From positions 1 to 64,000 of the forward strand of contig JAJYJI010000001.1 of the NCBI GenBank assembly GCA_021789605.1: a stretch of DNA of 64,000 bases. The letters are read 5' to 3'. Positions 1 through 64,000 of the stretch are shown piece after piece. Position 1 is the stretch's first letter; every line of letters starts with the position of its first letter. Origin of the DNA: a bacterium (GTDB taxonomy: Bacteria > SZUA-79 > Acidulodesulfobacterales > Acidulodesulfobacteraceae). The position numbers were made by a program, and so were the translations under genes. The notes under the pieces are model-generated. The model was not told the DNA's origin, made no database searches, and worked only from the letters and a program-made list of their open reading frames with translations.

Positions 1-1430
1 ATTATATAATCGAAAACTTTGGCGGAATTAGGCGGATATAGCGCCGCCCTCACGAAAGAACCGCCGTTTTTCAATAAATCGCCGCGCAAAAAATTAAGAA
101 CGCCGGTATAATTGTAAGTATTATAACCTATATCTCTTGCGTATTGATTTAAATGATATGCCTGCCGTACGGCAAGCTCTTCCCCCGACCACGCTATGCC
201 GAAAGAAGCCCCGATTTGAAACAAAACGTTGTATAAAGCGGACGCGTCGGGTATCTGTTCGAACTTGGCGGAATTTATGACCGTCATCATAACCGGAGCG
301 TTTATCAAGCCCACGCCTAATCCTCTTAAAAATTGGTTATATACTATAAAAGGTATAGATGTCTGCAAAGAAATGCTCCGCAGGTAAAAATTAGAGATTG
401 CGAATATAAACATGCCTGATAAAAGCAGATATTTAGGCCCGTATTTATCGGATATTTTGCCGGCGACCGGCGACGCGACGGCAACCGCGATAGCGAACGG
501 CGCCATTAAAAAACCTGCGTGCATTGCGTTATAATTAAGCACGTTTTCGATGAATATCGGCAAAAGAAACATGGTGCTGAAAATACCCCCGGCCCTTATC
601 ATGTTTACTATGTTTCCGGCGACGAAGTTTCTTGTTTTAAAAAGAGAATAGTCCATTAAATGTTTTCTGGAAAATATTTCGACGACGATAAAAAGTATAA
701 AGGAAGCTGCGCTTATTAGTTCGTTCAGGCGGATTGCGGCGGAATCCCATTCGAGCGTCTGCCCTTCGTTAAGCACATATAACAGCGTTCCGAGGCATAT
801 CGCTATAAGAATAAAACCGGCGAAGTCGAATTTTTTTACAAAGGGTTTCGACGGCGCGTCGTTTTCCAGTAAAATTAAAGTACCTAAAAAAAGGACGATG
901 CCTATCGGAACGTTAAAATAAAATATCATCCTCCAGTCCACGTAATCTACGAAATAACCGCCTATTATCGGTCCGAGGGCCGGGGCTACCATTATGCCTA
1001 TGGTCCAGATGCCCATAGCCGTCCCCCTTTCCTGCGCCTTAAAATATTTTGCGATAAGGTTGACGGATACAGGAATAAGACCCGCTCCTCCGACGGCCTG
1101 AATTATCCTGAATATTATCATTATCCTGTAAGTAGGGGCAAAACCGCAGAACGCGGAGCCTATCAGAAAAAATACTATGGATACCGCAAAAGGAATCTTA
1201 AGTCCGTATTTTTTGCTGGCAAAGCTCGTAAGGAGAATAATAATGGAGTAGGTTATAGTGTAGGCGATAATGACCCAGTCAATCGTTATAACGTTGACTC
1301 CGAAATGCGACATCATCTTGGGAAGGGCGACTATGACGATATTTATATCTAATATCGCCATAAAAGAAGCGGTAACGGCTATTGCCAGAACGAGCCATTT
1401 ATAAAGTCTGTGCTCCGCTATTTTATTCAT
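1..1430 (-). CDS. DHA2-family MFS multidrug transporter (EmrB/QacA-like), 3' end beyond window
   Basis: Minus-strand translation from ATG at 1430: MNKIAEHRLYKWLVLAIAVTASFMAILDINIVIVALPKM..., then GIWTIGIMVAPALGPIIGGYFVDYVDWRMIFYFNVPIG, typical DHA2/EmrB; open to window start. Confidence 0.9.
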   Translation of the reverse strand, partial: MNKIAEHRLYKWLVLAIAVTASFMAILDINIVIVALPKMMSHFGVNVITIDWVIIAYTITYSIIILLTSFASKKYGLKIPFAVSIVFFLIGSAFCGFAPTYRIMIIFRIIQAVGGAGLIPVSVNLIAKYFKAQERGTAMGIWTIGIMVAPALGPIIGGYFVDYVDWRMIFYFNVPIGIVLFLGTLILLENDAPSKPFVKKFDFAGFILIAICLGTLLYVLNEGQTLEWDSAAIRLNELISAASFILFIVVEIFSRKHLMDYSLFKTRNFVAGNIVNMIRAGGIFSTMFLLPIFIENVLNYNAMHAGFLMAPFAIAVAVASPVAGKISDKYGPKYLLLSGMFIFAISNFYLRSISLQTSIPFIVYNQFLRGLGVGLINAPVMMTVINSAKFEQIPDASALYNVLFQIGASFGIAWSGEELAVRQAYHLNQYARDIGYNTYNYTGVLNFLRGDLLKNGGSFVRAALYPPNSAKVFDYI

Positions 1431-1636
1431 TCAGTATTTATTCATTCAGTTAGTTAGTTTATCTAAAAATCAGTCATTGCGCGCTAAGAGGAGGGAGTCC
1501 AGCGAAGTTCGCAAATTCGGTCTTTTGTACCGGCGGCGATAGGCTGTTTAATCGCTTACCTTATCCTCCGCTATAAAAACCGTCGATTTTTATTAACCGG
1601 CGGCAAAGCTCTCCCGCAGCGAGGCATTAATTTATA

Positions 1637-2422
1637 TTATTCCACGAAGTTTTTTAACTTTCCGATATTTTCTATTTCTATTTCGAAAATATCGCCTTTA
1701 TTTAAACTTCCGACGCCCGAAGGGGTTCCCGTAGAAATTATATCGCCCGGGGAAAGCGTCATAATCCCAGAAATAAATTCTAATAATTCGTAAGGGTTAA
1801 AAATAAGGTTTGAAGTATTGGAAGACTGTTTTAATTCCCCGTTAAGATAGCCCCTTATTTGAAGATTGGACGGATTTTCTATTTCCGTTTCTATATAAGG
1901 GCCGACGGGCGCAAAGGTGTCGAATCCTTTGGCTCTGGTATATTGAATATCTTTTGACTGCAAATCTCTCGCCGTTACGTCGTTCAAACAGGTGTATCCG
2001 AATATATAATCCGCCGCATTTTGCTTCTTTACGTTTTTTGCGGTCTTGCCTATTACGGCCGCCAGTTCGGATTCGTAATCCACCCTTTTTGAGGCTTCCG
2101 GCCTGACTATGGTTCCCAGATGAGGAATAACGGCGGAGGACGGTTTTATAAAAAGCAGAGGCTCGTCGGGCAGTTTTTTCTGCATTTCGGCGGCATGGTC
2201 TTTATAATTTAATCCTACCGCAACGATTTTTGTCGGGCGGACGGGCGGCAAAAACTCTAGTTCGTCTAACTCGTACTGTCTTCCAGTATATTGATACCTT
2301 AAGTCCTCTTCAAAGCTAAATTTTTCTATAATATTAACAAAAGAGGCGTCTTTATCCGTAGAAAGCGTCCCGTAATATTCTCTCATTTCTCCGGTTTTAT
2401 GCCTGAATCTTCCGAATTTCAT
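1637..2422 (-). CDS. fumarylacetoacetate hydrolase family protein
   Basis: KIVAVGLNYKDHAAEM...FIKPSSAVI...VDYESELAAVIGK...STGTPSGVG motifs of the FAH family. Confidence 0.92.
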   Translation of the reverse strand: MKFGRFRHKTGEMREYYGTLSTDKDASFVNIIEKFSFEEDLRYQYTGRQYELDELEFLPPVRPTKIVAVGLNYKDHAAEMQKKLPDEPLLFIKPSSAVIPHLGTIVRPEASKRVDYESELAAVIGKTAKNVKKQNAADYIFGYTCLNDVTARDLQSKDIQYTRAKGFDTFAPVGPYIETEIENPSNLQIRGYLNGELKQSSNTSNLIFNPYELLEFISGIMTLSPGDIISTGTPSGVGSLNKGDIFEIEIENIGKLKNFVE

Positions 2423-2484
2423 TGATAGCCTCCTACGGAAATATATGGGTTATTTGCGTAAGCTCTTTAATCATAAAGCCGTGT

Positions 2485-3156
2485 TTATTCCACGGCATTA
2501 ATCTTATCGGATAAAAACTGCCGTATAGTTCCCGAAAAATATTCCGCAAGTTCTTTTTTGTTCATTTCATATATCGGTTTCAAAGCTGAATTTAATGCGT
2601 TTTCTTTTACGTTATCCATATCGATTAGTTTTTTAAAAAATAATTTATAATTAAAATCCTTGTCGTAATCTTTCGCTTTTTTTATAAGTTCATTCATTGA
2701 ATATTTTTTTAATAATGAGTATATATCATAATAATCCCTGAAAATATTTCTTTCTCCGATAGTTTCCATTTTCATTGGAATAACTATTTCTTCGGCCGCA
2801 ATATAAAAATTGTTTTTATATTTTATCCTGTCTTTTAATACGATATCTTTACCGGACGCAATAAAATCGACCTTTACGCCATCGACAAAATATATATTCA
2901 TTATAAAACCGACACGGGAATTTAAAAAATCGGCTTCTTTTACCGAGTGTTTTTTTTTAAAAGATTTCATGACTAAATTAATCGACCGATTAGGAAGCAT
3001 CTCGTCCGGGGTGAATAAATCTATATCTTCAGATAATCTATGATTTATGTAATAGCTTAAAGCACTCCCGCCGGCCATTACAAAGTCGTCTAATAGGGGT
3101 TCTTCGCTAAGTAAATCGATAACCTTTTCGGTTTTTTCCGTCCATAATATAGGCAT
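2485..3156 (-). CDS. nucleotidyl transferase AbiEii/AbiGii toxin family protein
   Basis: GGSALSYYINHRLSEDIDLF nucleotidyltransferase motif; later R-N-I-F-R-D-Y-Y-D-I-Y-S-L-L segment typical of AbiEii. Confidence 0.85.
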   Translation of the reverse strand: MPILWTEKTEKVIDLLSEEPLLDDFVMAGGSALSYYINHRLSEDIDLFTPDEMLPNRSINLVMKSFKKKHSVKEADFLNSRVGFIMNIYFVDGVKVDFIASGKDIVLKDRIKYKNNFYIAAEEIVIPMKMETIGERNIFRDYYDIYSLLKKYSMNELIKKAKDYDKDFNYKLFFKKLIDMDNVKENALNSALKPIYEMNKKELAEYFSGTIRQFLSDKINAVE

Positions 3157-3171
3157 AATGTTAATAATGTT

Positions 3172-3468
3172 TTAATTACGCAGATTATCCATAAACAATT
3201 CGGAAATCATATCTATGATTTTAATTAAATATTTATCTTTTTCATATAAACGGCTCTTGATTGCGGAATAAATTCCGTTGACCGTTTCCGCACCGAATAT
3301 TTTATACAGATTTAAAATTTCTTCAATATCCCCATATTCAAAAACCTTTAGCGCTACTTCCTCTAATGGCAAATAAACATTGTCGTAAGCGCTGTAACTC
3401 CACCAGTACTCTTTCGGAAAAGGCAGTTCGTCGAGATTCAGATATTTTTCATGACCGATACTAATCAT
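3172..3468 (-). CDS. hypothetical protein upstream of the AbiEii-like gene, possible antitoxin partner
   Basis: 98-aa ORF, same strand, 15 bp from the AbiEii-like gene; no recognisable HTH. Confidence 0.7.
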   Translation of the reverse strand: MISIGHEKYLNLDELPFPKEYWWSYSAYDNVYLPLEEVALKVFEYGDIEEILNLYKIFGAETVNGIYSAIKSRLYEKDKYLIKIIDMISELFMDNLRN

Positions 3469-3682
3469 ACTAATCAGTTTTTTTATTTATTATTCTTTAT
3501 TTATTATGTTATTGCATTTTATAAAATATTATACGGCAAGTTTAATTTATAATTATTATAGCAGAAATATTTAAGAAAATGAAATGAAACAAAAAAATAT
3601 CCGTATTGAAATTTTAGTCTTGACTTTTGGAAATAGTTTATTCATATGGGAACAAACGGCAAAAATTTTTAGTCTAATATAT

Positions 3683-3711
3683 TTGACTTGACCAACGACT
3701 TAGTCTATAAT
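3683..3711 (+). promoter_or_regulatory. predicted sigma70-type promoter of the Phd/PIN module
   Basis: TTGACT-17 nt-TATAAT about 50 bp upstream of the 3759 start. Confidence 0.6.
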
Positions 3712-3758
3712 GATAAACATCGGCAAATAAAAAATTTAAATGCGGTTTTAAATAAATT

Positions 3759-3992
3759 ATGAAAGAAATTAATATATACGAGGCAAAGACTAACCTTTCA
3801 AAAATCGTAAACGATGTTTTGGAAGGAGAAGAAGTAATAATCGGCAGAGCGGGATTGCCTTTAGTAAAAATCGTGCCTATCAGAGGTAAGAAAAAAAACC
3901 GAATATCCGGCTTATTTAAAAATGATATTGAATTCTCTAAAGATATCGATAAACCTCTTCCGGATAAAGTTATAAAAAATTTTTACAAATAA
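3759..3992 (+). CDS. Phd/YefM-type antitoxin
   Basis: MKEINIYEAKTNLSKIVNDVLEGEEVIIGRAGLPLVKIVPI, Phd/YefM signature. Confidence 0.92.
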   Translation: MKEINIYEAKTNLSKIVNDVLEGEEVIIGRAGLPLVKIVPIRGKKKNRISGLFKNDIEFSKDIDKPLPDKVIKNFYK

Positions 3993-3994
3993 TC

Positions 3995-4381
3995 ATGAAT
4001 TATATTATGGATACCCACGCATTTTTATGGTTTGCGACAGACGATATGAAATTATCGCCCGCCGCAAAAAAAATCATCGAAAACGGCAAAAACAATATAT
4101 ACTTAAGTTCCGCATCCGTTTGGGAATTAAGTATAAAAATAATTATAGGTAAATTAAAATTAAAAAAAGACCTGAATAAATTTATCGCGGAAAACATAGC
4201 CAGATACGGATATATTCCTATTCCAGTCACGATTCCGCATGCCCTTGCAATTGCGAAACTGCCGGAAATTCATAAAGACCCTTTCGACAGAATGTTAGTA
4301 GCTCAGGCATCAGTTGAAAAGATGAAGATAATTACGCCGGACTGTTATATAGGCAAATATAACGTAAAAACCGTTTGGTAA
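3995..4381 (+). CDS. PIN-domain toxin (VapC-like)
   Basis: MNYIMDTHAFLWFATDD...SSASVWELSIK...HKDPFDRMLVAQA...PIN acidic residues; immediately downstream of antitoxin. Confidence 0.93.
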   Translation: MNYIMDTHAFLWFATDDMKLSPAAKKIIENGKNNIYLSSASVWELSIKIIIGKLKLKKDLNKFIAENIARYGYIPIPVTIPHALAIAKLPEIHKDPFDRMLVAQASVEKMKIITPDCYIGKYNVKTVW

Positions 4382-4391
4382 CCGGATGTTT

Positions 4392-4410
4392 CCCAAAATT
4401 GCCGATAGAA
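4392..4410 (+). repeat. dispersed motif CCCAAAATTGCCGATAGAA
   Basis: Identical core to the inverted-repeat arms at 43123-43190. Confidence 0.7.
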
Positions 4411-4416
4411 ATATTT

Positions 4417-4558
4417 GGAATAATGGCATGAAATAATGGCATGAAATAATGGCATGGAATAATGGTGTCAGGAAATAATGGTGTCAGCAACTGTGTTATT
4501 TGTCAAGTAAAATATTTAAGAAATAATGGTGTTAAGAAATAATGGTGTCAGAATTATT
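4417..4558 (+). repeat. interspersed short repeats (A)AATAATGG(C/T)(A/G)T, about 7 copies
   Basis: Read directly: three copies ending GGCAT then four ending GGTGT(C/T)A. Confidence 0.85.
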
Positions 4559-4786
4559 TATTTTAATGGATAACGCAAGTAATGCAAAACAACTCGAAAT
4601 GCGGACAGAAGTAAGAGGATAAATAAATTCAGCATCTTTTACTTAATTTTACTTTTTTATATTTTAGTGGTATATTTAAAGTAAAAATTAATAGTATTTG
4701 TTTAATATAAAGCGAGCTATATATAAAGAAAATACAAGCGATTTTGAAACTACTGCGCTTTAATAAAAATTTATAAAGGTAAATTT

Positions 4787-4999
4787 ATGAATGAAATTAT
4801 ATTTATAGTCGAAGAAGACGTTGAATCTGGATATACCGCCAAAGCTCTTGGATATTCAATTTTTACGGAAGGCGAAACTATCGAGGAACTTAAAGAAAAT
4901 ATTAAAGATGCTTTAGAATGCCATTTCGAGGATAAATCCGATATTCCTCCTGTTGTAAGACTTCATCAGGTCAAAGAAGAACTCTTTGCATATGCCTAA
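4787..4999 (+). CDS. HicB-like antitoxin (DUF1902/HicB type)
   Basis: 70 aa, FIVEEDVESGYTAKALGYSIFTEGETIEELKENIKDALECHF; adjacent to HicA-like ORF. Confidence 0.87.
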   Translation: MNEIIFIVEEDVESGYTAKALGYSIFTEGETIEELKENIKDALECHFEDKSDIPPVVRLHQVKEELFAYA

Positions 5000-5240
5000 A
5001 ATCCCAAGAGATATTTCCGGACAGAAATTAGCACAACTATTGTTTCAATATGGTTATAAAATCGACTGGCAAAAAGGGAGTCATATAAGATTGACCGCTA
5101 AACGCAATAACCTCGAACATCATATAACTATACCGAATCACGATTTTATTAAAATCGGAACTCTTAATAATATTTTAAACAATGTTGCAAGTTTTATAAA
5201 TATTAATAAAAAGGATTTAATCGATAAATTATTTAGCTAA
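4986..5240 (+). CDS. HicA-like type II toxin
   Basis: KIPRDISGQKLAQLLFQYGYKIDWQKGSHIRLT...HHITIPNH...GTLNNIL; overlaps hicB by 14 bp. Confidence 0.9.
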   Translation: MHMPKIPRDISGQKLAQLLFQYGYKIDWQKGSHIRLTAKRNNLEHHITIPNHDFIKIGTLNNILNNVASFININKKDLIDKLFS

Positions 5241-5433
5241 ATTCTGCAAAAATCTTATTCTCGCCCATATAGCTTTTTTTATAGAGACAGCCGTTACTTT
5301 ATATTCGGGGGTTTCGGTAGACCAGTCCGCATATTCGCTGGTTAAAACGTTGGTTTTTAGTTCTGGAAAGCGAAAAGTAGTAGCAACCGCCTTTTTAATG
5401 CAAACTTTATTGACGAGATAATGGGATAGATTT
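5229..5433 (-). pseudogene. 3' relic of a molybdopterin oxidoreductase / formate dehydrogenase alpha subunit
   Basis: Minus translation ...NKVCIKKAVATTFRFPELKTNVLTSEYADWSTETPEYKVTAVSIKKAIWARIRFLQNLAK*; matches the C-terminal molybdopterin-dinucleotide binding region; upstream in-frame stop. Confidence 0.75.
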
Positions 5434-5521
5434 ATTTATTTTATTAGTAAAATAAATCTTGTATAATATACGTATTATCATTTAATAATATACATTTATT
5501 AAATATTAAGGGGATAATGTA

Positions 5522-6343
5522 ATGTCGAGGGTTATATTTTTGCGCCTGTTAATAGGAATATTCGGCATTTTGTTTATAGTTCTCACATTTTGGTTAGGCG
5601 CATATTTCCATTTAAACGTTTCCACAAAAATAGTGATCGTATTGGCTTTTGCATTAGCCGCTATTCTTGCGGAAATTGTAATAGCCATTGATAATCTGGA
5701 AAAAAGATTAAAGGCGGCTTTTCCGTCGCTGGAACTTCCCCTTAGGGAACAAATCGCTATTAATGAAACTATAATGCTGTATAACAGGCTTAAAAAGAAA
5801 AAATCGGATATTTCGACGCAAATAGCCCTGGAAGATTTTGAAAAAATTCATACCCTCTTAAAGCAGGCGGAAAAAGGCGGAGATTTTATTTTTCACGATA
5901 TTTACGCCGCTAAATTGATTGTATTGAAAGAATTAAAACCGGGGCAGTCGTTTAAGGTTGTAAGCAATTTTATAGAACCGTTTTATTGGGGATACGGCAA
6001 GGATGTGACCGAACATACGCAACAAAATTACAGGCAGGCAAAAAGAGGCGTTCATATCGAACGAATATTTCTTTTAAAGAATGAGGATGATTTCTCCAAA
6101 ATGAAAGAAATTATGGATGAACAGGTAAAAAACAATATCGATGTATTTTACGTTTTTCAAAACGAATTAGATAAAATGCTGCCGTACGCCAGTTTCGCAA
6201 TATGCGAAGAATTGTCGATAGGGATAATTTCACATAGAGAAGATTTATTGGGAAAGATTACCGTCACGTCTAATAACGAGATAATCACGGAACTTGCCTG
6301 GCAATTCGATATTATTAAAAAACAATCGAAGAAGTTAAATTAA
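5522..6343 (+). CDS. hypothetical membrane protein with two N-terminal TM segments and soluble C-terminal domain
   Basis: 273-aa ORF with RBS-like AAGGGGATAATGTAATG; hydrophobic N-terminus. Confidence 0.8.
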   Translation: MSRVIFLRLLIGIFGILFIVLTFWLGAYFHLNVSTKIVIVLAFALAAILAEIVIAIDNLEKRLKAAFPSLELPLREQIAINETIMLYNRLKKKKSDISTQIALEDFEKIHTLLKQAEKGGDFIFHDIYAAKLIVLKELKPGQSFKVVSNFIEPFYWGYGKDVTEHTQQNYRQAKRGVHIERIFLLKNEDDFSKMKEIMDEQVKNNIDVFYVFQNELDKMLPYASFAICEELSIGIISHREDLLGKITVTSNNEIITELAWQFDIIKKQSKKLN

Positions 6344-6454
6344 ATAAGGCAAATGCGTTTTCCATATATCTATGTATTCGTAAATGGTATTTTTTGAAAC
6401 GGCTAATCCCTTTTTTATAACTCACGGAAGAACTCGAATATATATATTTGAGTT

Positions 6455-6669
6455 CTAACCGAAATGCTCGGCAAGCAACATTTTAATTATCGCCTGCCTC
6501 GATATGCCTATCCGTTTTGCTCTTTATCCAAGGATTCGACAATCCAGACGGGAATGTCTATATTTATTCTTTTCAATCCAAGATTGGGCTTTCTAATATT
6601 TTTTAAATCTAAATAATCAATGACGGATTCGCCGTTATCGAATTTTTCATCAAATTTAGCCGCTTTCAT
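6455..6669 (-). pseudogene. frameshifted CopG/BrnA-like antitoxin
   Basis: MKAAKFDEKFDNGESVIDYLDLKNIRKPNLGLKRINIDIPVWIVESLDKEQNG* then RIGISRQAIIKMLLAEHFG* in the adjacent frame. Confidence 0.75.
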
Positions 6670-7049
6670 ATAAATTTGCATGAACTTTATAAGAAAAAGC
6701 TTTCTTATGTCGTCGCGCTTGATAAAAAAATAGGAGAGCAGGCTATAGATATAGTCGTAAATAATTTTACGGATAATAAATATATTTACGAAGTCGCAAA
6801 AAAAAACGGGGATTATGATAAAATAGCGATAATATCTATTTAGTACTTAATATATAATTATCCCCATTACAACAAGAAAAAGAAAATATATAAATATTTT
6901 ATGTTCATAGAATATTTAAATCATTTACCGTCCGTTTTCCTGTTTATTATAGAAGCATCGGCGCATTATTTTTATTGACATTTTGTCGTAAATTATATTA
7001 AATAAACAGTTAAATTAAATTTTTTACGTAAAAATCAGCCGGGGGCGAT

Positions 7050-7895
7050 ATGACGCATCTTTCCTTATTCCATGCTTTAATTCTTGCAGTTCTTCAGGGT
7101 ATTACCGAGCTGTTTCCGGTTTCGAGCCTTGCCCACGGGGTTATAGTTCCGGCTATTTTAGGATGGAAAATTAACAGGCGCGCGGAAGGTTTTTTGCCTT
7201 TCCTCGTGGTGCTTCATCTTGGAACGGCCGCCGCCCTCCTTATATATTTTTATAAAGACTGGCTCAAATTGTTTAAAGGCTTTTTTGCCGGCTTAAAAAG
7301 CAAAAACCTTAACATAAACGAGGATTCAAAAACATTATACCTGCTTGCGCTCGCCACTATACCCGCGGGGCTCATAGGGTTTCTGTTCGTCCATAAACTG
7401 AAAAAGCTCTTTGGCATTACGTCCGTAGCCGCCATCTTTCTTATGGTTAACGGGGTCATATTATATCTCGGCGAAAAGCGCAGAAGAAAACAGGGTATAG
7501 CAAAGATTTCCGATATGACCGTTACCGCCGCTATTATCATAGGCGTATTCCAGTCTTTTGCGTTAATTCCGGGCATATCCCGCTCGGCTATAACCATGGT
7601 CGCCGCCCTTTATCTCGGTTTTAAGCACGAATATGCCGCAAGATTTTCCTTCCTTCTGGCGACGCCTATTATTCTTGCCGCCGGACTTCTTGAGGTGCCG
7701 AAGATGCTTAAACTCCATATGCTTCATTTTACCGCCGTATCGGCGGCCAGCGGCTTGGTCGCCGGCATCGCCGCATATTTGAGCGTTTACGCCCTCATGA
7801 AATATTTTAACAAATATGAAATAAACGCCCTTTATCCCTTTGCTTTTTACTGCATAATTTTCGGCGCTTTCGTCCTTGCTTACGGGTTCGTTTAA
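7050..7895 (+). CDS. uppP: undecaprenyl-diphosphatase (UppP/BacA)
   Basis: VLQGITELFPVSSLAHG and PGISRSAITMVAALYLG motifs. Confidence 0.95.
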   Translation: MTHLSLFHALILAVLQGITELFPVSSLAHGVIVPAILGWKINRRAEGFLPFLVVLHLGTAAALLIYFYKDWLKLFKGFFAGLKSKNLNINEDSKTLYLLALATIPAGLIGFLFVHKLKKLFGITSVAAIFLMVNGVILYLGEKRRRKQGIAKISDMTVTAAIIIGVFQSFALIPGISRSAITMVAALYLGFKHEYAARFSFLLATPIILAAGLLEVPKMLKLHMLHFTAVSAASGLVAGIAAYLSVYALMKYFNKYEINALYPFAFYCIIFGAFVLAYGFV

Positions 7896-7964
7896 TTTAA
7901 ATAATTTTTTATTAACCTAAATTATTATCTTGATAAAATCAAATACGGCAAAAGGGTTGCAATA

Positions 7965-8040
7965 CGTTTGAAAACAAGATTCTAAATAGGGGTGCAATTC
8001 ATCCCCGACCTCGCGGACGGGGTCTTCTTGCAATTTTATG
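7965..8040 (-). mobile_element. orphan IS200/IS605-type right-end / omega-RNA-like hairpin
   Basis: Minus strand TTGCAAGAAGACCCCGTCCGCGAGGTCGGGGATGAATTGCACCCC, resembling IS605-family right ends; no TnpA/TnpB nearby. Confidence 0.5.
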
Positions 8041-8067
8041 ATAAATCGATAAATTAGAGATATAAAA

Positions 8068-8358
8068 ATGGAAACTGCGAAATTGTATTTTGAATGCGAG
8101 AATTGCGGGCAGCCGTTTGATATCGAAATAAACAGCGGCGATTTTAAATGCATTGAAGCCGGCGGCTCGCGGGCGGTTAGCGAGCAAATATATGAATTTA
8201 AAAGCGAATTTCATTGCTGCGGCAAAACCATCGAGCTCAGAATAGTTATACGGAAATATCCGGGAGGCGCGTATAAACGCCATGACGCATATCATAAAGG
8301 ACTTAGGAATTTAAGAACCGGCGATAATTTTATTAAAATTATAAATGAAGCGCGTTAA
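8068..8358 (+). CDS. hypothetical protein with CxxC zinc-ribbon-like start
   Basis: 96 aa; ECENCGQPFDIEI...FHCCGKTIEL. Confidence 0.6.
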   Translation: METAKLYFECENCGQPFDIEINSGDFKCIEAGGSRAVSEQIYEFKSEFHCCGKTIELRIVIRKYPGGAYKRHDAYHKGLRNLRTGDNFIKIINEAR

Positions 8359-8496
8359 ATGAAAATGCGGAAAATAGAATCATAGTCAGGGTTTGATGGA
8401 ACGGAAAACGGCTTTACCCGCGGACAAATTGTGGTATAATTATTATAACGAAAGATAAAATAATATATTTAACTTTTAATTTCAAGGAGGATTGCA

Positions 8497-9078
8497 ATGG
8501 AGCATAAATTGCCGGATTTGCCTTACGCCATAGATGCGCTTCAGCCGCATATTTCGCGCGAAACCTTAGAATATCATCACGGAAAGCATCACCAGGCATA
8601 CGTCAACAATCTGAATAACCTTATTAAAGGCACGGAATTTCAAGAGCAAAAATTAGAAGACATTATTAAAAAATCGTCCGGGGGAATTTTTAACAACGCC
8701 GCCCAGATATGGAACCATACTTTTTATTGGAACTGCCTTTCGCCGAAAGGCGGGGGCAACCCTTCCGGCAATCTCGCAAAGGCGATTGAATCAAAGTTCG
8801 GGTCGTTCGACGATTTTAAAAAACAGTTCAGCCAGACCGCCGCTACCCTATTTGGCTCCGGCTGGGCATGGCTCGTAAAAAATAACGACGGGTCTATCGA
8901 ACTTATGCAGACTGGCAACGCAGGCACTCCGATGACTTCCGGCAAGACCGCGATTTTCACCTGCGACGTATGGGAACATGCCTATTATATCGATTACCGC
9001 AATGCAAGGCCTGCTTACATAGAGCATTTCTGGAATTTGGCGAACTGGGAGTTTGCCGCCGCGAATTTCGGGGCGTGA
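8497..9078 (+). CDS. sodB: Fe/Mn superoxide dismutase
   Basis: [40 protein letters not shown]...[28 protein letters not shown]. Confidence 0.97.
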
Positions 9079-9137
9079 TTAACCGTTTATTTATGACAAA
9101 AGAATGAAAAAACCGTAAAAAAACAATTTATTAAAAG

Positions 9138-9170
9138 AGCGTCTTATTTGCGGATAAGGCGCTTTTTTTT
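9138..9170 (+). terminator. intrinsic terminator after sodB
   Basis: AGCGTCTTAT-TTGCGG-ATAAGGCGCT followed by T run. Confidence 0.8.
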
Positions 9171-9216
9171 TAATTAATTTATCGCAATACTAAAAATATT
9201 CAGGAGCGGCGCAAAA

Positions 9217-9909
9217 ATGTCCGAAAAAATTAACGATATCTTTTCTTCGATAGCTTACGTTTACGATTTTATGGGGCATTTTTTTACCCTGGGGATTGAC
9301 GGGATATGGCGTAAAATGGCCGCGGAAGAAGCCATAGCCGATAATAACGCATACAGGATTCTCGATATTGCGACCGGTACGGGTTCAATCGCGATTGACA
9401 TTTCGATAAAAGCAAAGAGGGCAAAAAAACGGGTAGAGATTATAGCCGTCGATTTTAATCCCGATATGCTTAAAATTGCCGAAAATAAAATAAAAAAGAA
9501 AAAAATTAATAATATTTCATTCAAAACGGAAGACGCGATGAATCTCGACGAACCGGGCTGCGCATACGACGTAGTCACCGCGGGGTTTTTGCTTAGAAAC
9601 ATCGACGACGCCGAAATATTTGCCGAAGAAGTTAAAAGGATTTTAAAAAAGAACGGAAAGTTTATATTGCTGGAGATGGGCAAACCGCAGGACGGTCTTT
9701 TGGCGGCGTTTTTTAAATTATATTTTTTGTTCATAAGGCTCATAGGTTCGCTGATTAATAAAAATGCTTACCGCTGGCTGACTTACAGCATACTGTCCTT
9801 CGACAGGAATAAAATGGTGGATATATTATCAGGTAAAGGATTTAAAGATTTAAAAATTAAAAATCTGCCTTTACATATAGGTTTTTTAATAACGGGCGTA
9901 AAAGAGTAA
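9217..9909 (+). CDS. UbiE/MenG-like quinone methyltransferase
   Basis: ILDIATGTGSIAIDISIKA...NPDMLKIAENK...LRNIDD...LEMGKP class I SAM methyltransferase of UbiE type. Confidence 0.85.
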   Translation: MSEKINDIFSSIAYVYDFMGHFFTLGIDGIWRKMAAEEAIADNNAYRILDIATGTGSIAIDISIKAKRAKKRVEIIAVDFNPDMLKIAENKIKKKKINNISFKTEDAMNLDEPGCAYDVVTAGFLLRNIDDAEIFAEEVKRILKKNGKFILLEMGKPQDGLLAAFFKLYFLFIRLIGSLINKNAYRWLTYSILSFDRNKMVDILSGKGFKDLKIKNLPLHIGFLITGVKE

Positions 9910-10185
9910 AAAGGCAAAATATATAAACATCCCGGCTAAATTACCCGAAATTGCCGTTAGAAATCCGTAAAACCGCTTAAATATATTAATATAATTATAG
10001 GCAGGCGCGTGATGAGCAGCTTAGCCGCGCTTCGTTCGACGCCTGCGCCGTATTTCCGGCCGCGTTTATCGAGGCATATTTTTGACGCGGGCAAAAGATG
10101 CGGATATAAGCATGCCGTTTATGAGCCCATGCGGAAAGGGAATTTTCTGCCTGCAATTTCGGGAATTAAAAAAATTAAAAAAATA

Positions 10186-10214
10186 TTGACTTATGACTTT
10201 TAAGTCATTATAAT
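10186..10214 (+). promoter_or_regulatory. promoter TTGACT-N17-TATAAT with palindromic operator ATGACTT-TT-AAGTCAT in the spacer
   Basis: Read directly; palindrome 10193-10208 fills the spacer upstream of the tolC/emrA-like pair. Confidence 0.65.
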
Positions 10215-10394
10215 AAAAAAAGGATGCGGAATATTTTATTTTATACGTAAATTTTAGCCCGTATATATAAAATAAATATAAAATAAATAAGCGGAAAATA
10301 ATAACGGCGCTTAACTTAACGGAAACCGAAGCCGAACTTTGCCCGTATTCAAATTAAATTAAACTAAATTTTTTAGCGTAAAAGAAATTATTAA

Positions 10395-11819
10395 ATGCAA
10401 ACGAAATATAAAAAATATATAAAGTTCATGAGAAATAAAATATGCTGTCTTAACATGCCCTTTTTAATTTTCGCTTTATCTTTAGCATGCTCTTTATATT
10501 TTATGAATTTCGGCGTAAAATATGCTTGCGCATTTTATCCAAAACCCGCCAAAAGGGTCATTACTTTAAATGAGGCGTATAATCTTGCGGCACGCCATAA
10601 CGGCGGCATAAAAGCCGCAAAGGAAAGTTATTACCGCTCCACCCTTTTAAAGTGGTCGGCCGCGGGCATGCTTTTGCCGTATGCCGCTCTTAACTACACC
10701 GACCAGAGAATGCATGTTAATTCCGCGCCCGCTCCGGCGTCAGAATCCGGCATGATGAGCAGTATTTTTTTATTCTTTTTCCCAAACTATGAATACAGCT
10801 TTACTATAAAACAGCCTCTGCTCGATATAGGCGCTTTTCCGGCTTATGCCGCGGCGCAAAATACTATAAAATCGACCAAAATGTATCTGAATAACGTTTC
10901 CGCTTCGACCCTTTTTAACGTTGCGGCCGATTATTACACCGTTTTAAACGATTTGAGTTTAATTAAGGCGGATTCCAAAACTTTTAACGAAGCAAAATCG
11001 CATCTCGAACTTACCAAGGCAAAATTACGGGCCGGACTTGCCATTATTACCGACCTTCTTCAGGCAAAATCGCAGTTTTATTCCGCAAAACAAGAACTTA
11101 TAAGTTCAAAAAATTCGTTAAAAGCCGCAAAAGCCAATCTCGCGTCGCTTCTTGGGATAAGCGGCCGTTTCGGCGTGGCCAATCCCCCTGAACCCGCTAT
11201 TGAAAAAACTTCGTTAAAAAAATACATAATGCTTGCCTATAAAAATAATCCCGGCTTAAAATCGTTGAAGTTTGCCCAAAAATCCGCAAACGACGAAACG
11301 CTTTATTATGAATCCCAATATATTCCAAAAATTGACTTTACGGCTTCCTACAATGCTCTTTCAAACGCCCATTTTATACCGCAGGGTTCTACCAATTACT
11401 GGACGGCGGGAGCTACGCTGACCATGCCTTTGTTTCAGGGAGCGGCGAGGTTCATATCTATAGAGAAAGCGCGTTCGGAAGCAAACCAGTCTATGTACGG
11501 CATAGTTCAGGCTAAGCGCGATTTGAAAGCGCAGGTAATATCGGAATTTTATAACGTCCGCAGTTTGAAATACCAGACGGGCGCCCTTCAACACGAAGAA
11601 AAATTTGCGTCTAAAAATTATATGCTTGTCGAAGAGGAATTTAAGGCGGGAGTCGCGACAAGCGTTGACGTGGTAACCGCGCTCGCGGAATTGACGAAAG
11701 CAAGGCACAATCTCTTATCGGCAAAATTAAGCTATTACGAATCCGTTTTAAATTTGCAAAGGCTTATCGGCTTATTTAAGAGAAAACTTATAAGATTGAA
11801 CGCGGACAGGCTTAATTGA
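10395..11819 (+). CDS. TolC-family outer membrane efflux protein
   Basis: 474 aa, signal segment, VITLNEAYNLAARHNGGIKAAKESY...VVTALAELTKARHNLLSAKLSYYESVLNLQRLIG. Confidence 0.92.
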   Translation: MQTKYKKYIKFMRNKICCLNMPFLIFALSLACSLYFMNFGVKYACAFYPKPAKRVITLNEAYNLAARHNGGIKAAKESYYRSTLLKWSAAGMLLPYAALNYTDQRMHVNSAPAPASESGMMSSIFLFFFPNYEYSFTIKQPLLDIGAFPAYAAAQNTIKSTKMYLNNVSASTLFNVAADYYTVLNDLSLIKADSKTFNEAKSHLELTKAKLRAGLAIITDLLQAKSQFYSAKQELISSKNSLKAAKANLASLLGISGRFGVANPPEPAIEKTSLKKYIMLAYKNNPGLKSLKFAQKSANDETLYYESQYIPKIDFTASYNALSNAHFIPQGSTNYWTAGATLTMPLFQGAARFISIEKARSEANQSMYGIVQAKRDLKAQVISEFYNVRSLKYQTGALQHEEKFASKNYMLVEEEFKAGVATSVDVVTALAELTKARHNLLSAKLSYYESVLNLQRLIGLFKRKLIRLNADRLN

Positions 11820-11872
11820 ACCTAAAACGTTTTATAATATATATTTATAATAAATTAACATGGTGGCGTTAA

Positions 11873-13030
11873 ATGAACGGAGATAACGAAAAAACAGGCG
11901 GAAGCAAAGATAGCGGCTCATTTGCCGGAGGAACTAAGTTTAATAAAAAAAATATTATTACCGCCTCCATTATACTATTGCTCGCAATAATAGGGGGCGT
12001 ATTTGTTCTAAGGTGGTATATTTTCGGACTTACCCATGTATCTACCGAAGACGCCGAGATTGACGGGCACATAGTATCGGTAAGCACGATGGTTCCGGGA
12101 AATATCACGGCGTTATACGTCCGCAAGAACGAATACGTCAAGAAAGGCATGCTGATTGCCCGCATAGACGATTCCACTTACCGTCCCGCTATGCTTCAGG
12201 CAAAAGCTAATTACGAGCTTGCAAAAGCAAGGCTGTTCAGCGCCGGCGGGAATATAGGCAGGTATATCGGAACAAATTTTAACTCTTATTATCTCGCAAA
12301 ACTTTCTTACAGAACCGCCCTGGCCGATTTGCACAAAGCAAAACTTTCATATGAACTTAACAAAAGAAACTATAGCCGCGATTTATTGCTGTTAAAAAAG
12401 GAATTTATCACGAAACAGCAGTTCGATGCGGTGCATACCGCATATTTGGTATCAAAACAGGCTTATCTCGCGGCGCTGTCGTCCGTCGGAACCGCCAGAA
12501 GAAATTACTTTCAATCCAATTACATGAAAAATAACGTCGCCGCCAATACCATAACGACCCTTAAGCCCCTCGAAGCAGACGTTAAAATTGCCAAAGCGGC
12601 ATACAAGGTCGCTTTGGCCAATTACAAAAATACTTTTATATATTCTCCTATAAACGGCGTCGTAACCGAAAAAATGTCCTATACCGGAGAATATGTTACG
12701 CCCGGCACCCCCATAATTATGGAAAACAATTCCATCAGGGTCTGGGTAACGGCAAACGTCAAAGAAAGCGTTATAGGAAACATTAGAAAGGGAGAGCCGG
12801 TAAAAATAAGCGTCGATTCCTTTCCGGGGAAAGATTTCGACGGCGTAGTAAAATTCGTCGGCTCGGTCAGCACTTCTAAGTTCGCGTTAATCCCCACAAA
12901 CAATCCTTCGGGGACTTTTACGAAAGTAACGCACAGGCTTCCCGTAAGGATTAAAGTATTAAACGACCCGAAACACATTTTAAAACCGGGAATGATGGTC
13001 GAGGTAACGATAAATACCGCTGAAAAATAA
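11873..13030 (+). CDS. HlyD/EmrA-family membrane fusion protein
   Basis: VSTEDAEIDGHIVSVSTMVPGNITALYVRKNEYVKKGMLIARID...YSPINGVVTEKMSYTGEYV. Confidence 0.93.
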   Translation: MNGDNEKTGGSKDSGSFAGGTKFNKKNIITASIILLLAIIGGVFVLRWYIFGLTHVSTEDAEIDGHIVSVSTMVPGNITALYVRKNEYVKKGMLIARIDDSTYRPAMLQAKANYELAKARLFSAGGNIGRYIGTNFNSYYLAKLSYRTALADLHKAKLSYELNKRNYSRDLLLLKKEFITKQQFDAVHTAYLVSKQAYLAALSSVGTARRNYFQSNYMKNNVAANTITTLKPLEADVKIAKAAYKVALANYKNTFIYSPINGVVTEKMSYTGEYVTPGTPIIMENNSIRVWVTANVKESVIGNIRKGEPVKISVDSFPGKDFDGVVKFVGSVSTSKFALIPTNNPSGTFTKVTHRLPVRIKVLNDPKHILKPGMMVEVTINTAEK

Positions 13031-13188
13031 ACCGAAAAATAAAGATAATTTTAGATTATTATACTTATATGCGGCGGTAAATATAAAATTAAAATAATAT
13101 ACGGGAAGCCAAAATACGCCAAATTTTTAAAATTAATTAATTTAATTAACCTGTCGATAGATTATTTATAACATAGAGGTTGTAAAAA

Positions 13189-13590
13189 ATGAATTTTAAA
13201 ATTAATTATAAAAAATTTTTATTCGTTACTATTTTGACGGCGGCCGCCGTCATATTTTCAGGACTCCGCATAGCGCTGCCAAAAGCCGCATACGCATACG
13301 GGAACGGCGGCGGAAGATATCTTTTTAATTACTATAATTGCTTGGATTGCCATATGATAAAGGGAATAGGAGGCACATTAGGCCCCGCGCTGTCTAATTA
13401 CGGCAGTAAAAACAAAAGCTACGGCTGGACGGCGGCGCAGATAAAAAATCCGCAGTCCCATTATAAAAAACCGGGTTCTAAAATCGTCGTGAACGGTAAA
13501 ACTTATTATGCGGTAATGCCTTCTTATAATTATATCCCGTCCGCGGATTTAGAAAAGATAATATCTTATTTAAACTCTTTAAAAAAATAA
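13189..13590 (+). CDS. small mono-heme c-type cytochrome
   Basis: Signal-like N-terminus, YYNCLDCHMIKGIGGTLGPAL, C-terminal PSADLEKIISYLNSL. Confidence 0.88.
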   Translation: MNFKINYKKFLFVTILTAAAVIFSGLRIALPKAAYAYGNGGGRYLFNYYNCLDCHMIKGIGGTLGPALSNYGSKNKSYGWTAAQIKNPQSHYKKPGSKIVVNGKTYYAVMPSYNYIPSADLEKIISYLNSLKK

Positions 13591-13607
13591 CGGTAAAACG
13601 CAAAATT

Positions 13608-14498
13608 TTATAAATCTCCGCCGCCGGGGTCGGTATTGCCGCCGTTATCGTTTCCGCCGTTTTCTATGCTGAGCCCGTTTTTAAACAAAATGTTCGTCCA
13701 CGGATAAGTTAAATCTATATCGTATTCCTCAAACTTTTTTGCAATTTCGAAATTGATGTCGCTTATTATAAAATGCCTTCTTATGGGCGACGATATCCAT
13801 ACTATAAGTTCGAGGTTGAAAGACGAAGCCCCTATATTGACAAACCAGACGGACGGTTCCGGTTTCTTTAAAACCTCTGGATTTTCTTCCGCTATCTCTA
13901 AAAGAACCTTTTTTGCAAGGTCTAATTTAGAAGCGGTTTCCTCGATGCCTAACGGTATATGCAGCCTTATTTTAGGGTCCCTGTGCGACCAGTTTATGAC
14001 GTTTGACGTTATAAAATTAGAATTCGGAACTATTATGGAAATATTGTCCCTCGTCGTAATCGTGGTGCTTCTTGCCCTTATATCCGTAACTATTCCGTCG
14101 TAACCGGAAACGTCGACGTATTCGCCTTCTTTTATAGGTTTTTCGAACAGTATAATAATTCCGGAAATAAAGTTGCTGATAATATTCTGCATTCCGAAAC
14201 CTATTCCTAGGCCTATCACGCCTGCCAAAAATGCGAGAGAACTTAAGTTGATTCCCAGAACCTGAAAAGCTATGAAAAAGCCTATTATTAAAATAATATA
14301 TTTGATAAACCTCGTTACCGTTTTTATAAACGCTTTGTTTAAAGTTTTATTTTTTTTGAATTCCCTTTTAATTATAAAAGCGAATAAATATGCAAATAAA
14401 TAAGCGCCCAGAATAATCAGAATGGACGTAACTATAGATGACAGCCTTATCTTGTTTCCTCCTATCGTATATATTTTGTCCGTTAAAAATTGAAACAC
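13608..14498 (-). CDS. MscS-family mechanosensitive ion channel
   Basis: FLAGVIGLGIGFGMQNIISNFISGIIILFEKPIKEGEYVDVSGYDGIVTDIRARSTTITTRDNISIIVPNS. Confidence 0.94.
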   Translation of the reverse strand: MFQFLTDKIYTIGGNKIRLSSIVTSILIILGAYLFAYLFAFIIKREFKKNKTLNKAFIKTVTRFIKYIILIIGFFIAFQVLGINLSSLAFLAGVIGLGIGFGMQNIISNFISGIIILFEKPIKEGEYVDVSGYDGIVTDIRARSTTITTRDNISIIVPNSNFITSNVINWSHRDPKIRLHIPLGIEETASKLDLAKKVLLEIAEENPEVLKKPEPSVWFVNIGASSFNLELIVWISSPIRRHFIISDINFEIAKKFEEYDIDLTYPWTNILFKNGLSIENGGNDNGGNTDPGGGDL

Positions 14499-14605
14499 AG
14501 CCGTCTCCGTTTATTTTTTCGTTACGTTTTTATTATAATATATTATAATGTATAAATATAAAATAAAAATAGCTTAAATATAAAATAAAATTATAAAAAT
14601 ACTAA

Positions 14606-15685
14606 GTGATAAAAAGAAGACATACTCGCGCAATTAAAGTCGGCAGCGTTACCATAGGCTCGGACGCGCCCGTCAGCGTTCAGTCGATGACGAACACGAT
14701 TACCGAAGACGCGGTTTCCACGATAAAGCAGATAAAAGAATTGGAAAGCTACGGCTGCGAAATAGTCAGGGTAGCCGTAAATACCGAAGAAGCCGCAAAA
14801 TCTTTAAAAGTTATAGTAAAAGGGGTGGAGGCGCCTTTGATAGCCGATATCCATTTTGACCACAGGCTTGCCTTGGCTTCGATAGATGCCGGAGTTAAAT
14901 GTTTAAGGATTAATCCCGGAAATATAGGGGGGAAGGAAAAAGTAAAAGAAGTCGTAAGCGCTTGCAGGGATAAGGGGATACCTATAAGGATTGGGGTAAA
15001 TTCGGGTTCGCTCGAAAAAGGAGTTTTAGATAAAAACAGCGGGGATTTTGCTTTAGCGATGGTCGAAAGCGCCCTTAAGCATGTTAAGCTTTTAGAAAAC
15101 GAATCTTTTTACGATATTAAAATATCCCTGAAGTCCGCCGACGTTCTTTCAACCGTTAGGGGATACGGGCTTTTGGCGGAAAAAAGCGATTATCCGTTCC
15201 ATATAGGCATTACCGAGGCGGGAACGGTTTTTTCAGGGGCCGTAAAATCCGGAGTAGGGCTGGGGATTTTGCTTTATAACGGCATAGGCGATACGCTGAG
15301 GGTTTCTTTAAGCGGCGACCCCGTAATGGAAGTTATAGCAGGGCGCCATATTTTAAGGGTTCTGGGATTAAGGCGCGGCGGAGTCCAGTTAATATCCTGT
15401 CCCACCTGCGGGCGCGCGGAGATAGATATTGCGTCTATCGCGAGGGATTTTGAAAAAGTTTCGGCTAAAATCAAGTCCGACATAAAAGTAGCCATAATGG
15501 GATGCGTCGTGAACGGTCCCGGAGAAGCAATGCACGCGGACGTCGGCCTCGCCGGCGGAAAAGAAAAGTCCGTTTTGTTCTCTAGGGGAAAGATGATAGG
15601 AAAATACGGCAATAACGAAATATTGGCCGCGCTGGTAAAAGAGGTGGAGAGCCTTACGGGAGAAAAGACGGCGTCCGATTCCTAA
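14606..15685 (+). CDS. ispG: 4-hydroxy-3-methylbut-2-enyl diphosphate synthase
   Basis: GTG start; SVQSMTNT...IADIHFDHRLAL...RINPGNIGG...SCPTCGR...MGCVVNGPGEA. Confidence 0.97.
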   Translation: MIKRRHTRAIKVGSVTIGSDAPVSVQSMTNTITEDAVSTIKQIKELESYGCEIVRVAVNTEEAAKSLKVIVKGVEAPLIADIHFDHRLALASIDAGVKCLRINPGNIGGKEKVKEVVSACRDKGIPIRIGVNSGSLEKGVLDKNSGDFALAMVESALKHVKLLENESFYDIKISLKSADVLSTVRGYGLLAEKSDYPFHIGITEAGTVFSGAVKSGVGLGILLYNGIGDTLRVSLSGDPVMEVIAGRHILRVLGLRRGGVQLISCPTCGRAEIDIASIARDFEKVSAKIKSDIKVAIMGCVVNGPGEAMHADVGLAGGKEKSVLFSRGKMIGKYGNNEILAALVKEVESLTGEKTASDS

Positions 15686-15767
15686 TTATAATTTATTTTG
15701 CAATATTTATCAGGGAATTAATTTAAAAAATATTTACGGTTTAAAATCTAAAATTACAGGAGCCAGC

Positions 15768-17480
15768 GTGAAATATTCCGCATTTTTTATTCCTTCTTTA
15801 AAGGAAGACCCCAGAGAAGCGGTGCTAAAAAGCCACAAATTACTTTTAAGAGCCGGTTACGCAAGACAGCTTTCGGGGGGCATTTATACTTATCTGCCTC
15901 TCGGTTTAAGAAGCCTTAAGAAATTAGAAGATATAATAAGGCAGGAAATGGATTCGGCGGGAGCGGTAGAGCTTTCGATGCCGTTTGTGCAGCCGCTGGA
16001 ACTTTGGAAAGAATCGGGAAGAGACGAGGATTACGGAAAGGAATTATTGAGGTTCAAAGACAGGCAGGGCAGAGATTTTTGCCTTGCCCCTACTTACGAG
16101 GAGGTCGTTACCGACCTCGTCAAGAAAAACGTCAGGTCGTACAAAGAACTTCCCCTGACCCTGTATCAGATACATCTTAAATTTAGAGACGAGATGCGTC
16201 CCAGATTCGGTTTAATGAGGGCAAAAGAATTTATTATGAAGGATGCCTATAGTTTCGATATAGACGAGGACGGCATGGACGCAAGCTATAAAAAAATGAG
16301 AAAGGCCTATGAAAATATATTTAGCAGGCTCGGGCTGGATTTTAAATTTATCAAAGCTCAGGCTGGAGAAATAGGGGGAAAATATTCGGAAGAACTTATG
16401 GTCTTTTCGGAATACGGAGAAGACAAAATAGTCGTTTGCGAAAATTGCGGAAATTATTCTTCTATCGACGAAGCCGATTCCATAAGCGATTATAAGGGGG
16501 CGCTTGAATCGTGCAGACAGCCATTAATGACCAAACTCTTTACTCCGGGAAAAAAATCCGTCGAAGAAGTATCGGAATACCTTAAGGTAGATAAAGACTG
16601 TTTCGCTAAAACGCTTATATACGAAACCGAATCCGGATTCATTGCGGGGGTCGTAAGGGGAGACAGGGAAATTAACGAACATAAGCTAAAAAAAGCCGCC
16701 GGAGTTAAAAACTTATTTCTTGCGAAAGACTCGGACGTCGAAAACATAACGGGAGCGCCTTGCGGTTTCGCAGGCCCGTTCCGTTTGAAAGGACATATCC
16801 GCGTCGTTATAGACGAAGAGATTAATAATTCGGAGTATTGGATAACCGGAGCAAACGAAAAAGACGCCCATATGGCAAACGTAAAGCCCGGACGCGATTT
16901 TATGCCGGATATAACGGCCAACATAAGAAGCGTGCAGGCCGGAGACAAATGCGCCAGATGCTCCGGCAGGCTGGAGATTAAAAACGCCATCGAACTTGGG
17001 CATATTTTTAAACTCGGCGAAAAATATTCCGAGATTTTAAACGCAAGATTTTTAGACGAAAAAGGCGAATACAGGTTTTTTGTTATGGGCTGTTACGGCA
17101 TAGGGGTGGGAAGAACCCTGCAAACCCTAATAGAAGTTCTTTCCGACGAAACTGGAATAAACCTTCCGGTTTCCGTAAGCCCGTTCGTTATAGCCGTAGT
17201 AAGCCTTAACGCCGGCGATGCGGACATAACCGCGCTTTCCGAAAAAATTTACGGCGATATAACCGCGATGGGAATCGACGTTATTTACGACGACAGAAAG
17301 TTATCCGCGGGCATAAAGCTTAAAGATATAGATTTAATAGGCATACCTTTCAAAATAGTAATCGGCAATAGGACGATTAAAGATGAAAAATATGAACTTA
17401 TTATAAAGTCCGGCAATATAAAGGAAGTTTTTGACGACCTTGAAAGTTTGTATAAAAGGGTTAAAGAACTTTTAAGATAG
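15768..17480 (+). CDS. proS: prolyl-tRNA synthetase
   Basis: GTG start; LLLRAGYARQLSGGIYTYLPLGLR...TYEEVVTDL...FRDEMRPRFGLMRAKEFIMKDAYSF. Confidence 0.98.
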   Translation: MKYSAFFIPSLKEDPREAVLKSHKLLLRAGYARQLSGGIYTYLPLGLRSLKKLEDIIRQEMDSAGAVELSMPFVQPLELWKESGRDEDYGKELLRFKDRQGRDFCLAPTYEEVVTDLVKKNVRSYKELPLTLYQIHLKFRDEMRPRFGLMRAKEFIMKDAYSFDIDEDGMDASYKKMRKAYENIFSRLGLDFKFIKAQAGEIGGKYSEELMVFSEYGEDKIVVCENCGNYSSIDEADSISDYKGALESCRQPLMTKLFTPGKKSVEEVSEYLKVDKDCFAKTLIYETESGFIAGVVRGDREINEHKLKKAAGVKNLFLAKDSDVENITGAPCGFAGPFRLKGHIRVVIDEEINNSEYWITGANEKDAHMANVKPGRDFMPDITANIRSVQAGDKCARCSGRLEIKNAIELGHIFKLGEKYSEILNARFLDEKGEYRFFVMGCYGIGVGRTLQTLIEVLSDETGINLPVSVSPFVIAVVSLNAGDADITALSEKIYGDITAMGIDVIYDDRKLSAGIKLKDIDLIGIPFKIVIGNRTIKDEKYELIIKSGNIKEVFDDLESLYKRVKELLR

Positions 17481-17512
17481 ATTACGAAAACAGGCGCGTG
17501 TTTTGATAAAAA

Positions 17513-17548
17513 AATCCCGCGTTTTTTTAATTGAAAAAACGCGGGATT
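17513..17548 (+). terminator. intrinsic terminator between proS and convergent fmdB-like gene
   Basis: AATCCCGCGTTTTTTTAATTGAAAAAACGCGGGATT. Confidence 0.88.
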
Positions 17549-17583
17549 AAATTTTTAACCGGACGACCGTCCGTTAATTATGC

Positions 17584-17805
17584 TCAGCCGAATCCGCTGT
17601 GTCCTCCGCCGCATGAACCGGAACCGCCGGAAGCATAACCGCCGGAATACCCGCCGCTTCCGCAGCTGCTGAAAGAACTGACTCTTTTTACAGGTTTCGG
17701 CTCTCCGCAAACGGGACATTTTAAATCTTCGCTCTTTTCGCTGAGCCTTTGATAAATTTCAAATATTTTTCCGCATTTTTTACATTCGTATTCGTATATA
17801 GGCAT
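17584..17805 (-). CDS. FmdB-family zinc ribbon protein
   Basis: MPIYEYECKKCGKIFEIYQRLSEKSEDLKCPVCG, Gly/Ser-rich tail. Confidence 0.95.
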   Translation of the reverse strand: MPIYEYECKKCGKIFEIYQRLSEKSEDLKCPVCGEPKPVKRVSSFSSCGSGGYSGGYASGGSGSCGGGHSGFG

Positions 17806-17948
17806 TTATATATTTCCTCCTTTAGTCGTTTTTAAAAACCGCGCAGTATACCTTTACCTTTTAACTTCGGCCTTTTATATTAATTTTATCATAAAATAGG
17901 TTAAAATTCAATTTTTATGATTTTTTTTATGATTCTCTGTTTGCGGCT

Positions 17949-19367
17949 TTAAAGCTTTCCGGTAACAAGCTTTATATAATATTTATCTATGTTTAAACTG
18001 TACAGGGTATTCATATAATTTACTTTTGCAGTTTTATACTCGTCAAGCGTCCTGTCCAAGTCTATCAGCGTCGTTATTCCGGCCTTATATCTGTTTGAGG
18101 TTATCTTTAAAGTCCGGTTTGCGTTTAAAACCGCAAGTTTTGCAACCTTCGTATTCATAAGGTCGGTTTTATACTGCAAATATGCTTTTCTAACCTGCAT
18201 TTCTATTTTGCTTTTCAAAAGCCCCTGATATTCGAGCATCGTATTGTATCCGGTTTTTGATTTTTGCAGATTATTATAATCGTATAATCCGGAAAAAATA
18301 TTAAATTTAAGCATAACCGTTAAAGCGTAACCATAGGAATCGTCGGGATGAATGGCGGGTCCGTTGCTGAAATAATCGTAGCCGGCTACTAATTTAGGCA
18401 AAAATTTACCCTTTGCGGTTTCGATGCCGAGCTTCATATTTTTTTTATTAAGAAGAAGGGCTTTGTAATCCGGCCTATTGCCGAGAGCCGTTTTTTGCAG
18501 ATAATTTATATCGAACGATTTGCCTTTGCCGTAAGAGCCGTAGCTTAAAACGCTTGTAAGGCGGTATCTGGAATTTATAGGAATACCGATATTAATATTT
18601 AAAAAATATCGGGCTAGCATGTAATCCTTTTTTGCCGATGCAAGCTTTTCTTTCATGCCGGCAAGTTCGACGTCAGCCCTTAAAACATCGGAAGAAACGA
18701 CCTGTCCAGCCTTGAAAAGATTTTCGGCGAGGGTTTTGTAAGCCTTTGCCGTTTTTACTACGCTTTTCATAAGTTTAACGTATTGTTCCGCCAGTATAAC
18801 GGAATAATATGCCTTGGCGACATTATAAAGCACTTTTTGTCTGGTTTCGCTTAAACCTTTTTCTACCGACCGTTTATGAAGGTCCGCCCTTTTATATCCT
18901 AAATATATTTCACCTCCCATAAACAGAGGCTGTTCGACGGAAAATTCGGATTCGTAATTGTGAATCATTCCGGGTTCGTTTAAAAAATTTGGGCTGAAAT
19001 AGCTTTGAACATTTTGGTTTGTAAGTATTTTCTGATTTAATACGCTGCCGAACGCATAAAGCGGATTGTCGGTGTTAAGATATATTTCGTTAAAATTTAT
19101 TTTCGGGAGGAAGCCGCTGAAAGCCTCTTTTTCTTCGTAACCGGCCGCATTTAATTTAATTTTTTCTATTTTTAACATCTTGTTGTATTTTAAAGCATAT
19201 AGAAAAGCCTGATTTATGGACATAGCGCTTGTTTGAAAAGCAAAGGATTTTTTTGCGCATAGCCCAGCGGATATAAACGAGAGAAATATTATAAGCGCGG
19301 TAAGCGCGGATTTTAAATTTAAACCCGATGAAACCGCTGTGTATTTGGGCGAAAGGTCTTTATTCAT
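17949..19367 (-). CDS. TolC-family outer membrane protein
   Basis: MSINQAFLYALKYNKMLKIEKIKLNAAGYEEKEAFSGFLPKINF...AGITTLIDLDRTLDEYKTAKVNYMNTLYSLN. Confidence 0.92.
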   Translation of the reverse strand: MNKDLSPKYTAVSSGLNLKSALTALIIFLSFISAGLCAKKSFAFQTSAMSINQAFLYALKYNKMLKIEKIKLNAAGYEEKEAFSGFLPKINFNEIYLNTDNPLYAFGSVLNQKILTNQNVQSYFSPNFLNEPGMIHNYESEFSVEQPLFMGGEIYLGYKRADLHKRSVEKGLSETRQKVLYNVAKAYYSVILAEQYVKLMKSVVKTAKAYKTLAENLFKAGQVVSSDVLRADVELAGMKEKLASAKKDYMLARYFLNINIGIPINSRYRLTSVLSYGSYGKGKSFDINYLQKTALGNRPDYKALLLNKKNMKLGIETAKGKFLPKLVAGYDYFSNGPAIHPDDSYGYALTVMLKFNIFSGLYDYNNLQKSKTGYNTMLEYQGLLKSKIEMQVRKAYLQYKTDLMNTKVAKLAVLNANRTLKITSNRYKAGITTLIDLDRTLDEYKTAKVNYMNTLYSLNIDKYYIKLVTGKL

Positions 19368-19450
19368 ATATATTAATAATTATATATTTGATTTATAAAT
19401 TTAATCTGCGATAATAAATAATTAATTTAAAATTTTAACGGTTTTTATTA

Positions 19451-19807
19451 TTATTTATGTATATTTAACGGGATATACTTTTCGATTTTTGAATTATTCG
19501 CATTATGATTTTCGTTAGAAGAGCCGCCGTTGCCGTATTCTTTTAAATCATTAAAAATTTTTTCTATCCTTTTGTCGTTAAGCTCGTAACACATCATGAC
19601 GCCGTCGCGCTTGCAGCTGACGATGCCTTTGTTTTTAAGGGATATAAGATGCTGAGAAACGGTTGCCTGGGGAAGGCCGAGCGACTCCCATATATTTTTT
19701 ACGCATGATTTCTCGTTAACCAGAACTTCGATTATTTTGAGCCTTATCGGATGCCCCAGCGTTTTAAGAAGTTCGGCTTCCGCAACATATTCTTCGTTAT
19801 TTTTCAT
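19451..19807 (-). CDS. ArsR-family transcriptional regulator
   Basis: EAELLKTLGHPIRLKIIEVLVNEKSCVKNIWESLGLPQATVSQHLISLKNKGIVSCKRDGVMMCYEL. Confidence 0.95.
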   Translation of the reverse strand: MKNNEEYVAEAELLKTLGHPIRLKIIEVLVNEKSCVKNIWESLGLPQATVSQHLISLKNKGIVSCKRDGVMMCYELNDKRIEKIFNDLKEYGNGGSSNENHNANNSKIEKYIPLNIHK

Positions 19808-19921
19808 TTAAAATTAAAATCGTTAAAAACCGTTATATAAAAATATTCATATATATTAATAATATATTTATTATATTTAATTTTATTCCGCATGTCAATA
19901 AAAAACAAACGTTAAAAAAAT

Positions 19922-19948
19922 AAAACCCCTGCAATTACGCAGGGGTTT
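19922..19948 (-). terminator. intrinsic terminator
   Basis: AAAACCCCTGC-AATTAC-GCAGGGGTTT downstream of the DsrE-like gene. Confidence 0.8.
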
Positions 19949-19996
19949 AACATAATGTTAACGGAACGACAGATTTTCGGCCGCGTTAAATCTGGC

Positions 19997-20467
19997 TTAA
20001 AACGACAGATGGATTTGGGAATTGGCGGCGTATTCCATAAACGCCGCGGCTCCCGAATATTCAAGCCCGTCAATCATATCTTCTCTTTTAAAGCCGAAAA
20101 GGTCCATAGTCATCTGGCACGCTATAAGCCTGACGCCGGATTCCTGGCAGATGGATATAAGTTCGGGAACCGTCGCGATCCCGTTTTTTTTAATCATGGA
20201 TTTCATCATGGAAGTAGCCATGGCGGTCATACCGGGCAGGGTCCCTACGATATTGGGCACGGGCATTGGCATCGCGGGATTGCCGAGCGGAGAAACCTTA
20301 AGGGTGTCGCCGGCGTCTTTTTTTAAAATTTGCAACCCGTAAAAAGTAAAAAATATTGCGCTGTCGATATCGAGAGTCGAAGCCGTGGAAGCCAGAATAA
20401 GCGGAGGATAAGCCATGTCTAGCGTTCCGTGGATAGAGATAACAGCCATTTTAATCTTATCAGCCAT
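19997..20467 (-). CDS. DsrE/DsrF-like family protein
   Basis: MADKIKMAVISIHGTLDMAYPPLILASTASTLDIDSAIFFTFYGLQIL...ISICQESGVRLIACQMTMDLFGF. Confidence 0.9.
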   Translation of the reverse strand: MADKIKMAVISIHGTLDMAYPPLILASTASTLDIDSAIFFTFYGLQILKKDAGDTLKVSPLGNPAMPMPVPNIVGTLPGMTAMATSMMKSMIKKNGIATVPELISICQESGVRLIACQMTMDLFGFKREDMIDGLEYSGAAAFMEYAANSQIHLSF

Positions 20468-20842
20468 TTTTGTTCTCCTTATTGTTATATCGTTAGATTA
20501 AATTAATTAAATTAAATAGATAAAAAATTAATTTTTAAGATAAAAATTTAAAAATTAAAGCAGGAAGATAAAATCAAGCCGTATAAATATAAAATTTGAT
20601 AAATTTTATGCCAGCTTTTTTTAATATATTATATCTTAAAATAAATAGCAAGAAAATATTTTTTTAGCCCAAAATAAAAAATATTATTATTTGCCGGTTT
20701 TTTTAACTAAACCGACAAATTTACCTTAATAATAGACTTAAATTTGACATTTATTAAAATTCATGGTATATTTTAACACATAAGCTCTAATATTTGTTTA
20801 TTTTTTAATAAATATATATATTTTATTAGCTTTACCAATATT

Positions 20843-21736
20843 ATGGAGAAAAATTTGAGAAAAATTAAAAAAATTCTATTCGGTTTGAGAATGTTTTTCG
20901 GAAAACTGATTAATAGAATCCAATTCAAATATTTTTTGCCCTATTTCATGCTATTATCGGTCGTACTTTCCGTAGCCTTATTATATTATTATTACGTCGT
21001 CCCGATGTATTACGGCTATCTGAAAGAAAGGCGGGACGTAAGGCAGCTTAAAAATAAAATACGGGTGGATTACGAAAAAATAAGAATTTTCAAGATTATA
21101 AAATCCTTTAATTCAGGGCTTCCGGTGCCTGAAGAAAAAAAAATTTCCTCCCTTATTTTCAATCTGGGAGAAAAATATAACATAAACCCTGCTTTAATCT
21201 TGGCGGTTATAAGAGTGGAAAGCTCGTTCAACAATTTCTCCTATTCCAATATGGGAGCGGTTGGTCTTATGCAGATTAAGCCCGTTACGGGACTTTACCT
21301 TATCAAGAAATACCGCATAAAGTCCAAAAAATTTAATTACGACGCAAAATATATCGGGCATCTTCCCGCAAGCTATCTGTATAATCCTTCTTTGAATATA
21401 AAAATAGGAGCGAGATATTTATTGAGCTTAATATACGAATTTAAAAATTTAAAATTCGCTTTATTTGCGTATAACGTCGGTCCGACGCTGGCATACAGGA
21501 CTTTAAAACTGCGCGCGACCGGAAGCGGGAGCGCCGGCATTGGTTCCGGTATTCCGGAAAGCACGAACGGGCTCTTTCGCGATTTTTATTACGGATATTA
21601 TAAAAGGGTCGAAAAGTATCTGCGGGCGTATAACGAGAAGATATTTACCGACGGAATAAAAACAGTAAAAACAGGCGGCATCGGCAAAGAATTTAGAACT
21701 CTCATAGCCTACAATTATTCCCCGAACCCGCTTTAG
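20843..21736 (+). CDS. SLT-domain lytic transglycosylase, membrane anchored
   Basis: YNINPALILAVIRVESSFNNFSYSNMGAVGLMQIKPVTG...YNPSLNIKIGARYL. Confidence 0.95.
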   Translation: MEKNLRKIKKILFGLRMFFGKLINRIQFKYFLPYFMLLSVVLSVALLYYYYVVPMYYGYLKERRDVRQLKNKIRVDYEKIRIFKIIKSFNSGLPVPEEKKISSLIFNLGEKYNINPALILAVIRVESSFNNFSYSNMGAVGLMQIKPVTGLYLIKKYRIKSKKFNYDAKYIGHLPASYLYNPSLNIKIGARYLLSLIYEFKNLKFALFAYNVGPTLAYRTLKLRATGSGSAGIGSGIPESTNGLFRDFYYGYYKRVEKYLRAYNEKIFTDGIKTVKTGGIGKEFRTLIAYNYSPNPL

Positions 21737-21741
21737 AAATT

Positions 21742-22641
21742 TTATATAAATTTAGAGACGTTATTTTTTACGTATTTCAAATATTTTATAAACGATGCGG
21801 TTAATATAAATAAAATTATAAAAATAACCAGAAAGAACCCTATGCCAAGACTGTGCAGATTGTGAACCCTTAAGGGGGTGATAAATCCCGCTTCGATAAG
21901 TTTCGGAAAGGCGATTTCCAATATCGCCGCCAGCACAAATGCCATGCCGCCCCAAAGAAGGGTTGACCCCGACGTGCCCCTTGCTATATATTCTATACCC
22001 TTTTTCGAAATATCAAGCCGTTCCATAAATGCGCCTACTAGCGCGCCTATGATTATTTGAGTCGCCATAGTTCCGAGTCCGAATAAAAGCCCGGGCAGGA
22101 ATCCTACGTATCCGTTAGGCATTTTAGGGGCAAGAACTGTATAAACGATAATGGCAAACGCTCCGGTTCCCCAGCCGGCAATAAATCCGTGCAGTAAAAC
22201 CATATAAACCGGAATATGCCCTGTTTTTTTGCTGATGTTTTTAGACAGCGATTTTATTTTCAAGAGTTTCATAAGCCTGTGCATTATGCCCTCGAACAAT
22301 TCGAAATTTTTTCCAAGGCCGGTTATATAAGCTCCCGCGTAAATCATGACGATGCCGACGAATATATATATTACCGGCATCGCGTCCGGTTTTGTCAATA
22401 TGCCCGCCAAGGCAAAATATGCCAGTTCGGAGGCGAGAGCCCTTTGAAAAGTGAACGCGAGAGAAAACAAAAGGCCGGTTTTAAATCCGCCCTTAGTGCT
22501 GTAACTGCCCACGGAATAGCTGAAAGTAATAGGCCACGTATGTTCGTCCGGCGTAAATCCGTGCACTATTCCTAAAAGGAAGGCGGTAAACAGCACGGAA
22601 AACATAGACGGAAAACTTTGGGGATTATAGAGATTAATCAT
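21742..22641 (-). CDS. multi-pass membrane protein, possibly NicO/RcnA/UreH-like metal transporter
   Basis: LLGIVHGFTPDEHTWPITFSYSVGSYS resembles the His/Asp-containing first helix of Ni/Co exporters; several hydrophobic stretches. Confidence 0.55.
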   Translation of the reverse strand: MINLYNPQSFPSMFSVLFTAFLLGIVHGFTPDEHTWPITFSYSVGSYSTKGGFKTGLLFSLAFTFQRALASELAYFALAGILTKPDAMPVIYIFVGIVMIYAGAYITGLGKNFELFEGIMHRLMKLLKIKSLSKNISKKTGHIPVYMVLLHGFIAGWGTGAFAIIVYTVLAPKMPNGYVGFLPGLLFGLGTMATQIIIGALVGAFMERLDISKKGIEYIARGTSGSTLLWGGMAFVLAAILEIAFPKLIEAGFITPLRVHNLHSLGIGFFLVIFIILFILTASFIKYLKYVKNNVSKFI

Positions 22642-22868
22642 AACTTTATTTTACGGCTAACGGTTAATAGCCTGCGGTTTATTCTCGTTTAACTTAACGC
22701 TTAACGGCTTATTAAGCATCTGTAAGTATTTATGTTTATATCGCCCGTTTATATTTAAATTTAAGCGTTAACCGCATGCAAATATGCTAATTGCAAATAA
22801 ATGAATAGCAAAAGGTTATTTATTATTATTCAATTTTCATAAAATTATATCATATTGTATCAATTTTT

Positions 22869-22916
22869 AAAGGTATAATTAAATATATAATTAAAGGTAT
22901 AATTAAAGGTATAATT
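22869..22916 (+). repeat. 4 x 12-bp tandem repeat AAAGGTATAATT upstream of pyk
   Basis: Three exact copies and one variant (AAATATATAATT). Confidence 0.9.
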
Positions 22917-22996
22917 AAAGGCAGGCATGATTAACGCGCTCAAACCCGCCATAATATATCATAACCATTGCGGAGGAACGTCTCGTCAAATAAAAT

Positions 22997-24481
22997 ATGC
23001 TTAACAATAAAATGGTTAAAATAATAGCCACTTTAGGGCCGGCAAGCAAAAGTAAGATTATCATTAAAGAAATTATAAAAAACGGAGCCGATGTCGTCAG
23101 GCTTAATTTCTCTCACGGAAATTATGATTTTTTTAGCAGGGCGATAAAAGATATTAGGGAAATTTCGAGAGACGCGGGCATCCTAATAGATTTGCCCGGA
23201 CCAAAAATAAGAACCGGCAAATTGGCCCGGAAAGAAATTTTTCTTAAAAAGGGCGGCAGAGTAGTATTAACCAGTAAAAATATAATATCGGACGGGTCAA
23301 ATATATTTATAAATTATCCTTACCTCGGAAAGGATATAAAACTTAACAGCCACGTTTATATCGACGACGGAAAGATAAAAATTAAAGTAATAAAAAAATT
23401 AAGCGAAGACGAGCTCTTATCCGAAGTTGCAATCGGAGGCGTATTAAGGGAAGAAAAAGGCGTGAATTTTCCTGACGCGGTTTTAAGCATTCCGTCCGTT
23501 ACGGATAACGATATAGAATTTTTAAAATTCGGCGCCGCGCGCGACGTCGATATGTTCGCGGTTTCATTCGTAAGGAAACCCGAAGATATAATTTACGTAA
23601 AAAATTTCCTTAAAAACAACTATCCGGAAAAAGAATTTTTAATTATCGCAAAAATCGAGAAAATCGAAGCGGTAAAAAATATCGGAAAAATAGCCGAAGC
23701 CGCGGACGCCTTAATGGTGGCGAGAGGAGACCTAGGGGTAGAAGCCCCCGTCGAGAATATTCCTTTAGAGCAAAAAAAAATAATTTCCGCCGCCAATTTT
23801 TATAAAAAACCGGTTATAACCGCAACGCAAATGCTTTTATCAATGGTCGAAAACGAGTCTCCGACGAGAGCGGAGGTTACCGATATTTCTAACGCCATTT
23901 TTGACGGAACGGATTCCGTAATGCTGTCCGAAGAAACGGCAACCGGCAAATATCCCGCCTGCGCCGTCAGATACATGTCGAAAATTATCAGGGCTACCGA
24001 GAAGAGCCGTATTTTCAACGAAGCCGGCAAGTTTGGCGAAATCGATAAAACCGGCGGATATTTCAGGAAATACGGCGATTTTAATAACAGGGCGGAGCGA
24101 ACGGAAAATATTTCGTTAATAATAGCGGAAATGACGGTAGCGGCGTCTAAACTTTTAAAAAATTCCATTATAATAGCGATAACGAGGTCGGGTTATACGG
24201 CAAATTTAATATCTTCGCTAAGGCCCGGCGTTCCTATTCTGGCCGTGGTTTCCGACGAAAGAATTAAACGGAAGCTGTCTTTGAATTTCGGAGTTTCGTG
24301 CATTGTAGCGGAAAATATAGCGGACAAAAATGTTTTTTCGGAAAACCTTACGGATATAATCGGCGGATGGCTGTCCGCCGATAAACGCCGTTCCTTTTCT
24401 TTTGCGGTATTGACCGGCGGAATACCCATAGGCGAACCCGGCTCCACCGATTTCGTAAAAATAGTTAAAATAAAAAATTAA
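22997..24481 (+). CDS. pyk: pyruvate kinase
   Basis: KIIATLGPASKS...VVRLNFSHG...LMVARGDLGVEAP...PVITATQMLLSM...ESPTRAEVTDISNAIFDGTDSVMLSEETATGKYP. Confidence 0.97.
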   Translation: MLNNKMVKIIATLGPASKSKIIIKEIIKNGADVVRLNFSHGNYDFFSRAIKDIREISRDAGILIDLPGPKIRTGKLARKEIFLKKGGRVVLTSKNIISDGSNIFINYPYLGKDIKLNSHVYIDDGKIKIKVIKKLSEDELLSEVAIGGVLREEKGVNFPDAVLSIPSVTDNDIEFLKFGAARDVDMFAVSFVRKPEDIIYVKNFLKNNYPEKEFLIIAKIEKIEAVKNIGKIAEAADALMVARGDLGVEAPVENIPLEQKKIISAANFYKKPVITATQMLLSMVENESPTRAEVTDISNAIFDGTDSVMLSEETATGKYPACAVRYMSKIIRATEKSRIFNEAGKFGEIDKTGGYFRKYGDFNNRAERTENISLIIAEMTVAASKLLKNSIIIAITRSGYTANLISSLRPGVPILAVVSDERIKRKLSLNFGVSCIVAENIADKNVFSENLTDIIGGWLSADKRRSFSFAVLTGGIPIGEPGSTDFVKIVKIKN

Positions 24482-24626
24482 CGGACTATCGCTTAAAAAT
24501 TATTTTGCCGAAATTGCCGGAATTATATAATTTTTTATTTTTACCGATTATAATTATATTATTTGCATTATAACGCTTCGCAAAGTTCTAAAATTATGGA
24601 GGGCGTAAAATGGAGGGCGTAAAAAA

Positions 24627-25862
24627 TTGAAAAAACAAATTTTCATAGGAAGACAGCCTATTATAAACAGCGATAAAAGTATTTTCGGATACGAGATACT
24701 GTTCAGAAGCGCCGATGAAAATTCCGCCGACGTGGCGGTAACGGAAAATTTGAGCGCCACCGCAAACGTGCTTGAAAATATATACGATATGGGTTTTAAG
24801 ACTCTATTGGGCGATAAGCTTGCGTTTATCAACATAATTCCAGACGTTCTTAAAGCGGGGATGGCGGAATTGCTTCCCAAGGACAAGATAGTCCTTGAAA
24901 TATTAGAAACAAGCAAAATAGACGACAATGCCGTTTCCATAATTAAAGAATTTAAGAAAAGAGGATTTTCTATCGCCTTGGACGATTTTGTTTACGACGA
25001 AGAATGGGAGCCGCTCCTGGCGTTATCGGACTATGTAAAACTTGACGTCAAGCAGTATTCTAAGCAGGAAATAAAGGAAATGCTCATGATACTTAAAAAT
25101 TACGGGATGAAATTTATAGCCGAAAAAGTGGAACTCGACGAAGATTTTAAATTTTATAAAAGTCTCGGCTTCGACCTGTTTCAGGGTTATTTCTTTCAGA
25201 GACCCACCGTAGTTTCCTCCGTCAGATTAGACCCCGATTACATATTGCTTATAAATATATTCAACGCTTTTCAGGCCAATGAGGATATAGGAGAGATAGA
25301 AACATTATTCAAAATGGCGCCGGAACTGGTTTACAGGCTGTTAACGCTTATAAACTCGGTTGCTTATGAATTTATCGCAAAAATTTCCTCCGTAAAACAG
25401 GCAATAGCGCTTTTGGGATACGACAATGTTTCCAGATGGATACTTACGATTATACTTGCTTCCAAAAAAAGCGATTTCAGGTCGGACCCCTTGCTGGAAG
25501 CCGCCGTGATAAAAGGCAGGATGATGGAAGACATATGCAAAAGTTTTATAAGCAAAGAGCTTGCCGATAAAGCCTTTCTGGCGGGCATGCTTTCATTGGT
25601 CAACGTCGCCGTAGGAATGCCCCTTAAGGATTTACTCGATAAAATAACGGTCGATAAAATAATCTACGAGGCGCTGATAGAACGCAAAGGCAAACTCGGC
25701 GAATTATACGAATTTATGGATGATTTCCTTAAGGAAGATTACGGTTCGGCACATGCGAGCCTGAAAAAAATTAACCCTTCGGCGGCGTTAGCCGATATTC
25801 TGGAAATAAATACCAACGCCTTGGCGTATCTCGAAAAAGTTAAAAAAACCGGTTTAGTTTAA
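24627..25862 (+). CDS. EAL-HDOD domain signalling protein (YuxH-like)
   Basis: FIGRQPIINSDKSIFGYEILFRS...IALDDFVYDEEWEPLLALSDYVKLDV...VKQAIALLGYDNVSRWI HDOD. Confidence 0.9.
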   Translation: MKKQIFIGRQPIINSDKSIFGYEILFRSADENSADVAVTENLSATANVLENIYDMGFKTLLGDKLAFINIIPDVLKAGMAELLPKDKIVLEILETSKIDDNAVSIIKEFKKRGFSIALDDFVYDEEWEPLLALSDYVKLDVKQYSKQEIKEMLMILKNYGMKFIAEKVELDEDFKFYKSLGFDLFQGYFFQRPTVVSSVRLDPDYILLINIFNAFQANEDIGEIETLFKMAPELVYRLLTLINSVAYEFIAKISSVKQAIALLGYDNVSRWILTIILASKKSDFRSDPLLEAAVIKGRMMEDICKSFISKELADKAFLAGMLSLVNVAVGMPLKDLLDKITVDKIIYEALIERKGKLGELYEFMDDFLKEDYGSAHASLKKINPSAALADILEINTNALAYLEKVKKTGLV

Positions 25863-25970
25863 ATTATGGCGACAATAAATACGATTTGCTTTTTTGAAAA
25901 TTAACGGGGCGCGTTAAAGATTTTCTTGCGGTCTTAAAAATTCCCGTATTTTCCATATAAGGCGCTTAAT

Positions 25971-27152
25971 TTGAAGATAGAGCAAAGCAGGCCGTCGGCA
26001 GAATCGATGCTGAACAGAATAAAGTATTCCACCCATGAATCCCAAAATGTTTTCAGGGTTTACTTGGGTTCCGCCCCCGGAACCGGCAAAACTTATACAA
26101 TGCTTGAAGACGGAAACTATCTGCTGGAGCACGGCATAGACACCGTCATAGGGTACGTCGAAACTCACGGCAGAAAAGAAACCGCAGAAGAGGTCAAGAA
26201 ACTCGAAATTATTCCGCGAAAAAAAATATCGTACAGGGGCTCGGAATTCGAAGAGCTCGATGCCGATGCGGTTATTGCCAGAAAACCTGCTATCGCTTTA
26301 ATAGACGAACTTGCCCATAATAACATCCCCGGTTCTAAAAATTTAAAGCGTTATCAAGACGCGATAGAAATATATAAGTCCGGCATAAGCATATTTACCA
26401 CCTTAAATATATTCCATCTTAATTCCATTGCGGAGAGGGTCGAGGCGGAACTAGGGATTAAAGTCGGCGAAAGGGTTCCCGATTATATATTAAATTTCGT
26501 TACGGAAATTATAAACGTCGATATTCCGGCCGGCGAGCTCATTAACAGGCTTAAAGAAGGAAAAATTTATTCTATGGAAAAAGTCCCCCTTGCCTTAGAA
26601 AACTTTTTTAAGCTCGACAATCTTTTAATATTAAGAGAGCTTGCTTTAAGAACAATTGCCGACGAACTTAGCGCCCAGTCCACCGGAATCGGAAATCCCG
26701 ATGAAAAACTGGAATTAAAGTCAAACGAAAAGGTTCTGGTCCTGATAAGCTCGAATCCGGATTCGGCAAGGCTCGTAAGAATAGGTTCCAAGCTTGCGGG
26801 CAGGCTCAATTCAAATTTTTACGTCCTGCACGTAAATCTTAAAAATAGAAATAAAACTAAAAAAAAATCGGAAGATTACGACAGGACTCTTTCCCGCAAT
26901 ATTTCAATCGCCGAAAATCTCGGCGCGGCGGTTTTCAGTTTTCAGTCGGAAGACGTGTCGTCGGGCGTAGTAGATTTTGTTAACGGCAACAATATATCCC
27001 ATATCGTCATAGGCGCGACAAACGAGAAAAGAAGTTTTATCGGCAGGATTTTTAAAAAAAGCATAGTCGCAAAATTAATAGAAAAACTTCCCAACGTTTC
27101 ATTTCACGTAGTTCCGCCCCGCCCGCTTCCGTCCCGCCCGCTTTCAGTTTAG
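25971..27152 (+). CDS. KdpD N-terminal sensor plus USP-like domain protein, no histidine kinase
   Basis: TTG start; VYLGSAPGTGKTYTMLEDG...DTVIGYVETHGR...IALIDELAHNNIPGSKNLKRYQD, then USP-like segment; ORF stops at 393 aa. Confidence 0.9.
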   Translation: MKIEQSRPSAESMLNRIKYSTHESQNVFRVYLGSAPGTGKTYTMLEDGNYLLEHGIDTVIGYVETHGRKETAEEVKKLEIIPRKKISYRGSEFEELDADAVIARKPAIALIDELAHNNIPGSKNLKRYQDAIEIYKSGISIFTTLNIFHLNSIAERVEAELGIKVGERVPDYILNFVTEIINVDIPAGELINRLKEGKIYSMEKVPLALENFFKLDNLLILRELALRTIADELSAQSTGIGNPDEKLELKSNEKVLVLISSNPDSARLVRIGSKLAGRLNSNFYVLHVNLKNRNKTKKKSEDYDRTLSRNISIAENLGAAVFSFQSEDVSSGVVDFVNGNNISHIVIGATNEKRSFIGRIFKKSIVAKLIEKLPNVSFHVVPPRPLPSRPLSV

Positions 27153-27378
27153 CCGACATTTATCCGGTTTTTGAAACGGCGGGTTCTTAAAATTTATTAA
27201 ATATTTTATAATTTATAATATGTTCTGCAAATCCTGATTTCGGCGTTACGTTATATTTTTGTTATATTTTCGGCGTCATGCTATGCCGCGCCGCTATGGC
27301 CTGCCATGTTACGGTATGGCATGCGTGCTATTATTATGCCGCGCCGCGCTATTATGCTCCATAATATAGTATAACCTC

Positions 27379-27436
27379 AATCCTGCGATAGAAATTACGT
27401 AAAATAGAACATTTAAATATTTTCTATTGCAGGATT
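27379..27436. repeat. inverted repeat, 16-bp arms (AATCCTGCGATAGAAA / TTTCTATTGCAGGATT)
   Basis: One mismatch, 26-nt loop; upstream of recD2-like gene. Confidence 0.85.
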
Positions 27437-27475
27437 AGGGTATAATAAACAGGAAATAGTATAATAAACAGGAAA

Positions 27476-30049
27476 ATGAAATTAATGGACGATAACGAAA
27501 TTAAGGAAGATATTTCAGAAGACTCCGCGGGAAGCTCAGCGGGAGGCGCAACAGCTCCCGCAACGACTATAACCGGCGTTATAAAAAGAGTAATATTTCA
27601 AAATGCCGGAAACGGCTTTATTATATTAAACATATTTTCCGGCGGCAGATTTATAACCGCCTCCGGCACCTTTTTCGATAAGCCTTTATTGGATTCAAAA
27701 GTTAAATTGACCGGAGGCTTTACCCACCATAAAAAATACGGCTATCAGTTTAATTTTGACCGGTACGAACTTGCGCTTTCAAACACAAAAACCGCGATAA
27801 TCGATTATTTATCTTCAGACGTATTTAAAGGCATAGGCAAGGTTATAGCGGGAGAGATTTATGAAAAATTCGGGGAAAAGACGCTGGATATAATAGACAA
27901 CGAACCGGAAAAACTGAGGGACGTCGGCGGAATAGGCAGGATAAAACTTGCTACGATACTAGAAGGGCTCAAAGAAAGCTACGGTTTAAGAAAGGCTATT
28001 ATGTTTTTTAAGCCTCATCAGTTCAGCGACTATCAGATAAAAACTATTTATAACAGATTTAAAGATAAATCCATAGCCGTCGCCGAGGAAAATCCTTTTA
28101 TGTTTACCGAAATAAAAGGCATAGGATTTAAAAAAGCCGACATTATGGCTGAAAAACTGGGGATACAAAAAGACGACCCTAACAGAATTAAAGAAGCCGT
28201 AAAGTATGTTTTGGGCCAGATATGCGAAAATTCAGGAAACTGTTATGTCTATTATAAAGACTTAAGGCATGGCATGAAAGAAATTATAGAAAATTTGAGC
28301 GAAACGGAACTTAAGAAATATTTGAACGATCTGATAAAAGAAAGGACGATACTGCCGGAATTTGAAAGCCTGCCAGAATTAAAAACGCAAGCGTCTGCGC
28401 ATGGCGGACTGCCGGATTTAACCGCGCTAAAAGAAGACGGCCTCTTAAACCGCATAAAAATTTATGCCCCCGTTTATTATTACAGCGAACTTGGGATATC
28501 GAAGGAACTGAAAAGGATTTCAGGATATAACGAATCCACGGCAGGAAACAATACGGAAGGAAACGAAGGCCTTATTGAATTTCTTGGGCGGAACGCTAAT
28601 AAAATAGCTCTTACGGACGAACAAAAAATTGCGGTATTAAACACTTTAAACTATAAGATTTCGATTATATCCGGAGGCCCGGGTACAGGAAAATCGACAG
28701 TGATTAAGACTATATCCGGCTTATATAAGGGAAAAAAAATAGCGCTTACCTCGCTGTCCGGAAAAGCCGCGCAGAGGCTTTCCGATATCGTAAAACCCGG
28801 ATACGGGGAATACGACGAAATAAAAGCCGATATTTCAACCATTCACAGGCTTTTAAAAGCTCAGTACGACTGGCAGACCAACGAAACGTTTTTTACTTAT
28901 AACGAAAACAACAGGCTTCCCCACGACCTAATCGTCGTAGACGAAATGAGCATGGCGGACGCGGTTATTTTTTACAAACTTTTAAAAGCCGTAAAAAACG
29001 GCGCGGTTTTAGTTTTGGTCGGCGACGTCAACCAGATACCTTCCGTAGGCCCCGGAGATGTTCTTAGAGACCTGATATATGCGGCGGGAAAAGAAGAAGC
29101 CGCCATAAATACCGTTTCCGATAAAATCAACCAGTTTTTTCCGGTAACATTCCTGACCAAGGTATTCAGGCAGGACGAAGGCGGCTTGATAAATTTAAAT
29201 GCCCATAACCTCCTAAACAACAAAAGATTTGCCGCCGGAGGAAAAGAAAGGGGCAAAAAGGAGTTCATTATAAAATACAAAAGAGAATACGACGCCGCGG
29301 ACACAGGTAAAAATGAGCTGTTAAAAGACTTTATCGAATTTGTAAAAAAAATATGCGATAAAAGAAGGAATAAAAAAACAAGCGAAAATGAACCCGCCGG
29401 AGGCTATAATACCTTAAAAACGTCCGTTTTCGACGATATTCAGGTTTTAACGCCTATGAGAAAAGGCGAGCTGGGATATAACAATTTAAATAAAATGCTG
29501 CAGGATTTGTTTAACCCTTTGGGCGACGCCGCTTCCGTTTCCGGCGCGGACTGCACGGTTCAGCCTCAAGACGTCTTTATCTGCAACGGAACCCAATTCC
29601 GGCTATACGACAGGGTAATACAAAAGAAAAATAATTACGACCTGGACGTATTTAACGGCGATACGGGCTATATCGTAAATATAGACCACGCGGAAAAAAC
29701 TTTATCCGTGGATTTTACCGGTTCGTCTGCCGAAACGGCCGCGGGGAGCAGCGGCAGAAAAATAATAATATTTGACTTTCTTGATATTTACGAAAATATA
29801 ATGCTCGCTTACGCGCTCTCCGTCCATAAAGCCCAAGGCAGCGAGTTTAATAACGTTATAATTTTATTTCATCAGACGCATTACATGATGCTGAAAAAAA
29901 ATTTATTATATACGGCCATAACGCGGGGGAAGAAAAACGTCGTTATTTTCGGAACGTTTAAAGCATTCGGCATTGCAATGAATTCAAGGGAAGAAAAGAG
30001 AAACTCCGGTTTAAAAGACCGCCTTGCCGAAGCATTTAGAAATGGATAG
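27476..30049 (+). CDS. RecD2-like ATP-dependent DNA helicase
   Basis: ISGGPGTGKSTVIKTI...VVDEMSMADAVIFYKLL...LVGDVNQIPSVGPGDVL...YALSVHKAQGSEF. Confidence 0.93.
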   Translation: MKLMDDNEIKEDISEDSAGSSAGGATAPATTITGVIKRVIFQNAGNGFIILNIFSGGRFITASGTFFDKPLLDSKVKLTGGFTHHKKYGYQFNFDRYELALSNTKTAIIDYLSSDVFKGIGKVIAGEIYEKFGEKTLDIIDNEPEKLRDVGGIGRIKLATILEGLKESYGLRKAIMFFKPHQFSDYQIKTIYNRFKDKSIAVAEENPFMFTEIKGIGFKKADIMAEKLGIQKDDPNRIKEAVKYVLGQICENSGNCYVYYKDLRHGMKEIIENLSETELKKYLNDLIKERTILPEFESLPELKTQASAHGGLPDLTALKEDGLLNRIKIYAPVYYYSELGISKELKRISGYNESTAGNNTEGNEGLIEFLGRNANKIALTDEQKIAVLNTLNYKISIISGGPGTGKSTVIKTISGLYKGKKIALTSLSGKAAQRLSDIVKPGYGEYDEIKADISTIHRLLKAQYDWQTNETFFTYNENNRLPHDLIVVDEMSMADAVIFYKLLKAVKNGAVLVLVGDVNQIPSVGPGDVLRDLIYAAGKEEAAINTVSDKINQFFPVTFLTKVFRQDEGGLINLNAHNLLNNKRFAAGGKERGKKEFIIKYKREYDAADTGKNELLKDFIEFVKKICDKRRNKKTSENEPAGGYNTLKTSVFDDIQVLTPMRKGELGYNNLNKMLQDLFNPLGDAASVSGADCTVQPQDVFICNGTQFRLYDRVIQKKNNYDLDVFNGDTGYIVNIDHAEKTLSVDFTGSSAETAAGSSGRKIIIFDFLDIYENIMLAYALSVHKAQGSEFNNVIILFHQTHYMMLKKNLLYTAITRGKKNVVIFGTFKAFGIAMNSREEKRNSGLKDRLAEAFRNG

Positions 30050-30383
30050 AGGGTTCGAACCCCTATTGCACCGATTTATATTCTTACTTTGCGTATATCG
30101 CGTTTTAACTGGCTTAAGAGAGAGGGATGAGCGTCCTTTGGACGCTAAAAGCGGCGAACTTCCTCTTGCGGGCTTCGCCCTGCGAGGGTTCGAACCCCTA
30201 TTGCACCGATTTATATTCTTACTTTGCGTATATCGCGTTTTAACTGGCTTAAGAGAGAGGGATGAGCGTCCTTTGGACGCTAAAAGCGGCGAACTTCCTC
30301 TTGCGGGCTTCGCCCTGCGAGGGTTCGAACCCCTATTGCACCGATTTATATTCTTACTTTGCGTATATCGCGTTTTAACTGGC
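30049..30383 (-). repeat. 135-bp tandem repeat, about 2.5 copies, abutting tRNA-Ser
   Basis: GAGGGTTCGAACCCCTATTGCACC... starts at 30049, 30184 and 30319; copies appear identical. Confidence 0.95.
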
Positions 30384-30474
30384 GGAGAGAGAGGGATTCG
30401 AACCCTCGGTACATCTATTAGGACATACATTCGCTTAGCAGGCGAACGCCTTCGACCTACTCGGCCATCTCTCC
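30380..30474 (-). tRNA. tRNA-Ser(GCU), CCA encoded
   Basis: Minus: GGAGAGATGGCCGAGTAGGTCGAAGGCGTTCGCCTGCTAAGCGAATG...CGAGGGTTCGAATCCCTCTCTCTCCGCCA, long variable arm, GCT anticodon. Confidence 0.95.
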
Positions 30475-30605
30475 TTAGCAATATTTACGATATAATACTT
30501 TTAAATAATATAACATTGAGCGATAAATTATTCAAGCAGAAATAATCGGCAGAAATAATCGGAGAAAATAATCTAAGAATCAGCCGGATTAGTTTTCTTA
30601 TATAA

Positions 30606-32657
30606 CTAAACTAAATGTAAATAAGTTATTATCATATCGATTATTTTAATGCCTATAAACGGGACTATTACTCCTCCGAGCCCGTAAACCAATAAATTTC
30701 TTCTTAAAATGGCGGAAGCTCCCGCAGGCCTGTATTTTACGCCCTTAAGAGCAAGGGGTATAAGAATAATTATTATGACGGCGTTAAATATAACCGCAGA
30801 AAGTATCGCCGAATAAGGAGACGATAAGCGCATTATGTTTAACGGGGCGAGCCACGGCAGTATAGGCACAAACATCGCCGGTATTATAGCAAAGTATTTT
30901 GCCAGGTCGTTCGCGATAGAAAATGTCGTCAAAGAGCCTCTTGTTATAAGAAGCTGTTTTCCCGTTTCGACGATTTCTATGAGCTTTGTGGGATTAGAAT
31001 CGAGGTCTATCATGTTCCCCGCCTCTTTCGCGGCCATAGTCCCCGTATTCATAGCCACGCCTACGTCGGCCTGGGCAAGGGCGGGCGCATCGTTTGTGCC
31101 GTCGCCGGTCATGGCGACCAATTTTCCCATAGCCTGTTCTTTTTTAATAATATCCATTTTTGTTTCGGGAGTCGCTTCGGGAACAAATTCGTCGATTCCG
31201 GCTTCGTCGGCTATGGCTTTAGCCGTAAGGGGATTATCGCCCGTTATCATAACAGTCTTTATTCCGATTTTTTTTAAGCTCCCTATTCTTTCCTTAATCC
31301 CGCCTTTTACGACGTCTTTCAAATGTATTATTCCGAGAATCCTGTCGTTTACGGCTACGGCAAGAGGCGTTCCACCTTGTTTGGAGATGTTGTCCGCCGT
31401 TTCGAGGACTATTTTTTCTACCGCGCCTCCGTTTTGTTCGGCAAACCTTACGACCGAATCTACCGCGCCTTTCCTTATGAACTCTTTCTTATCCGATAAA
31501 TCCACCCCGCTCATTCTGGTTAAAGCGGAAAAAGCAATAAAATTTATATTTTTTTCCTCCAGATGCCTCTCCCGTAATCCGTATTTTTTTGCCAGAGTTA
31601 CGATTGACCTGCCTTCCGGAGTTTCATCGGATAAGGAAGAAAGCTGGGCATAGTCCGCTAATTCTTTTGAGCCGACTCCCGGGACGGGAATAAAATCGAC
31701 CGCCATCCTGTTGCCGAAAGTGATAGTTCCGGTTTTATCCAAAAGCAGGGTGTTTACGTCTCCGGCGGCTTCGACGGCAGACCCGGACATTGCTATAACG
31801 TTATGCTTGACTAATCTGTCCATGCCGGATATGCCGATTGCGGACAATAGTGCGCCTATAGTGGTGGGAATCAAACATACGACAAGAGACGCGAGAATTA
31901 CGGGGGAGATATTTCCTTTAAAATAATTGGCCATAGGTTCAATCGCGGCGACGACGACTAAAAAAAGCGCGGTGAACATAACAAGCAATATATTTAAGGC
32001 TATCTCGTTAGGAGTTTTTTGCCTTGAGGCCCCTTCGACCAGACTTATCATTTTATCCATGAAACTTTCGCCCGGATTAGATATTATTTTTATCCAAATT
32101 TTATCCGAAAGCACTTTTGTTCCTCCGGTTACGGCGCTTCTGTCTCCGCCGCTTTCCCTTATAACCGGCGCAGATTCGCCGGTTATTGCCGATTCGTCGA
32201 CAGAGGCGATGCCGCGGATTATTTCTCCGTCGGCGGGAATGATATCGCCGGATTCCGCAATTACGATATCGCCTTTTCTGAGGGAAGAAGCTTTTATTTT
32301 TTCTTCTTTGCCGCTTACCGGTTCGATTAGTCTTGCTAAAACCTCCATTTTACTTTTCCTAAGGCTTTCAGCCTGAGCCTTGCCCCTTCCTTCGGAGATG
32401 CTTTCCGCGAAATTCGCGAATAATACCGTAAACCACAGCCATAAAGTTATCTGAAACGTAAATCCTATATTTTCTAAATTATGGAAAAAAATGTTTTTGA
32501 ACAGAATAGCGGAGGTTATAGCCGAACCGACCTCAACGACAAACATAACGGGATTTTTCAGCATAACTTTCGGGTTCAATTTCCTGAAAGACTCCCATAT
32601 AGCCGATACTAATATTTCTTTGTTAAACGCCGATACGTAATAATCTTGTTTTGGCAT
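30606..32657 (-). CDS. kdpB: potassium-transporting ATPase subunit B
   Basis: [14 protein letters not shown]...[14 protein letters not shown]...[25 protein letters not shown]. Confidence 0.97.
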
Positions 32658-32732
32658 ATCGTATTCGCCCCTTTTTATTTATTTCGTTTTTAATTTTAAA
32701 ATTGTTAAATGCTCAGTTATTAAATCTATCCG

Positions 32733-33392
32733 TTAATCATTCGGCGCCGGCGATTCGACGCCGGCAAGCCCCTTAAAAACCTTTGCGTAAATTTTTGAAT
32801 TAACTTTTTTTAACGACGCGGCTAATTTAAAATTTAGCCTTACCGTATTTACTCCGGGCGTTCCAAACACGCCTAAATCCCTGTATGATACTGCGCTTTT
32901 TACGAGTTCTTTTAACCGCGCGCGGTTAATTCCCGTCAGCTTTGAAATCCTTGGAATTTGCGCGAGCGCGCCGGATATAGAAATAAAAGGGTCTAACCCC
33001 GAACCTGAACCCGCAATTAAATCTACCGGAATTTTACCCTTTTTAACGGACGGGTTTTCCGCGAGGAAGTTTTTAATTCTTTTTTTTACGCTTTCAATGT
33101 AGCTTCCGTTCGTCGGTCCGTTGTCGGAAGCCGAAGAGCTATCGGCCTCGTAGCCCTTGCCGGCGCTTGACGGTCTGGAATCAAACAGGTAGGGAGAGTC
33201 GAAATTCTCGCCGATTAGCAAAGAGCCCGCCGGCTTGCCGTTTTTATATATTATGCTGCCTGACGCCTGAAAAGGGAAAAAAATCCGGCCTATGCCCCAT
33301 ATAAAAAACGTATATATAATAGAACATAATATAAATAACCAGATTGTTAATTTTATCGACCTTAAAAAATCGTTCAGCATAAAACGCTCCAA
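32733..33392 (-). CDS. kdpC: potassium-transporting ATPase subunit C (start may be the internal Met at codon 5)
   Basis: FFPFQASGSIIYKNGKPAGSLLIGENFDSPYLFDSRPSSAG...GSGLDPFISISGALAQIPRI. Confidence 0.95.
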   Translation of the reverse strand: MERFMLNDFLRSIKLTIWLFILCSIIYTFFIWGIGRIFFPFQASGSIIYKNGKPAGSLLIGENFDSPYLFDSRPSSAGKGYEADSSSASDNGPTNGSYIESVKKRIKNFLAENPSVKKGKIPVDLIAGSGSGLDPFISISGALAQIPRISKLTGINRARLKELVKSAVSYRDLGVFGTPGVNTVRLNFKLAASLKKVNSKIYAKVFKGLAGVESPAPND

Positions 33393-33447
33393 AAAAATTG
33401 AATTGCATTATAAAATAACATTATAAAATAATTGGTTCATAAATCGG

Positions 33448-35175
33448 TTAAAAAAGATGCCCCCGCATTAGCGCAAAATGCTCGGCAACGGGACCTAAGG
33501 CAAGCGCGGGAAAAAATGTCAGTGCCCCGATTAAAATTATAGTCCCCATTACTACGAAATAAAAAAGCGGTCCGTGAGCCGGAAACGTACCGGAAGATTC
33601 GGGAACGCTTTTCTTTTTAATTAAAGAACCGGCTATCGCCACCTGGCAGATTATCGGCACGTATCTTCCCAGAAAAATTACAACGCCCAGTATTACGTTA
33701 TAGAAAACCGTGGCTCCGTTAAATCCGGCCATTGCCGAACCGTTGTTCGCGACCGCAGAGGCAAAGGCGTATAAGATTTCGCTGAAACCGTGCGGACCGG
33801 GGTTGGCAGTCGTTCCCGCCGCGAGGCCTGCCGGAACGGAAAGGGCTAAGGCAAAAGGGACTATTATTATAAAGGCATGGGCAAACATAGCCAGCGTTGC
33901 GAGCTTAACTTCTTTCGACTCTATTTTCTTACCAAGAAATTCTGGCGTACGTCCAACCATAAGGCCGGCGATAAATACCCCGATAATAACCATAGCAAGC
34001 ATATTTAATAAACCGACTCCAATCCCGCCGAATATAAGATTCAGCATCATTTCGCCAAGAAGAACCGCCGCCGAAGCCGGCATATAGCTGTCGTGGGCGC
34101 TGTCCACGTTTCCGGTGGTAAACGCCGTAGTGGCGGCGGCAAACATGGAACTTTGCGCGATGCCTATATGTTCTTCCTTGCCGGTCATATTTCCTCCCGG
34201 ATTATACTTTGAGGCGCGGACCGCGGCTCCTAATTTTGCCAAAAAGGGATTGCCGGCGGCTTCCTGACGGTATATAGTAAAGATACATACCGCCAGAAGC
34301 GTGAGCGCGACAAGAAACAGTGAAAAGGCGTGTTTTTTATCTTTTATCATTATTCCGTACATAAAAAATATCGCCGTCGGAATAACGCCCATCATAAATA
34401 TGAGCAGGGCGTTGGTAAACGGGGTAGGGTTTTCATAAGGCTGCGCCGCGTTTGCGTTGTAAAAACCGCCGCCGTTGGTACCGATGTTTTCTATCGAAAC
34501 CATGGAAGCCACGGGTCCTACCGAAAGCAATTGCGTTGCCCCAGTCATATCGACGACCTTCTTTTGCATCTTAAAAGTTTGGGGAGAACCCATAAAAAGC
34601 ATAATTACGGCGAATACGACCGCCAGAGGAATGAAAATCCTATATAAGGCTTTTATAAAGTCCGGATAAAAACCGCCCACATTTTTTGCCTGCGTTTTTG
34701 CCAATCCTCTTATAAACGCAATTAAAAAGACCAGTCCGGTAGCCGCAGACGTAAACTGCAAAAAGACTAAGGCCATCTGGGAAAAATTAGACAGCGCGGC
34801 TTCCCCCGCATAGTTTTGCCAGTTCGTATTGGTAACAAAACTTATAGCAGTATTGAAATCAAGCGCCCAAGGAATGCCTTTATAATGCATCTGGTTGAAA
34901 GGAAGATAATTCTGAAATCTTAAGATGATAAAAACCAATGCAAGCATAAAAAAATTTGCGGTTAATCCGGTTTTAAGATACGTCAGCCAGTCCGTTTCCT
35001 CTTTTTCGTTCAGCTTAAGAAATTTAAACGTAAGATTTTCCGCAGGATTTGCTATCTTATCAAAAAAAGTAGCTTCCCCGTTAAAAATATGCGCCATATA
35101 TCTGCTTAAAGGGATGCTTGCCGAAATTATAGCCGAGAGCACGATAACGATTTGTAAAACGCCGGCGATATCCAT
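33448..35175 (-). CDS. kdpA: potassium-transporting ATPase subunit A
   Basis: LTYLKTGLTANFFMLALVF...VSIENIGTNGGGFYNANAAQPYENPTPFTN. Confidence 0.97.
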   Translation of the reverse strand: MDIAGVLQIVIVLSAIISASIPLSRYMAHIFNGEATFFDKIANPAENLTFKFLKLNEKEETDWLTYLKTGLTANFFMLALVFIILRFQNYLPFNQMHYKGIPWALDFNTAISFVTNTNWQNYAGEAALSNFSQMALVFLQFTSAATGLVFLIAFIRGLAKTQAKNVGGFYPDFIKALYRIFIPLAVVFAVIMLFMGSPQTFKMQKKVVDMTGATQLLSVGPVASMVSIENIGTNGGGFYNANAAQPYENPTPFTNALLIFMMGVIPTAIFFMYGIMIKDKKHAFSLFLVALTLLAVCIFTIYRQEAAGNPFLAKLGAAVRASKYNPGGNMTGKEEHIGIAQSSMFAAATTAFTTGNVDSAHDSYMPASAAVLLGEMMLNLIFGGIGVGLLNMLAMVIIGVFIAGLMVGRTPEFLGKKIESKEVKLATLAMFAHAFIIIVPFALALSVPAGLAAGTTANPGPHGFSEILYAFASAVANNGSAMAGFNGATVFYNVILGVVIFLGRYVPIICQVAIAGSLIKKKSVPESSGTFPAHGPLFYFVVMGTIILIGALTFFPALALGPVAEHFALMRGHLF

Positions 35176-35262
35176 AAAATTTTCACCTCTGCAATTTTTT
35201 TCGATTAAGCCGCGAATTACCTATCTATAAATTTATAGGCTTCACGGTCATTTTATTTTTTC

Positions 35263-35349
35263 TCAAATCTTTTCCAAAAAATCTATTAACAGCCGCATTG
35301 CGGCATACATTATACCTATGGACAGCAGGGCGGCGAGCGAATCAATCAT
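35263..35349 (-). CDS. 28-aa single-TM peptide between kdpF and kdpA
   Basis: MIDSLAALLSIGIMYAAMRLLIDFLEKI*, preceded by AGGAGG-type RBS. Confidence 0.7.
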   Translation of the reverse strand: MIDSLAALLSIGIMYAAMRLLIDFLEKI

Positions 35350-35368
35350 ATAATTCCTCCTTTTGCCG

Positions 35369-35455
35369 TTAAAATTTATCGGGATGGATTAGGACGTAGA
35401 AGAGATACGCCAGCACCAACGCCGAAACCGCTAAAAGAATAATATTTTCAATCAT
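35369..35455 (-). CDS. kdpF: KdpF-like 28-aa peptide
   Basis: MIENIILLAVSALVLAYLFYVLIHPDKF*, KdpF-type hydrophobic peptide ending in a short polar tail. Confidence 0.82.
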   Translation of the reverse strand: MIENIILLAVSALVLAYLFYVLIHPDKF

Positions 35456-35537
35456 AAAAACCTCATTATGCAAACTCCGGTTTAATTTATATTTTAATTC
35501 GGGAACGATTCAGGAAGACAGAAAAATCGGCAAAAAA

Positions 35538-35567
35538 AATAGCCGAAAGAAATTGGCTTCGGCTATT
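35538..35567 (-). terminator. intrinsic terminator in the kdp leader
   Basis: Minus strand AATAGCCGAA-GCCAATTTCT-TTCGGCTATT followed by T8 (stem adjacent to the poly-A at 35532-35539 on plus). Confidence 0.82.
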
Positions 35568-35721
35568 AAAGTGTCTTCATTTAAATTTAAATTGAATATT
35601 TACTAAAACGATAATATGCGCAATAACTAACGGCGGCGCAACTAACGGCGATATGAACGCTTTGCCGCAAAGGCGCATTGAATTGCAATACGCCTGCGAT
35701 TAAGAAGGCATTACGATATTT

Positions 35722-35855
35722 TTGATTCCCTTTAATAGCTTGCGAAGTTAGCTGGCGGGCTGGGGATAAAGAGTAGTCCCCTGCATTCCTGAAAATGCAT
35801 TAGCCCCGGATTAACGGTTCCTCCGCTTCCGCGATATTGCGGAATTAAGCTTTGT
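35722..35855 (-). ncRNA. ydaO/yuaA-type c-di-AMP riboswitch (candidate)
   Basis: Minus: GCTTAATTCCGCAATATCGCGGAAGCGGAGGAACCGTTAATCCGGGGCTAATGC...GGGGACTACTCTTTATCCCCAGCCCGCCAGCTAACTTCGCAAGC...GGGAATC; matches ydaO conserved blocks (GGAACC, GGGG..AA, CUUU, GCCCG.CAGCUAAC..CG.A.GC). Confidence 0.82.
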
Positions 35856-35953
35856 TTAGTTTAATTGTCAAAGAACTATCGAACCGAACGGTCGGGCGGT
35901 TATAATATTTTACCGCCTTTACGGTTTATATTTATCTTAATATACTATATGCG

Positions 35954-35982
35954 AATATACATCTTTGAAAAAACGTTGTCAA
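35954..35982 (-). promoter_or_regulatory. promoter of kdp leader
   Basis: TTGACA-17 nt-TATATT on minus strand. Confidence 0.7.
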
Positions 35983-36115
35983 GTCCCTAAAATTACCCCA
36001 AAATTGCCGACCCAAAATTACAGATAGAAGGTTTGCTTTCCGGTCGGCCTATGCCTGTTTTGCATCCGAATCCATAATCGCGGCGGCAAGCAGAGCGGGA
36101 AGCGCCGGTATAAAT

Positions 36116-37360
36116 TTAACTTGCGGAAATTTTTACTCCGTTCCTCATTCTGCCGTATGCATAAACTCCGGCGGTCAGAATAACGTTTGTAATTATAATT
36201 ACAAGAAAAGCGTATTCCGGAAAATCTTTAGTGCCTGGTATTCCCGCATTTAAAGGCATATATGCCATTATAGCCGTAGCCAATGCCCTTCCTATCATCG
36301 ACCATAGGAAAAATTTTTCTTTTTTCGGCAGTCTCTCTTCCTGCTTTTTCTTGAAATTTTCCATAAAAAATACCGCCGATACGCTTAAATATCTTCCTAT
36401 GGCCAGCATAATTATTATAATCAAGAGCCTGTCTATAAAATCCCAGCCGATATGGGACAATTGAACCACTACTCCGAGAAAAACAAAAAATAAGGTTCTT
36501 ATTAAAAACGAAAATTCAAAATTAAACTGTTTAATAATAGATTCTTTTATGCTCATCTTAAAGAAATTCAGTTTAAGCCTGTTCAATAATTCTTCGTTTC
36601 CCATTATTATTCCGAATACCAGTATCGCAATAGCGCCGTTTCCTTTAATTAAATGAATTAATAAATAAAGAATCAGCATTCCGCCGAAAGTAATCGAATA
36701 TGCAAATTTTGTTTTAGATATAAACTTTAAAATTATAAACCACGATATTCCGAATAAAACCGCAACCGCGGCGGATATTCCAAAAGAATAGAGCAGCGAC
36801 GCGGCTTTGGATAAATAATTTATGCGAATGGACGAATTTTCGGCAAAATGGATTAAAACGATTAAAATGAGGATGGCAAACGCATCGTTAAAAGTGGATT
36901 CTATGGCTATTACGGTCTTATTTTTATCGCTTGCGCCGATATTAGGCAAAAGAGGCATGATAACCGTGGAACTAGAACACGACAATACCGTTCCGAGCAT
37001 AAGGGATTGCATTATATCGCCGCCGCCCATTATATAGAAGAATCCGCCCGCCAATATTATGGAAAAGGCCAAACCAGCAGTTATTAAAACAATTGAGTAT
37101 GCCGAATTCTTGAAAACGGTTATGAAATTAAGCTCAAGTCCCCCGGAAAACATAATGAGAATTAAAACCAGCGTGCTCAGGTAAGGCGCAAAATCGATAA
37201 ACAACTGCTGGTTAAAGATATGGTAAATAGGCCCAAGTATAATGCCAGCAAACATTAACAGCAGAATAGACGGAAATTTAGTGTATGAGAAAAATATCTC
37301 TCCTAGGAAACCTAAAATTATAACTATCCCTATTATTCCTATGGCTATCGAAGGGCTCAT
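36116..37360 (-). CDS. cation:proton antiporter (CPA family)
   Basis: 414 aa multi-TM, LGFLGEIFFSYTKFPSILLLMFAGIILGPI...GAIAILVFGIIMGN...ESTFNDAFAILILIV. Confidence 0.88.
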   Translation of the reverse strand: MSPSIAIGIIGIVIILGFLGEIFFSYTKFPSILLLMFAGIILGPIYHIFNQQLFIDFAPYLSTLVLILIMFSGGLELNFITVFKNSAYSIVLITAGLAFSIILAGGFFYIMGGGDIMQSLMLGTVLSCSSSTVIMPLLPNIGASDKNKTVIAIESTFNDAFAILILIVLIHFAENSSIRINYLSKAASLLYSFGISAAVAVLFGISWFIILKFISKTKFAYSITFGGMLILYLLIHLIKGNGAIAILVFGIIMGNEELLNRLKLNFFKMSIKESIIKQFNFEFSFLIRTLFFVFLGVVVQLSHIGWDFIDRLLIIIIMLAIGRYLSVSAVFFMENFKKKQEERLPKKEKFFLWSMIGRALATAIMAYMPLNAGIPGTKDFPEYAFLVIIITNVILTAGVYAYGRMRNGVKISAS

Positions 37361-37494
37361 ATGCTATATTTTATAGCCTTTTTAATAAAAATGTTCAGCG
37401 AATCTCTGCAATATCTTTGGAATCTATCTTTTGCCTTACGTCTGATATTTCGTCCATGCCCTTCAAAAAAGCGTTAAAAAGGAATTTTTATTTT

Positions 37495-38802
37495 TTAAAA
37501 TAAAAAAATTTTCAGATATAAACCAAGCAAAGTTATAAAAAGAACCGGTATAGTAATGAACAATCCGACTTTCATATAATAGCCCCACGTTATTTTAATT
37601 CCTTTTCTTTCCAGAACGTTCAGCCACAATAAAGTCGCAAGCGAACCTATCGGCGTTAATTTCGGACCGAGGTCGCAGCCGATAACGTTGGCGTAAACGG
37701 ATGGCCTAAGCATTGCTTCGTTAAGATGCGCCGAATGGATGGCAAGGGAGTTTATCATCACGGTAGGCATATTGTTCATAACCGACGATACGAAGGCCGC
37801 GAGATAACCGGCGTACATGGTAAGAACGAAAGCGCCGAAGCCGGCAAAATAAATAATGGATTTTCCGAGCAGATATGTCAAGCCGGCGTTTTTTAATCCG
37901 AAAACGACTAAATACATTCCTATGGAAAATACCACTATGTTCCACGGCGCATTCTTAAATACGGTCCTTAAATTAACGGCGGGGCTTTTACAGCCGAACA
38001 ATATAAATATCAATGCAAAAAATATAGCGAAAATAGAAACGGGGAGTTTTAAAAATTCGCTTAAAAAATATCCTCCTAGAAGCAGAGCCAATATAAAGAA
38101 AGATAATTTAAAAAGCGCGGGGTCCTTTATTGCATCTTTGGGGTTTTTTAAAAGGCTTGCGTCATAGTTTTTGGGAATATCCTTTCTGAAATAGACGTAT
38201 AAGGCCAGCAGGGATATCGCTATAGAAAATAAATCCGGCGCATACATATCCATAAAATACGTAAAAAAACCGATATTAAAATAATCCGCGGAAACGATGT
38301 TGACTAAATTGGAAATCTTAAACGGAAGGCTTGCCGCATCCGCGATGAATCCGCCGGCCATAATAAACGGGAGCATATTTTTTCTATCAAATTTCAGGGC
38401 TTTCATCTTTTCGTAAACTATCGGCGTTATAATAAGCGCCGCTCCGTCGTTGGCAAAAAGAGCCGATACCAAGGCGCCCAGAATGACCACGTAAACAAAC
38501 ATCTTCCGTCCGCTGCCGCCGGCAAATTTGGCCATATGCAAAGCCGCCCATTCAAAAAAACCTATTTCGTCGAGTATTATGGAAATAATTATTATTGCGA
38601 CAAAAGTAAACGTCGCATCCCAGACTATATCGAAAACCTTTATTACGTCTTTGACGACTATTACGTTAAAAAAAAGGGAGAGCAGCGCTCCTATAATTGC
38701 GCTGTAGCCTATTCCGATATTAAAAGGTTTTTTAATTATAAGGAAGAGGGTGAATAAAAATATCAGAGAGGAAGCCGCGATTAAATAACCGTAAAAATGC
38801 AT
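37495..38802 (-). CDS. arsB: ArsB-type arsenite efflux permease
   Basis: FANDGAALIITPIVYEKMKAL...NLVNIVSADYFNIGF...SSVMNNMPTVMINSLAI...NVIGCDLGPKLTPIGSLATLLWL. Confidence 0.93.
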   Translation of the reverse strand: MHFYGYLIAASSLIFLFTLFLIIKKPFNIGIGYSAIIGALLSLFFNVIVVKDVIKVFDIVWDATFTFVAIIIISIILDEIGFFEWAALHMAKFAGGSGRKMFVYVVILGALVSALFANDGAALIITPIVYEKMKALKFDRKNMLPFIMAGGFIADAASLPFKISNLVNIVSADYFNIGFFTYFMDMYAPDLFSIAISLLALYVYFRKDIPKNYDASLLKNPKDAIKDPALFKLSFFILALLLGGYFLSEFLKLPVSIFAIFFALIFILFGCKSPAVNLRTVFKNAPWNIVVFSIGMYLVVFGLKNAGLTYLLGKSIIYFAGFGAFVLTMYAGYLAAFVSSVMNNMPTVMINSLAIHSAHLNEAMLRPSVYANVIGCDLGPKLTPIGSLATLLWLNVLERKGIKITWGYYMKVGLFITIPVLFITLLGLYLKIFLF

Positions 38803-38820
38803 AATATCTCCGTATTCCGC

Positions 38821-38879
38821 ATAATAATATATGAATTAATATTCATATATTATTATAATGTTTTGATTTAATATGTCAA
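38821..38879 (-). promoter_or_regulatory. arsB promoter with 16-bp-arm palindromic operator
   Basis: TTGACA-16-TATAAT on minus; palindrome ATAATAATATATGAAT-TAAT-ATTCATATATTATTAT at 38821-38856 overlaps the -10. Confidence 0.75.
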
Positions 38880-38947
38880 TAAAAAGTTGACAACTTAAAA
38901 AGTTTTTAGAAAAGTTTCTGGAATAAGCGCAGACAGAAATATTTAAA

Positions 38948-39008
38948 AGCGCCGCGCGGGACGTTCTGACTAAACTGAACTAAACTAAATAGATGTCCGC
39001 GCGGCGCT
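38948..39008 (-). terminator. GC-rich inverted repeat downstream of doxX-like gene
   Basis: AGCGCCGCGCGGGAC ... GTCCGCGCGGCGCT (one bulge). Confidence 0.6.
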
Positions 39009-39067
39009 ATATTAATTTAGAGCCGCTTCGATTTTAGAGCCGCTTCGCGATGCCGCAGGCGCGGTCG

Positions 39068-39481
39068 TCACCGTAAAATAAAAGGAACGTTCTTGGCTAT
39101 CAGTCCGGTCAAGGTATATTCTCCCGGACCCATTATGAAAATGCTTAACGCGATAGTAAATTCGGTTAAAGCATATTCGTAACCGTTGGCCATTATATTG
39201 AACCCGTGCGGCAGATGCAGTATGAATATGGCTCCAAGCATTACAATCATGATGCATAATGCCCCTATTCTGGTCAATATCCCGCTAATCATGGCAAGGC
39301 TTCCGGCTGTTTCGGCTATCCCCACTAAAACGGCTATAATAACCGGGAAGCCCATATATCCGGCAAATCCGGCTATTCCGGGACCTTCGAACCAGTCTAA
39401 GAGAATGCCTGTTCCATGATAGAAAAAACTGAGAAAAAGCACCAATCTTAAAAGAAATAAGCTAACGGACTCGTTTTTCAT
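39068..39481 (-). CDS. DoxX-family membrane protein
   Basis: LLRLVLFLSFFYHGTGILLDWFEGPGIAGFAGYMGFPVIIAVLVGIAETAGSLAMISGILTRIGAL. Confidence 0.92.
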   Translation of the reverse strand: MKNESVSLFLLRLVLFLSFFYHGTGILLDWFEGPGIAGFAGYMGFPVIIAVLVGIAETAGSLAMISGILTRIGALCIMIVMLGAIFILHLPHGFNIMANGYEYALTEFTIALSIFIMGPGEYTLTGLIAKNVPFILR

Positions 39482-39973
39482 TTTGCCTCCAGTTTCTTAA
39501 TTAAAGTTAAAGCTTCCGGTAAAACGGCGACCGGCGATACGGGCTTTTACCCGCGGATTAAATTAATTAATCAGATAATATTATTATAGCAGAGTTTCTT
39601 GAAAAGAAAATGCAGAATCAGGATTTTTTGGATTTATATTTGGATTTATATAGATATTTTAAAAGATATTAACGTATTTTTGGATTTTTTGCGCAGATTT
39701 TTTGTTGCCCATTTTTGATTTTAGTGATAAACTCATTAGACGCCGGGTTTCATATATTGCGGTCCGCTTTTTACGTTATCGCCGGTATTTGTTCGGCGAT
39801 ATGTTTTAATTGCGATAATTTTATGGGAGATTTCAGATTTTTATCGCGAGGTAATTTAAGGTAATTTATATTTTTATTTATGATATAATACATAAACCAT
39901 AATTGTTTTGTCATTTACGCATTGCGTTAATAACGGCCGCATTCGCCTAAACAAAAATAAATAAATAATCAAC

Positions 39974-40036
39974 ATAAACAAACAAACAAACAAACAAACA
40001 AATAAATAATTAATTAAATAAATAAATAAATAAAAT
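39974..40036 (+). repeat. tetranucleotide microsatellite (AAAC)n then (AAAT)n upstream of xerC
   Basis: ataaacaaacaaacaaacaaacaaacaaataaataattaattaaataaataaataaataaaatt. Confidence 0.95.
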
Positions 40037-40048
40037 TATTTAAGGAAA

Positions 40049-41068
40049 ATGGAAGATTTCTTAAAGGATTTCGCGAAAAATATTAAACTCGAAAAGAATT
40101 ATTCTTCCAATACCGTCCTGGCATACGTATCGGACGTAAAGGCCTTTATTGCTCATATTAATAACGAAACGCATCTAAATTCGCTCGAAGACGTTACCGA
40201 ATTCGAAATTAAAGACTATCTTAGTAAAATTTACGGCGGCGTCAAAAAGACGAGCCTTGCAAGAAAGATAGAATCCATAAAATCGTTTTTCGGCTTTTTA
40301 GAAAAAAAACATATATTAAAACAAAATCCCGCCTTCCTAATAGACCTGCCGAAAGCGGAAAAAAAACTGCCGTTTTTTTTAACGGCTAAAGAGGCGGATT
40401 TTTTATTAAATAATTATTTAGATTTTAAATTAAAAAAAGATAAATTAAGCAGGATTAACGACGCCGAAGACCCCCCGAAAAGCTATTTTGCATGGGCAGG
40501 AGTTTCTGCCGAACCGTTAAGATATTTCGAAGCCGTAAGGAACGACCTTATTTTGGAATTTTTATACGGAAGCGGCCTTAGGGTTAGCGAATTGATTTCC
40601 GTTAAAAAAACGGATTTGGAATTGGAAAAAAAAGGCGGCTGCGTCAGGGTTTACGGAAAGGGTTCTAAGCAGAGAATCGTTCCGGTTACGGAAATTACCG
40701 CGGAAAAGATTAAGGCTTGGTTCGGTTATTTGCATGCCATAAACTTAATTCCGGAAGAAGGCTATATAATCGTCAATAAAAAAGGCACGCGGCTTACGAG
40801 AAGGACTATCCACAGGATAGTCAAGGAATCTACGGCGATAACGGGGCAGTTTAAAAATATTTCTCCGCACGGTTTGAGACACTCTTTCGCTACAAATCTT
40901 CTGGATAACGGAGCGGATTTAAGGTCTATTCAGGACATGCTCGGCCATTCAAATCTTGCTACGACGGAAAAATATACTCATTTAAGCATTAAAAAACTTA
41001 TCGACGTTTACAGTAAGGCCCATCCGATGTCCGGCGCAAAGGCGGGGCACTTCCCTGCGGGCGATTGA
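40049..41068 (+). CDS. xerC: tyrosine recombinase XerC-like
   Basis: EFLYGSGLRVSELISVK...RVYGKGSKQRIVPV...SPHGLRHSFATNLLDNGADLRSIQDMLGHSNLATTEKYTHLS. Confidence 0.93.
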   Translation: MEDFLKDFAKNIKLEKNYSSNTVLAYVSDVKAFIAHINNETHLNSLEDVTEFEIKDYLSKIYGGVKKTSLARKIESIKSFFGFLEKKHILKQNPAFLIDLPKAEKKLPFFLTAKEADFLLNNYLDFKLKKDKLSRINDAEDPPKSYFAWAGVSAEPLRYFEAVRNDLILEFLYGSGLRVSELISVKKTDLELEKKGGCVRVYGKGSKQRIVPVTEITAEKIKAWFGYLHAINLIPEEGYIIVNKKGTRLTRRTIHRIVKESTAITGQFKNISPHGLRHSFATNLLDNGADLRSIQDMLGHSNLATTEKYTHLSIKKLIDVYSKAHPMSGAKAGHFPAGD

Positions 41069-41158
41069 CGAAGAAAAGGGATTGGGCCGCGCCGTCGCGC
41101 GTTGCGTCAATAAGGTCGCCGATAGAGAAATTAAATTAAATACCGGAGAAATAAACTT

Positions 41159-41713
41159 ATGAATAGCGGCAATAACGAAGAAATAAAACTTATTGGAACG
41201 ACTATAATAACCGTAAGGCGCAAAGGGCGCGTCGTAGTGGCAGGCGACGGACAGGTTACCCTCGGCAATACGGTCATGAAACACAATGCAAGGAAAGTCA
41301 GGCGGCTTTACGGCGATAAAGTAATTGCGGGGTTTGCCGGCGCAACCGCCGACGCGTTTACTCTTTTCGAGAAAATGGAAGAAAAACTCTCCAAGTATAA
41401 CGGAAGCGTTAAAAGGGCAAGCGTAGAACTCGCTAAAGACTGGCGAACCGATAAAATCTTAAGACATCTGGAAGCGATGATGATTGTTGTCGATAAAACA
41501 GATTCTTTCGTTATATCCGGCGCCGGCGACGTTATAGAACCGGACGAGGATGCCCTGTCAATAGGCTCCGGCGCTCCTTACGCCCTTGCGTGCGCGCTCG
41601 GCTTATTGGAAAAAACGGATTTAAGCGCGAGGGAGATTGCCGAATATTCTATGAAGACGGCGGCCCGCATATGCATTTATACGAACGAAAACATAATTAC
41701 GGAGGAGATATAA
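41159..41713 (+). CDS. hslV: ATP-dependent protease subunit HslV
   Basis: [38 protein letters not shown]. Confidence 0.97.
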
Positions 41714-41720
41714 TACCGAC

Positions 41721-43121
41721 ATGGCAAATAAAACGGCAAAAGATAAGGCGGCCGCAGCGGGCAAGATAGATTTCCTGACGCCTAAAGAAATAATCAAAGA
41801 ATTGGATAAATACGTCATAGGACAGGACAAGGCTAAAAAATCCGTCGCTATCGCGTTAAGGACGCGTTTCAGGAGAAACAGCGTTCCCGACGATATAAGG
41901 GAAGACATAGTGCCTAAAAATATTCTTCTCATAGGGCCTACCGGGGTAGGTAAAACCGAAATAGCAAGGCGCATAGCAAAACTTTCCGACTCGCCGTTCA
42001 TTAAAGTCGAAGCGTCGAAATTCACTGAAGTAGGATATATGGGGCGCGACGTAGAGTCCATGGTCAGGGACCTTGTCGAAACGGCTTATATGAACGAAAA
42101 AACGAAAGAAACCGAACAGGTTATCGATAAAGCAAAACAGAACGCAGAAGAACTGCTTTTAGATTTGCTGGTGGCGCCTCCCCCAAGGGCTCCAAAGAAA
42201 AACGGCCAGCCTGAGCCGGAAAAAAACAGCTATGCCAATACGAGGGAAAAATTCAGGAAAATGTTTTTAGAGGGAAAATTGGACGACAGATTCGTCGAGA
42301 TGGAAATTAAGTCTTCCGCCAGACCGCCTATTCCGGTTATAGAAATATTTTCACAGTCGGGAATAGACGATATCGGGCAGGATTTTAAAGATATATTTTC
42401 CAATATTTTTCCAAAACAAAAAAAAGTCGAAAAGGTGAGGGTTCCGGAAGCCTATGAGATATTGGCTCGCGAAGAAAGCGAAAGGCTCGTGGACAACGAC
42501 AAGGTCGTACAGAACGCCGTTCAAAGGGTGGAAAATTCCGGACTGATATTCGTGGACGAAATAGACAAGATTGCGTCGCGGGAAAAGTCTTACGGTCCCG
42601 ACGTTTCGAGGGAAGGCGTCCAGAGGGATTTACTGCCCATAATCGAAGGTTCCAACGTTATGACTAAATACGGAATAGTCAAAACCGACCATATATTATT
42701 TATCGCCGCCGGCGCTTTCCACGTTTCCAAACCTTCGGATTTAATTCCCGAACTTCAGGGAAGATTTCCCATAAGGGTCGAAATGGATTCCCTTTCCAAA
42801 AAAGATTTCGTAAGAATATTAAAAGAGCCTAAAGGCGCGTTGATAAAACAGTATTACGAACTCCTTAAAACCGAAAACGTAAGCATAAATTTTACGGAAG
42901 ACGGGATAGAAAGAATTGCCGAAATTGCCGAAGAAGTCAATATAAAAACCGAAAATATCGGCGCGAGAAGACTGCATACTATTTTAGAAAAAGTTATGGA
43001 GGACGTTTCTTTCGAAGCCCCCTACAAGGCGGCGAAAAAAGTTACGGTTGACACAGATTACGTCGACGAAAGATTAAAGGACATAATTAAGGACGACGAC
43101 CTGTCAAGATATATACTTTAA
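41721..43121 (+). CDS. hslU: ATP-dependent protease ATPase subunit HslU
   Basis: [34 protein letters not shown]...[17 protein letters not shown]...FVDEIDKIA. Confidence 0.98.
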
Positions 43122-43122
43122 T

Positions 43123-43190
43123 CCAAAATTGCCGATAGAAGCAGTTAGAGCGGCTCATCCAGAAAAATAATTTTCTATCGGCAATTTTGG
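43123..43190. repeat. perfect 18-bp inverted repeat CCAAAATTGCCGATAGAA / TTCTATCGGCAATTTTGG
   Basis: Read directly, 32-nt loop, between hslU and argB. Confidence 0.95.
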
Positions 43191-43214
43191 GTTTAACAAG
43201 CGGAAGGACGCTAA

Positions 43215-44063
43215 ATGGAAGAATATATTAAAAAAGCAAAAGTTTTACTTGAAGCTCTGCCTTATATACAAAAATTCGCCTCAAAAACCTTCGTAATAAA
43301 ATTCGGCGGTTCGATTGCTTCCGACACCGGATTAAAAGAAAGCTTCATAAAAGACGTTATCCTTTTGAAACTCATAGGAATAAACATAATTATAGTTCAT
43401 GGCGGCGGCAAGGATATAGACTATTTTTTAAAGAAACTGAATATAGATATAAACTTTCACGACGGTTACCGGCTGACCGACGAAAAAACCATGGAAGTCG
43501 TCGAAATGGTTTTATCGGGAAAAATAAATAAAGACCTCGTCGCTTCGATAAATAAGTTTGGAGGGCGCGCCTGCGGTTTGTCCGGCAAAGACGGGAATCT
43601 TATTACCGCAAAAAAGTTTAAAGCCGCAAAGGTAGACCTTGGCTTTGTGGGCGAGGTGCAGAACGTCGATAAAAAAATTTTATTGGCGTTGGACCCATTG
43701 TTTATTCCCGTAATCGCTCCCGTCAGCATGGACGGCGAAGGCAATACTTTAAACATTAACGCCGATATTGCGGCGGCGGCGGTCGCGGCGGAACTTGAAG
43801 CGGAAAAACTTATTATATTATCCGACCGCGACGGACTTCTTAATTTTAATAACGAGCTTATTCCTTCCGTGAAAACGGCGGACATTAAAAATATGATAAA
43901 GGAAGGGGTTATTTACGGCGGAATGATACCCAAGGCTAATTCCTGCGCAGACGCCGTAAAAAGGGGGGTAAAGAAGGTCCACATTATAAACGGCTCGATT
44001 CCCCATGCGGTTTTACTGGAAATATTCACTAAAAAGGGCATAGGCACGCAGATAACGAACTAA
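43215..44063 (+). CDS. argB: acetylglutamate kinase
   Basis: FVIKFGGSIA...IIIVHGGGKDID...NINADIAAAAVAAELEAEKLIILSDRDGLL. Confidence 0.96.
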   Translation: MEEYIKKAKVLLEALPYIQKFASKTFVIKFGGSIASDTGLKESFIKDVILLKLIGINIIIVHGGGKDIDYFLKKLNIDINFHDGYRLTDEKTMEVVEMVLSGKINKDLVASINKFGGRACGLSGKDGNLITAKKFKAAKVDLGFVGEVQNVDKKILLALDPLFIPVIAPVSMDGEGNTLNINADIAAAAVAAELEAEKLIILSDRDGLLNFNNELIPSVKTADIKNMIKEGVIYGGMIPKANSCADAVKRGVKKVHIINGSIPHAVLLEIFTKKGIGTQITN

Positions 44064-44102
44064 AAAACCATAAAATAATAAATATCCGGCGGGAGATAAG
44101 AA

Positions 44103-45317
44103 ATGGATGCAGAAAACGTAAAAGAGCTTACCGGCAAATATATAATGAATACCTACGGCAGGTTCGACCTGACCCTTAAGGAGGGAAAAGGCTGCGCTTT
44201 GTTCGACGAGGACGGAAAAAAATATATAGATTTCGCTTCTGGAATCGCGGTAAACAGTCTGGGCTACAATAACGCGGCAATAAATTCCGCGCTCAAAAAA
44301 CAGCTTAATAAGTTAATCCACGCATCCAACTATTTTTATACCGAACCTCAGGCGCTGCTTGCGGAGAAACTCTGCAAAAATTCGTTTGCCGATAAAGTTT
44401 TTTTCTGCAACAGCGGAGCCGAAAGCGTCGAAGGAGCTATTAAACTTGCAAGGATATACGCAAGGAAATTTTCCAAAAGAGGCTATAAGATTATAGCCAT
44501 GCAAAATTCTTTTCACGGAAGGACCTTCGGGGCGCTTTCCGCGACAGGTCAGGACAAATACCATATCGGATTCGAACCATTGCTGGAAGGTTTTACGCAT
44601 GTAGAATTTGGAGATATGGATTCAGTAAAAAAATTGGTCAAAGGCACTCACGGGGGCGAATACTGCGCCGTAATAATCGAACCCGTGCAGGGAGAAGGGG
44701 GCGTCAACATAGCAGGCAAAGATTTCCTGAAAGGCCTCAGAGATTTAACGTCCGAAAACGACATGATTTTAATTTTCGACGAAGTGCAGGTCGGACTCGG
44801 CAGAACGGGCACACTTTTCGCTTATATGAATTTCGGCGTCGAGCCGGATATAATGACTCTCGCAAAACCTCTGGCGGGCGGGCTTCCGGTGGGGGCGGTG
44901 CTGGCGAAAGATTTTGCCGCAAAGGCGTTCGAACCCGGCAATCATGCGTCCACGTTCGGCGGAGGACCTCTCGTGATGTCGGCCGCGGGAGCTTTTTTCG
45001 ACGAGATAACCAAAGAAGGTTTCTTAGGCGGGGTTTTAAAAAAAGGAAATTATATAAAAGCAAAATTAAACGAATTAAAGATTGACTTTCCCGAATTCAT
45101 TAAAGACGTAAGAGGCATAGGGCTCATAGCCGCCATAGAATTTTACCGGTTCAAGGCAAAAGACATAGCGGTTAAACTGATAAAAGAAGGTTTTCTGACC
45201 ACGGCGGTTCAGGATAAAATATTGAGGCTTACCCCCCCATTAATTATAAAAAAAACGGAAATAGACCTGTTTATAGAATCTATTGTAAAAATTCTTAATT
45301 ATAATTATAATAAATAA
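44103..45317 (+). CDS. argD: acetylornithine aminotransferase
   Basis: YIDFASGIAVNSLGY...FFCNSGAESVEGAIKLAR...FHGRTFGALSATGQ...LIFDEVQVGLGRTGTLFAY. Confidence 0.95.
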   Translation: MDAENVKELTGKYIMNTYGRFDLTLKEGKGCALFDEDGKKYIDFASGIAVNSLGYNNAAINSALKKQLNKLIHASNYFYTEPQALLAEKLCKNSFADKVFFCNSGAESVEGAIKLARIYARKFSKRGYKIIAMQNSFHGRTFGALSATGQDKYHIGFEPLLEGFTHVEFGDMDSVKKLVKGTHGGEYCAVIIEPVQGEGGVNIAGKDFLKGLRDLTSENDMILIFDEVQVGLGRTGTLFAYMNFGVEPDIMTLAKPLAGGLPVGAVLAKDFAAKAFEPGNHASTFGGGPLVMSAAGAFFDEITKEGFLGGVLKKGNYIKAKLNELKIDFPEFIKDVRGIGLIAAIEFYRFKAKDIAVKLIKEGFLTTAVQDKILRLTPPLIIKKTEIDLFIESIVKILNYNYNK

Positions 45318-45321
45318 TTTT

Positions 45322-45358
45322 AAGAAACGGTTTTAAAGTTTTAAACAAACCGTTTCTT
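45322..45358 (+). terminator. intrinsic terminator after argD
   Basis: AAGAAACGGTTT...AAACCGTTTCTTTTT. Confidence 0.75.
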
Positions 45359-45438
45359 TTTGGATTAATTTAAACCATTCTGATTAATTATAAAATTTAA
45401 TTATAAATTTATTAACCTTATAAGGTGTTCGTTAAATT

Positions 45439-46380
45439 ATGGAACCTGCAAGAAATTTTTTATCGGTTTACGATTTTACCGAGAGCGAAATATATGAACT
45501 TATTTTGAGGTCGGTCGTATTAAAGGAGGAAAGATTAAAAAGCAACCCCTGTCTCGAAGGAAAAAAAATAGGCCTTATTTTCGAGAAGTCTTCGACCAGG
45601 ACGAGGGTGTCTTTCGAGGTGGGCATAATGGAAATGGGAGGACATCCTATTTTTATGTCATCTAAGGATTTACAGCTTGGACGCGGAGAGCCCATAAAAG
45701 ACACGGCAAGGGTTCTCGGCGGCTATATAGACGGAGCCGTAATAAGGACGTTCGAACAGGAAAGAATCGAAACCTTTGCGCAGCATTTCGGAAAACCCGT
45801 GATTAACGGCCTTACCGACCTATACCATCCCGCGCAGATATTAACCGATATATTTACGGTTTACGAGACTAAAGGCAAATCTAAATACGAATCAAAATAC
45901 ATTATCAGAGATATCGTCGGAAATTTAAAAGTAGTTTATTTTGGCGACGCGAATAATATGGCAAATTCTTGGGTAAGCCTTCAGGCCGCGCTCGGCTTCG
46001 AACTTGTGCTGGCTATGCCCGAAGGGTTCGACATAGACGAAAAAGTTAAAGAAAACGCCGTAAAAAGAGGCGGCCGTTTCACGGTATCCCGCGATAAAAT
46101 TTCCGCCGCGAAAAATGCCGACGTTATTACAACCGACGTTTTTATCAGCATGGGGCAGAACGAAGAAAAAGAAAAAATAGATAAATTAAAGCCGTTCATT
46201 ATAGACGGCGACGTCGTAAAAAACGCCGCCGAGGACGTTATGCTGCTTCACTGCCTTCCCGTCCACAGAAATGAAGAAGTTACCGAAGAAGTGTTTGAAA
46301 GGTTTTCGGAGATAGTGTTCAGGGAAGCCGAAAACAGGCTCCACGTCCAGAAGGCTATAATGGAGCAGATTTTTACATAA
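45439..46380 (+). CDS. argF: ornithine carbamoyltransferase
   Basis: FEKSSTRTRVSFEVG...LLHCLPVHRNEEV. Confidence 0.96.
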   Translation: MEPARNFLSVYDFTESEIYELILRSVVLKEERLKSNPCLEGKKIGLIFEKSSTRTRVSFEVGIMEMGGHPIFMSSKDLQLGRGEPIKDTARVLGGYIDGAVIRTFEQERIETFAQHFGKPVINGLTDLYHPAQILTDIFTVYETKGKSKYESKYIIRDIVGNLKVVYFGDANNMANSWVSLQAALGFELVLAMPEGFDIDEKVKENAVKRGGRFTVSRDKISAAKNADVITTDVFISMGQNEEKEKIDKLKPFIIDGDVVKNAAEDVMLLHCLPVHRNEEVTEEVFERFSEIVFREAENRLHVQKAIMEQIFT

Positions 46381-46427
46381 GTTTTTAATATATAAATTTA
46401 TAAAGATATACGGAGAAATAATTTATT

Positions 46428-47636
46428 ATGGCTGCGGTAAAAAACAAGATTGTTCTGGCATATTCAGGGGGTCTCGATACCTCCGTGATTTTAAAATGGC
46501 TGATAAACGTTTATAAAGCCGACGTCATAGCCTATTGCTGCGACGTGGGGCAAAAAGAAGACCTTGACGCAGTAAAAGAAAAAGCCTTGAAAACAGGCGC
46601 GGCGGAAGCCATAGTAGAGGATATGAGGGAAGAGTTTGCAAAAAACTATATTTTCCCCGCGCTTAGAGGCAACGCCCTTTATGAAGGCTCTTATCTTCTT
46701 GGGACTGCTATCGCAAGGCCATTAATCGCAAAAAGGCAGATGGAAATAGCCGCTTTAACCGGCTCGAACTGCGTAGCACACGGAGCTACCGGCAAAGGAA
46801 ACGACCAGGTCAGGTTCGAGCTTGCGTATTCGGCCATAGACCCCGATATTAAAATAATAGCTCCATGGAGGGAGTGGCGCATTGCGTCAAGGACGGAGCT
46901 TGTCAAATATGCCGAAGACAACGGCATTCCAGTTCCCGTTACCAAAGAAAAACCGTATTCCAGCGATAAAAATCTTTTTCACATAAGCTACGAGGGGGGA
47001 ATACTTGAAGTTCTGGACAATGCCCCCGACGAATCCATGTTTGAAATCACCGCGTCGCCGCAGAATGCCCCGGATATTCCCGAATCCGTGGAAATCGGCT
47101 ATGAAAAGGGAAACCCGGTATCGTTAAACGGAAAAAAACTCTCTCCATTCAAAATAGTCGATAAGTTAAATATGCTGGCCGGAAGAAACGGCATAGGAAG
47201 GGCGGACATAGTCGAAACGAGAATTACCGGAATGAAATCGAGAGGAGTTTACGAAACGCCCGCCGGTACGGTTTTGAGTTCTGCGCACAGGCTTTTAGAG
47301 TCCATAACGCTTACCGGAGAGGAGATAGAGCTGAAAAACAGCCTCGCGCCCCAATATTCAAAGCTGATATACGAAGGCGGCATGTTCAGTCCGGAGTTTA
47401 AGGCTATTCAGGCGCTTATAGACGGCACGCAGGAATCTGTCAACGGAAAAATAGGATTGGAGCTATACAAAGGAAATATAAAGGTTTTATACAGAAAATC
47501 CGCAGGAAGCCTTTATTCTAAAAATATCGTAACGTTTGAAGACGACAAAGGGGCATATTCGCAGAGCGACGCGACAGGATTTATTAAATTGAAATCCGTC
47601 AGATATAAATTAATGGAAAAAGCGCGCAAAGCATAA
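46428..47636 (+). CDS. argG: argininosuccinate synthase
   Basis: KIVLAYSGGLDTSVILKWL...AHGATGKGNDQVRFE. Confidence 0.98.
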   Translation: MAAVKNKIVLAYSGGLDTSVILKWLINVYKADVIAYCCDVGQKEDLDAVKEKALKTGAAEAIVEDMREEFAKNYIFPALRGNALYEGSYLLGTAIARPLIAKRQMEIAALTGSNCVAHGATGKGNDQVRFELAYSAIDPDIKIIAPWREWRIASRTELVKYAEDNGIPVPVTKEKPYSSDKNLFHISYEGGILEVLDNAPDESMFEITASPQNAPDIPESVEIGYEKGNPVSLNGKKLSPFKIVDKLNMLAGRNGIGRADIVETRITGMKSRGVYETPAGTVLSSAHRLLESITLTGEEIELKNSLAPQYSKLIYEGGMFSPEFKAIQALIDGTQESVNGKIGLELYKGNIKVLYRKSAGSLYSKNIVTFEDDKGAYSQSDATGFIKLKSVRYKLMEKARKA

Positions 47637-47689
47637 TCGCATAATCGAATCTCTAACCGTTCGGACCCGACAGGCGGTTCGTTGAAATT

Positions 47690-49126
47690 ATGGATAAAAA
47701 AAAGACTACCGGCGGCGTCCGGCATAATAATTTCTTAAGGGGGCGTTTCAAAGACGACATATCCGAAATGACCGCAGGCTTTACCTCGTCTTTAGACATA
47801 GACAAAAAACTCGCGGATTTCGATATCGACGGCAGTATCGCCCACCTTTACGCATTGAGAAAGGCCGGCATCGTCGGCGAAAACGAAAAAAACGACATAG
47901 AAAAAGCGCTTTTAAAAATAAAAGCCGGAATAAAAAGCGGAACGTTGGAACTCGATAAAAAATATGAAGATATTCATATGAATATCGAAAATAAACTTAC
48001 CGGGCTTCTTCCTGAAGCCGGCGCAAAACTTCATACCGGCAGGTCGAGAAACGACCAGGTTTCGGTAGATTTCAGGCTTTACGTAAAAAACGATATAAAA
48101 AATATAGCCGAAGCCCTTATAGGCTTAAGAAGCGAGCTTATAAAAATCGCATCTTCCAACATACGCACATTAATGCCCGGATATACGCATTTTCAGCATG
48201 CCCAGCCGGTATCTCTGGCGCACCATATTTTAGCGTATTACGAAATGTTTTCCCGCGATTTCGAAAAACTTGCGAACGCTTTTAAAACCGCCGACGTTTC
48301 GACGCTCGGCAGCGGCGCGCTCGCCGGCGCGGATTTCGATATAGACAGAAGGTTGGAAGCGCGGATGCTAGGCTTTTCCAATATTTCGAGAAACAGCATA
48401 GACGCGGTTTCGGACAGGGACTTCGCAATAGAATTTAATTTTGCCCTGTCCATGATAGCCCTTCATCTTTCGCGGTTTTGCGAAGAGCTTATCATATGGA
48501 ACGGCTCGGAATTCGGGTTTATAAAATTAAAAGACGAATTTACTACGGGGTCAAGCATTATGCCGCAAAAGAAAAACCCCGACGTTCTGGAGCTCATAAG
48601 AGGCAAAACCGGCGGCGTTATCGCCAATCTCTTGTCCCTTTTTATTATGATGAAAGCCCTTCCTCTTGCGTATAACAGGGATATGCAGGAAGATAAAAAA
48701 CCGGTTATGGAAAGCGCCGGCACAGTTTATAATTCACTGCTAATATTTAAAGAGATAATAAAAACCGTAAAATTTAATAAAGAAAATATGGCGGCCGGAC
48801 TTAAAGACGATTCTATTTACGCTACCGATATAGCGACTTATCTTGTTAAAAAAGGAATTCCTTTCAGGAAATCCCACGAAATCGTCGGCCGCTTGGTCGG
48901 ATATGCCGAAAGCGCCGGCAAAACCCTCTCGGAACTTTCGTTAAAAGAATATAAAAAAACCGCGGACGCTATAGAAAACGACATATTCGGCATCTTTAAT
49001 CCTGTAACTTCCGTTAATTCAAAAAAAACCGCCGGAGGAACGGCATTTAAAGAAATAGGAGCCGCCGTTAAAGCTTATGAAAAAGAAATCGGGAAACATA
49101 AAAAATTATTGGAAATACTTAAATGA
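47690..49126 (+). CDS. argH: argininosuccinate lyase
   Basis: HTGRSRNDQVSVDFRLY...PGYTHFQHAQPVSLAHH...GSSIMPQKKNPDVLELIRGK. Confidence 0.98.
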   Translation: MDKKKTTGGVRHNNFLRGRFKDDISEMTAGFTSSLDIDKKLADFDIDGSIAHLYALRKAGIVGENEKNDIEKALLKIKAGIKSGTLELDKKYEDIHMNIENKLTGLLPEAGAKLHTGRSRNDQVSVDFRLYVKNDIKNIAEALIGLRSELIKIASSNIRTLMPGYTHFQHAQPVSLAHHILAYYEMFSRDFEKLANAFKTADVSTLGSGALAGADFDIDRRLEARMLGFSNISRNSIDAVSDRDFAIEFNFALSMIALHLSRFCEELIIWNGSEFGFIKLKDEFTTGSSIMPQKKNPDVLELIRGKTGGVIANLLSLFIMMKALPLAYNRDMQEDKKPVMESAGTVYNSLLIFKEIIKTVKFNKENMAAGLKDDSIYATDIATYLVKKGIPFRKSHEIVGRLVGYAESAGKTLSELSLKEYKKTADAIENDIFGIFNPVTSVNSKKTAGGTAFKEIGAAVKAYEKEIGKHKKLLEILK

Positions 49127-49589
49127 AATAAAAAGTTCCGTTAAACCGGCTCTGCCGCTGTTAGCTCTGCCCGTTATTTTTTCCGCTTTCGTTTTTTTAT
49201 CGGGATGCGCCAAAACGGCCGCCCCTCTGCCTCCGGAAATCGCCCCTCCCCATCCGCCCGCCGCCGTATCCGCCCAAAAAATTAAAAATGCCGTGCGCAT
49301 TATCTATAAATATAATTACGCCGCGGACAAAATTAAAGGATTTCTGATATATAAAAAATACTATAAGGATAAAAAGTCCGTAAAATATACCTGCGGACAG
49401 TCTAAGCCTTTTATTTTCCAGAATATTAAATTTAAGAAAAGATTCTCTCTGCCGGAAAACGAATTTTATTATAACGCGAATATAAAAAATCTGAAAAGCG
49501 GATACTATATATTCTGCGTAAAAAGCGAAAAAAAATACGGCATAAAGTCCGCTTTTTCCAATTTCGCGGCCGTCCGGATTATAAAGTAA
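49077..49589 (+). CDS. small lipoprotein, overlapping the argH 3' end
   Basis: Hydrophobic leader with LSGCAK lipobox; LYFIFCVKS-type Fn3-like tail (YYIFCVKSEKKYGIKSAFSNFAAV). Confidence 0.75.
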   Translation: MKKKSGNIKNYWKYLNEIKSSVKPALPLLALPVIFSAFVFLSGCAKTAAPLPPEIAPPHPPAAVSAQKIKNAVRIIYKYNYAADKIKGFLIYKKYYKDKKSVKYTCGQSKPFIFQNIKFKKRFSLPENEFYYNANIKNLKSGYYIFCVKSEKKYGIKSAFSNFAAVRIIK

Positions 49590-49911
49590 AGTTAAAATTA
49601 TTATGTTTATTTAAAAAATATTTTGTATAATATTCTTTAAAACTGTAAAATATATAAAATTCTTAGATTCCGAACTTTATCCTGAACTTGCGGATTGTTA
49701 AGTTTTCACGGACACGGCGCCTTCTAGGAAAGCGGGCGCGTTTTAAGGCTCTTCGGGTATTCAGGCTTAGGCGCCCCGTCCGCCGTTTAATATTATATAT
49801 TATATATGCGTTTAATCGGGTCCAATTATAAATAGTTCTTAACGGCGATTTAACCGGCATATATCGAACATAATAATATAAAAGTCAATTTAATTTTAAG
49901 GAGGCATAATT

Positions 49912-51060
49912 ATGGCCTTACCTATCGCAAGGGAAAAGCTCGGCAAAGCGTTTTTTCTGTTAAGCATAATCATAATAATAGTACTCGCGGCGTTATTATT
50001 CGGAAAAAGATTCGGCCTTTTTTTTAAAAAGGCTCCGTTTTCTCTGAAACTAGTCAGAATTATAGGCTCGAAGGAGGGATTAAAAGGGCCTGCCGGCGTT
50101 GCGTTCGGCAAAAGAAACGATATATACGTCGTCGATTCCGGCAATTCCAGGGTCGTCAAATTTGGCATCAAGGGCAATTATATACGGCAATGGGGAATAG
50201 AAGGAAAAACAAGCGGCGAGTTCATGGTTCCGCTGTTTGCGTCTGCATACGGAAATCCCGAAAGGATATACGTCGTCGATTCCGGCAATTCGAGGATAGA
50301 GGTGTTTAAACCGGACGGAAGATTCGTTTCCGAATGGGGAAACGCAGGAAATAACGCTAAAACTAAGCTTTCCGAGCCTACTTTTGCCGGTTTTGCCTAC
50401 GATAAACTTTACGTCGCAAATTCGGGGGCGGACGACATAATTATATATTTTAAGGACGGACGCTTTTACGAAAGGAAGGGAAAAGCGGCTATACTTAACG
50501 CTAACGCGGGATTTAAAAGCGGCAAGGGTTCCGGGCATGGTTTAAAAACCGGCGCGGCGGACGGCGCAGATAATAAGAACGGCAAGAACGGCAAGAACGG
50601 CGGCAACGTTTCCGGCGCAAAGCCGGCCGCTTCCTTGCGAAAGGCCGCCGTTCTTGCCGATATTTTTAAGAAACCGGTCGGACTCGCTTTTTCCAAAAAA
50701 TATATCTATGTTTCGGATTACAGCCTTTCAAAGATACTCGTTTTCAACAGGGAGTTCGATTATATAGGGTCCATCGGCACTTCGGGAGATAGCGGCTATC
50801 AGCTGCATCATCCCGTCGGCATAGTTTATAAAAACGGCTATTTATACGTCGCAAATTACGGAAGAAGCATCTTAACGGTATTTAAATTGAACGACGGCTT
50901 TAACGTAGTTAAAACTTACAATTTCGGAACGCCCGGTTCGGGAAGAAGAAACTTTAACCATGAATCCAACATATCCATTTCACGAGGCGGGAAATATCTT
51001 GCCGTCGCCGATACGAACAACAACAGAATCCTGATATACCGTATTTTCGGCGCAAGCTAA
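49912..51060 (+). CDS. membrane-anchored NHL-repeat beta-propeller protein
   Basis: Repeated GVAFGKRNDIYVVDSGNSRVVKF / RIYVVDSGNSRIEVFKPDGRFVSEWG. Confidence 0.9.
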   Translation: MALPIAREKLGKAFFLLSIIIIIVLAALLFGKRFGLFFKKAPFSLKLVRIIGSKEGLKGPAGVAFGKRNDIYVVDSGNSRVVKFGIKGNYIRQWGIEGKTSGEFMVPLFASAYGNPERIYVVDSGNSRIEVFKPDGRFVSEWGNAGNNAKTKLSEPTFAGFAYDKLYVANSGADDIIIYFKDGRFYERKGKAAILNANAGFKSGKGSGHGLKTGAADGADNKNGKNGKNGGNVSGAKPAASLRKAAVLADIFKKPVGLAFSKKYIYVSDYSLSKILVFNREFDYIGSIGTSGDSGYQLHHPVGIVYKNGYLYVANYGRSILTVFKLNDGFNVVKTYNFGTPGSGRRNFNHESNISISRGGKYLAVADTNNNRILIYRIFGAS

Positions 51061-51096
51061 AAAGCGGATATATATGTTTATGCTTATTATGCCTTT

Positions 51097-52167
51097 ATGA
51101 AAACCGAAGCCGTAGTTATAGGCGCAGGCCCCGCCGGTTCTTCGGCGGCGTTAGCCCTGTCCAAAAGCGGGATATCCAATATTTTAATAGATAAAAGGCT
51201 TGCCGTGGGAGTTCCCGTCCAGTGCGCCGAGTTTGTCGGGCTCAACATAAGCGGCTACGTCGATTTAAGCGGGGTTGCTTCCGCAATAAACCGCAATATC
51301 AAATTTTTAGATGTAGATACCGGCAAAAATACTTACCGGTTCGACGGAAAAGGATATATGCTTAACCGCGATATTTTCGACCGGCATTTGGCGGAAGAAG
51401 CGGTTGCGGCGGGAACAAAGCTGATAACGGGCGCCAGAGCCTATAAAATAAACCGGCAAAAAAACAGCGTCGATGTTTTAAGCGTCTCCGGAAATATATC
51501 TTTCGAGATACGCTACGATTACCTGCTCGCCGCCGCTGGCCCTAAAAACGTTCTTGGGCTTCCTGAAAACAAGACTTACGCTTATGCGGCGCAGGTAAAA
51601 GCGCGGATAGAAAACGGCATTTTAAACGGAACCGAGTCCGTTATCTGTTATTTCAGGCCGTATATTCCTTTCGGTTACGGCTGGGTTTTTCCCAAAGGCG
51701 GATTTGCGAACGTCGGCGTCGGCATAGAAAAACCTGCGTCTAATATGCCCCTCTCTCTGTCTTTAAGTAAGTTTATCGAAGAAATAAGAGGCGCCGGACT
51801 AATCGGAACCGGAATAGCCGAAAAAACATCGGGACTCATCCCGGTATCGGGCATGAACGAAAAAATAACGGACGGCAATATAGCTTTATGCGGAGACGCC
51901 GCCGGTTTAACGCATCCGGTTACCGGCGCGGGAATTCTGAGCGCGGTAATTTCCGGAAGTCTCTTAGGCGGCTATATCGCCGAAAGCATAAGGACGTCGA
52001 AAAATTTACTCGCGGACTATGAAGAAGAACTCGAGTCAATTTTTAAAAAACCCCTGTCCGCAGCTTCTAAAAAAAGGGCGGAATTATACCCTTTAATGAC
52101 CTGCGCCGAAAGCATAGACGAATATATAAAAAGGCTCTGGCCGTCGTTTGCCGAATATTACGCATGA
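51097..52167 (+). CDS. geranylgeranyl reductase-family FAD-dependent oxidoreductase
   Basis: AVVIGAGPAGSSAALALSKSG...PFGYGWVFPKGGFANVGVG...GDAAGLTHPVTGAGI. Confidence 0.9.
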   Translation: MKTEAVVIGAGPAGSSAALALSKSGISNILIDKRLAVGVPVQCAEFVGLNISGYVDLSGVASAINRNIKFLDVDTGKNTYRFDGKGYMLNRDIFDRHLAEEAVAAGTKLITGARAYKINRQKNSVDVLSVSGNISFEIRYDYLLAAAGPKNVLGLPENKTYAYAAQVKARIENGILNGTESVICYFRPYIPFGYGWVFPKGGFANVGVGIEKPASNMPLSLSLSKFIEEIRGAGLIGTGIAEKTSGLIPVSGMNEKITDGNIALCGDAAGLTHPVTGAGILSAVISGSLLGGYIAESIRTSKNLLADYEEELESIFKKPLSAASKKRAELYPLMTCAESIDEYIKRLWPSFAEYYA

Positions 52168-52404
52168 CGCCGAAAACTGACGCCGAAAACTTGCCTTACC
52201 GGACATATTAAAGTAAAATAAAGCATGGAAGCATATTTATTTAAACATACGGAGCGTTTTTCCTGTTTGACGCTATTTCCCGAATCCGTTTTTATGGAAG
52301 TTCGGCATGTATATATAGGATTTTACCGGTGCGGCCTAAATAATAAGCATATAAAAATTAATAAACGTATAAACGTATAAACGTATAAACGTATAAATTA
52401 ATAA

Positions 52405-53763
52405 ATGTATAAATGTATAAATTGCGGCGCAAATTCTTTAAGATGGGTGGGAAGATGTCCCGAATGCCGCAGTTTTAACACCATGGAAGAAGCGGAGGCG
52501 GAAAGCGCTCAGCCGAAAGTCGCCAGATTTAAAAAGAAACCGCCGGAAATTCCTCCGGTTACCGTTTCGGACGTCCGTTACGCCAATCCGTTAAACCGGA
52601 TTCCTACCGGAATAAAAGAGTTCGACGTATCCGTCGGCTCCGGTCTTGTCGCAGGCCAGAGCGTTCTCATAGGAGGGGACCCGGGAATCGGCAAATCCAC
52701 GCTTATGCTGCAGGTTGCCGAAAGGCTTGCGTCGGGCGGGCGGAAAATCCTTTATATTTCTGCCGAAGAGTCCTTAAATCAGATTATACTGCGGGCGAAA
52801 AGGCTTAAGATAAAGTCCGAAACTTTGTTTTTTCAGGCTTTAAACGATATAAACGAAGCGCTTTACGCCGTATCTGACGGAGAGTACGGTTTTATAATAA
52901 TAGATTCTATACAGAGAATTACCACGCCCCGTTCGGACGCCGCCTACGGCGGCATAAACGGGCTAAGAGAAATCGCGCACGAGATAACGTCGGCGTGCCT
53001 TAAAAAAAACTGCGGAATATTTCTTGTGTGCCACGTTACCAAAGAAGGCGGCTTTGCAGGGCCTAAGACGCTCGAGCATATGGTTGACACCGTTTTATAT
53101 TTCGATTCCGGAAAAAGGGATTCGCACCGCATCTTAAGATGCTATAAAAACAGATTCGGCTCTACGGACGAAATAGGCATATACGAAATGTCGGAAAACG
53201 GGCTTTCCGGCGTTAAAAATCCTTCGGCGTATTTTACGTCCGAACGCCAGCCGGATTCTTCCGGTTCGGTAATCACGGCCTGTCTTGAAGGAACGAGGGC
53301 AATGCTCGTCGAGGTTCAGGCGCTCGTCGTGCCGTCGTATATGCCCGTTCCCAAAAGGGTCTGTCTCGGAATAGACGGCGGGAGGGTTTCCATTATCGCC
53401 GCCGTTCTGGAAAAAAAAGAAGGCATAAAACTTTCCTCCAAAGAAATTTACGTTAAAATATTCGGAGGCATAACCGTTCAGGAGCCTGCGGCAGATTTGC
53501 CGGTAGCGGCTTCAATCGTATCGAGCTATATGGAGAAGCCGCTTCCGTCAAGTTTCATGGCGTTCGGCGAAATAGGCTTGACGGGCGAAGTCAGAGGGGT
53601 AGCCAATCCCGCCGCAAGAATAAAAGAAGCCGCGTCCGCCGGCTTCGGCGATATACTGATTCCGCAGTCGAATTTAAAAGACGTTAAGGATATGAAGGGC
53701 TTCGGCAATATAAATTTTCATCCGGTTTCTAAATTAAAAAAAATTATTGAATATTTAACCTAA
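52405..53763 (+). CDS. radA: DNA repair protein RadA
   Basis: YKCINCGANSLRWVGRCPECRSFNTM...LIGGDPGIGKSTLMLQVA...KNRFGSTDEIGIYEM. Confidence 0.97.
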   Translation: MYKCINCGANSLRWVGRCPECRSFNTMEEAEAESAQPKVARFKKKPPEIPPVTVSDVRYANPLNRIPTGIKEFDVSVGSGLVAGQSVLIGGDPGIGKSTLMLQVAERLASGGRKILYISAEESLNQIILRAKRLKIKSETLFFQALNDINEALYAVSDGEYGFIIIDSIQRITTPRSDAAYGGINGLREIAHEITSACLKKNCGIFLVCHVTKEGGFAGPKTLEHMVDTVLYFDSGKRDSHRILRCYKNRFGSTDEIGIYEMSENGLSGVKNPSAYFTSERQPDSSGSVITACLEGTRAMLVEVQALVVPSYMPVPKRVCLGIDGGRVSIIAAVLEKKEGIKLSSKEIYVKIFGGITVQEPAADLPVAASIVSSYMEKPLPSSFMAFGEIGLTGEVRGVANPAARIKEAASAGFGDILIPQSNLKDVKDMKGFGNINFHPVSKLKKIIEYLT

Positions 53764-53807
53764 CTGAAATAAAATAATAAAGGAAAAATAACGGGAGAAA
53801 TTAAAAT

Positions 53808-54776
53808 TTGCTTAATATTTCGTTCGGCTGCATAGAAGATGAATTGCAAAGAGTGGAAGAACATTTCGAAACCAATCTCGCCACGGAAACCCCGCTGATT
53901 TACAAGGTTGCAAAATACGTGATTTCTAGCGGCGGGAAAAGGCTCAGGCCGCTTCTCCTGATAGCGGCGTCAAAATTATGCGGATATACCGCGGACGCGC
54001 ATATTCCCTTGGCCGCCGTCATAGAATTTATACATACCGCGACGCTTCTTCACGACGACGTCGTCGATAACGCCCCGTTAAGGCGTGGAAAACCGTCGGC
54101 AAATATAGTTTTCGGAAACGAAGCTTCCGTTCTGGTAGGAGACTATTTATTCGCAAAATCTTTCAAGATTCTTTCGGCTTTAAATAATCCGGATATCGTA
54201 AAGGCATATTCGGACGCAACGACCCTTATGGCGGAGGGAGAAGTCAAAGAGCTTGTGAAAACCGCAGATATAACCACTACCGAAGAAGATTACCTCGATA
54301 TAATCGTAAAAAAAACGGCGGTGCTTTTTGCGTGCGCTTCGCAGGCCGGAGCCATAATAGCCGGGAAAAACGACCGCTATATCAAGCGCCTTTACGATTA
54401 CGGATTGAATATAGGAATCGCGTTCCAGCTTATGGACGATGCGCTCGACTATATTTCCAACGAGGAGTTCGGCAAATTTATCGGCAACGATTTAAAAGAA
54501 GGCAAACTTACCCTTCCCCTCATACATGCCATAAAAAGGGCAAGCGAACCCGAAAAAGATATTATATCCAAAATAATTTACAAGAAAAAACTTGCAAAAC
54601 GCGACCTTAAAACCGCGCTTGACCTCGTTAACGGCTACGAGTCCATAGAATATACCATTTCTAAGGCAAAAGACGCCGTTCTTAAGGCAAAGAAAAATCT
54701 CGATATTTTTCCCGATTCCGAATATAAAATAAGTTTAATGGATATAGCGGATTATATAACGGAAAGAAAATTATAA
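53808..54776 (+). CDS. trans-polyprenyl diphosphate synthase
   Basis: TTG start; GGKRLRPLLLIAASKL...LLHDDVVDNAPLRRGKPSAN...QLMDDALDY. Confidence 0.94.
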   Translation: MLNISFGCIEDELQRVEEHFETNLATETPLIYKVAKYVISSGGKRLRPLLLIAASKLCGYTADAHIPLAAVIEFIHTATLLHDDVVDNAPLRRGKPSANIVFGNEASVLVGDYLFAKSFKILSALNNPDIVKAYSDATTLMAEGEVKELVKTADITTTEEDYLDIIVKKTAVLFACASQAGAIIAGKNDRYIKRLYDYGLNIGIAFQLMDDALDYISNEEFGKFIGNDLKEGKLTLPLIHAIKRASEPEKDIISKIIYKKKLAKRDLKTALDLVNGYESIEYTISKAKDAVLKAKKNLDIFPDSEYKISLMDIADYITERKL

Positions 54777-54794
54777 AAAAGGAAATTACCGTCC

Positions 54795-56045
54795 ATGAAC
54801 GATTTTATTTTTAAAGAAAACGAACTTTACTGCGAGGACGTTCCCGTCAGAAAGATAGCTTCCGAAGTGGGAACGCCTTTATATTTATATTCCCTCGCCA
54901 CTTTAAAGAGGCATTTTAACGTTTTCGACGAAAGTTCCAAAGCGCTCAATTCTATTGTATGTTACAGCGTTAAAGCCAATTCCAATATTTCGCTCCTTCA
55001 TTTTTTATTTAAAATGGGATGGGGCGCCGATATCGTTTCGGGAGGAGAGCTTTTCAGGGCTATTAAGGCCGGAGTCGATACGCGCAAAGTCGTATATTCC
55101 GGCGTGGGAAAAACCGAAAGCGAGATAGAGTTTGCTCTCGAAGCCGATATCCTGATGTTTAACGCAGAGTCCCTGTCCGAGGTTTTCCTCATCGATAGGA
55201 CCGCCGGCAGGCTCAATAAAAAAGCAAGAATTTCTTTCAGGGTGAATCCGGACGTCGACCCGAAAACACACCCCTATATTTCTACCGGACTTAAGAAAAA
55301 TAAATTCGGCATAAACATAAAACAGGCGGTTCAGGCTTACGAAACCGCCGCTAAGCTGCCCAATATAGATATCGTCGGCTTGGACTGTCATATAGGTTCT
55401 CAGCTTACCGAGATATCGCCTTTTAACGATGCGTTGAAAATCATAAAAGAGCTTCTTTTTAAGATTATCGCCAAAGGCATGGATATTAAATATCTAGATT
55501 TGGGAGGAGGGCTCGGCATCACCTACGAAAACGAAATGCCCCCGCATCCTTCCACCTATATAAATTCCGTAAAAAAAATACTGGAAGGCTATAAAGGGCA
55601 GGTCATATTCGAGCCCGGAAGGCTGATTGTAGGAAACAGCGGCATATTAGTCGCAAAGGTAGTTTACAATAAAAATACCGGCAGTAAAAATTTTATTATT
55701 ACCGACGGCGGCATGAACGATTTGATAAGGCCGGCTTTATATGAAGCGTATCACGAAATAGTTCCCGTGCTCAAAAGAGAAGGCCCGCGCCTTAAGGTCG
55801 ATATAGTGGGACCGATATGCGAATCCGCGGATTTTTTCGGAAAAGACAGGGTGCTTAATCCCGTCGAGGAGGGGGATTTTATTGCCGTATTCAGCGCCGG
55901 AGCCTACGGCTTTTCCATGTCGTCCAATTACAACTCTAGGCCGAGGGCGGCGGAAGCGCTTGTGGATAAAGATAAATTTTATATCATAAGAAAGCGCGAA
56001 ACATACGAAGATTTAATAGACAAAGAAATTATAGTCAACCCTTAA
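54795..56045 (+). CDS. lysA: diaminopimelate decarboxylase
   Basis: VCYSVKANSNISLLHFLFKMGWGADIVSGGELFRA...LDCHIGSQLTE...EPGRLIVGN. Confidence 0.97.
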   Translation: MNDFIFKENELYCEDVPVRKIASEVGTPLYLYSLATLKRHFNVFDESSKALNSIVCYSVKANSNISLLHFLFKMGWGADIVSGGELFRAIKAGVDTRKVVYSGVGKTESEIEFALEADILMFNAESLSEVFLIDRTAGRLNKKARISFRVNPDVDPKTHPYISTGLKKNKFGINIKQAVQAYETAAKLPNIDIVGLDCHIGSQLTEISPFNDALKIIKELLFKIIAKGMDIKYLDLGGGLGITYENEMPPHPSTYINSVKKILEGYKGQVIFEPGRLIVGNSGILVAKVVYNKNTGSKNFIITDGGMNDLIRPALYEAYHEIVPVLKREGPRLKVDIVGPICESADFFGKDRVLNPVEEGDFIAVFSAGAYGFSMSSNYNSRPRAAEALVDKDKFYIIRKRETYEDLIDKEIIVNP

Positions 56046-56075
56046 AAAGAAAAGAAAAGAAAAGGAGCATATATT

Positions 56076-56951
56076 ATGTTTAAAGGAGTGTTCACGGCAA
56101 TCGTTACGCCTTTTACGGGGGGCAAAATCGACGAAAAGGCGCTTCGGAAATTAATAGAATTCCAGATAGAAAACGGTGTCGAAGGAATAGTCGCCTGCGG
56201 AAGCACCGGCGAATCCGCCACGCTGTCTTTCGAGGAGCATATAGACGTTATAAGAATCGCGTCCGAAGCGGCATACGGCAAAATTAAGGTTATAGCGGGC
56301 ACCGGTTCCAATAATACCGCGGAGGCCGTTCATCTTGTCCGGGAAGCCGAAAAGTTTAAAATAGACGGACATTTGCAAATCGCTCCGTATTACAACAGGC
56401 CGACGCAGGAAGGGCTTTTTCTTCATTTTAAGACTGTTGCGGAAAATTGTTCCGCGCCTGTAATTCTTTATAACGTTCCGTCCCGAACGGCGGTCAATAT
56501 TCTTCCCGAAACTGTATTAAGGCTTTCGGAAACGGGCAAAATAGCCGGCATCAAAGAAGCAAGCGGTTCTTTAGAACAGGTCTCGGCTATTTTAAGAAAA
56601 GCCCCGGAAAAATTTTGCGTTTTGTCCGGCGACGACGCCCTTACCCTTCCCATAATTGCCATAGGCGGACACGGCGTTATATCGACCGTTTCCAACATTG
56701 CGCCTAAAGATATGGCCATTATGACGGATTATGCGCTTAAGGGAGATTTGAAGCAGGCAAGAAAACTTAACTTTAAACTTTTTCCGTTAATTCGCGCAAT
56801 GTTTATAGAAACAAATCCTATTCCCGTTAAAAAGGCCCTAAACATAATGGGATTTATCGAAAACGAAATAAGGCTTCCGCTGGCCGAGGCGTCGGGCGCA
56901 AATATCGATAAAATAAAATCGGCTTTAAAGGAATACGGAATACTGCAATAA
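56076..56951 (+). CDS. dapA: 4-hydroxy-tetrahydrodipicolinate synthase
   Basis: FKGVFTAIVTPFTGGKIDEKAL...GSTGESATL...YNVPSRTAVNI...GIKEASG. Confidence 0.97.
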   Translation: MFKGVFTAIVTPFTGGKIDEKALRKLIEFQIENGVEGIVACGSTGESATLSFEEHIDVIRIASEAAYGKIKVIAGTGSNNTAEAVHLVREAEKFKIDGHLQIAPYYNRPTQEGLFLHFKTVAENCSAPVILYNVPSRTAVNILPETVLRLSETGKIAGIKEASGSLEQVSAILRKAPEKFCVLSGDDALTLPIIAIGGHGVISTVSNIAPKDMAIMTDYALKGDLKQARKLNFKLFPLIRAMFIETNPIPVKKALNIMGFIENEIRLPLAEASGANIDKIKSALKEYGILQ

Positions 56952-57103
56952 AAAAATGATTTTGACGGCAGGTTGCCGGAAGCGTTAGCGTTGCCGTAAA
57001 ATGTTATTAGAGGCTATCGGCCGCGCAATAATATTTTCACGTTACGATTAAAATTATATCTTAAAAAAATGCGGTTTTCATGAGAGGACGGCTATAATAT
57101 ATT

Positions 57104-57946
57104 ATGGAAAAAAATGGAGTTAAAACCGGCGTAATAGTATGCGGCAGCAAAGGCAGAATGGGCGGCGCCATAATATCCCTGCTTGAAGATTCCGACGGCT
57201 TGTCGCTTATAGGAAGGGTGGATTCGGGTTATTCCGAAAGCGAAGCGTCCGGCGCGGGATTCACGGAATACGAAAACAACTCCGCCGGCAAATTTTTAAC
57301 GTTAAAAGAAGCTCTCCGTTTAACTGTAAAAATCGAAAATAAAGCGATAATAGATTTTACGTCAAAAAGCGCCTCTCTCGTTCACGCCGGTGAAGCCGCG
57401 GCGTATAACGTTCCGATAGTCATAGGCTCTACCGGATTTTCCCCCGAAGACGTAAAGGCGCTCAAAGATTACGGGCGGCGCATCCCGCTTGTTTTATCGG
57501 GCAATATGAGCCTGGGTATAAACGTTTTGCTCAACATAGTTTACGACGCTTCCAAATATCTAGGTCCCGATTACGATTGCGAAATAATAGAAACGCACCA
57601 TAACAAGAAAAAAGACGCTCCCAGCGGGACCGCCGCAATGCTTGCCGGATCCGTAGCATTGCAGAGGAACGACGATTTAAGCAAAAAAAGCGTTTACGGC
57701 AGGTCAGGCGGCGCGGCGGAAAGGAAAAAAGGCGAAATAGGCATTTTATCGGTCAGAGCCGGAGATATAATAGGCGAACATAAGGTAATATTTGCCGGAA
57801 ACGAAGAGGTCGTGGAAATTTCGCATAAGGCCGTATCCAGAAACAACTTTGCTCGTGGGGCGATGAAAGCCGCCCTCTGGCTTATCGGTAAAGATAACGG
57901 GTTTTACGATATGAGGGACGTGCTTGGGTTGGATAAACATGAATAA
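57104..57946 (+). CDS. dapB: 4-hydroxy-tetrahydrodipicolinate reductase
   Basis: [12 protein letters not shown]...GSTGFSPED...[15 protein letters not shown]. Confidence 0.97.
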
Positions 57947-59690
57947 AACAAAATATATTTTTATTACCGGAGGAGTAGTTTCAAGTCTTGGCAAAGGCAT
58001 AGCCGCCGCTTCCATAGCCGCGCTTCTCGAGGCGAGGGGACTTAATATCACTATGCAGAAGCTTGACCCATATATTAACGTGGACCCCGGAACCATGAAC
58101 CCTTTCCAGCACGGGGAAGTCTTCGTTACCGACGACGGAGCCGAAACCGACCTCGACCTCGGCCATTACGAAAGATTTACTTCCATTTCGCTTACGAAAA
58201 AGAACAATCTTACGAGCGGACAGGTTTACGATTCCGTTATAAACAATGAAAGAAAAGGGCTCTATCTCGGAAAAACGGTTCAGGTGATACCGCACATAAC
58301 CGATGAAATAAAAAAAAGAATAATGGAGGCTTCGGACGGAAAAGACGTAGCCATCATAGAAATAGGCGGAACGGTCGGCGACATAGAAAGCCTCCCTTTT
58401 CTTGAGGCCATAAGGCAGTTTCAGTTGGATAAAGGAAGGGAAAACGTGCTGTACGTCCATCTTACCCTCGTTCCGTTCATAAAGACGGCGGACGAACTGA
58501 AAACCAAACCTACCCAGCATTCCGTTAAAGAACTTAGGGCCATAGGCATAGAGCCTTCCATTATAATATGCCGCGCGGACAGAGTCCTGCCTCAGGATAT
58601 AAGGGCAAAAATCGCGCTGTTCTGCAACGTCGAAGCCGATGCCGTAATCACCGCCAAAGACGAAGAAAGCATTTACGACGTGCCGCTTGCCCTGCACGAA
58701 GAAGGGCTGGATTCTAAAATAATAGGATATTTAAATATATGGGCGAAATCTCCCGATTTAAGCGAATGGGAAAAAATATCCGATACTTTAAAGACTCTTA
58801 AAAATTCCGTAACTATCGGCGTGGTCGGGAAATACGTATATCTCAAGGAATCTTATAAAAGCCTTAACGAAAGCCTTATACACGGCGGCATCGCCAACAA
58901 TTTAACCGTAAATATAAAATATATAAATTCCGAAGATTTTGAAGGAGACGACTGGAAGGAAAGGCTCATGGAATTCGACGGCTGTTCCGGCATTTTAGTT
59001 CCGGGGGGATTCGGCTCGCGCGGGATTAACGGCATGATAAAAGCTATTAATTACGCAAGGATAAATAATATTCCGTATTTCGGGATATGCCTCGGAATGC
59101 AGCTTATGACCATAGAATACGCCAGAAACGCGCTTGGGCTTAAAGACGCTAATTCCTACGAGTTCGACGAAATTACCCCCGACCCCGTGATAAGCATTAT
59201 GGAAGACCAGAAGGACATAGGGAATATGGGCGGAACGATGAGGCTCGGCGCATATCCGTGCATAATATCAAAAAATACTTTAGCCGGACAGGCCTATCTT
59301 AAAAACAGCAAAAAATATTTAATCAACAAAAAAAACAGCGTAAAAGTCAGCCACGACGGCAATATTATGATAAGCGAAAGGCACAGGCACAGATTTGAAT
59401 TCAATAATAAATACAGGGAAATATTCAAATCGTCCGGCTTCGTTTTTTCGGGCGTATCGCCGGACGATAAACTTATAGAAATTTGCGAATTAAAAGACCA
59501 TCCGTGGTTCGTAGGATGCCAGTTTCATCCAGAATTTAAATCGTCGCCGCTTTCCCCCCATCCTTTATTTAAAGAATTTATTTCCGCGGCGGTCAAATAT
59601 TTCAACGGTTCGGGCGCATTAAAAACCAAATCCAAAAAACAGAAAAATGCCCCCCATATAAATAATAAGAAAAAAAATTTTACCGTATAA
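57924..59690 (+). CDS. pyrG: CTP synthase (true start probably MNKTKY at 57939)
   Basis: [30 protein letters not shown]...[16 protein letters not shown]...[10 protein letters not shown]. Confidence 0.98.
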
Positions 59691-59736
59691 TGTCGCGCCG
59701 CCTTCTTCATTTTCATTAAATTAAACAAATAAAAAT

Positions 59737-60579
59737 ATGGAAGCGTCAAACGTTTTTAAGAAAGACGATTTAGGCTTGCTGTTAAACTTTAAATTCAATA
59801 ACGCCTATCCTTTTATTATCGCAGGACCCTGCGTTATAGAAGACGCCAAGACGATGGAGGGTATAGCCGCGGCTTTAAAGGACTATTCGGAAGAGCTTAA
59901 TTTTAATCTCGTATTTAAGGCTTCCTACGACAAGGCAAACAGGACGTCCGTCAACTCTTTCAGGGGGCCGGGCATCGACAGGGGATTGGAGATGCTTCAG
60001 AATATTAAGTCGAAATATAATGTTCCGGTTTTAAGCGACGTCCACCGCGTGAGCGAAATAGAAAAGGCAAAAGCCGTTCTCGATATCATTCAGATACCGG
60101 CTTTTTTATCGAGGCAGACCGATATTCTTCTGGAAGCGGCGAAAACCGGAAAAATAGTCAACGTTAAAAAAGGACAGTTTTTAGCGCCGTGGGATGCACG
60201 GTTTATCGCCGAAAAGCTCAGAGCCGCTGGAAACGGCAAGATAATCCTTACGGAAAGAGGCGTTAGTTTCGGCTATAATAATCTTGTCGTAGATTTCAGG
60301 TCTCTTCCCGTGATGAAGGAAACGGGCGCGCTCGTCGTTTTCGACGCCACCCACAGCGTCCAGCTTCCGGGCGGTTCAGGCCAGATTTCTTCCGGAGACA
60401 GAAAATACGTCATGCCGCTTGCGAGGGCGGCATCGGCCGTAGGCGTAGACGGTTTATTTTTCGAGGTTCATCCCGACCCGCCTTCCGCAAAAAGCGACGC
60501 GGCTAATTCGGTTTACCTCGGCTCTTTTAAGGACGGTTTAAAAAACGTCCTTAAAATATCGGAATATAGTAAAATATAA
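59737..60579 (+). CDS. kdsA: 3-deoxy-8-phosphooctulonate synthase
   Basis: FIIAGPCVIED...FKASYDKANRTSVNSFRGPGIDRGLEML...FDATHSVQLPGG. Confidence 0.97.
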   Translation: MEASNVFKKDDLGLLLNFKFNNAYPFIIAGPCVIEDAKTMEGIAAALKDYSEELNFNLVFKASYDKANRTSVNSFRGPGIDRGLEMLQNIKSKYNVPVLSDVHRVSEIEKAKAVLDIIQIPAFLSRQTDILLEAAKTGKIVNVKKGQFLAPWDARFIAEKLRAAGNGKIILTERGVSFGYNNLVVDFRSLPVMKETGALVVFDATHSVQLPGGSGQISSGDRKYVMPLARAASAVGVDGLFFEVHPDPPSAKSDAANSVYLGSFKDGLKNVLKISEYSKI

Positions 60580-60707
60580 TTATAACGGCGCCGGAGTATA
60601 ACGAATATAATGAAAATATATTCTTCGTCCGCGTTGAACAAAGAATGGAACGTCTTAGATGCGGACGCAGGAGATTTTTATCGGCAGATTCAGGCGACGA
60701 AATATAA

Positions 60708-61694
60708 TTGCGCAATATAATGAAAAAACATAATATATTGGAAACGGCCGGAAACGTGTTAAAAATTGAGGCGGATTCTATCGCCGCGCTCATAGGCCGG
60801 CTCGACGAAAATTTTGAAAATATGGTCGGTTATCTTACCGGCATAAAAGGCAAGGTAATATTGACCGGAATGGGAAAATCCGGCATCATCGCCAGAAAAA
60901 TATCCTCGACCCTTGCAAGCACGGGCACGCCCTCTTTTTTTATGCATCCGGCGGAAGCGTCGCACGGCGACCTTGGGATGGTTTCTCAGAACGATGCCGT
61001 AATAGCGCTCTCTAACAGCGGCAATACGAAGGAAATCGTTTCAATACTGCCCGCCATAAAGCTCATAGGCGCTAAAATTATCGGATTTTCGGGAAATAAA
61101 AATTCCCGTCTTTTCGAGTTGTCGGATTATTTTTTCGACGTATCCGTAGATAAAGAGGCGTGCCCTTACAATCTCGCTCCCACGGCGAGCACGGCCGTTC
61201 AGCTTGCCATAGGAGACGCTCTTGCCGTTTCATTGTTAAAAGAGCGGAACTTCCTCGAAGAGGATTTCGCGAAACTTCACCCCGGCGGCTCTATCGGCAA
61301 AAAATTTCTGAAAGTGTCCGATATAATGCATAAAGGCGCCGAAATTCCGTTAGTAAAAGATTCCGCGCTGATAAAAGACGCGATTATCGAAATGAATTTT
61401 AAAAGGCTGGGGCTCACGGGGGTTATAGACGAAAATTTGCGCCTTTGCGGAATAGTGGTGGACGGCGATTTAAGAAGGGCGCTGACCGGCTCTATGAATA
61501 TTATAGACAGGCCGGTCAGGGACGTTATGACGAAAAATCCGAAAATTATCCTTAAAGACGCTCTCGCCGCGGTCGCCCTGCAAAAAATGGAAGAATTAAA
61601 AATCACTTCGCTTTTTGCCGTCGAATCCGAAGACGATAATACCCCGGCCGGGGTCATACATATTCACGACATAGTAAAGGCGGGTATAATTTAA
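60708..61694 (+). CDS. kdsD: arabinose-5-phosphate isomerase (KdsD/KpsF), SIS plus CBS domains
   Basis: VILTGMGKSGIIARKISSTLASTGTPSFFMHPAEASHGDLGM...LHPGGSIGKKF. Confidence 0.96.
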   Translation: MRNIMKKHNILETAGNVLKIEADSIAALIGRLDENFENMVGYLTGIKGKVILTGMGKSGIIARKISSTLASTGTPSFFMHPAEASHGDLGMVSQNDAVIALSNSGNTKEIVSILPAIKLIGAKIIGFSGNKNSRLFELSDYFFDVSVDKEACPYNLAPTASTAVQLAIGDALAVSLLKERNFLEEDFAKLHPGGSIGKKFLKVSDIMHKGAEIPLVKDSALIKDAIIEMNFKRLGLTGVIDENLRLCGIVVDGDLRRALTGSMNIIDRPVRDVMTKNPKIILKDALAAVALQKMEELKITSLFAVESEDDNTPAGVIHIHDIVKAGII

Positions 61695-61701
61695 ACTAAT
61701 T

Positions 61702-62262
61702 ATGAACATAAATTCTAATTGTAAAAAGAACTGCGCCGGACCGGACGGCGTAAAGCGCCCGGATTTTAATAATATCAGGCTATTAGTCTTCGACGTCGAT
61801 GGAATTTTAACCGACGGAAAAATATATTTATCGGAAAACGGAGCCGAAACCAAAACTTTTTTTACCCGCGACGGAGCGGGAATAAAATTGGCAAAAAAAA
61901 TGGGTTTGAAGGTGGGCATGCTCTCCGCAAGAAAAAGCGCCGCCGCATCGGTCAGGGCAAAAGAGCTCGGCGTGGATTTTTACGTGGAAGGATGCAAGGA
62001 TAAATATAGCGCGCTAATGCCCCTTCTTAAAGATTTCGGCATGGGTGCGGAAAATTTATTTTATATGGGAGACGATATCGTAGATATAGAGCCGATGAAA
62101 TTATCGGCCGTTTCCGCGACGGTTCCGGGGGCTCCGGAATACGTCAAGGCCTGGGCGGATATTATAACGCGCAAAGACGGCGGAAGCGGAGCCGTAAGAG
62201 AAGTCTGCGATATAATTTTAGAAAATAAAGGGCTTTTACTAAATTTCTTAAATGAACTATAA
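61702..62262 (+). CDS. kdsC: KDO-8-phosphate phosphatase
   Basis: LLVFDVDGILTDGKIYLSENGAETKTFFTRDGAGIKLAKK...YMGDDIVDIEPM. Confidence 0.95.
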   Translation: MNINSNCKKNCAGPDGVKRPDFNNIRLLVFDVDGILTDGKIYLSENGAETKTFFTRDGAGIKLAKKMGLKVGMLSARKSAAASVRAKELGVDFYVEGCKDKYSALMPLLKDFGMGAENLFYMGDDIVDIEPMKLSAVSATVPGAPEYVKAWADIITRKDGGSGAVREVCDIILENKGLLLNFLNEL

Positions 62263-62269
62263 TTAAATT

Positions 62270-62860
62270 ATGCCGATAGACCGTCAGATTATCAGAAAAA
62301 TAACTTTAGCGTCGGGAATCGCTTTTATTCTTTTACTCGGCTTCTTTTTATTGCTTCACTATATCCGCTTAAAAAGCGGCCGGTTAAATTTTAAAATCTC
62401 CAAAGGCTATATAAGTTTAAAAAGAATAGATTATAAATTTTTTAAAAAAGGAGTTCTTGCTTACGAGATATTTTCTAAAAACTTAAATTATAAATCGCAG
62501 AGAAAAAATATCGTTAAATTGAAAGGAGTAAAAGGATACATTTACGGAAAAAATAAAAAACCGGCGTATATAATCACCGGAAAATACGGCCGCATAAATT
62601 CGGTTTCTAAAAATGTCGCCGTTTCCGGGGACGTTATAATAAAATATTTAAAAGGAACGCAGGGAACGCGCATGAAAACCGACTTGATACGCTATGAGGC
62701 GAAAGAGGACAGGATAATCGCTCCCGATAATATAAAAATTAAAGGCAAAAATTACTATATTACGGGAAAAGGGCTCATTTTTTACGTTAAAAAAAATATT
62801 TTTGTCTTGCAGAAAAACGTTCATTTTATATCTAACGATACCGGCGGGGTGGTCAAGTGA
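62270..62860 (+). CDS. lptC: LPS export protein LptC
   Basis: N-terminal TM, DUF1239-like; between kdsC and lptA. Confidence 0.8.
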   Translation: MPIDRQIIRKITLASGIAFILLLGFFLLLHYIRLKSGRLNFKISKGYISLKRIDYKFFKKGVLAYEIFSKNLNYKSQRKNIVKLKGVKGYIYGKNKKPAYIITGKYGRINSVSKNVAVSGDVIIKYLKGTQGTRMKTDLIRYEAKEDRIIAPDNIKIKGKNYYITGKGLIFYVKKNIFVLQKNVHFISNDTGGVVK

Positions 62861-63441
62861 AAATTAATTTGCGGTTGTTAATCTTGTTTATTTTTTTTAG
62901 TTCAATTTTTGCGGTTCAAAAAAACGGATTATGCGCAGGCCGACCGGCCCTGCATGCCGCGCCCGCGCCGCAGTCTAAGCCTGCTCCCGCGCAACAGGCT
63001 AAACCCAAACCAAAACCCAAATTCGGCGCTAAAGCTAAAACCGATATAACTTCCGATTCCCTTAAGGTGGACGATAAAAAACATACCGCCTTATTTACCG
63101 GACATGTTATTGCGGTAAAAGGCAGGCTTAAAATATTGTCTTCGTCTCTTGAGGTCGTCTATACCCAGAAAAATAAGATAAAAAAGCTTATCGCGACCGG
63201 AAACGTCCATATTATTAAAGGAAAAGACAATATTACCGGCGGCAGGGCGGTTTATTACGATGCGGACAGGACGGCTGTAATTACCGAAAATCCGGTAGCG
63301 TTCGAGGGAAAAAATAGAATCGCCGGCGATAAAATAATAATAAATTTTAAAACCGGCATTTCTACCGTTATAGGCGGCAAGAAAAGAGTCAGCGCCGTCG
63401 TGTATTCCAGCAAATCTTTAACGGTTCAAAAATCTAAATAA
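62857..63441 (+). CDS. lptA: LPS transport periplasmic protein LptA
   Basis: ITSDSLKVDDKKHTALFTGHVIAVKGRLKILSSSLEVVY OstA-like repeats. Confidence 0.9.
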   Translation: MKINLRLLILFIFFSSIFAVQKNGLCAGRPALHAAPAPQSKPAPAQQAKPKPKPKFGAKAKTDITSDSLKVDDKKHTALFTGHVIAVKGRLKILSSSLEVVYTQKNKIKKLIATGNVHIIKGKDNITGGRAVYYDADRTAVITENPVAFEGKNRIAGDKIIINFKTGISTVIGGKKRVSAVVYSSKSLTVQKSK

Positions 63442-63533
63442 TAATAATATCTAAATAATAATAAATGGATAGAGCCGGCAATCAAAAGCGTAACGGGCGG
63501 AAAAAATAGCCGCCGCCGGGCAAGCAAAATAAA

Positions 63534-64000
63534 ATGATAAAAGCATCGGGTCTCGTAAAAAGATTTAAAAAAAGAGCCGTCGTTAACGGCGTAACCGTCG
63601 AAATAAAACCCGGCGAAATAGCCGGTCTTTTGGGCCCCAACGGCGCCGGAAAAACCACCACGTTCAATATGATTTCCGGAATGTTGAAGCCGGACGGCGG
63701 TTCGATATTTATAGACGGCTCCGATATTACCGGACTGCCTATGTATAAAAGGGCAAGATTGGGGATAGGATACCTTTCGCAGGAAACGTCGGTTTTCAGA
63801 AAACTTACCACGGAACAGAATCTTACGGCAATTTTAGAATTATTGAAAATACCCGCTAAAGAAAAAAACGAAAGGCTTGACGGATTAATCGAAAAGTTCG
63901 GACTGGAAAAAGTCAGAAAATCGCAGGTAATGAGTTTATCGGGAGGCGAAAGAAGGAGGGTAGAGGTTGCAAGGTCGCTTATACTTTCGCCGAAATTTAT
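63534..64000 (+). CDS. lptB: LPS export ABC transporter ATP-binding protein LptB, truncated by window end
   Basis: LVKRFKKRAVVNGVTVEIKPGEIAGLLGPNGAGKTTTFNMISGM...MSLSGGERRRVEVARSL; open to window end. Confidence 0.95.
   Translation, partial: MIKASGLVKRFKKRAVVNGVTVEIKPGEIAGLLGPNGAGKTTTFNMISGMLKPDGGSIFIDGSDITGLPMYKRARLGIGYLSQETSVFRKLTTEQNLTAILELLKIPAKEKNERLDGLIEKFGLEKVRKSQVMSLSGGERRRVEVARSLILSPKF

What the first reader, a model, noticed from the sequence alone, without database searches (positions are those of the whole stretch)
35369..35982. Complete c-di-AMP-type riboswitch control unit ahead of kdp
On the minus strand, in order: promoter TTGACA-17-TATATT (35954-35982), a leader whose conserved blocks match the ydaO/yuaA class (35722-35855), an intrinsic terminator with a 10-bp stem and T8 (35538-35567), then kdpF. 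No kdpE or full-length kdpD is in the window. ydaO riboswitches are established c-di-AMP sensors, and control of kdp by one is known in Bacillus. Seeing this in a Gram-negative (LPS-producing) genome, with an apparent transcriptional OFF switch about 150 nt downstream of the aptamer, is worth testing.
Basis: partly seen in the sequence, partly recalled or inferred. Interest (0 to 1): 0.72.

Follow-up and report, generated by a model that had tools for sequence, protein, structure and literature searches.

The report
c-di-AMP riboswitch controlling kdp potassium pump
In an uncultured, acid-dwelling, outer-membrane bacterium the genes for a potassium pump sit behind an RNA switch that most likely turns them off when the signal molecule c-di-AMP is high, an arrangement proven in Bacillus and described as restricted to its relatives, but which we find across this family and in a few other bacterial lineages.

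Summary
The minus strand carries a consensus promoter, a strong RF00379 (ydaO/c-di-AMP) aptamer (35861-35721, 88.2 bits, gathering score 38), an intrinsic terminator (35567-35538) and then kdpF-x-kdpA-kdpC-kdpB. The missing piece, an anti-terminator, is also there: GCUAUUAAAG in the aptamer's closing strand and 3' tail pairs perfectly with CUUUAAUAGC, which overlaps the terminator's 5' arm. This pairing (10-12 bp) is kept in 18 of 18 family leaders, although the spacer varies about five-fold. The genome has CdaA/CdaR/GlmM, PgpH and NrnA. It has no full-length KdpD, only a short KdpD-Usp protein with no histidine-kinase part. All of this fits a transcriptional OFF switch, as shown experimentally for kdp in Bacillus thuringiensis. 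The 2019 survey called riboswitch-kdp restricted to Bacillales. Here it is common in the family of Ca. Acididesulfobacter and occurs in four unrelated LpxC-positive genomes of a wider sample. A Gram-negative host is not unusual in itself: 37 of 42 sampled RF00379 carriers have LpxC. Verdict: a new member of a known kind in a new group, moderate interest. Ligand binding and termination remain untested. A conserved 28-aa ORF between kdpF and kdpA is a useful side lead.

The parts
35954..35982 (-). sigma-70-type promoter TTGACA-17-TATATT
   Evidence: 11 of 12 consensus; a comparable promoter found ahead of the aptamer in 13 of 14 related leaders tested
35721..35861 (-). c-di-AMP (ydaO/yuaA, RF00379) riboswitch aptamer
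   Evidence: cmscan 88.2 bits, E 2.8e-19, full-length match
35730..35739 (-). anti-terminator 5' half GCUAUUAAAG: overlaps the aptamer's P1 3' strand and 3' tail
   Evidence: perfect 10-bp complement to 35571-35562; a further 5 bp (35747-35743 with 35561-35557) across a CAA bulge, duplex -14.5 kcal/mol
35557..35571 (-). anti-terminator 3' half, overlapping the 5' arm of the terminator
35532..35567 (-). intrinsic terminator: stem-loop 35567-35538 plus T8
   Evidence: stem -12.6 kcal/mol
35369..35455 (-). kdpF (28 aa)
   Evidence: PF09604 1.8e-9
35263..35349 (-). conserved 28-aa hydrophobic ORF (smX) between kdpF and kdpA, with Shine-Dalgarno AAGGAGG
   Evidence: no Pfam hit; only a sub-cutoff NCBIfam hit; equivalent 28-29 aa ORF in 15 of 15 family kdp operons checked
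33448..35175 (-). kdpA
   Evidence: TIGR00680 608.9 bits
32733..33392 (-). kdpC
   Evidence: PF02669 191 bits
30606..32657 (-). kdpB, with the TGES motif whose Ser162 is the regulatory phosphorylation site in E. coli
   Evidence: TIGR01497 1038 bits; TGES at 159-162
25971..27152 (+). short KdpD (KdpD N-terminal domain plus Usp, no transmembrane or kinase part); here detached and facing the kdp operon
   Evidence: PF02702 259 bits and Usp 26.6 bits; best NCBIfam model NF038185 KdpD_non_kinase, 345 bits (below its cut-off of 550); Walker-A-like G-X5-GKT read from the sequence

Best explanation
A sigma-70 promoter makes a leader RNA that begins with a c-di-AMP aptamer. When c-di-AMP is low (expected when K+ is scarce), the aptamer's closing strand and 3' tail (GCUAUUAAAG, extended by CUUCG) pair with the 5' arm of the downstream terminator, the terminator cannot form, and RNA polymerase reads into kdpF-x-A-C-B. 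When c-di-AMP is high, the ligand-bound aptamer keeps that strand in P1 and the aptamer's 3' tail, the terminator forms and the pump genes stay off. c-di-AMP is supplied by CdaA and removed by PgpH and probably NrnA. A separate short KdpD may add post-translational shut-off of KdpB at Ser162, as shown for Deinococcus geothermalis KdpD. Shown here: all sequence elements, their mutual exclusivity in silico, conservation across the family, presence of cyclase and phosphodiesterases, absence of full-length KdpD. Inferred: ligand identity and affinity, direction of control, K+ as the physiological input, and any role of KdpD.
For: RF00379 88 bits. Perfect 10-bp anti-terminator plus 5 bp; computed pairing probability 0.96-0.998 while the terminator 3' arm is not yet transcribed and 0.004 afterwards, when the terminator reaches 0.998. 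Same pairing, 10-12 Watson-Crick bp, in 18 of 18 family leaders with a distance of 86-433 nt between aptamer core and terminator; only 22 of 20,000 composition shuffles reach 10 bp. Diadenylate cyclase in 27 of 30 family genomes and 19 of 19 good ones, here in a folP-cdaA-cdaR-glmM cluster; PgpH 772 aa; NrnA-like 374 aa. No KdpD transmembrane domain (DUF4118) in 30 family genomes. The experimentally proven precedent in B. thuringiensis has the same layout and direction (PMC6488665).
Against: No binding or expression data. At equilibrium the full transcript favours the terminator by about 5 kcal/mol (-111.5 versus -106.5), so the ON state relies on kinetics, as is usual for such switches. The GUGAAU core reads GCUAAU here, a departure from the consensus at two positions whose effect on affinity is unknown. 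The anti-terminator halves hardly vary within the family, so there is no covariation support. Three family kdp operons (G012, G020, G024) lack the leader.
Confidence: 0.9

Rival explanations
1. The aptamer is real but works as an ON switch, or acts mainly on translation of kdpF rather than on termination.
For: About 80 nt separate the T-run from kdpF, leaving room for other structures; direction cannot be read from sequence with certainty.
Against: The anti-terminator uses the aptamer's own closing strand, which by design couples ligand binding to termination. The pairing is conserved in 18 of 18 leaders. The kdp precedent is an OFF switch at the level of transcription (PMC6488665).
Confidence: 0.05
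2. A decayed or re-specialised aptamer that no longer binds c-di-AMP (for example binds another nucleotide, or is a fixed attenuator).
For: The GUGAAU core reads GCUAAU in the window, and the Acididesulfobacter-type leaders carry an insertion of about 150 nt that drops the Rfam score to 19-21 bits.
Against: 88 bits in the window; the CAGCUAAC and GCGGRGRAACC cores are intact; conservation over several genera; cyclase and phosphodiesterases present.
Confidence: 0.04
3. kdp is in fact controlled by an unlinked KdpE-like two-component system and the leader is secondary.
For: Deinococcus and Anabaena have a short KdpD with a separate kinase (PMC11018627). KdpE itself could not be searched specifically.
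Against: No KdpD transmembrane domain in any of 30 family genomes; Wang et al. found KdpDE and a c-di-AMP riboswitch at kdp to be mutually exclusive (PMC6488665).
Confidence: 0.08

Closest known systems
c-di-AMP riboswitch of the kdpFABC operon, Bacillus thuringiensis BMB171 (Wang et al. 2019, PMC6488665)
   Same: RF00379 aptamer, intrinsic terminator, kdpF directly downstream, truncated KdpD, no KdpDE, diadenylate cyclase
   Different: Diderm acidophile, not Bacillota; gene order F-x-A-C-B; anti-terminator sequence and spacer; short KdpD detached from the operon in this window; not tested experimentally
Short KdpD-Usp atypical serine kinase acting on KdpB Ser162 (Deinococcus geothermalis; PMC11018627)
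   Same: KdpD domain with G-X5-GKT and Usp domain, no histidine kinase part; KdpB TGES with Ser162
   Different: The Firmicute Usp c-di-AMP motif (A/G/C)XSXSX2N(Y/F) is not matched literally; c-di-AMP response untested
ydaO/kimA and ktrAB c-di-AMP riboswitches of Bacillus subtilis
   Same: Same aptamer class, OFF switch on K+ uptake genes
   Different: Different target transporter

Membership tests
RF00379 c-di-AMP (ydaO/yuaA) riboswitch | Covariance-model score above the gathering threshold over the full model | tested here: met
   88.2 versus 38 bits, positions 1-134
RF00379 c-di-AMP (ydaO/yuaA) riboswitch | Binds c-di-AMP | not testable with these tools
   Needs in-line probing or ITC
RF00379 c-di-AMP (ydaO/yuaA) riboswitch | Pseudoknot between the apical loop (ACUCUUUA here) and the 3' tail (recalled from the solved structures) | tested here: inconclusive
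   7 complementary positions in the window (alignment); over 32 aptamers 71.9% of cells pair, but the register slid by one scores slightly better on cells paired and covariation
Transcription-terminating OFF riboswitch | Intrinsic terminator between aptamer and gene | tested here: met
   35567-35538 plus T8
Transcription-terminating OFF riboswitch | Anti-terminator mutually exclusive with both aptamer P1 and terminator | tested here: met
   (in silico)
Transcription-terminating OFF riboswitch | Ligand-dependent termination | not testable with these tools
   Needs in vitro transcription
c-di-AMP-controlled kdp unit (B. thuringiensis type) | Aptamer directly upstream of kdpF and the pump genes | tested here: met
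c-di-AMP-controlled kdp unit (B. thuringiensis type) | Truncated KdpD and no full-length KdpD sensor kinase | tested here: met
   Short KdpD; no DUF4118 in 30 family genomes
c-di-AMP-controlled kdp unit (B. thuringiensis type) | No KdpE response regulator in the genome | not tested
   None seen in the window; the genome was not searched for KdpE because a general response-regulator model would not single it out
c-di-AMP-controlled kdp unit (B. thuringiensis type) | Diadenylate cyclase in the genome | tested here: met
   DAC 138 bits, CdaA-CdaR-GlmM
Short KdpD atypical serine kinase responding to c-di-AMP | Walker-A-like G-X5-GKT and KdpB Ser162 | tested here: met
   GSAPGTGKT in KdpD, TGES with S at 162 in KdpB (sequences)
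Short KdpD atypical serine kinase responding to c-di-AMP | Known c-di-AMP motif in the Usp domain | tested here: not met
   Neither published motif matches exactly; the motif was derived from Firmicutes

The most novel reading that the evidence does not exclude
In diderm lineages well outside Bacillota, Kdp has been handed over entirely to c-di-AMP: a riboswitch for transcription plus a kinase-less KdpD for pump activity, replacing KdpDE. In this acidophile family the riboswitch is the ancestral kdp control, with a genus-specific enlarged aptamer.
Probability: 0.5. Interest if true: 0.5.

Novelty: new member of a known kind. Interest (0 to 1): 0.36.

Why it matters
It shows that riboswitch control of kdp is not a Bacillales speciality, as the 2019 survey concluded and a 2024 paper repeated for Bacillota, but recurs in outer-membrane bacteria. 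K+ uptake is thought to help acidophiles repel protons: kdpABC and kup transcripts were reported for Ca. Acidulodesulfobacterales in acid mine drainage (PMC6776010). The switch would therefore tie that response to c-di-AMP. It also supplies a compact, testable set of natural variants with spacers of 86-433 nt and one enlarged aptamer.

Tried and rejected
Chance aptamer: rejected (E 2.8e-19, conserved). Absence of the aptamer in the Acididesulfobacter-like genus g2: first suggested by Rfam, then rejected, because the leaders are there with an insertion of about 150 nt. Gram-negative context as the main surprise: rejected (37 of 42 carriers have LpxC). Pseudoknot covariation across phyla: inconclusive because the register of the alignment is uncertain. 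Family identity of the 28-aa ORF: no match above cut-off (the follow-up Pfam failed on a bad coordinate and was not repeated); a literature search for kdpZ gave nothing useful. Block 2010 and Nelson 2013, the original ydaO surveys, are not held, so earlier mention of kdp outside Bacillota cannot be excluded.

Full report
What is there. The leader, read on the minus strand, holds a promoter (35982-35954), an RF00379 aptamer (35861-35721, 88.2 bits, gathering score 38, E 2.8e-19), an intrinsic terminator (35567-35538 with T8) and kdpF. Behind kdpF come a 28-aa hydrophobic ORF, kdpA, kdpC and kdpB.

The switch. By inspection and by computation, GCUAUUAAAG (35739-35730), which is the 3' strand of P1 plus the 3' tail of the aptamer, is a perfect complement of CUUUAAUAGC (35571-35562), which overlaps the 5' arm of the terminator. 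Five more pairs (CUUCG with CGAAG) follow after a CAA bulge, giving a duplex of -14.5 kcal/mol against -12.6 for the terminator stem. The CUUCG strand is also needed by the aptamer's internal helix, so anti-terminator and aptamer exclude each other, and anti-terminator and terminator exclude each other. Folding successive transcript lengths gives an anti-terminator probability of 0.96-0.998 until the terminator's 3' arm emerges, then a terminator probability of 0.998. This is standard OFF-switch anatomy: a ligand-stabilised aptamer frees the terminator.

Conservation. In 18 of 18 leaders from the family the two halves pair with 10-12 contiguous Watson-Crick bp, while the distance from the CAGCUAAC core to the terminator ranges from 86 to 433 nt. 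In shuffled sequence, 22 of 20,000 trials reach 10 bp. The halves themselves barely vary, so this is conservation, not covariation. Of 24 kdpA loci in the family, 18 have the leader (in G008 it lies on a separate contig end with kdpF), three lack it (G012, G020, G024) and three begin too close to a contig end. In genus g2, which includes Ca. Acididesulfobacter diazotrophicus AP1 (the kdpA of G021 falls at the matching coordinates of contig SGBB01000005, L034), the aptamer carries an insertion of about 150 nt in a variable arm and falls below Rfam's threshold (19-21 bits).

The second messenger. The genome has one DAC protein in a folP-cdaA-cdaR-glmM cluster (neighbours named from their sequences), a PgpH of 772 aa and an NrnA-like protein of 374 aa. 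DAC is present in 19 of 19 good-quality family genomes.

KdpD. PF02702 occurs in 21 of 30 family genomes, always in open frames of 213-404 aa, too short for a full-length KdpD. The KdpD transmembrane domain DUF4118 is in none. The window protein 25971-27152 matches NF038185 (KdpD_non_kinase) best, though below the curated cut-off. In relatives it follows kdpB in the same direction; in this window it is detached and convergent. Such short KdpDs are atypical serine kinases on KdpB Ser162, and the one from D. geothermalis is stimulated by c-di-AMP (PMC11018627). The Walker-A-like motif and Ser162 are present here, but the Firmicute c-di-AMP motif of the Usp domain is not matched, so post-translational control by c-di-AMP is possible and not shown.

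How unusual. Wang et al. found riboswitch-kdp in 12 of 2990 species, all with truncated KdpD, and called it restricted to Bacillales (PMC6488665); the 2024 paper speaks of some species of Bacillota. In a sample of 386 genomes (30 from this family, the rest from many families), 37 genomes outside the family have KdpA above the cut-off, and 6 of these have RF00379 directly upstream on the same strand: G253, G332, G261, G293, G079 and G222. The first four have LpxC and the last two do not. Across 42 RF00379 carriers, 37 have LpxC. The Gram-negative setting is therefore not rare, while riboswitch-kdp outside Bacillota appears not to have been reported in the papers I could read; the two original ydaO surveys were not available.

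Bottom line. It is a new member of a known kind, in a new group of bacteria. Ligand binding and termination still need the bench.

Noticed in passing
window 35263-35349 (-): A 28-aa hydrophobic ORF with a good Shine-Dalgarno lies between kdpF and kdpA. A 28-29 aa equivalent is in 15 of 15 family kdp operons, including ones without the riboswitch, and small hydrophobic ORFs also precede kdpF in two LpxC-negative genomes (G079, G222). No family model matches above cut-off; possibly an unrecognised Kdp accessory subunit.
   Followed up: partly
G000:C64 (L049), 3.5-kb contig: A second kdp operon with its own aptamer (cut off by the contig start) and the same anti-terminator. It resembles the genus, whereas the window copy is closer to G019 of another genus (kdpA 83%, kdpB 88%, versus about 76% and 82% to its own genus). 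Either a second copy or bin contamination (5.2%).
   Followed up: partly
L092, L090, L091, L053, L055, L056: ydaO aptamers with an insertion of about 150 nt in a variable arm, scored only 19-21 bits by Rfam or missed; such enlarged aptamers are probably under-counted in surveys.
   Followed up: partly
window 30049-30397, overlapping tRNA-Ser 30380-30474: Tandem array, period 135, 2.6 copies, 98% identical, whose unit begins with a tRNA-3'-end-like sequence GAGGGTTCGAACCCCT: repeated partial tRNA ends beside tRNA-Ser.
   Followed up: no
window 36116-38802 (-): A cation/proton antiporter-like gene and arsB lie upstream of the kdp promoter on the same strand.
   Followed up: no
L088 (G079): Two divergent RF00379 aptamers about 420 nt apart, one ahead of kdp and one on the other strand.
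   Followed up: no
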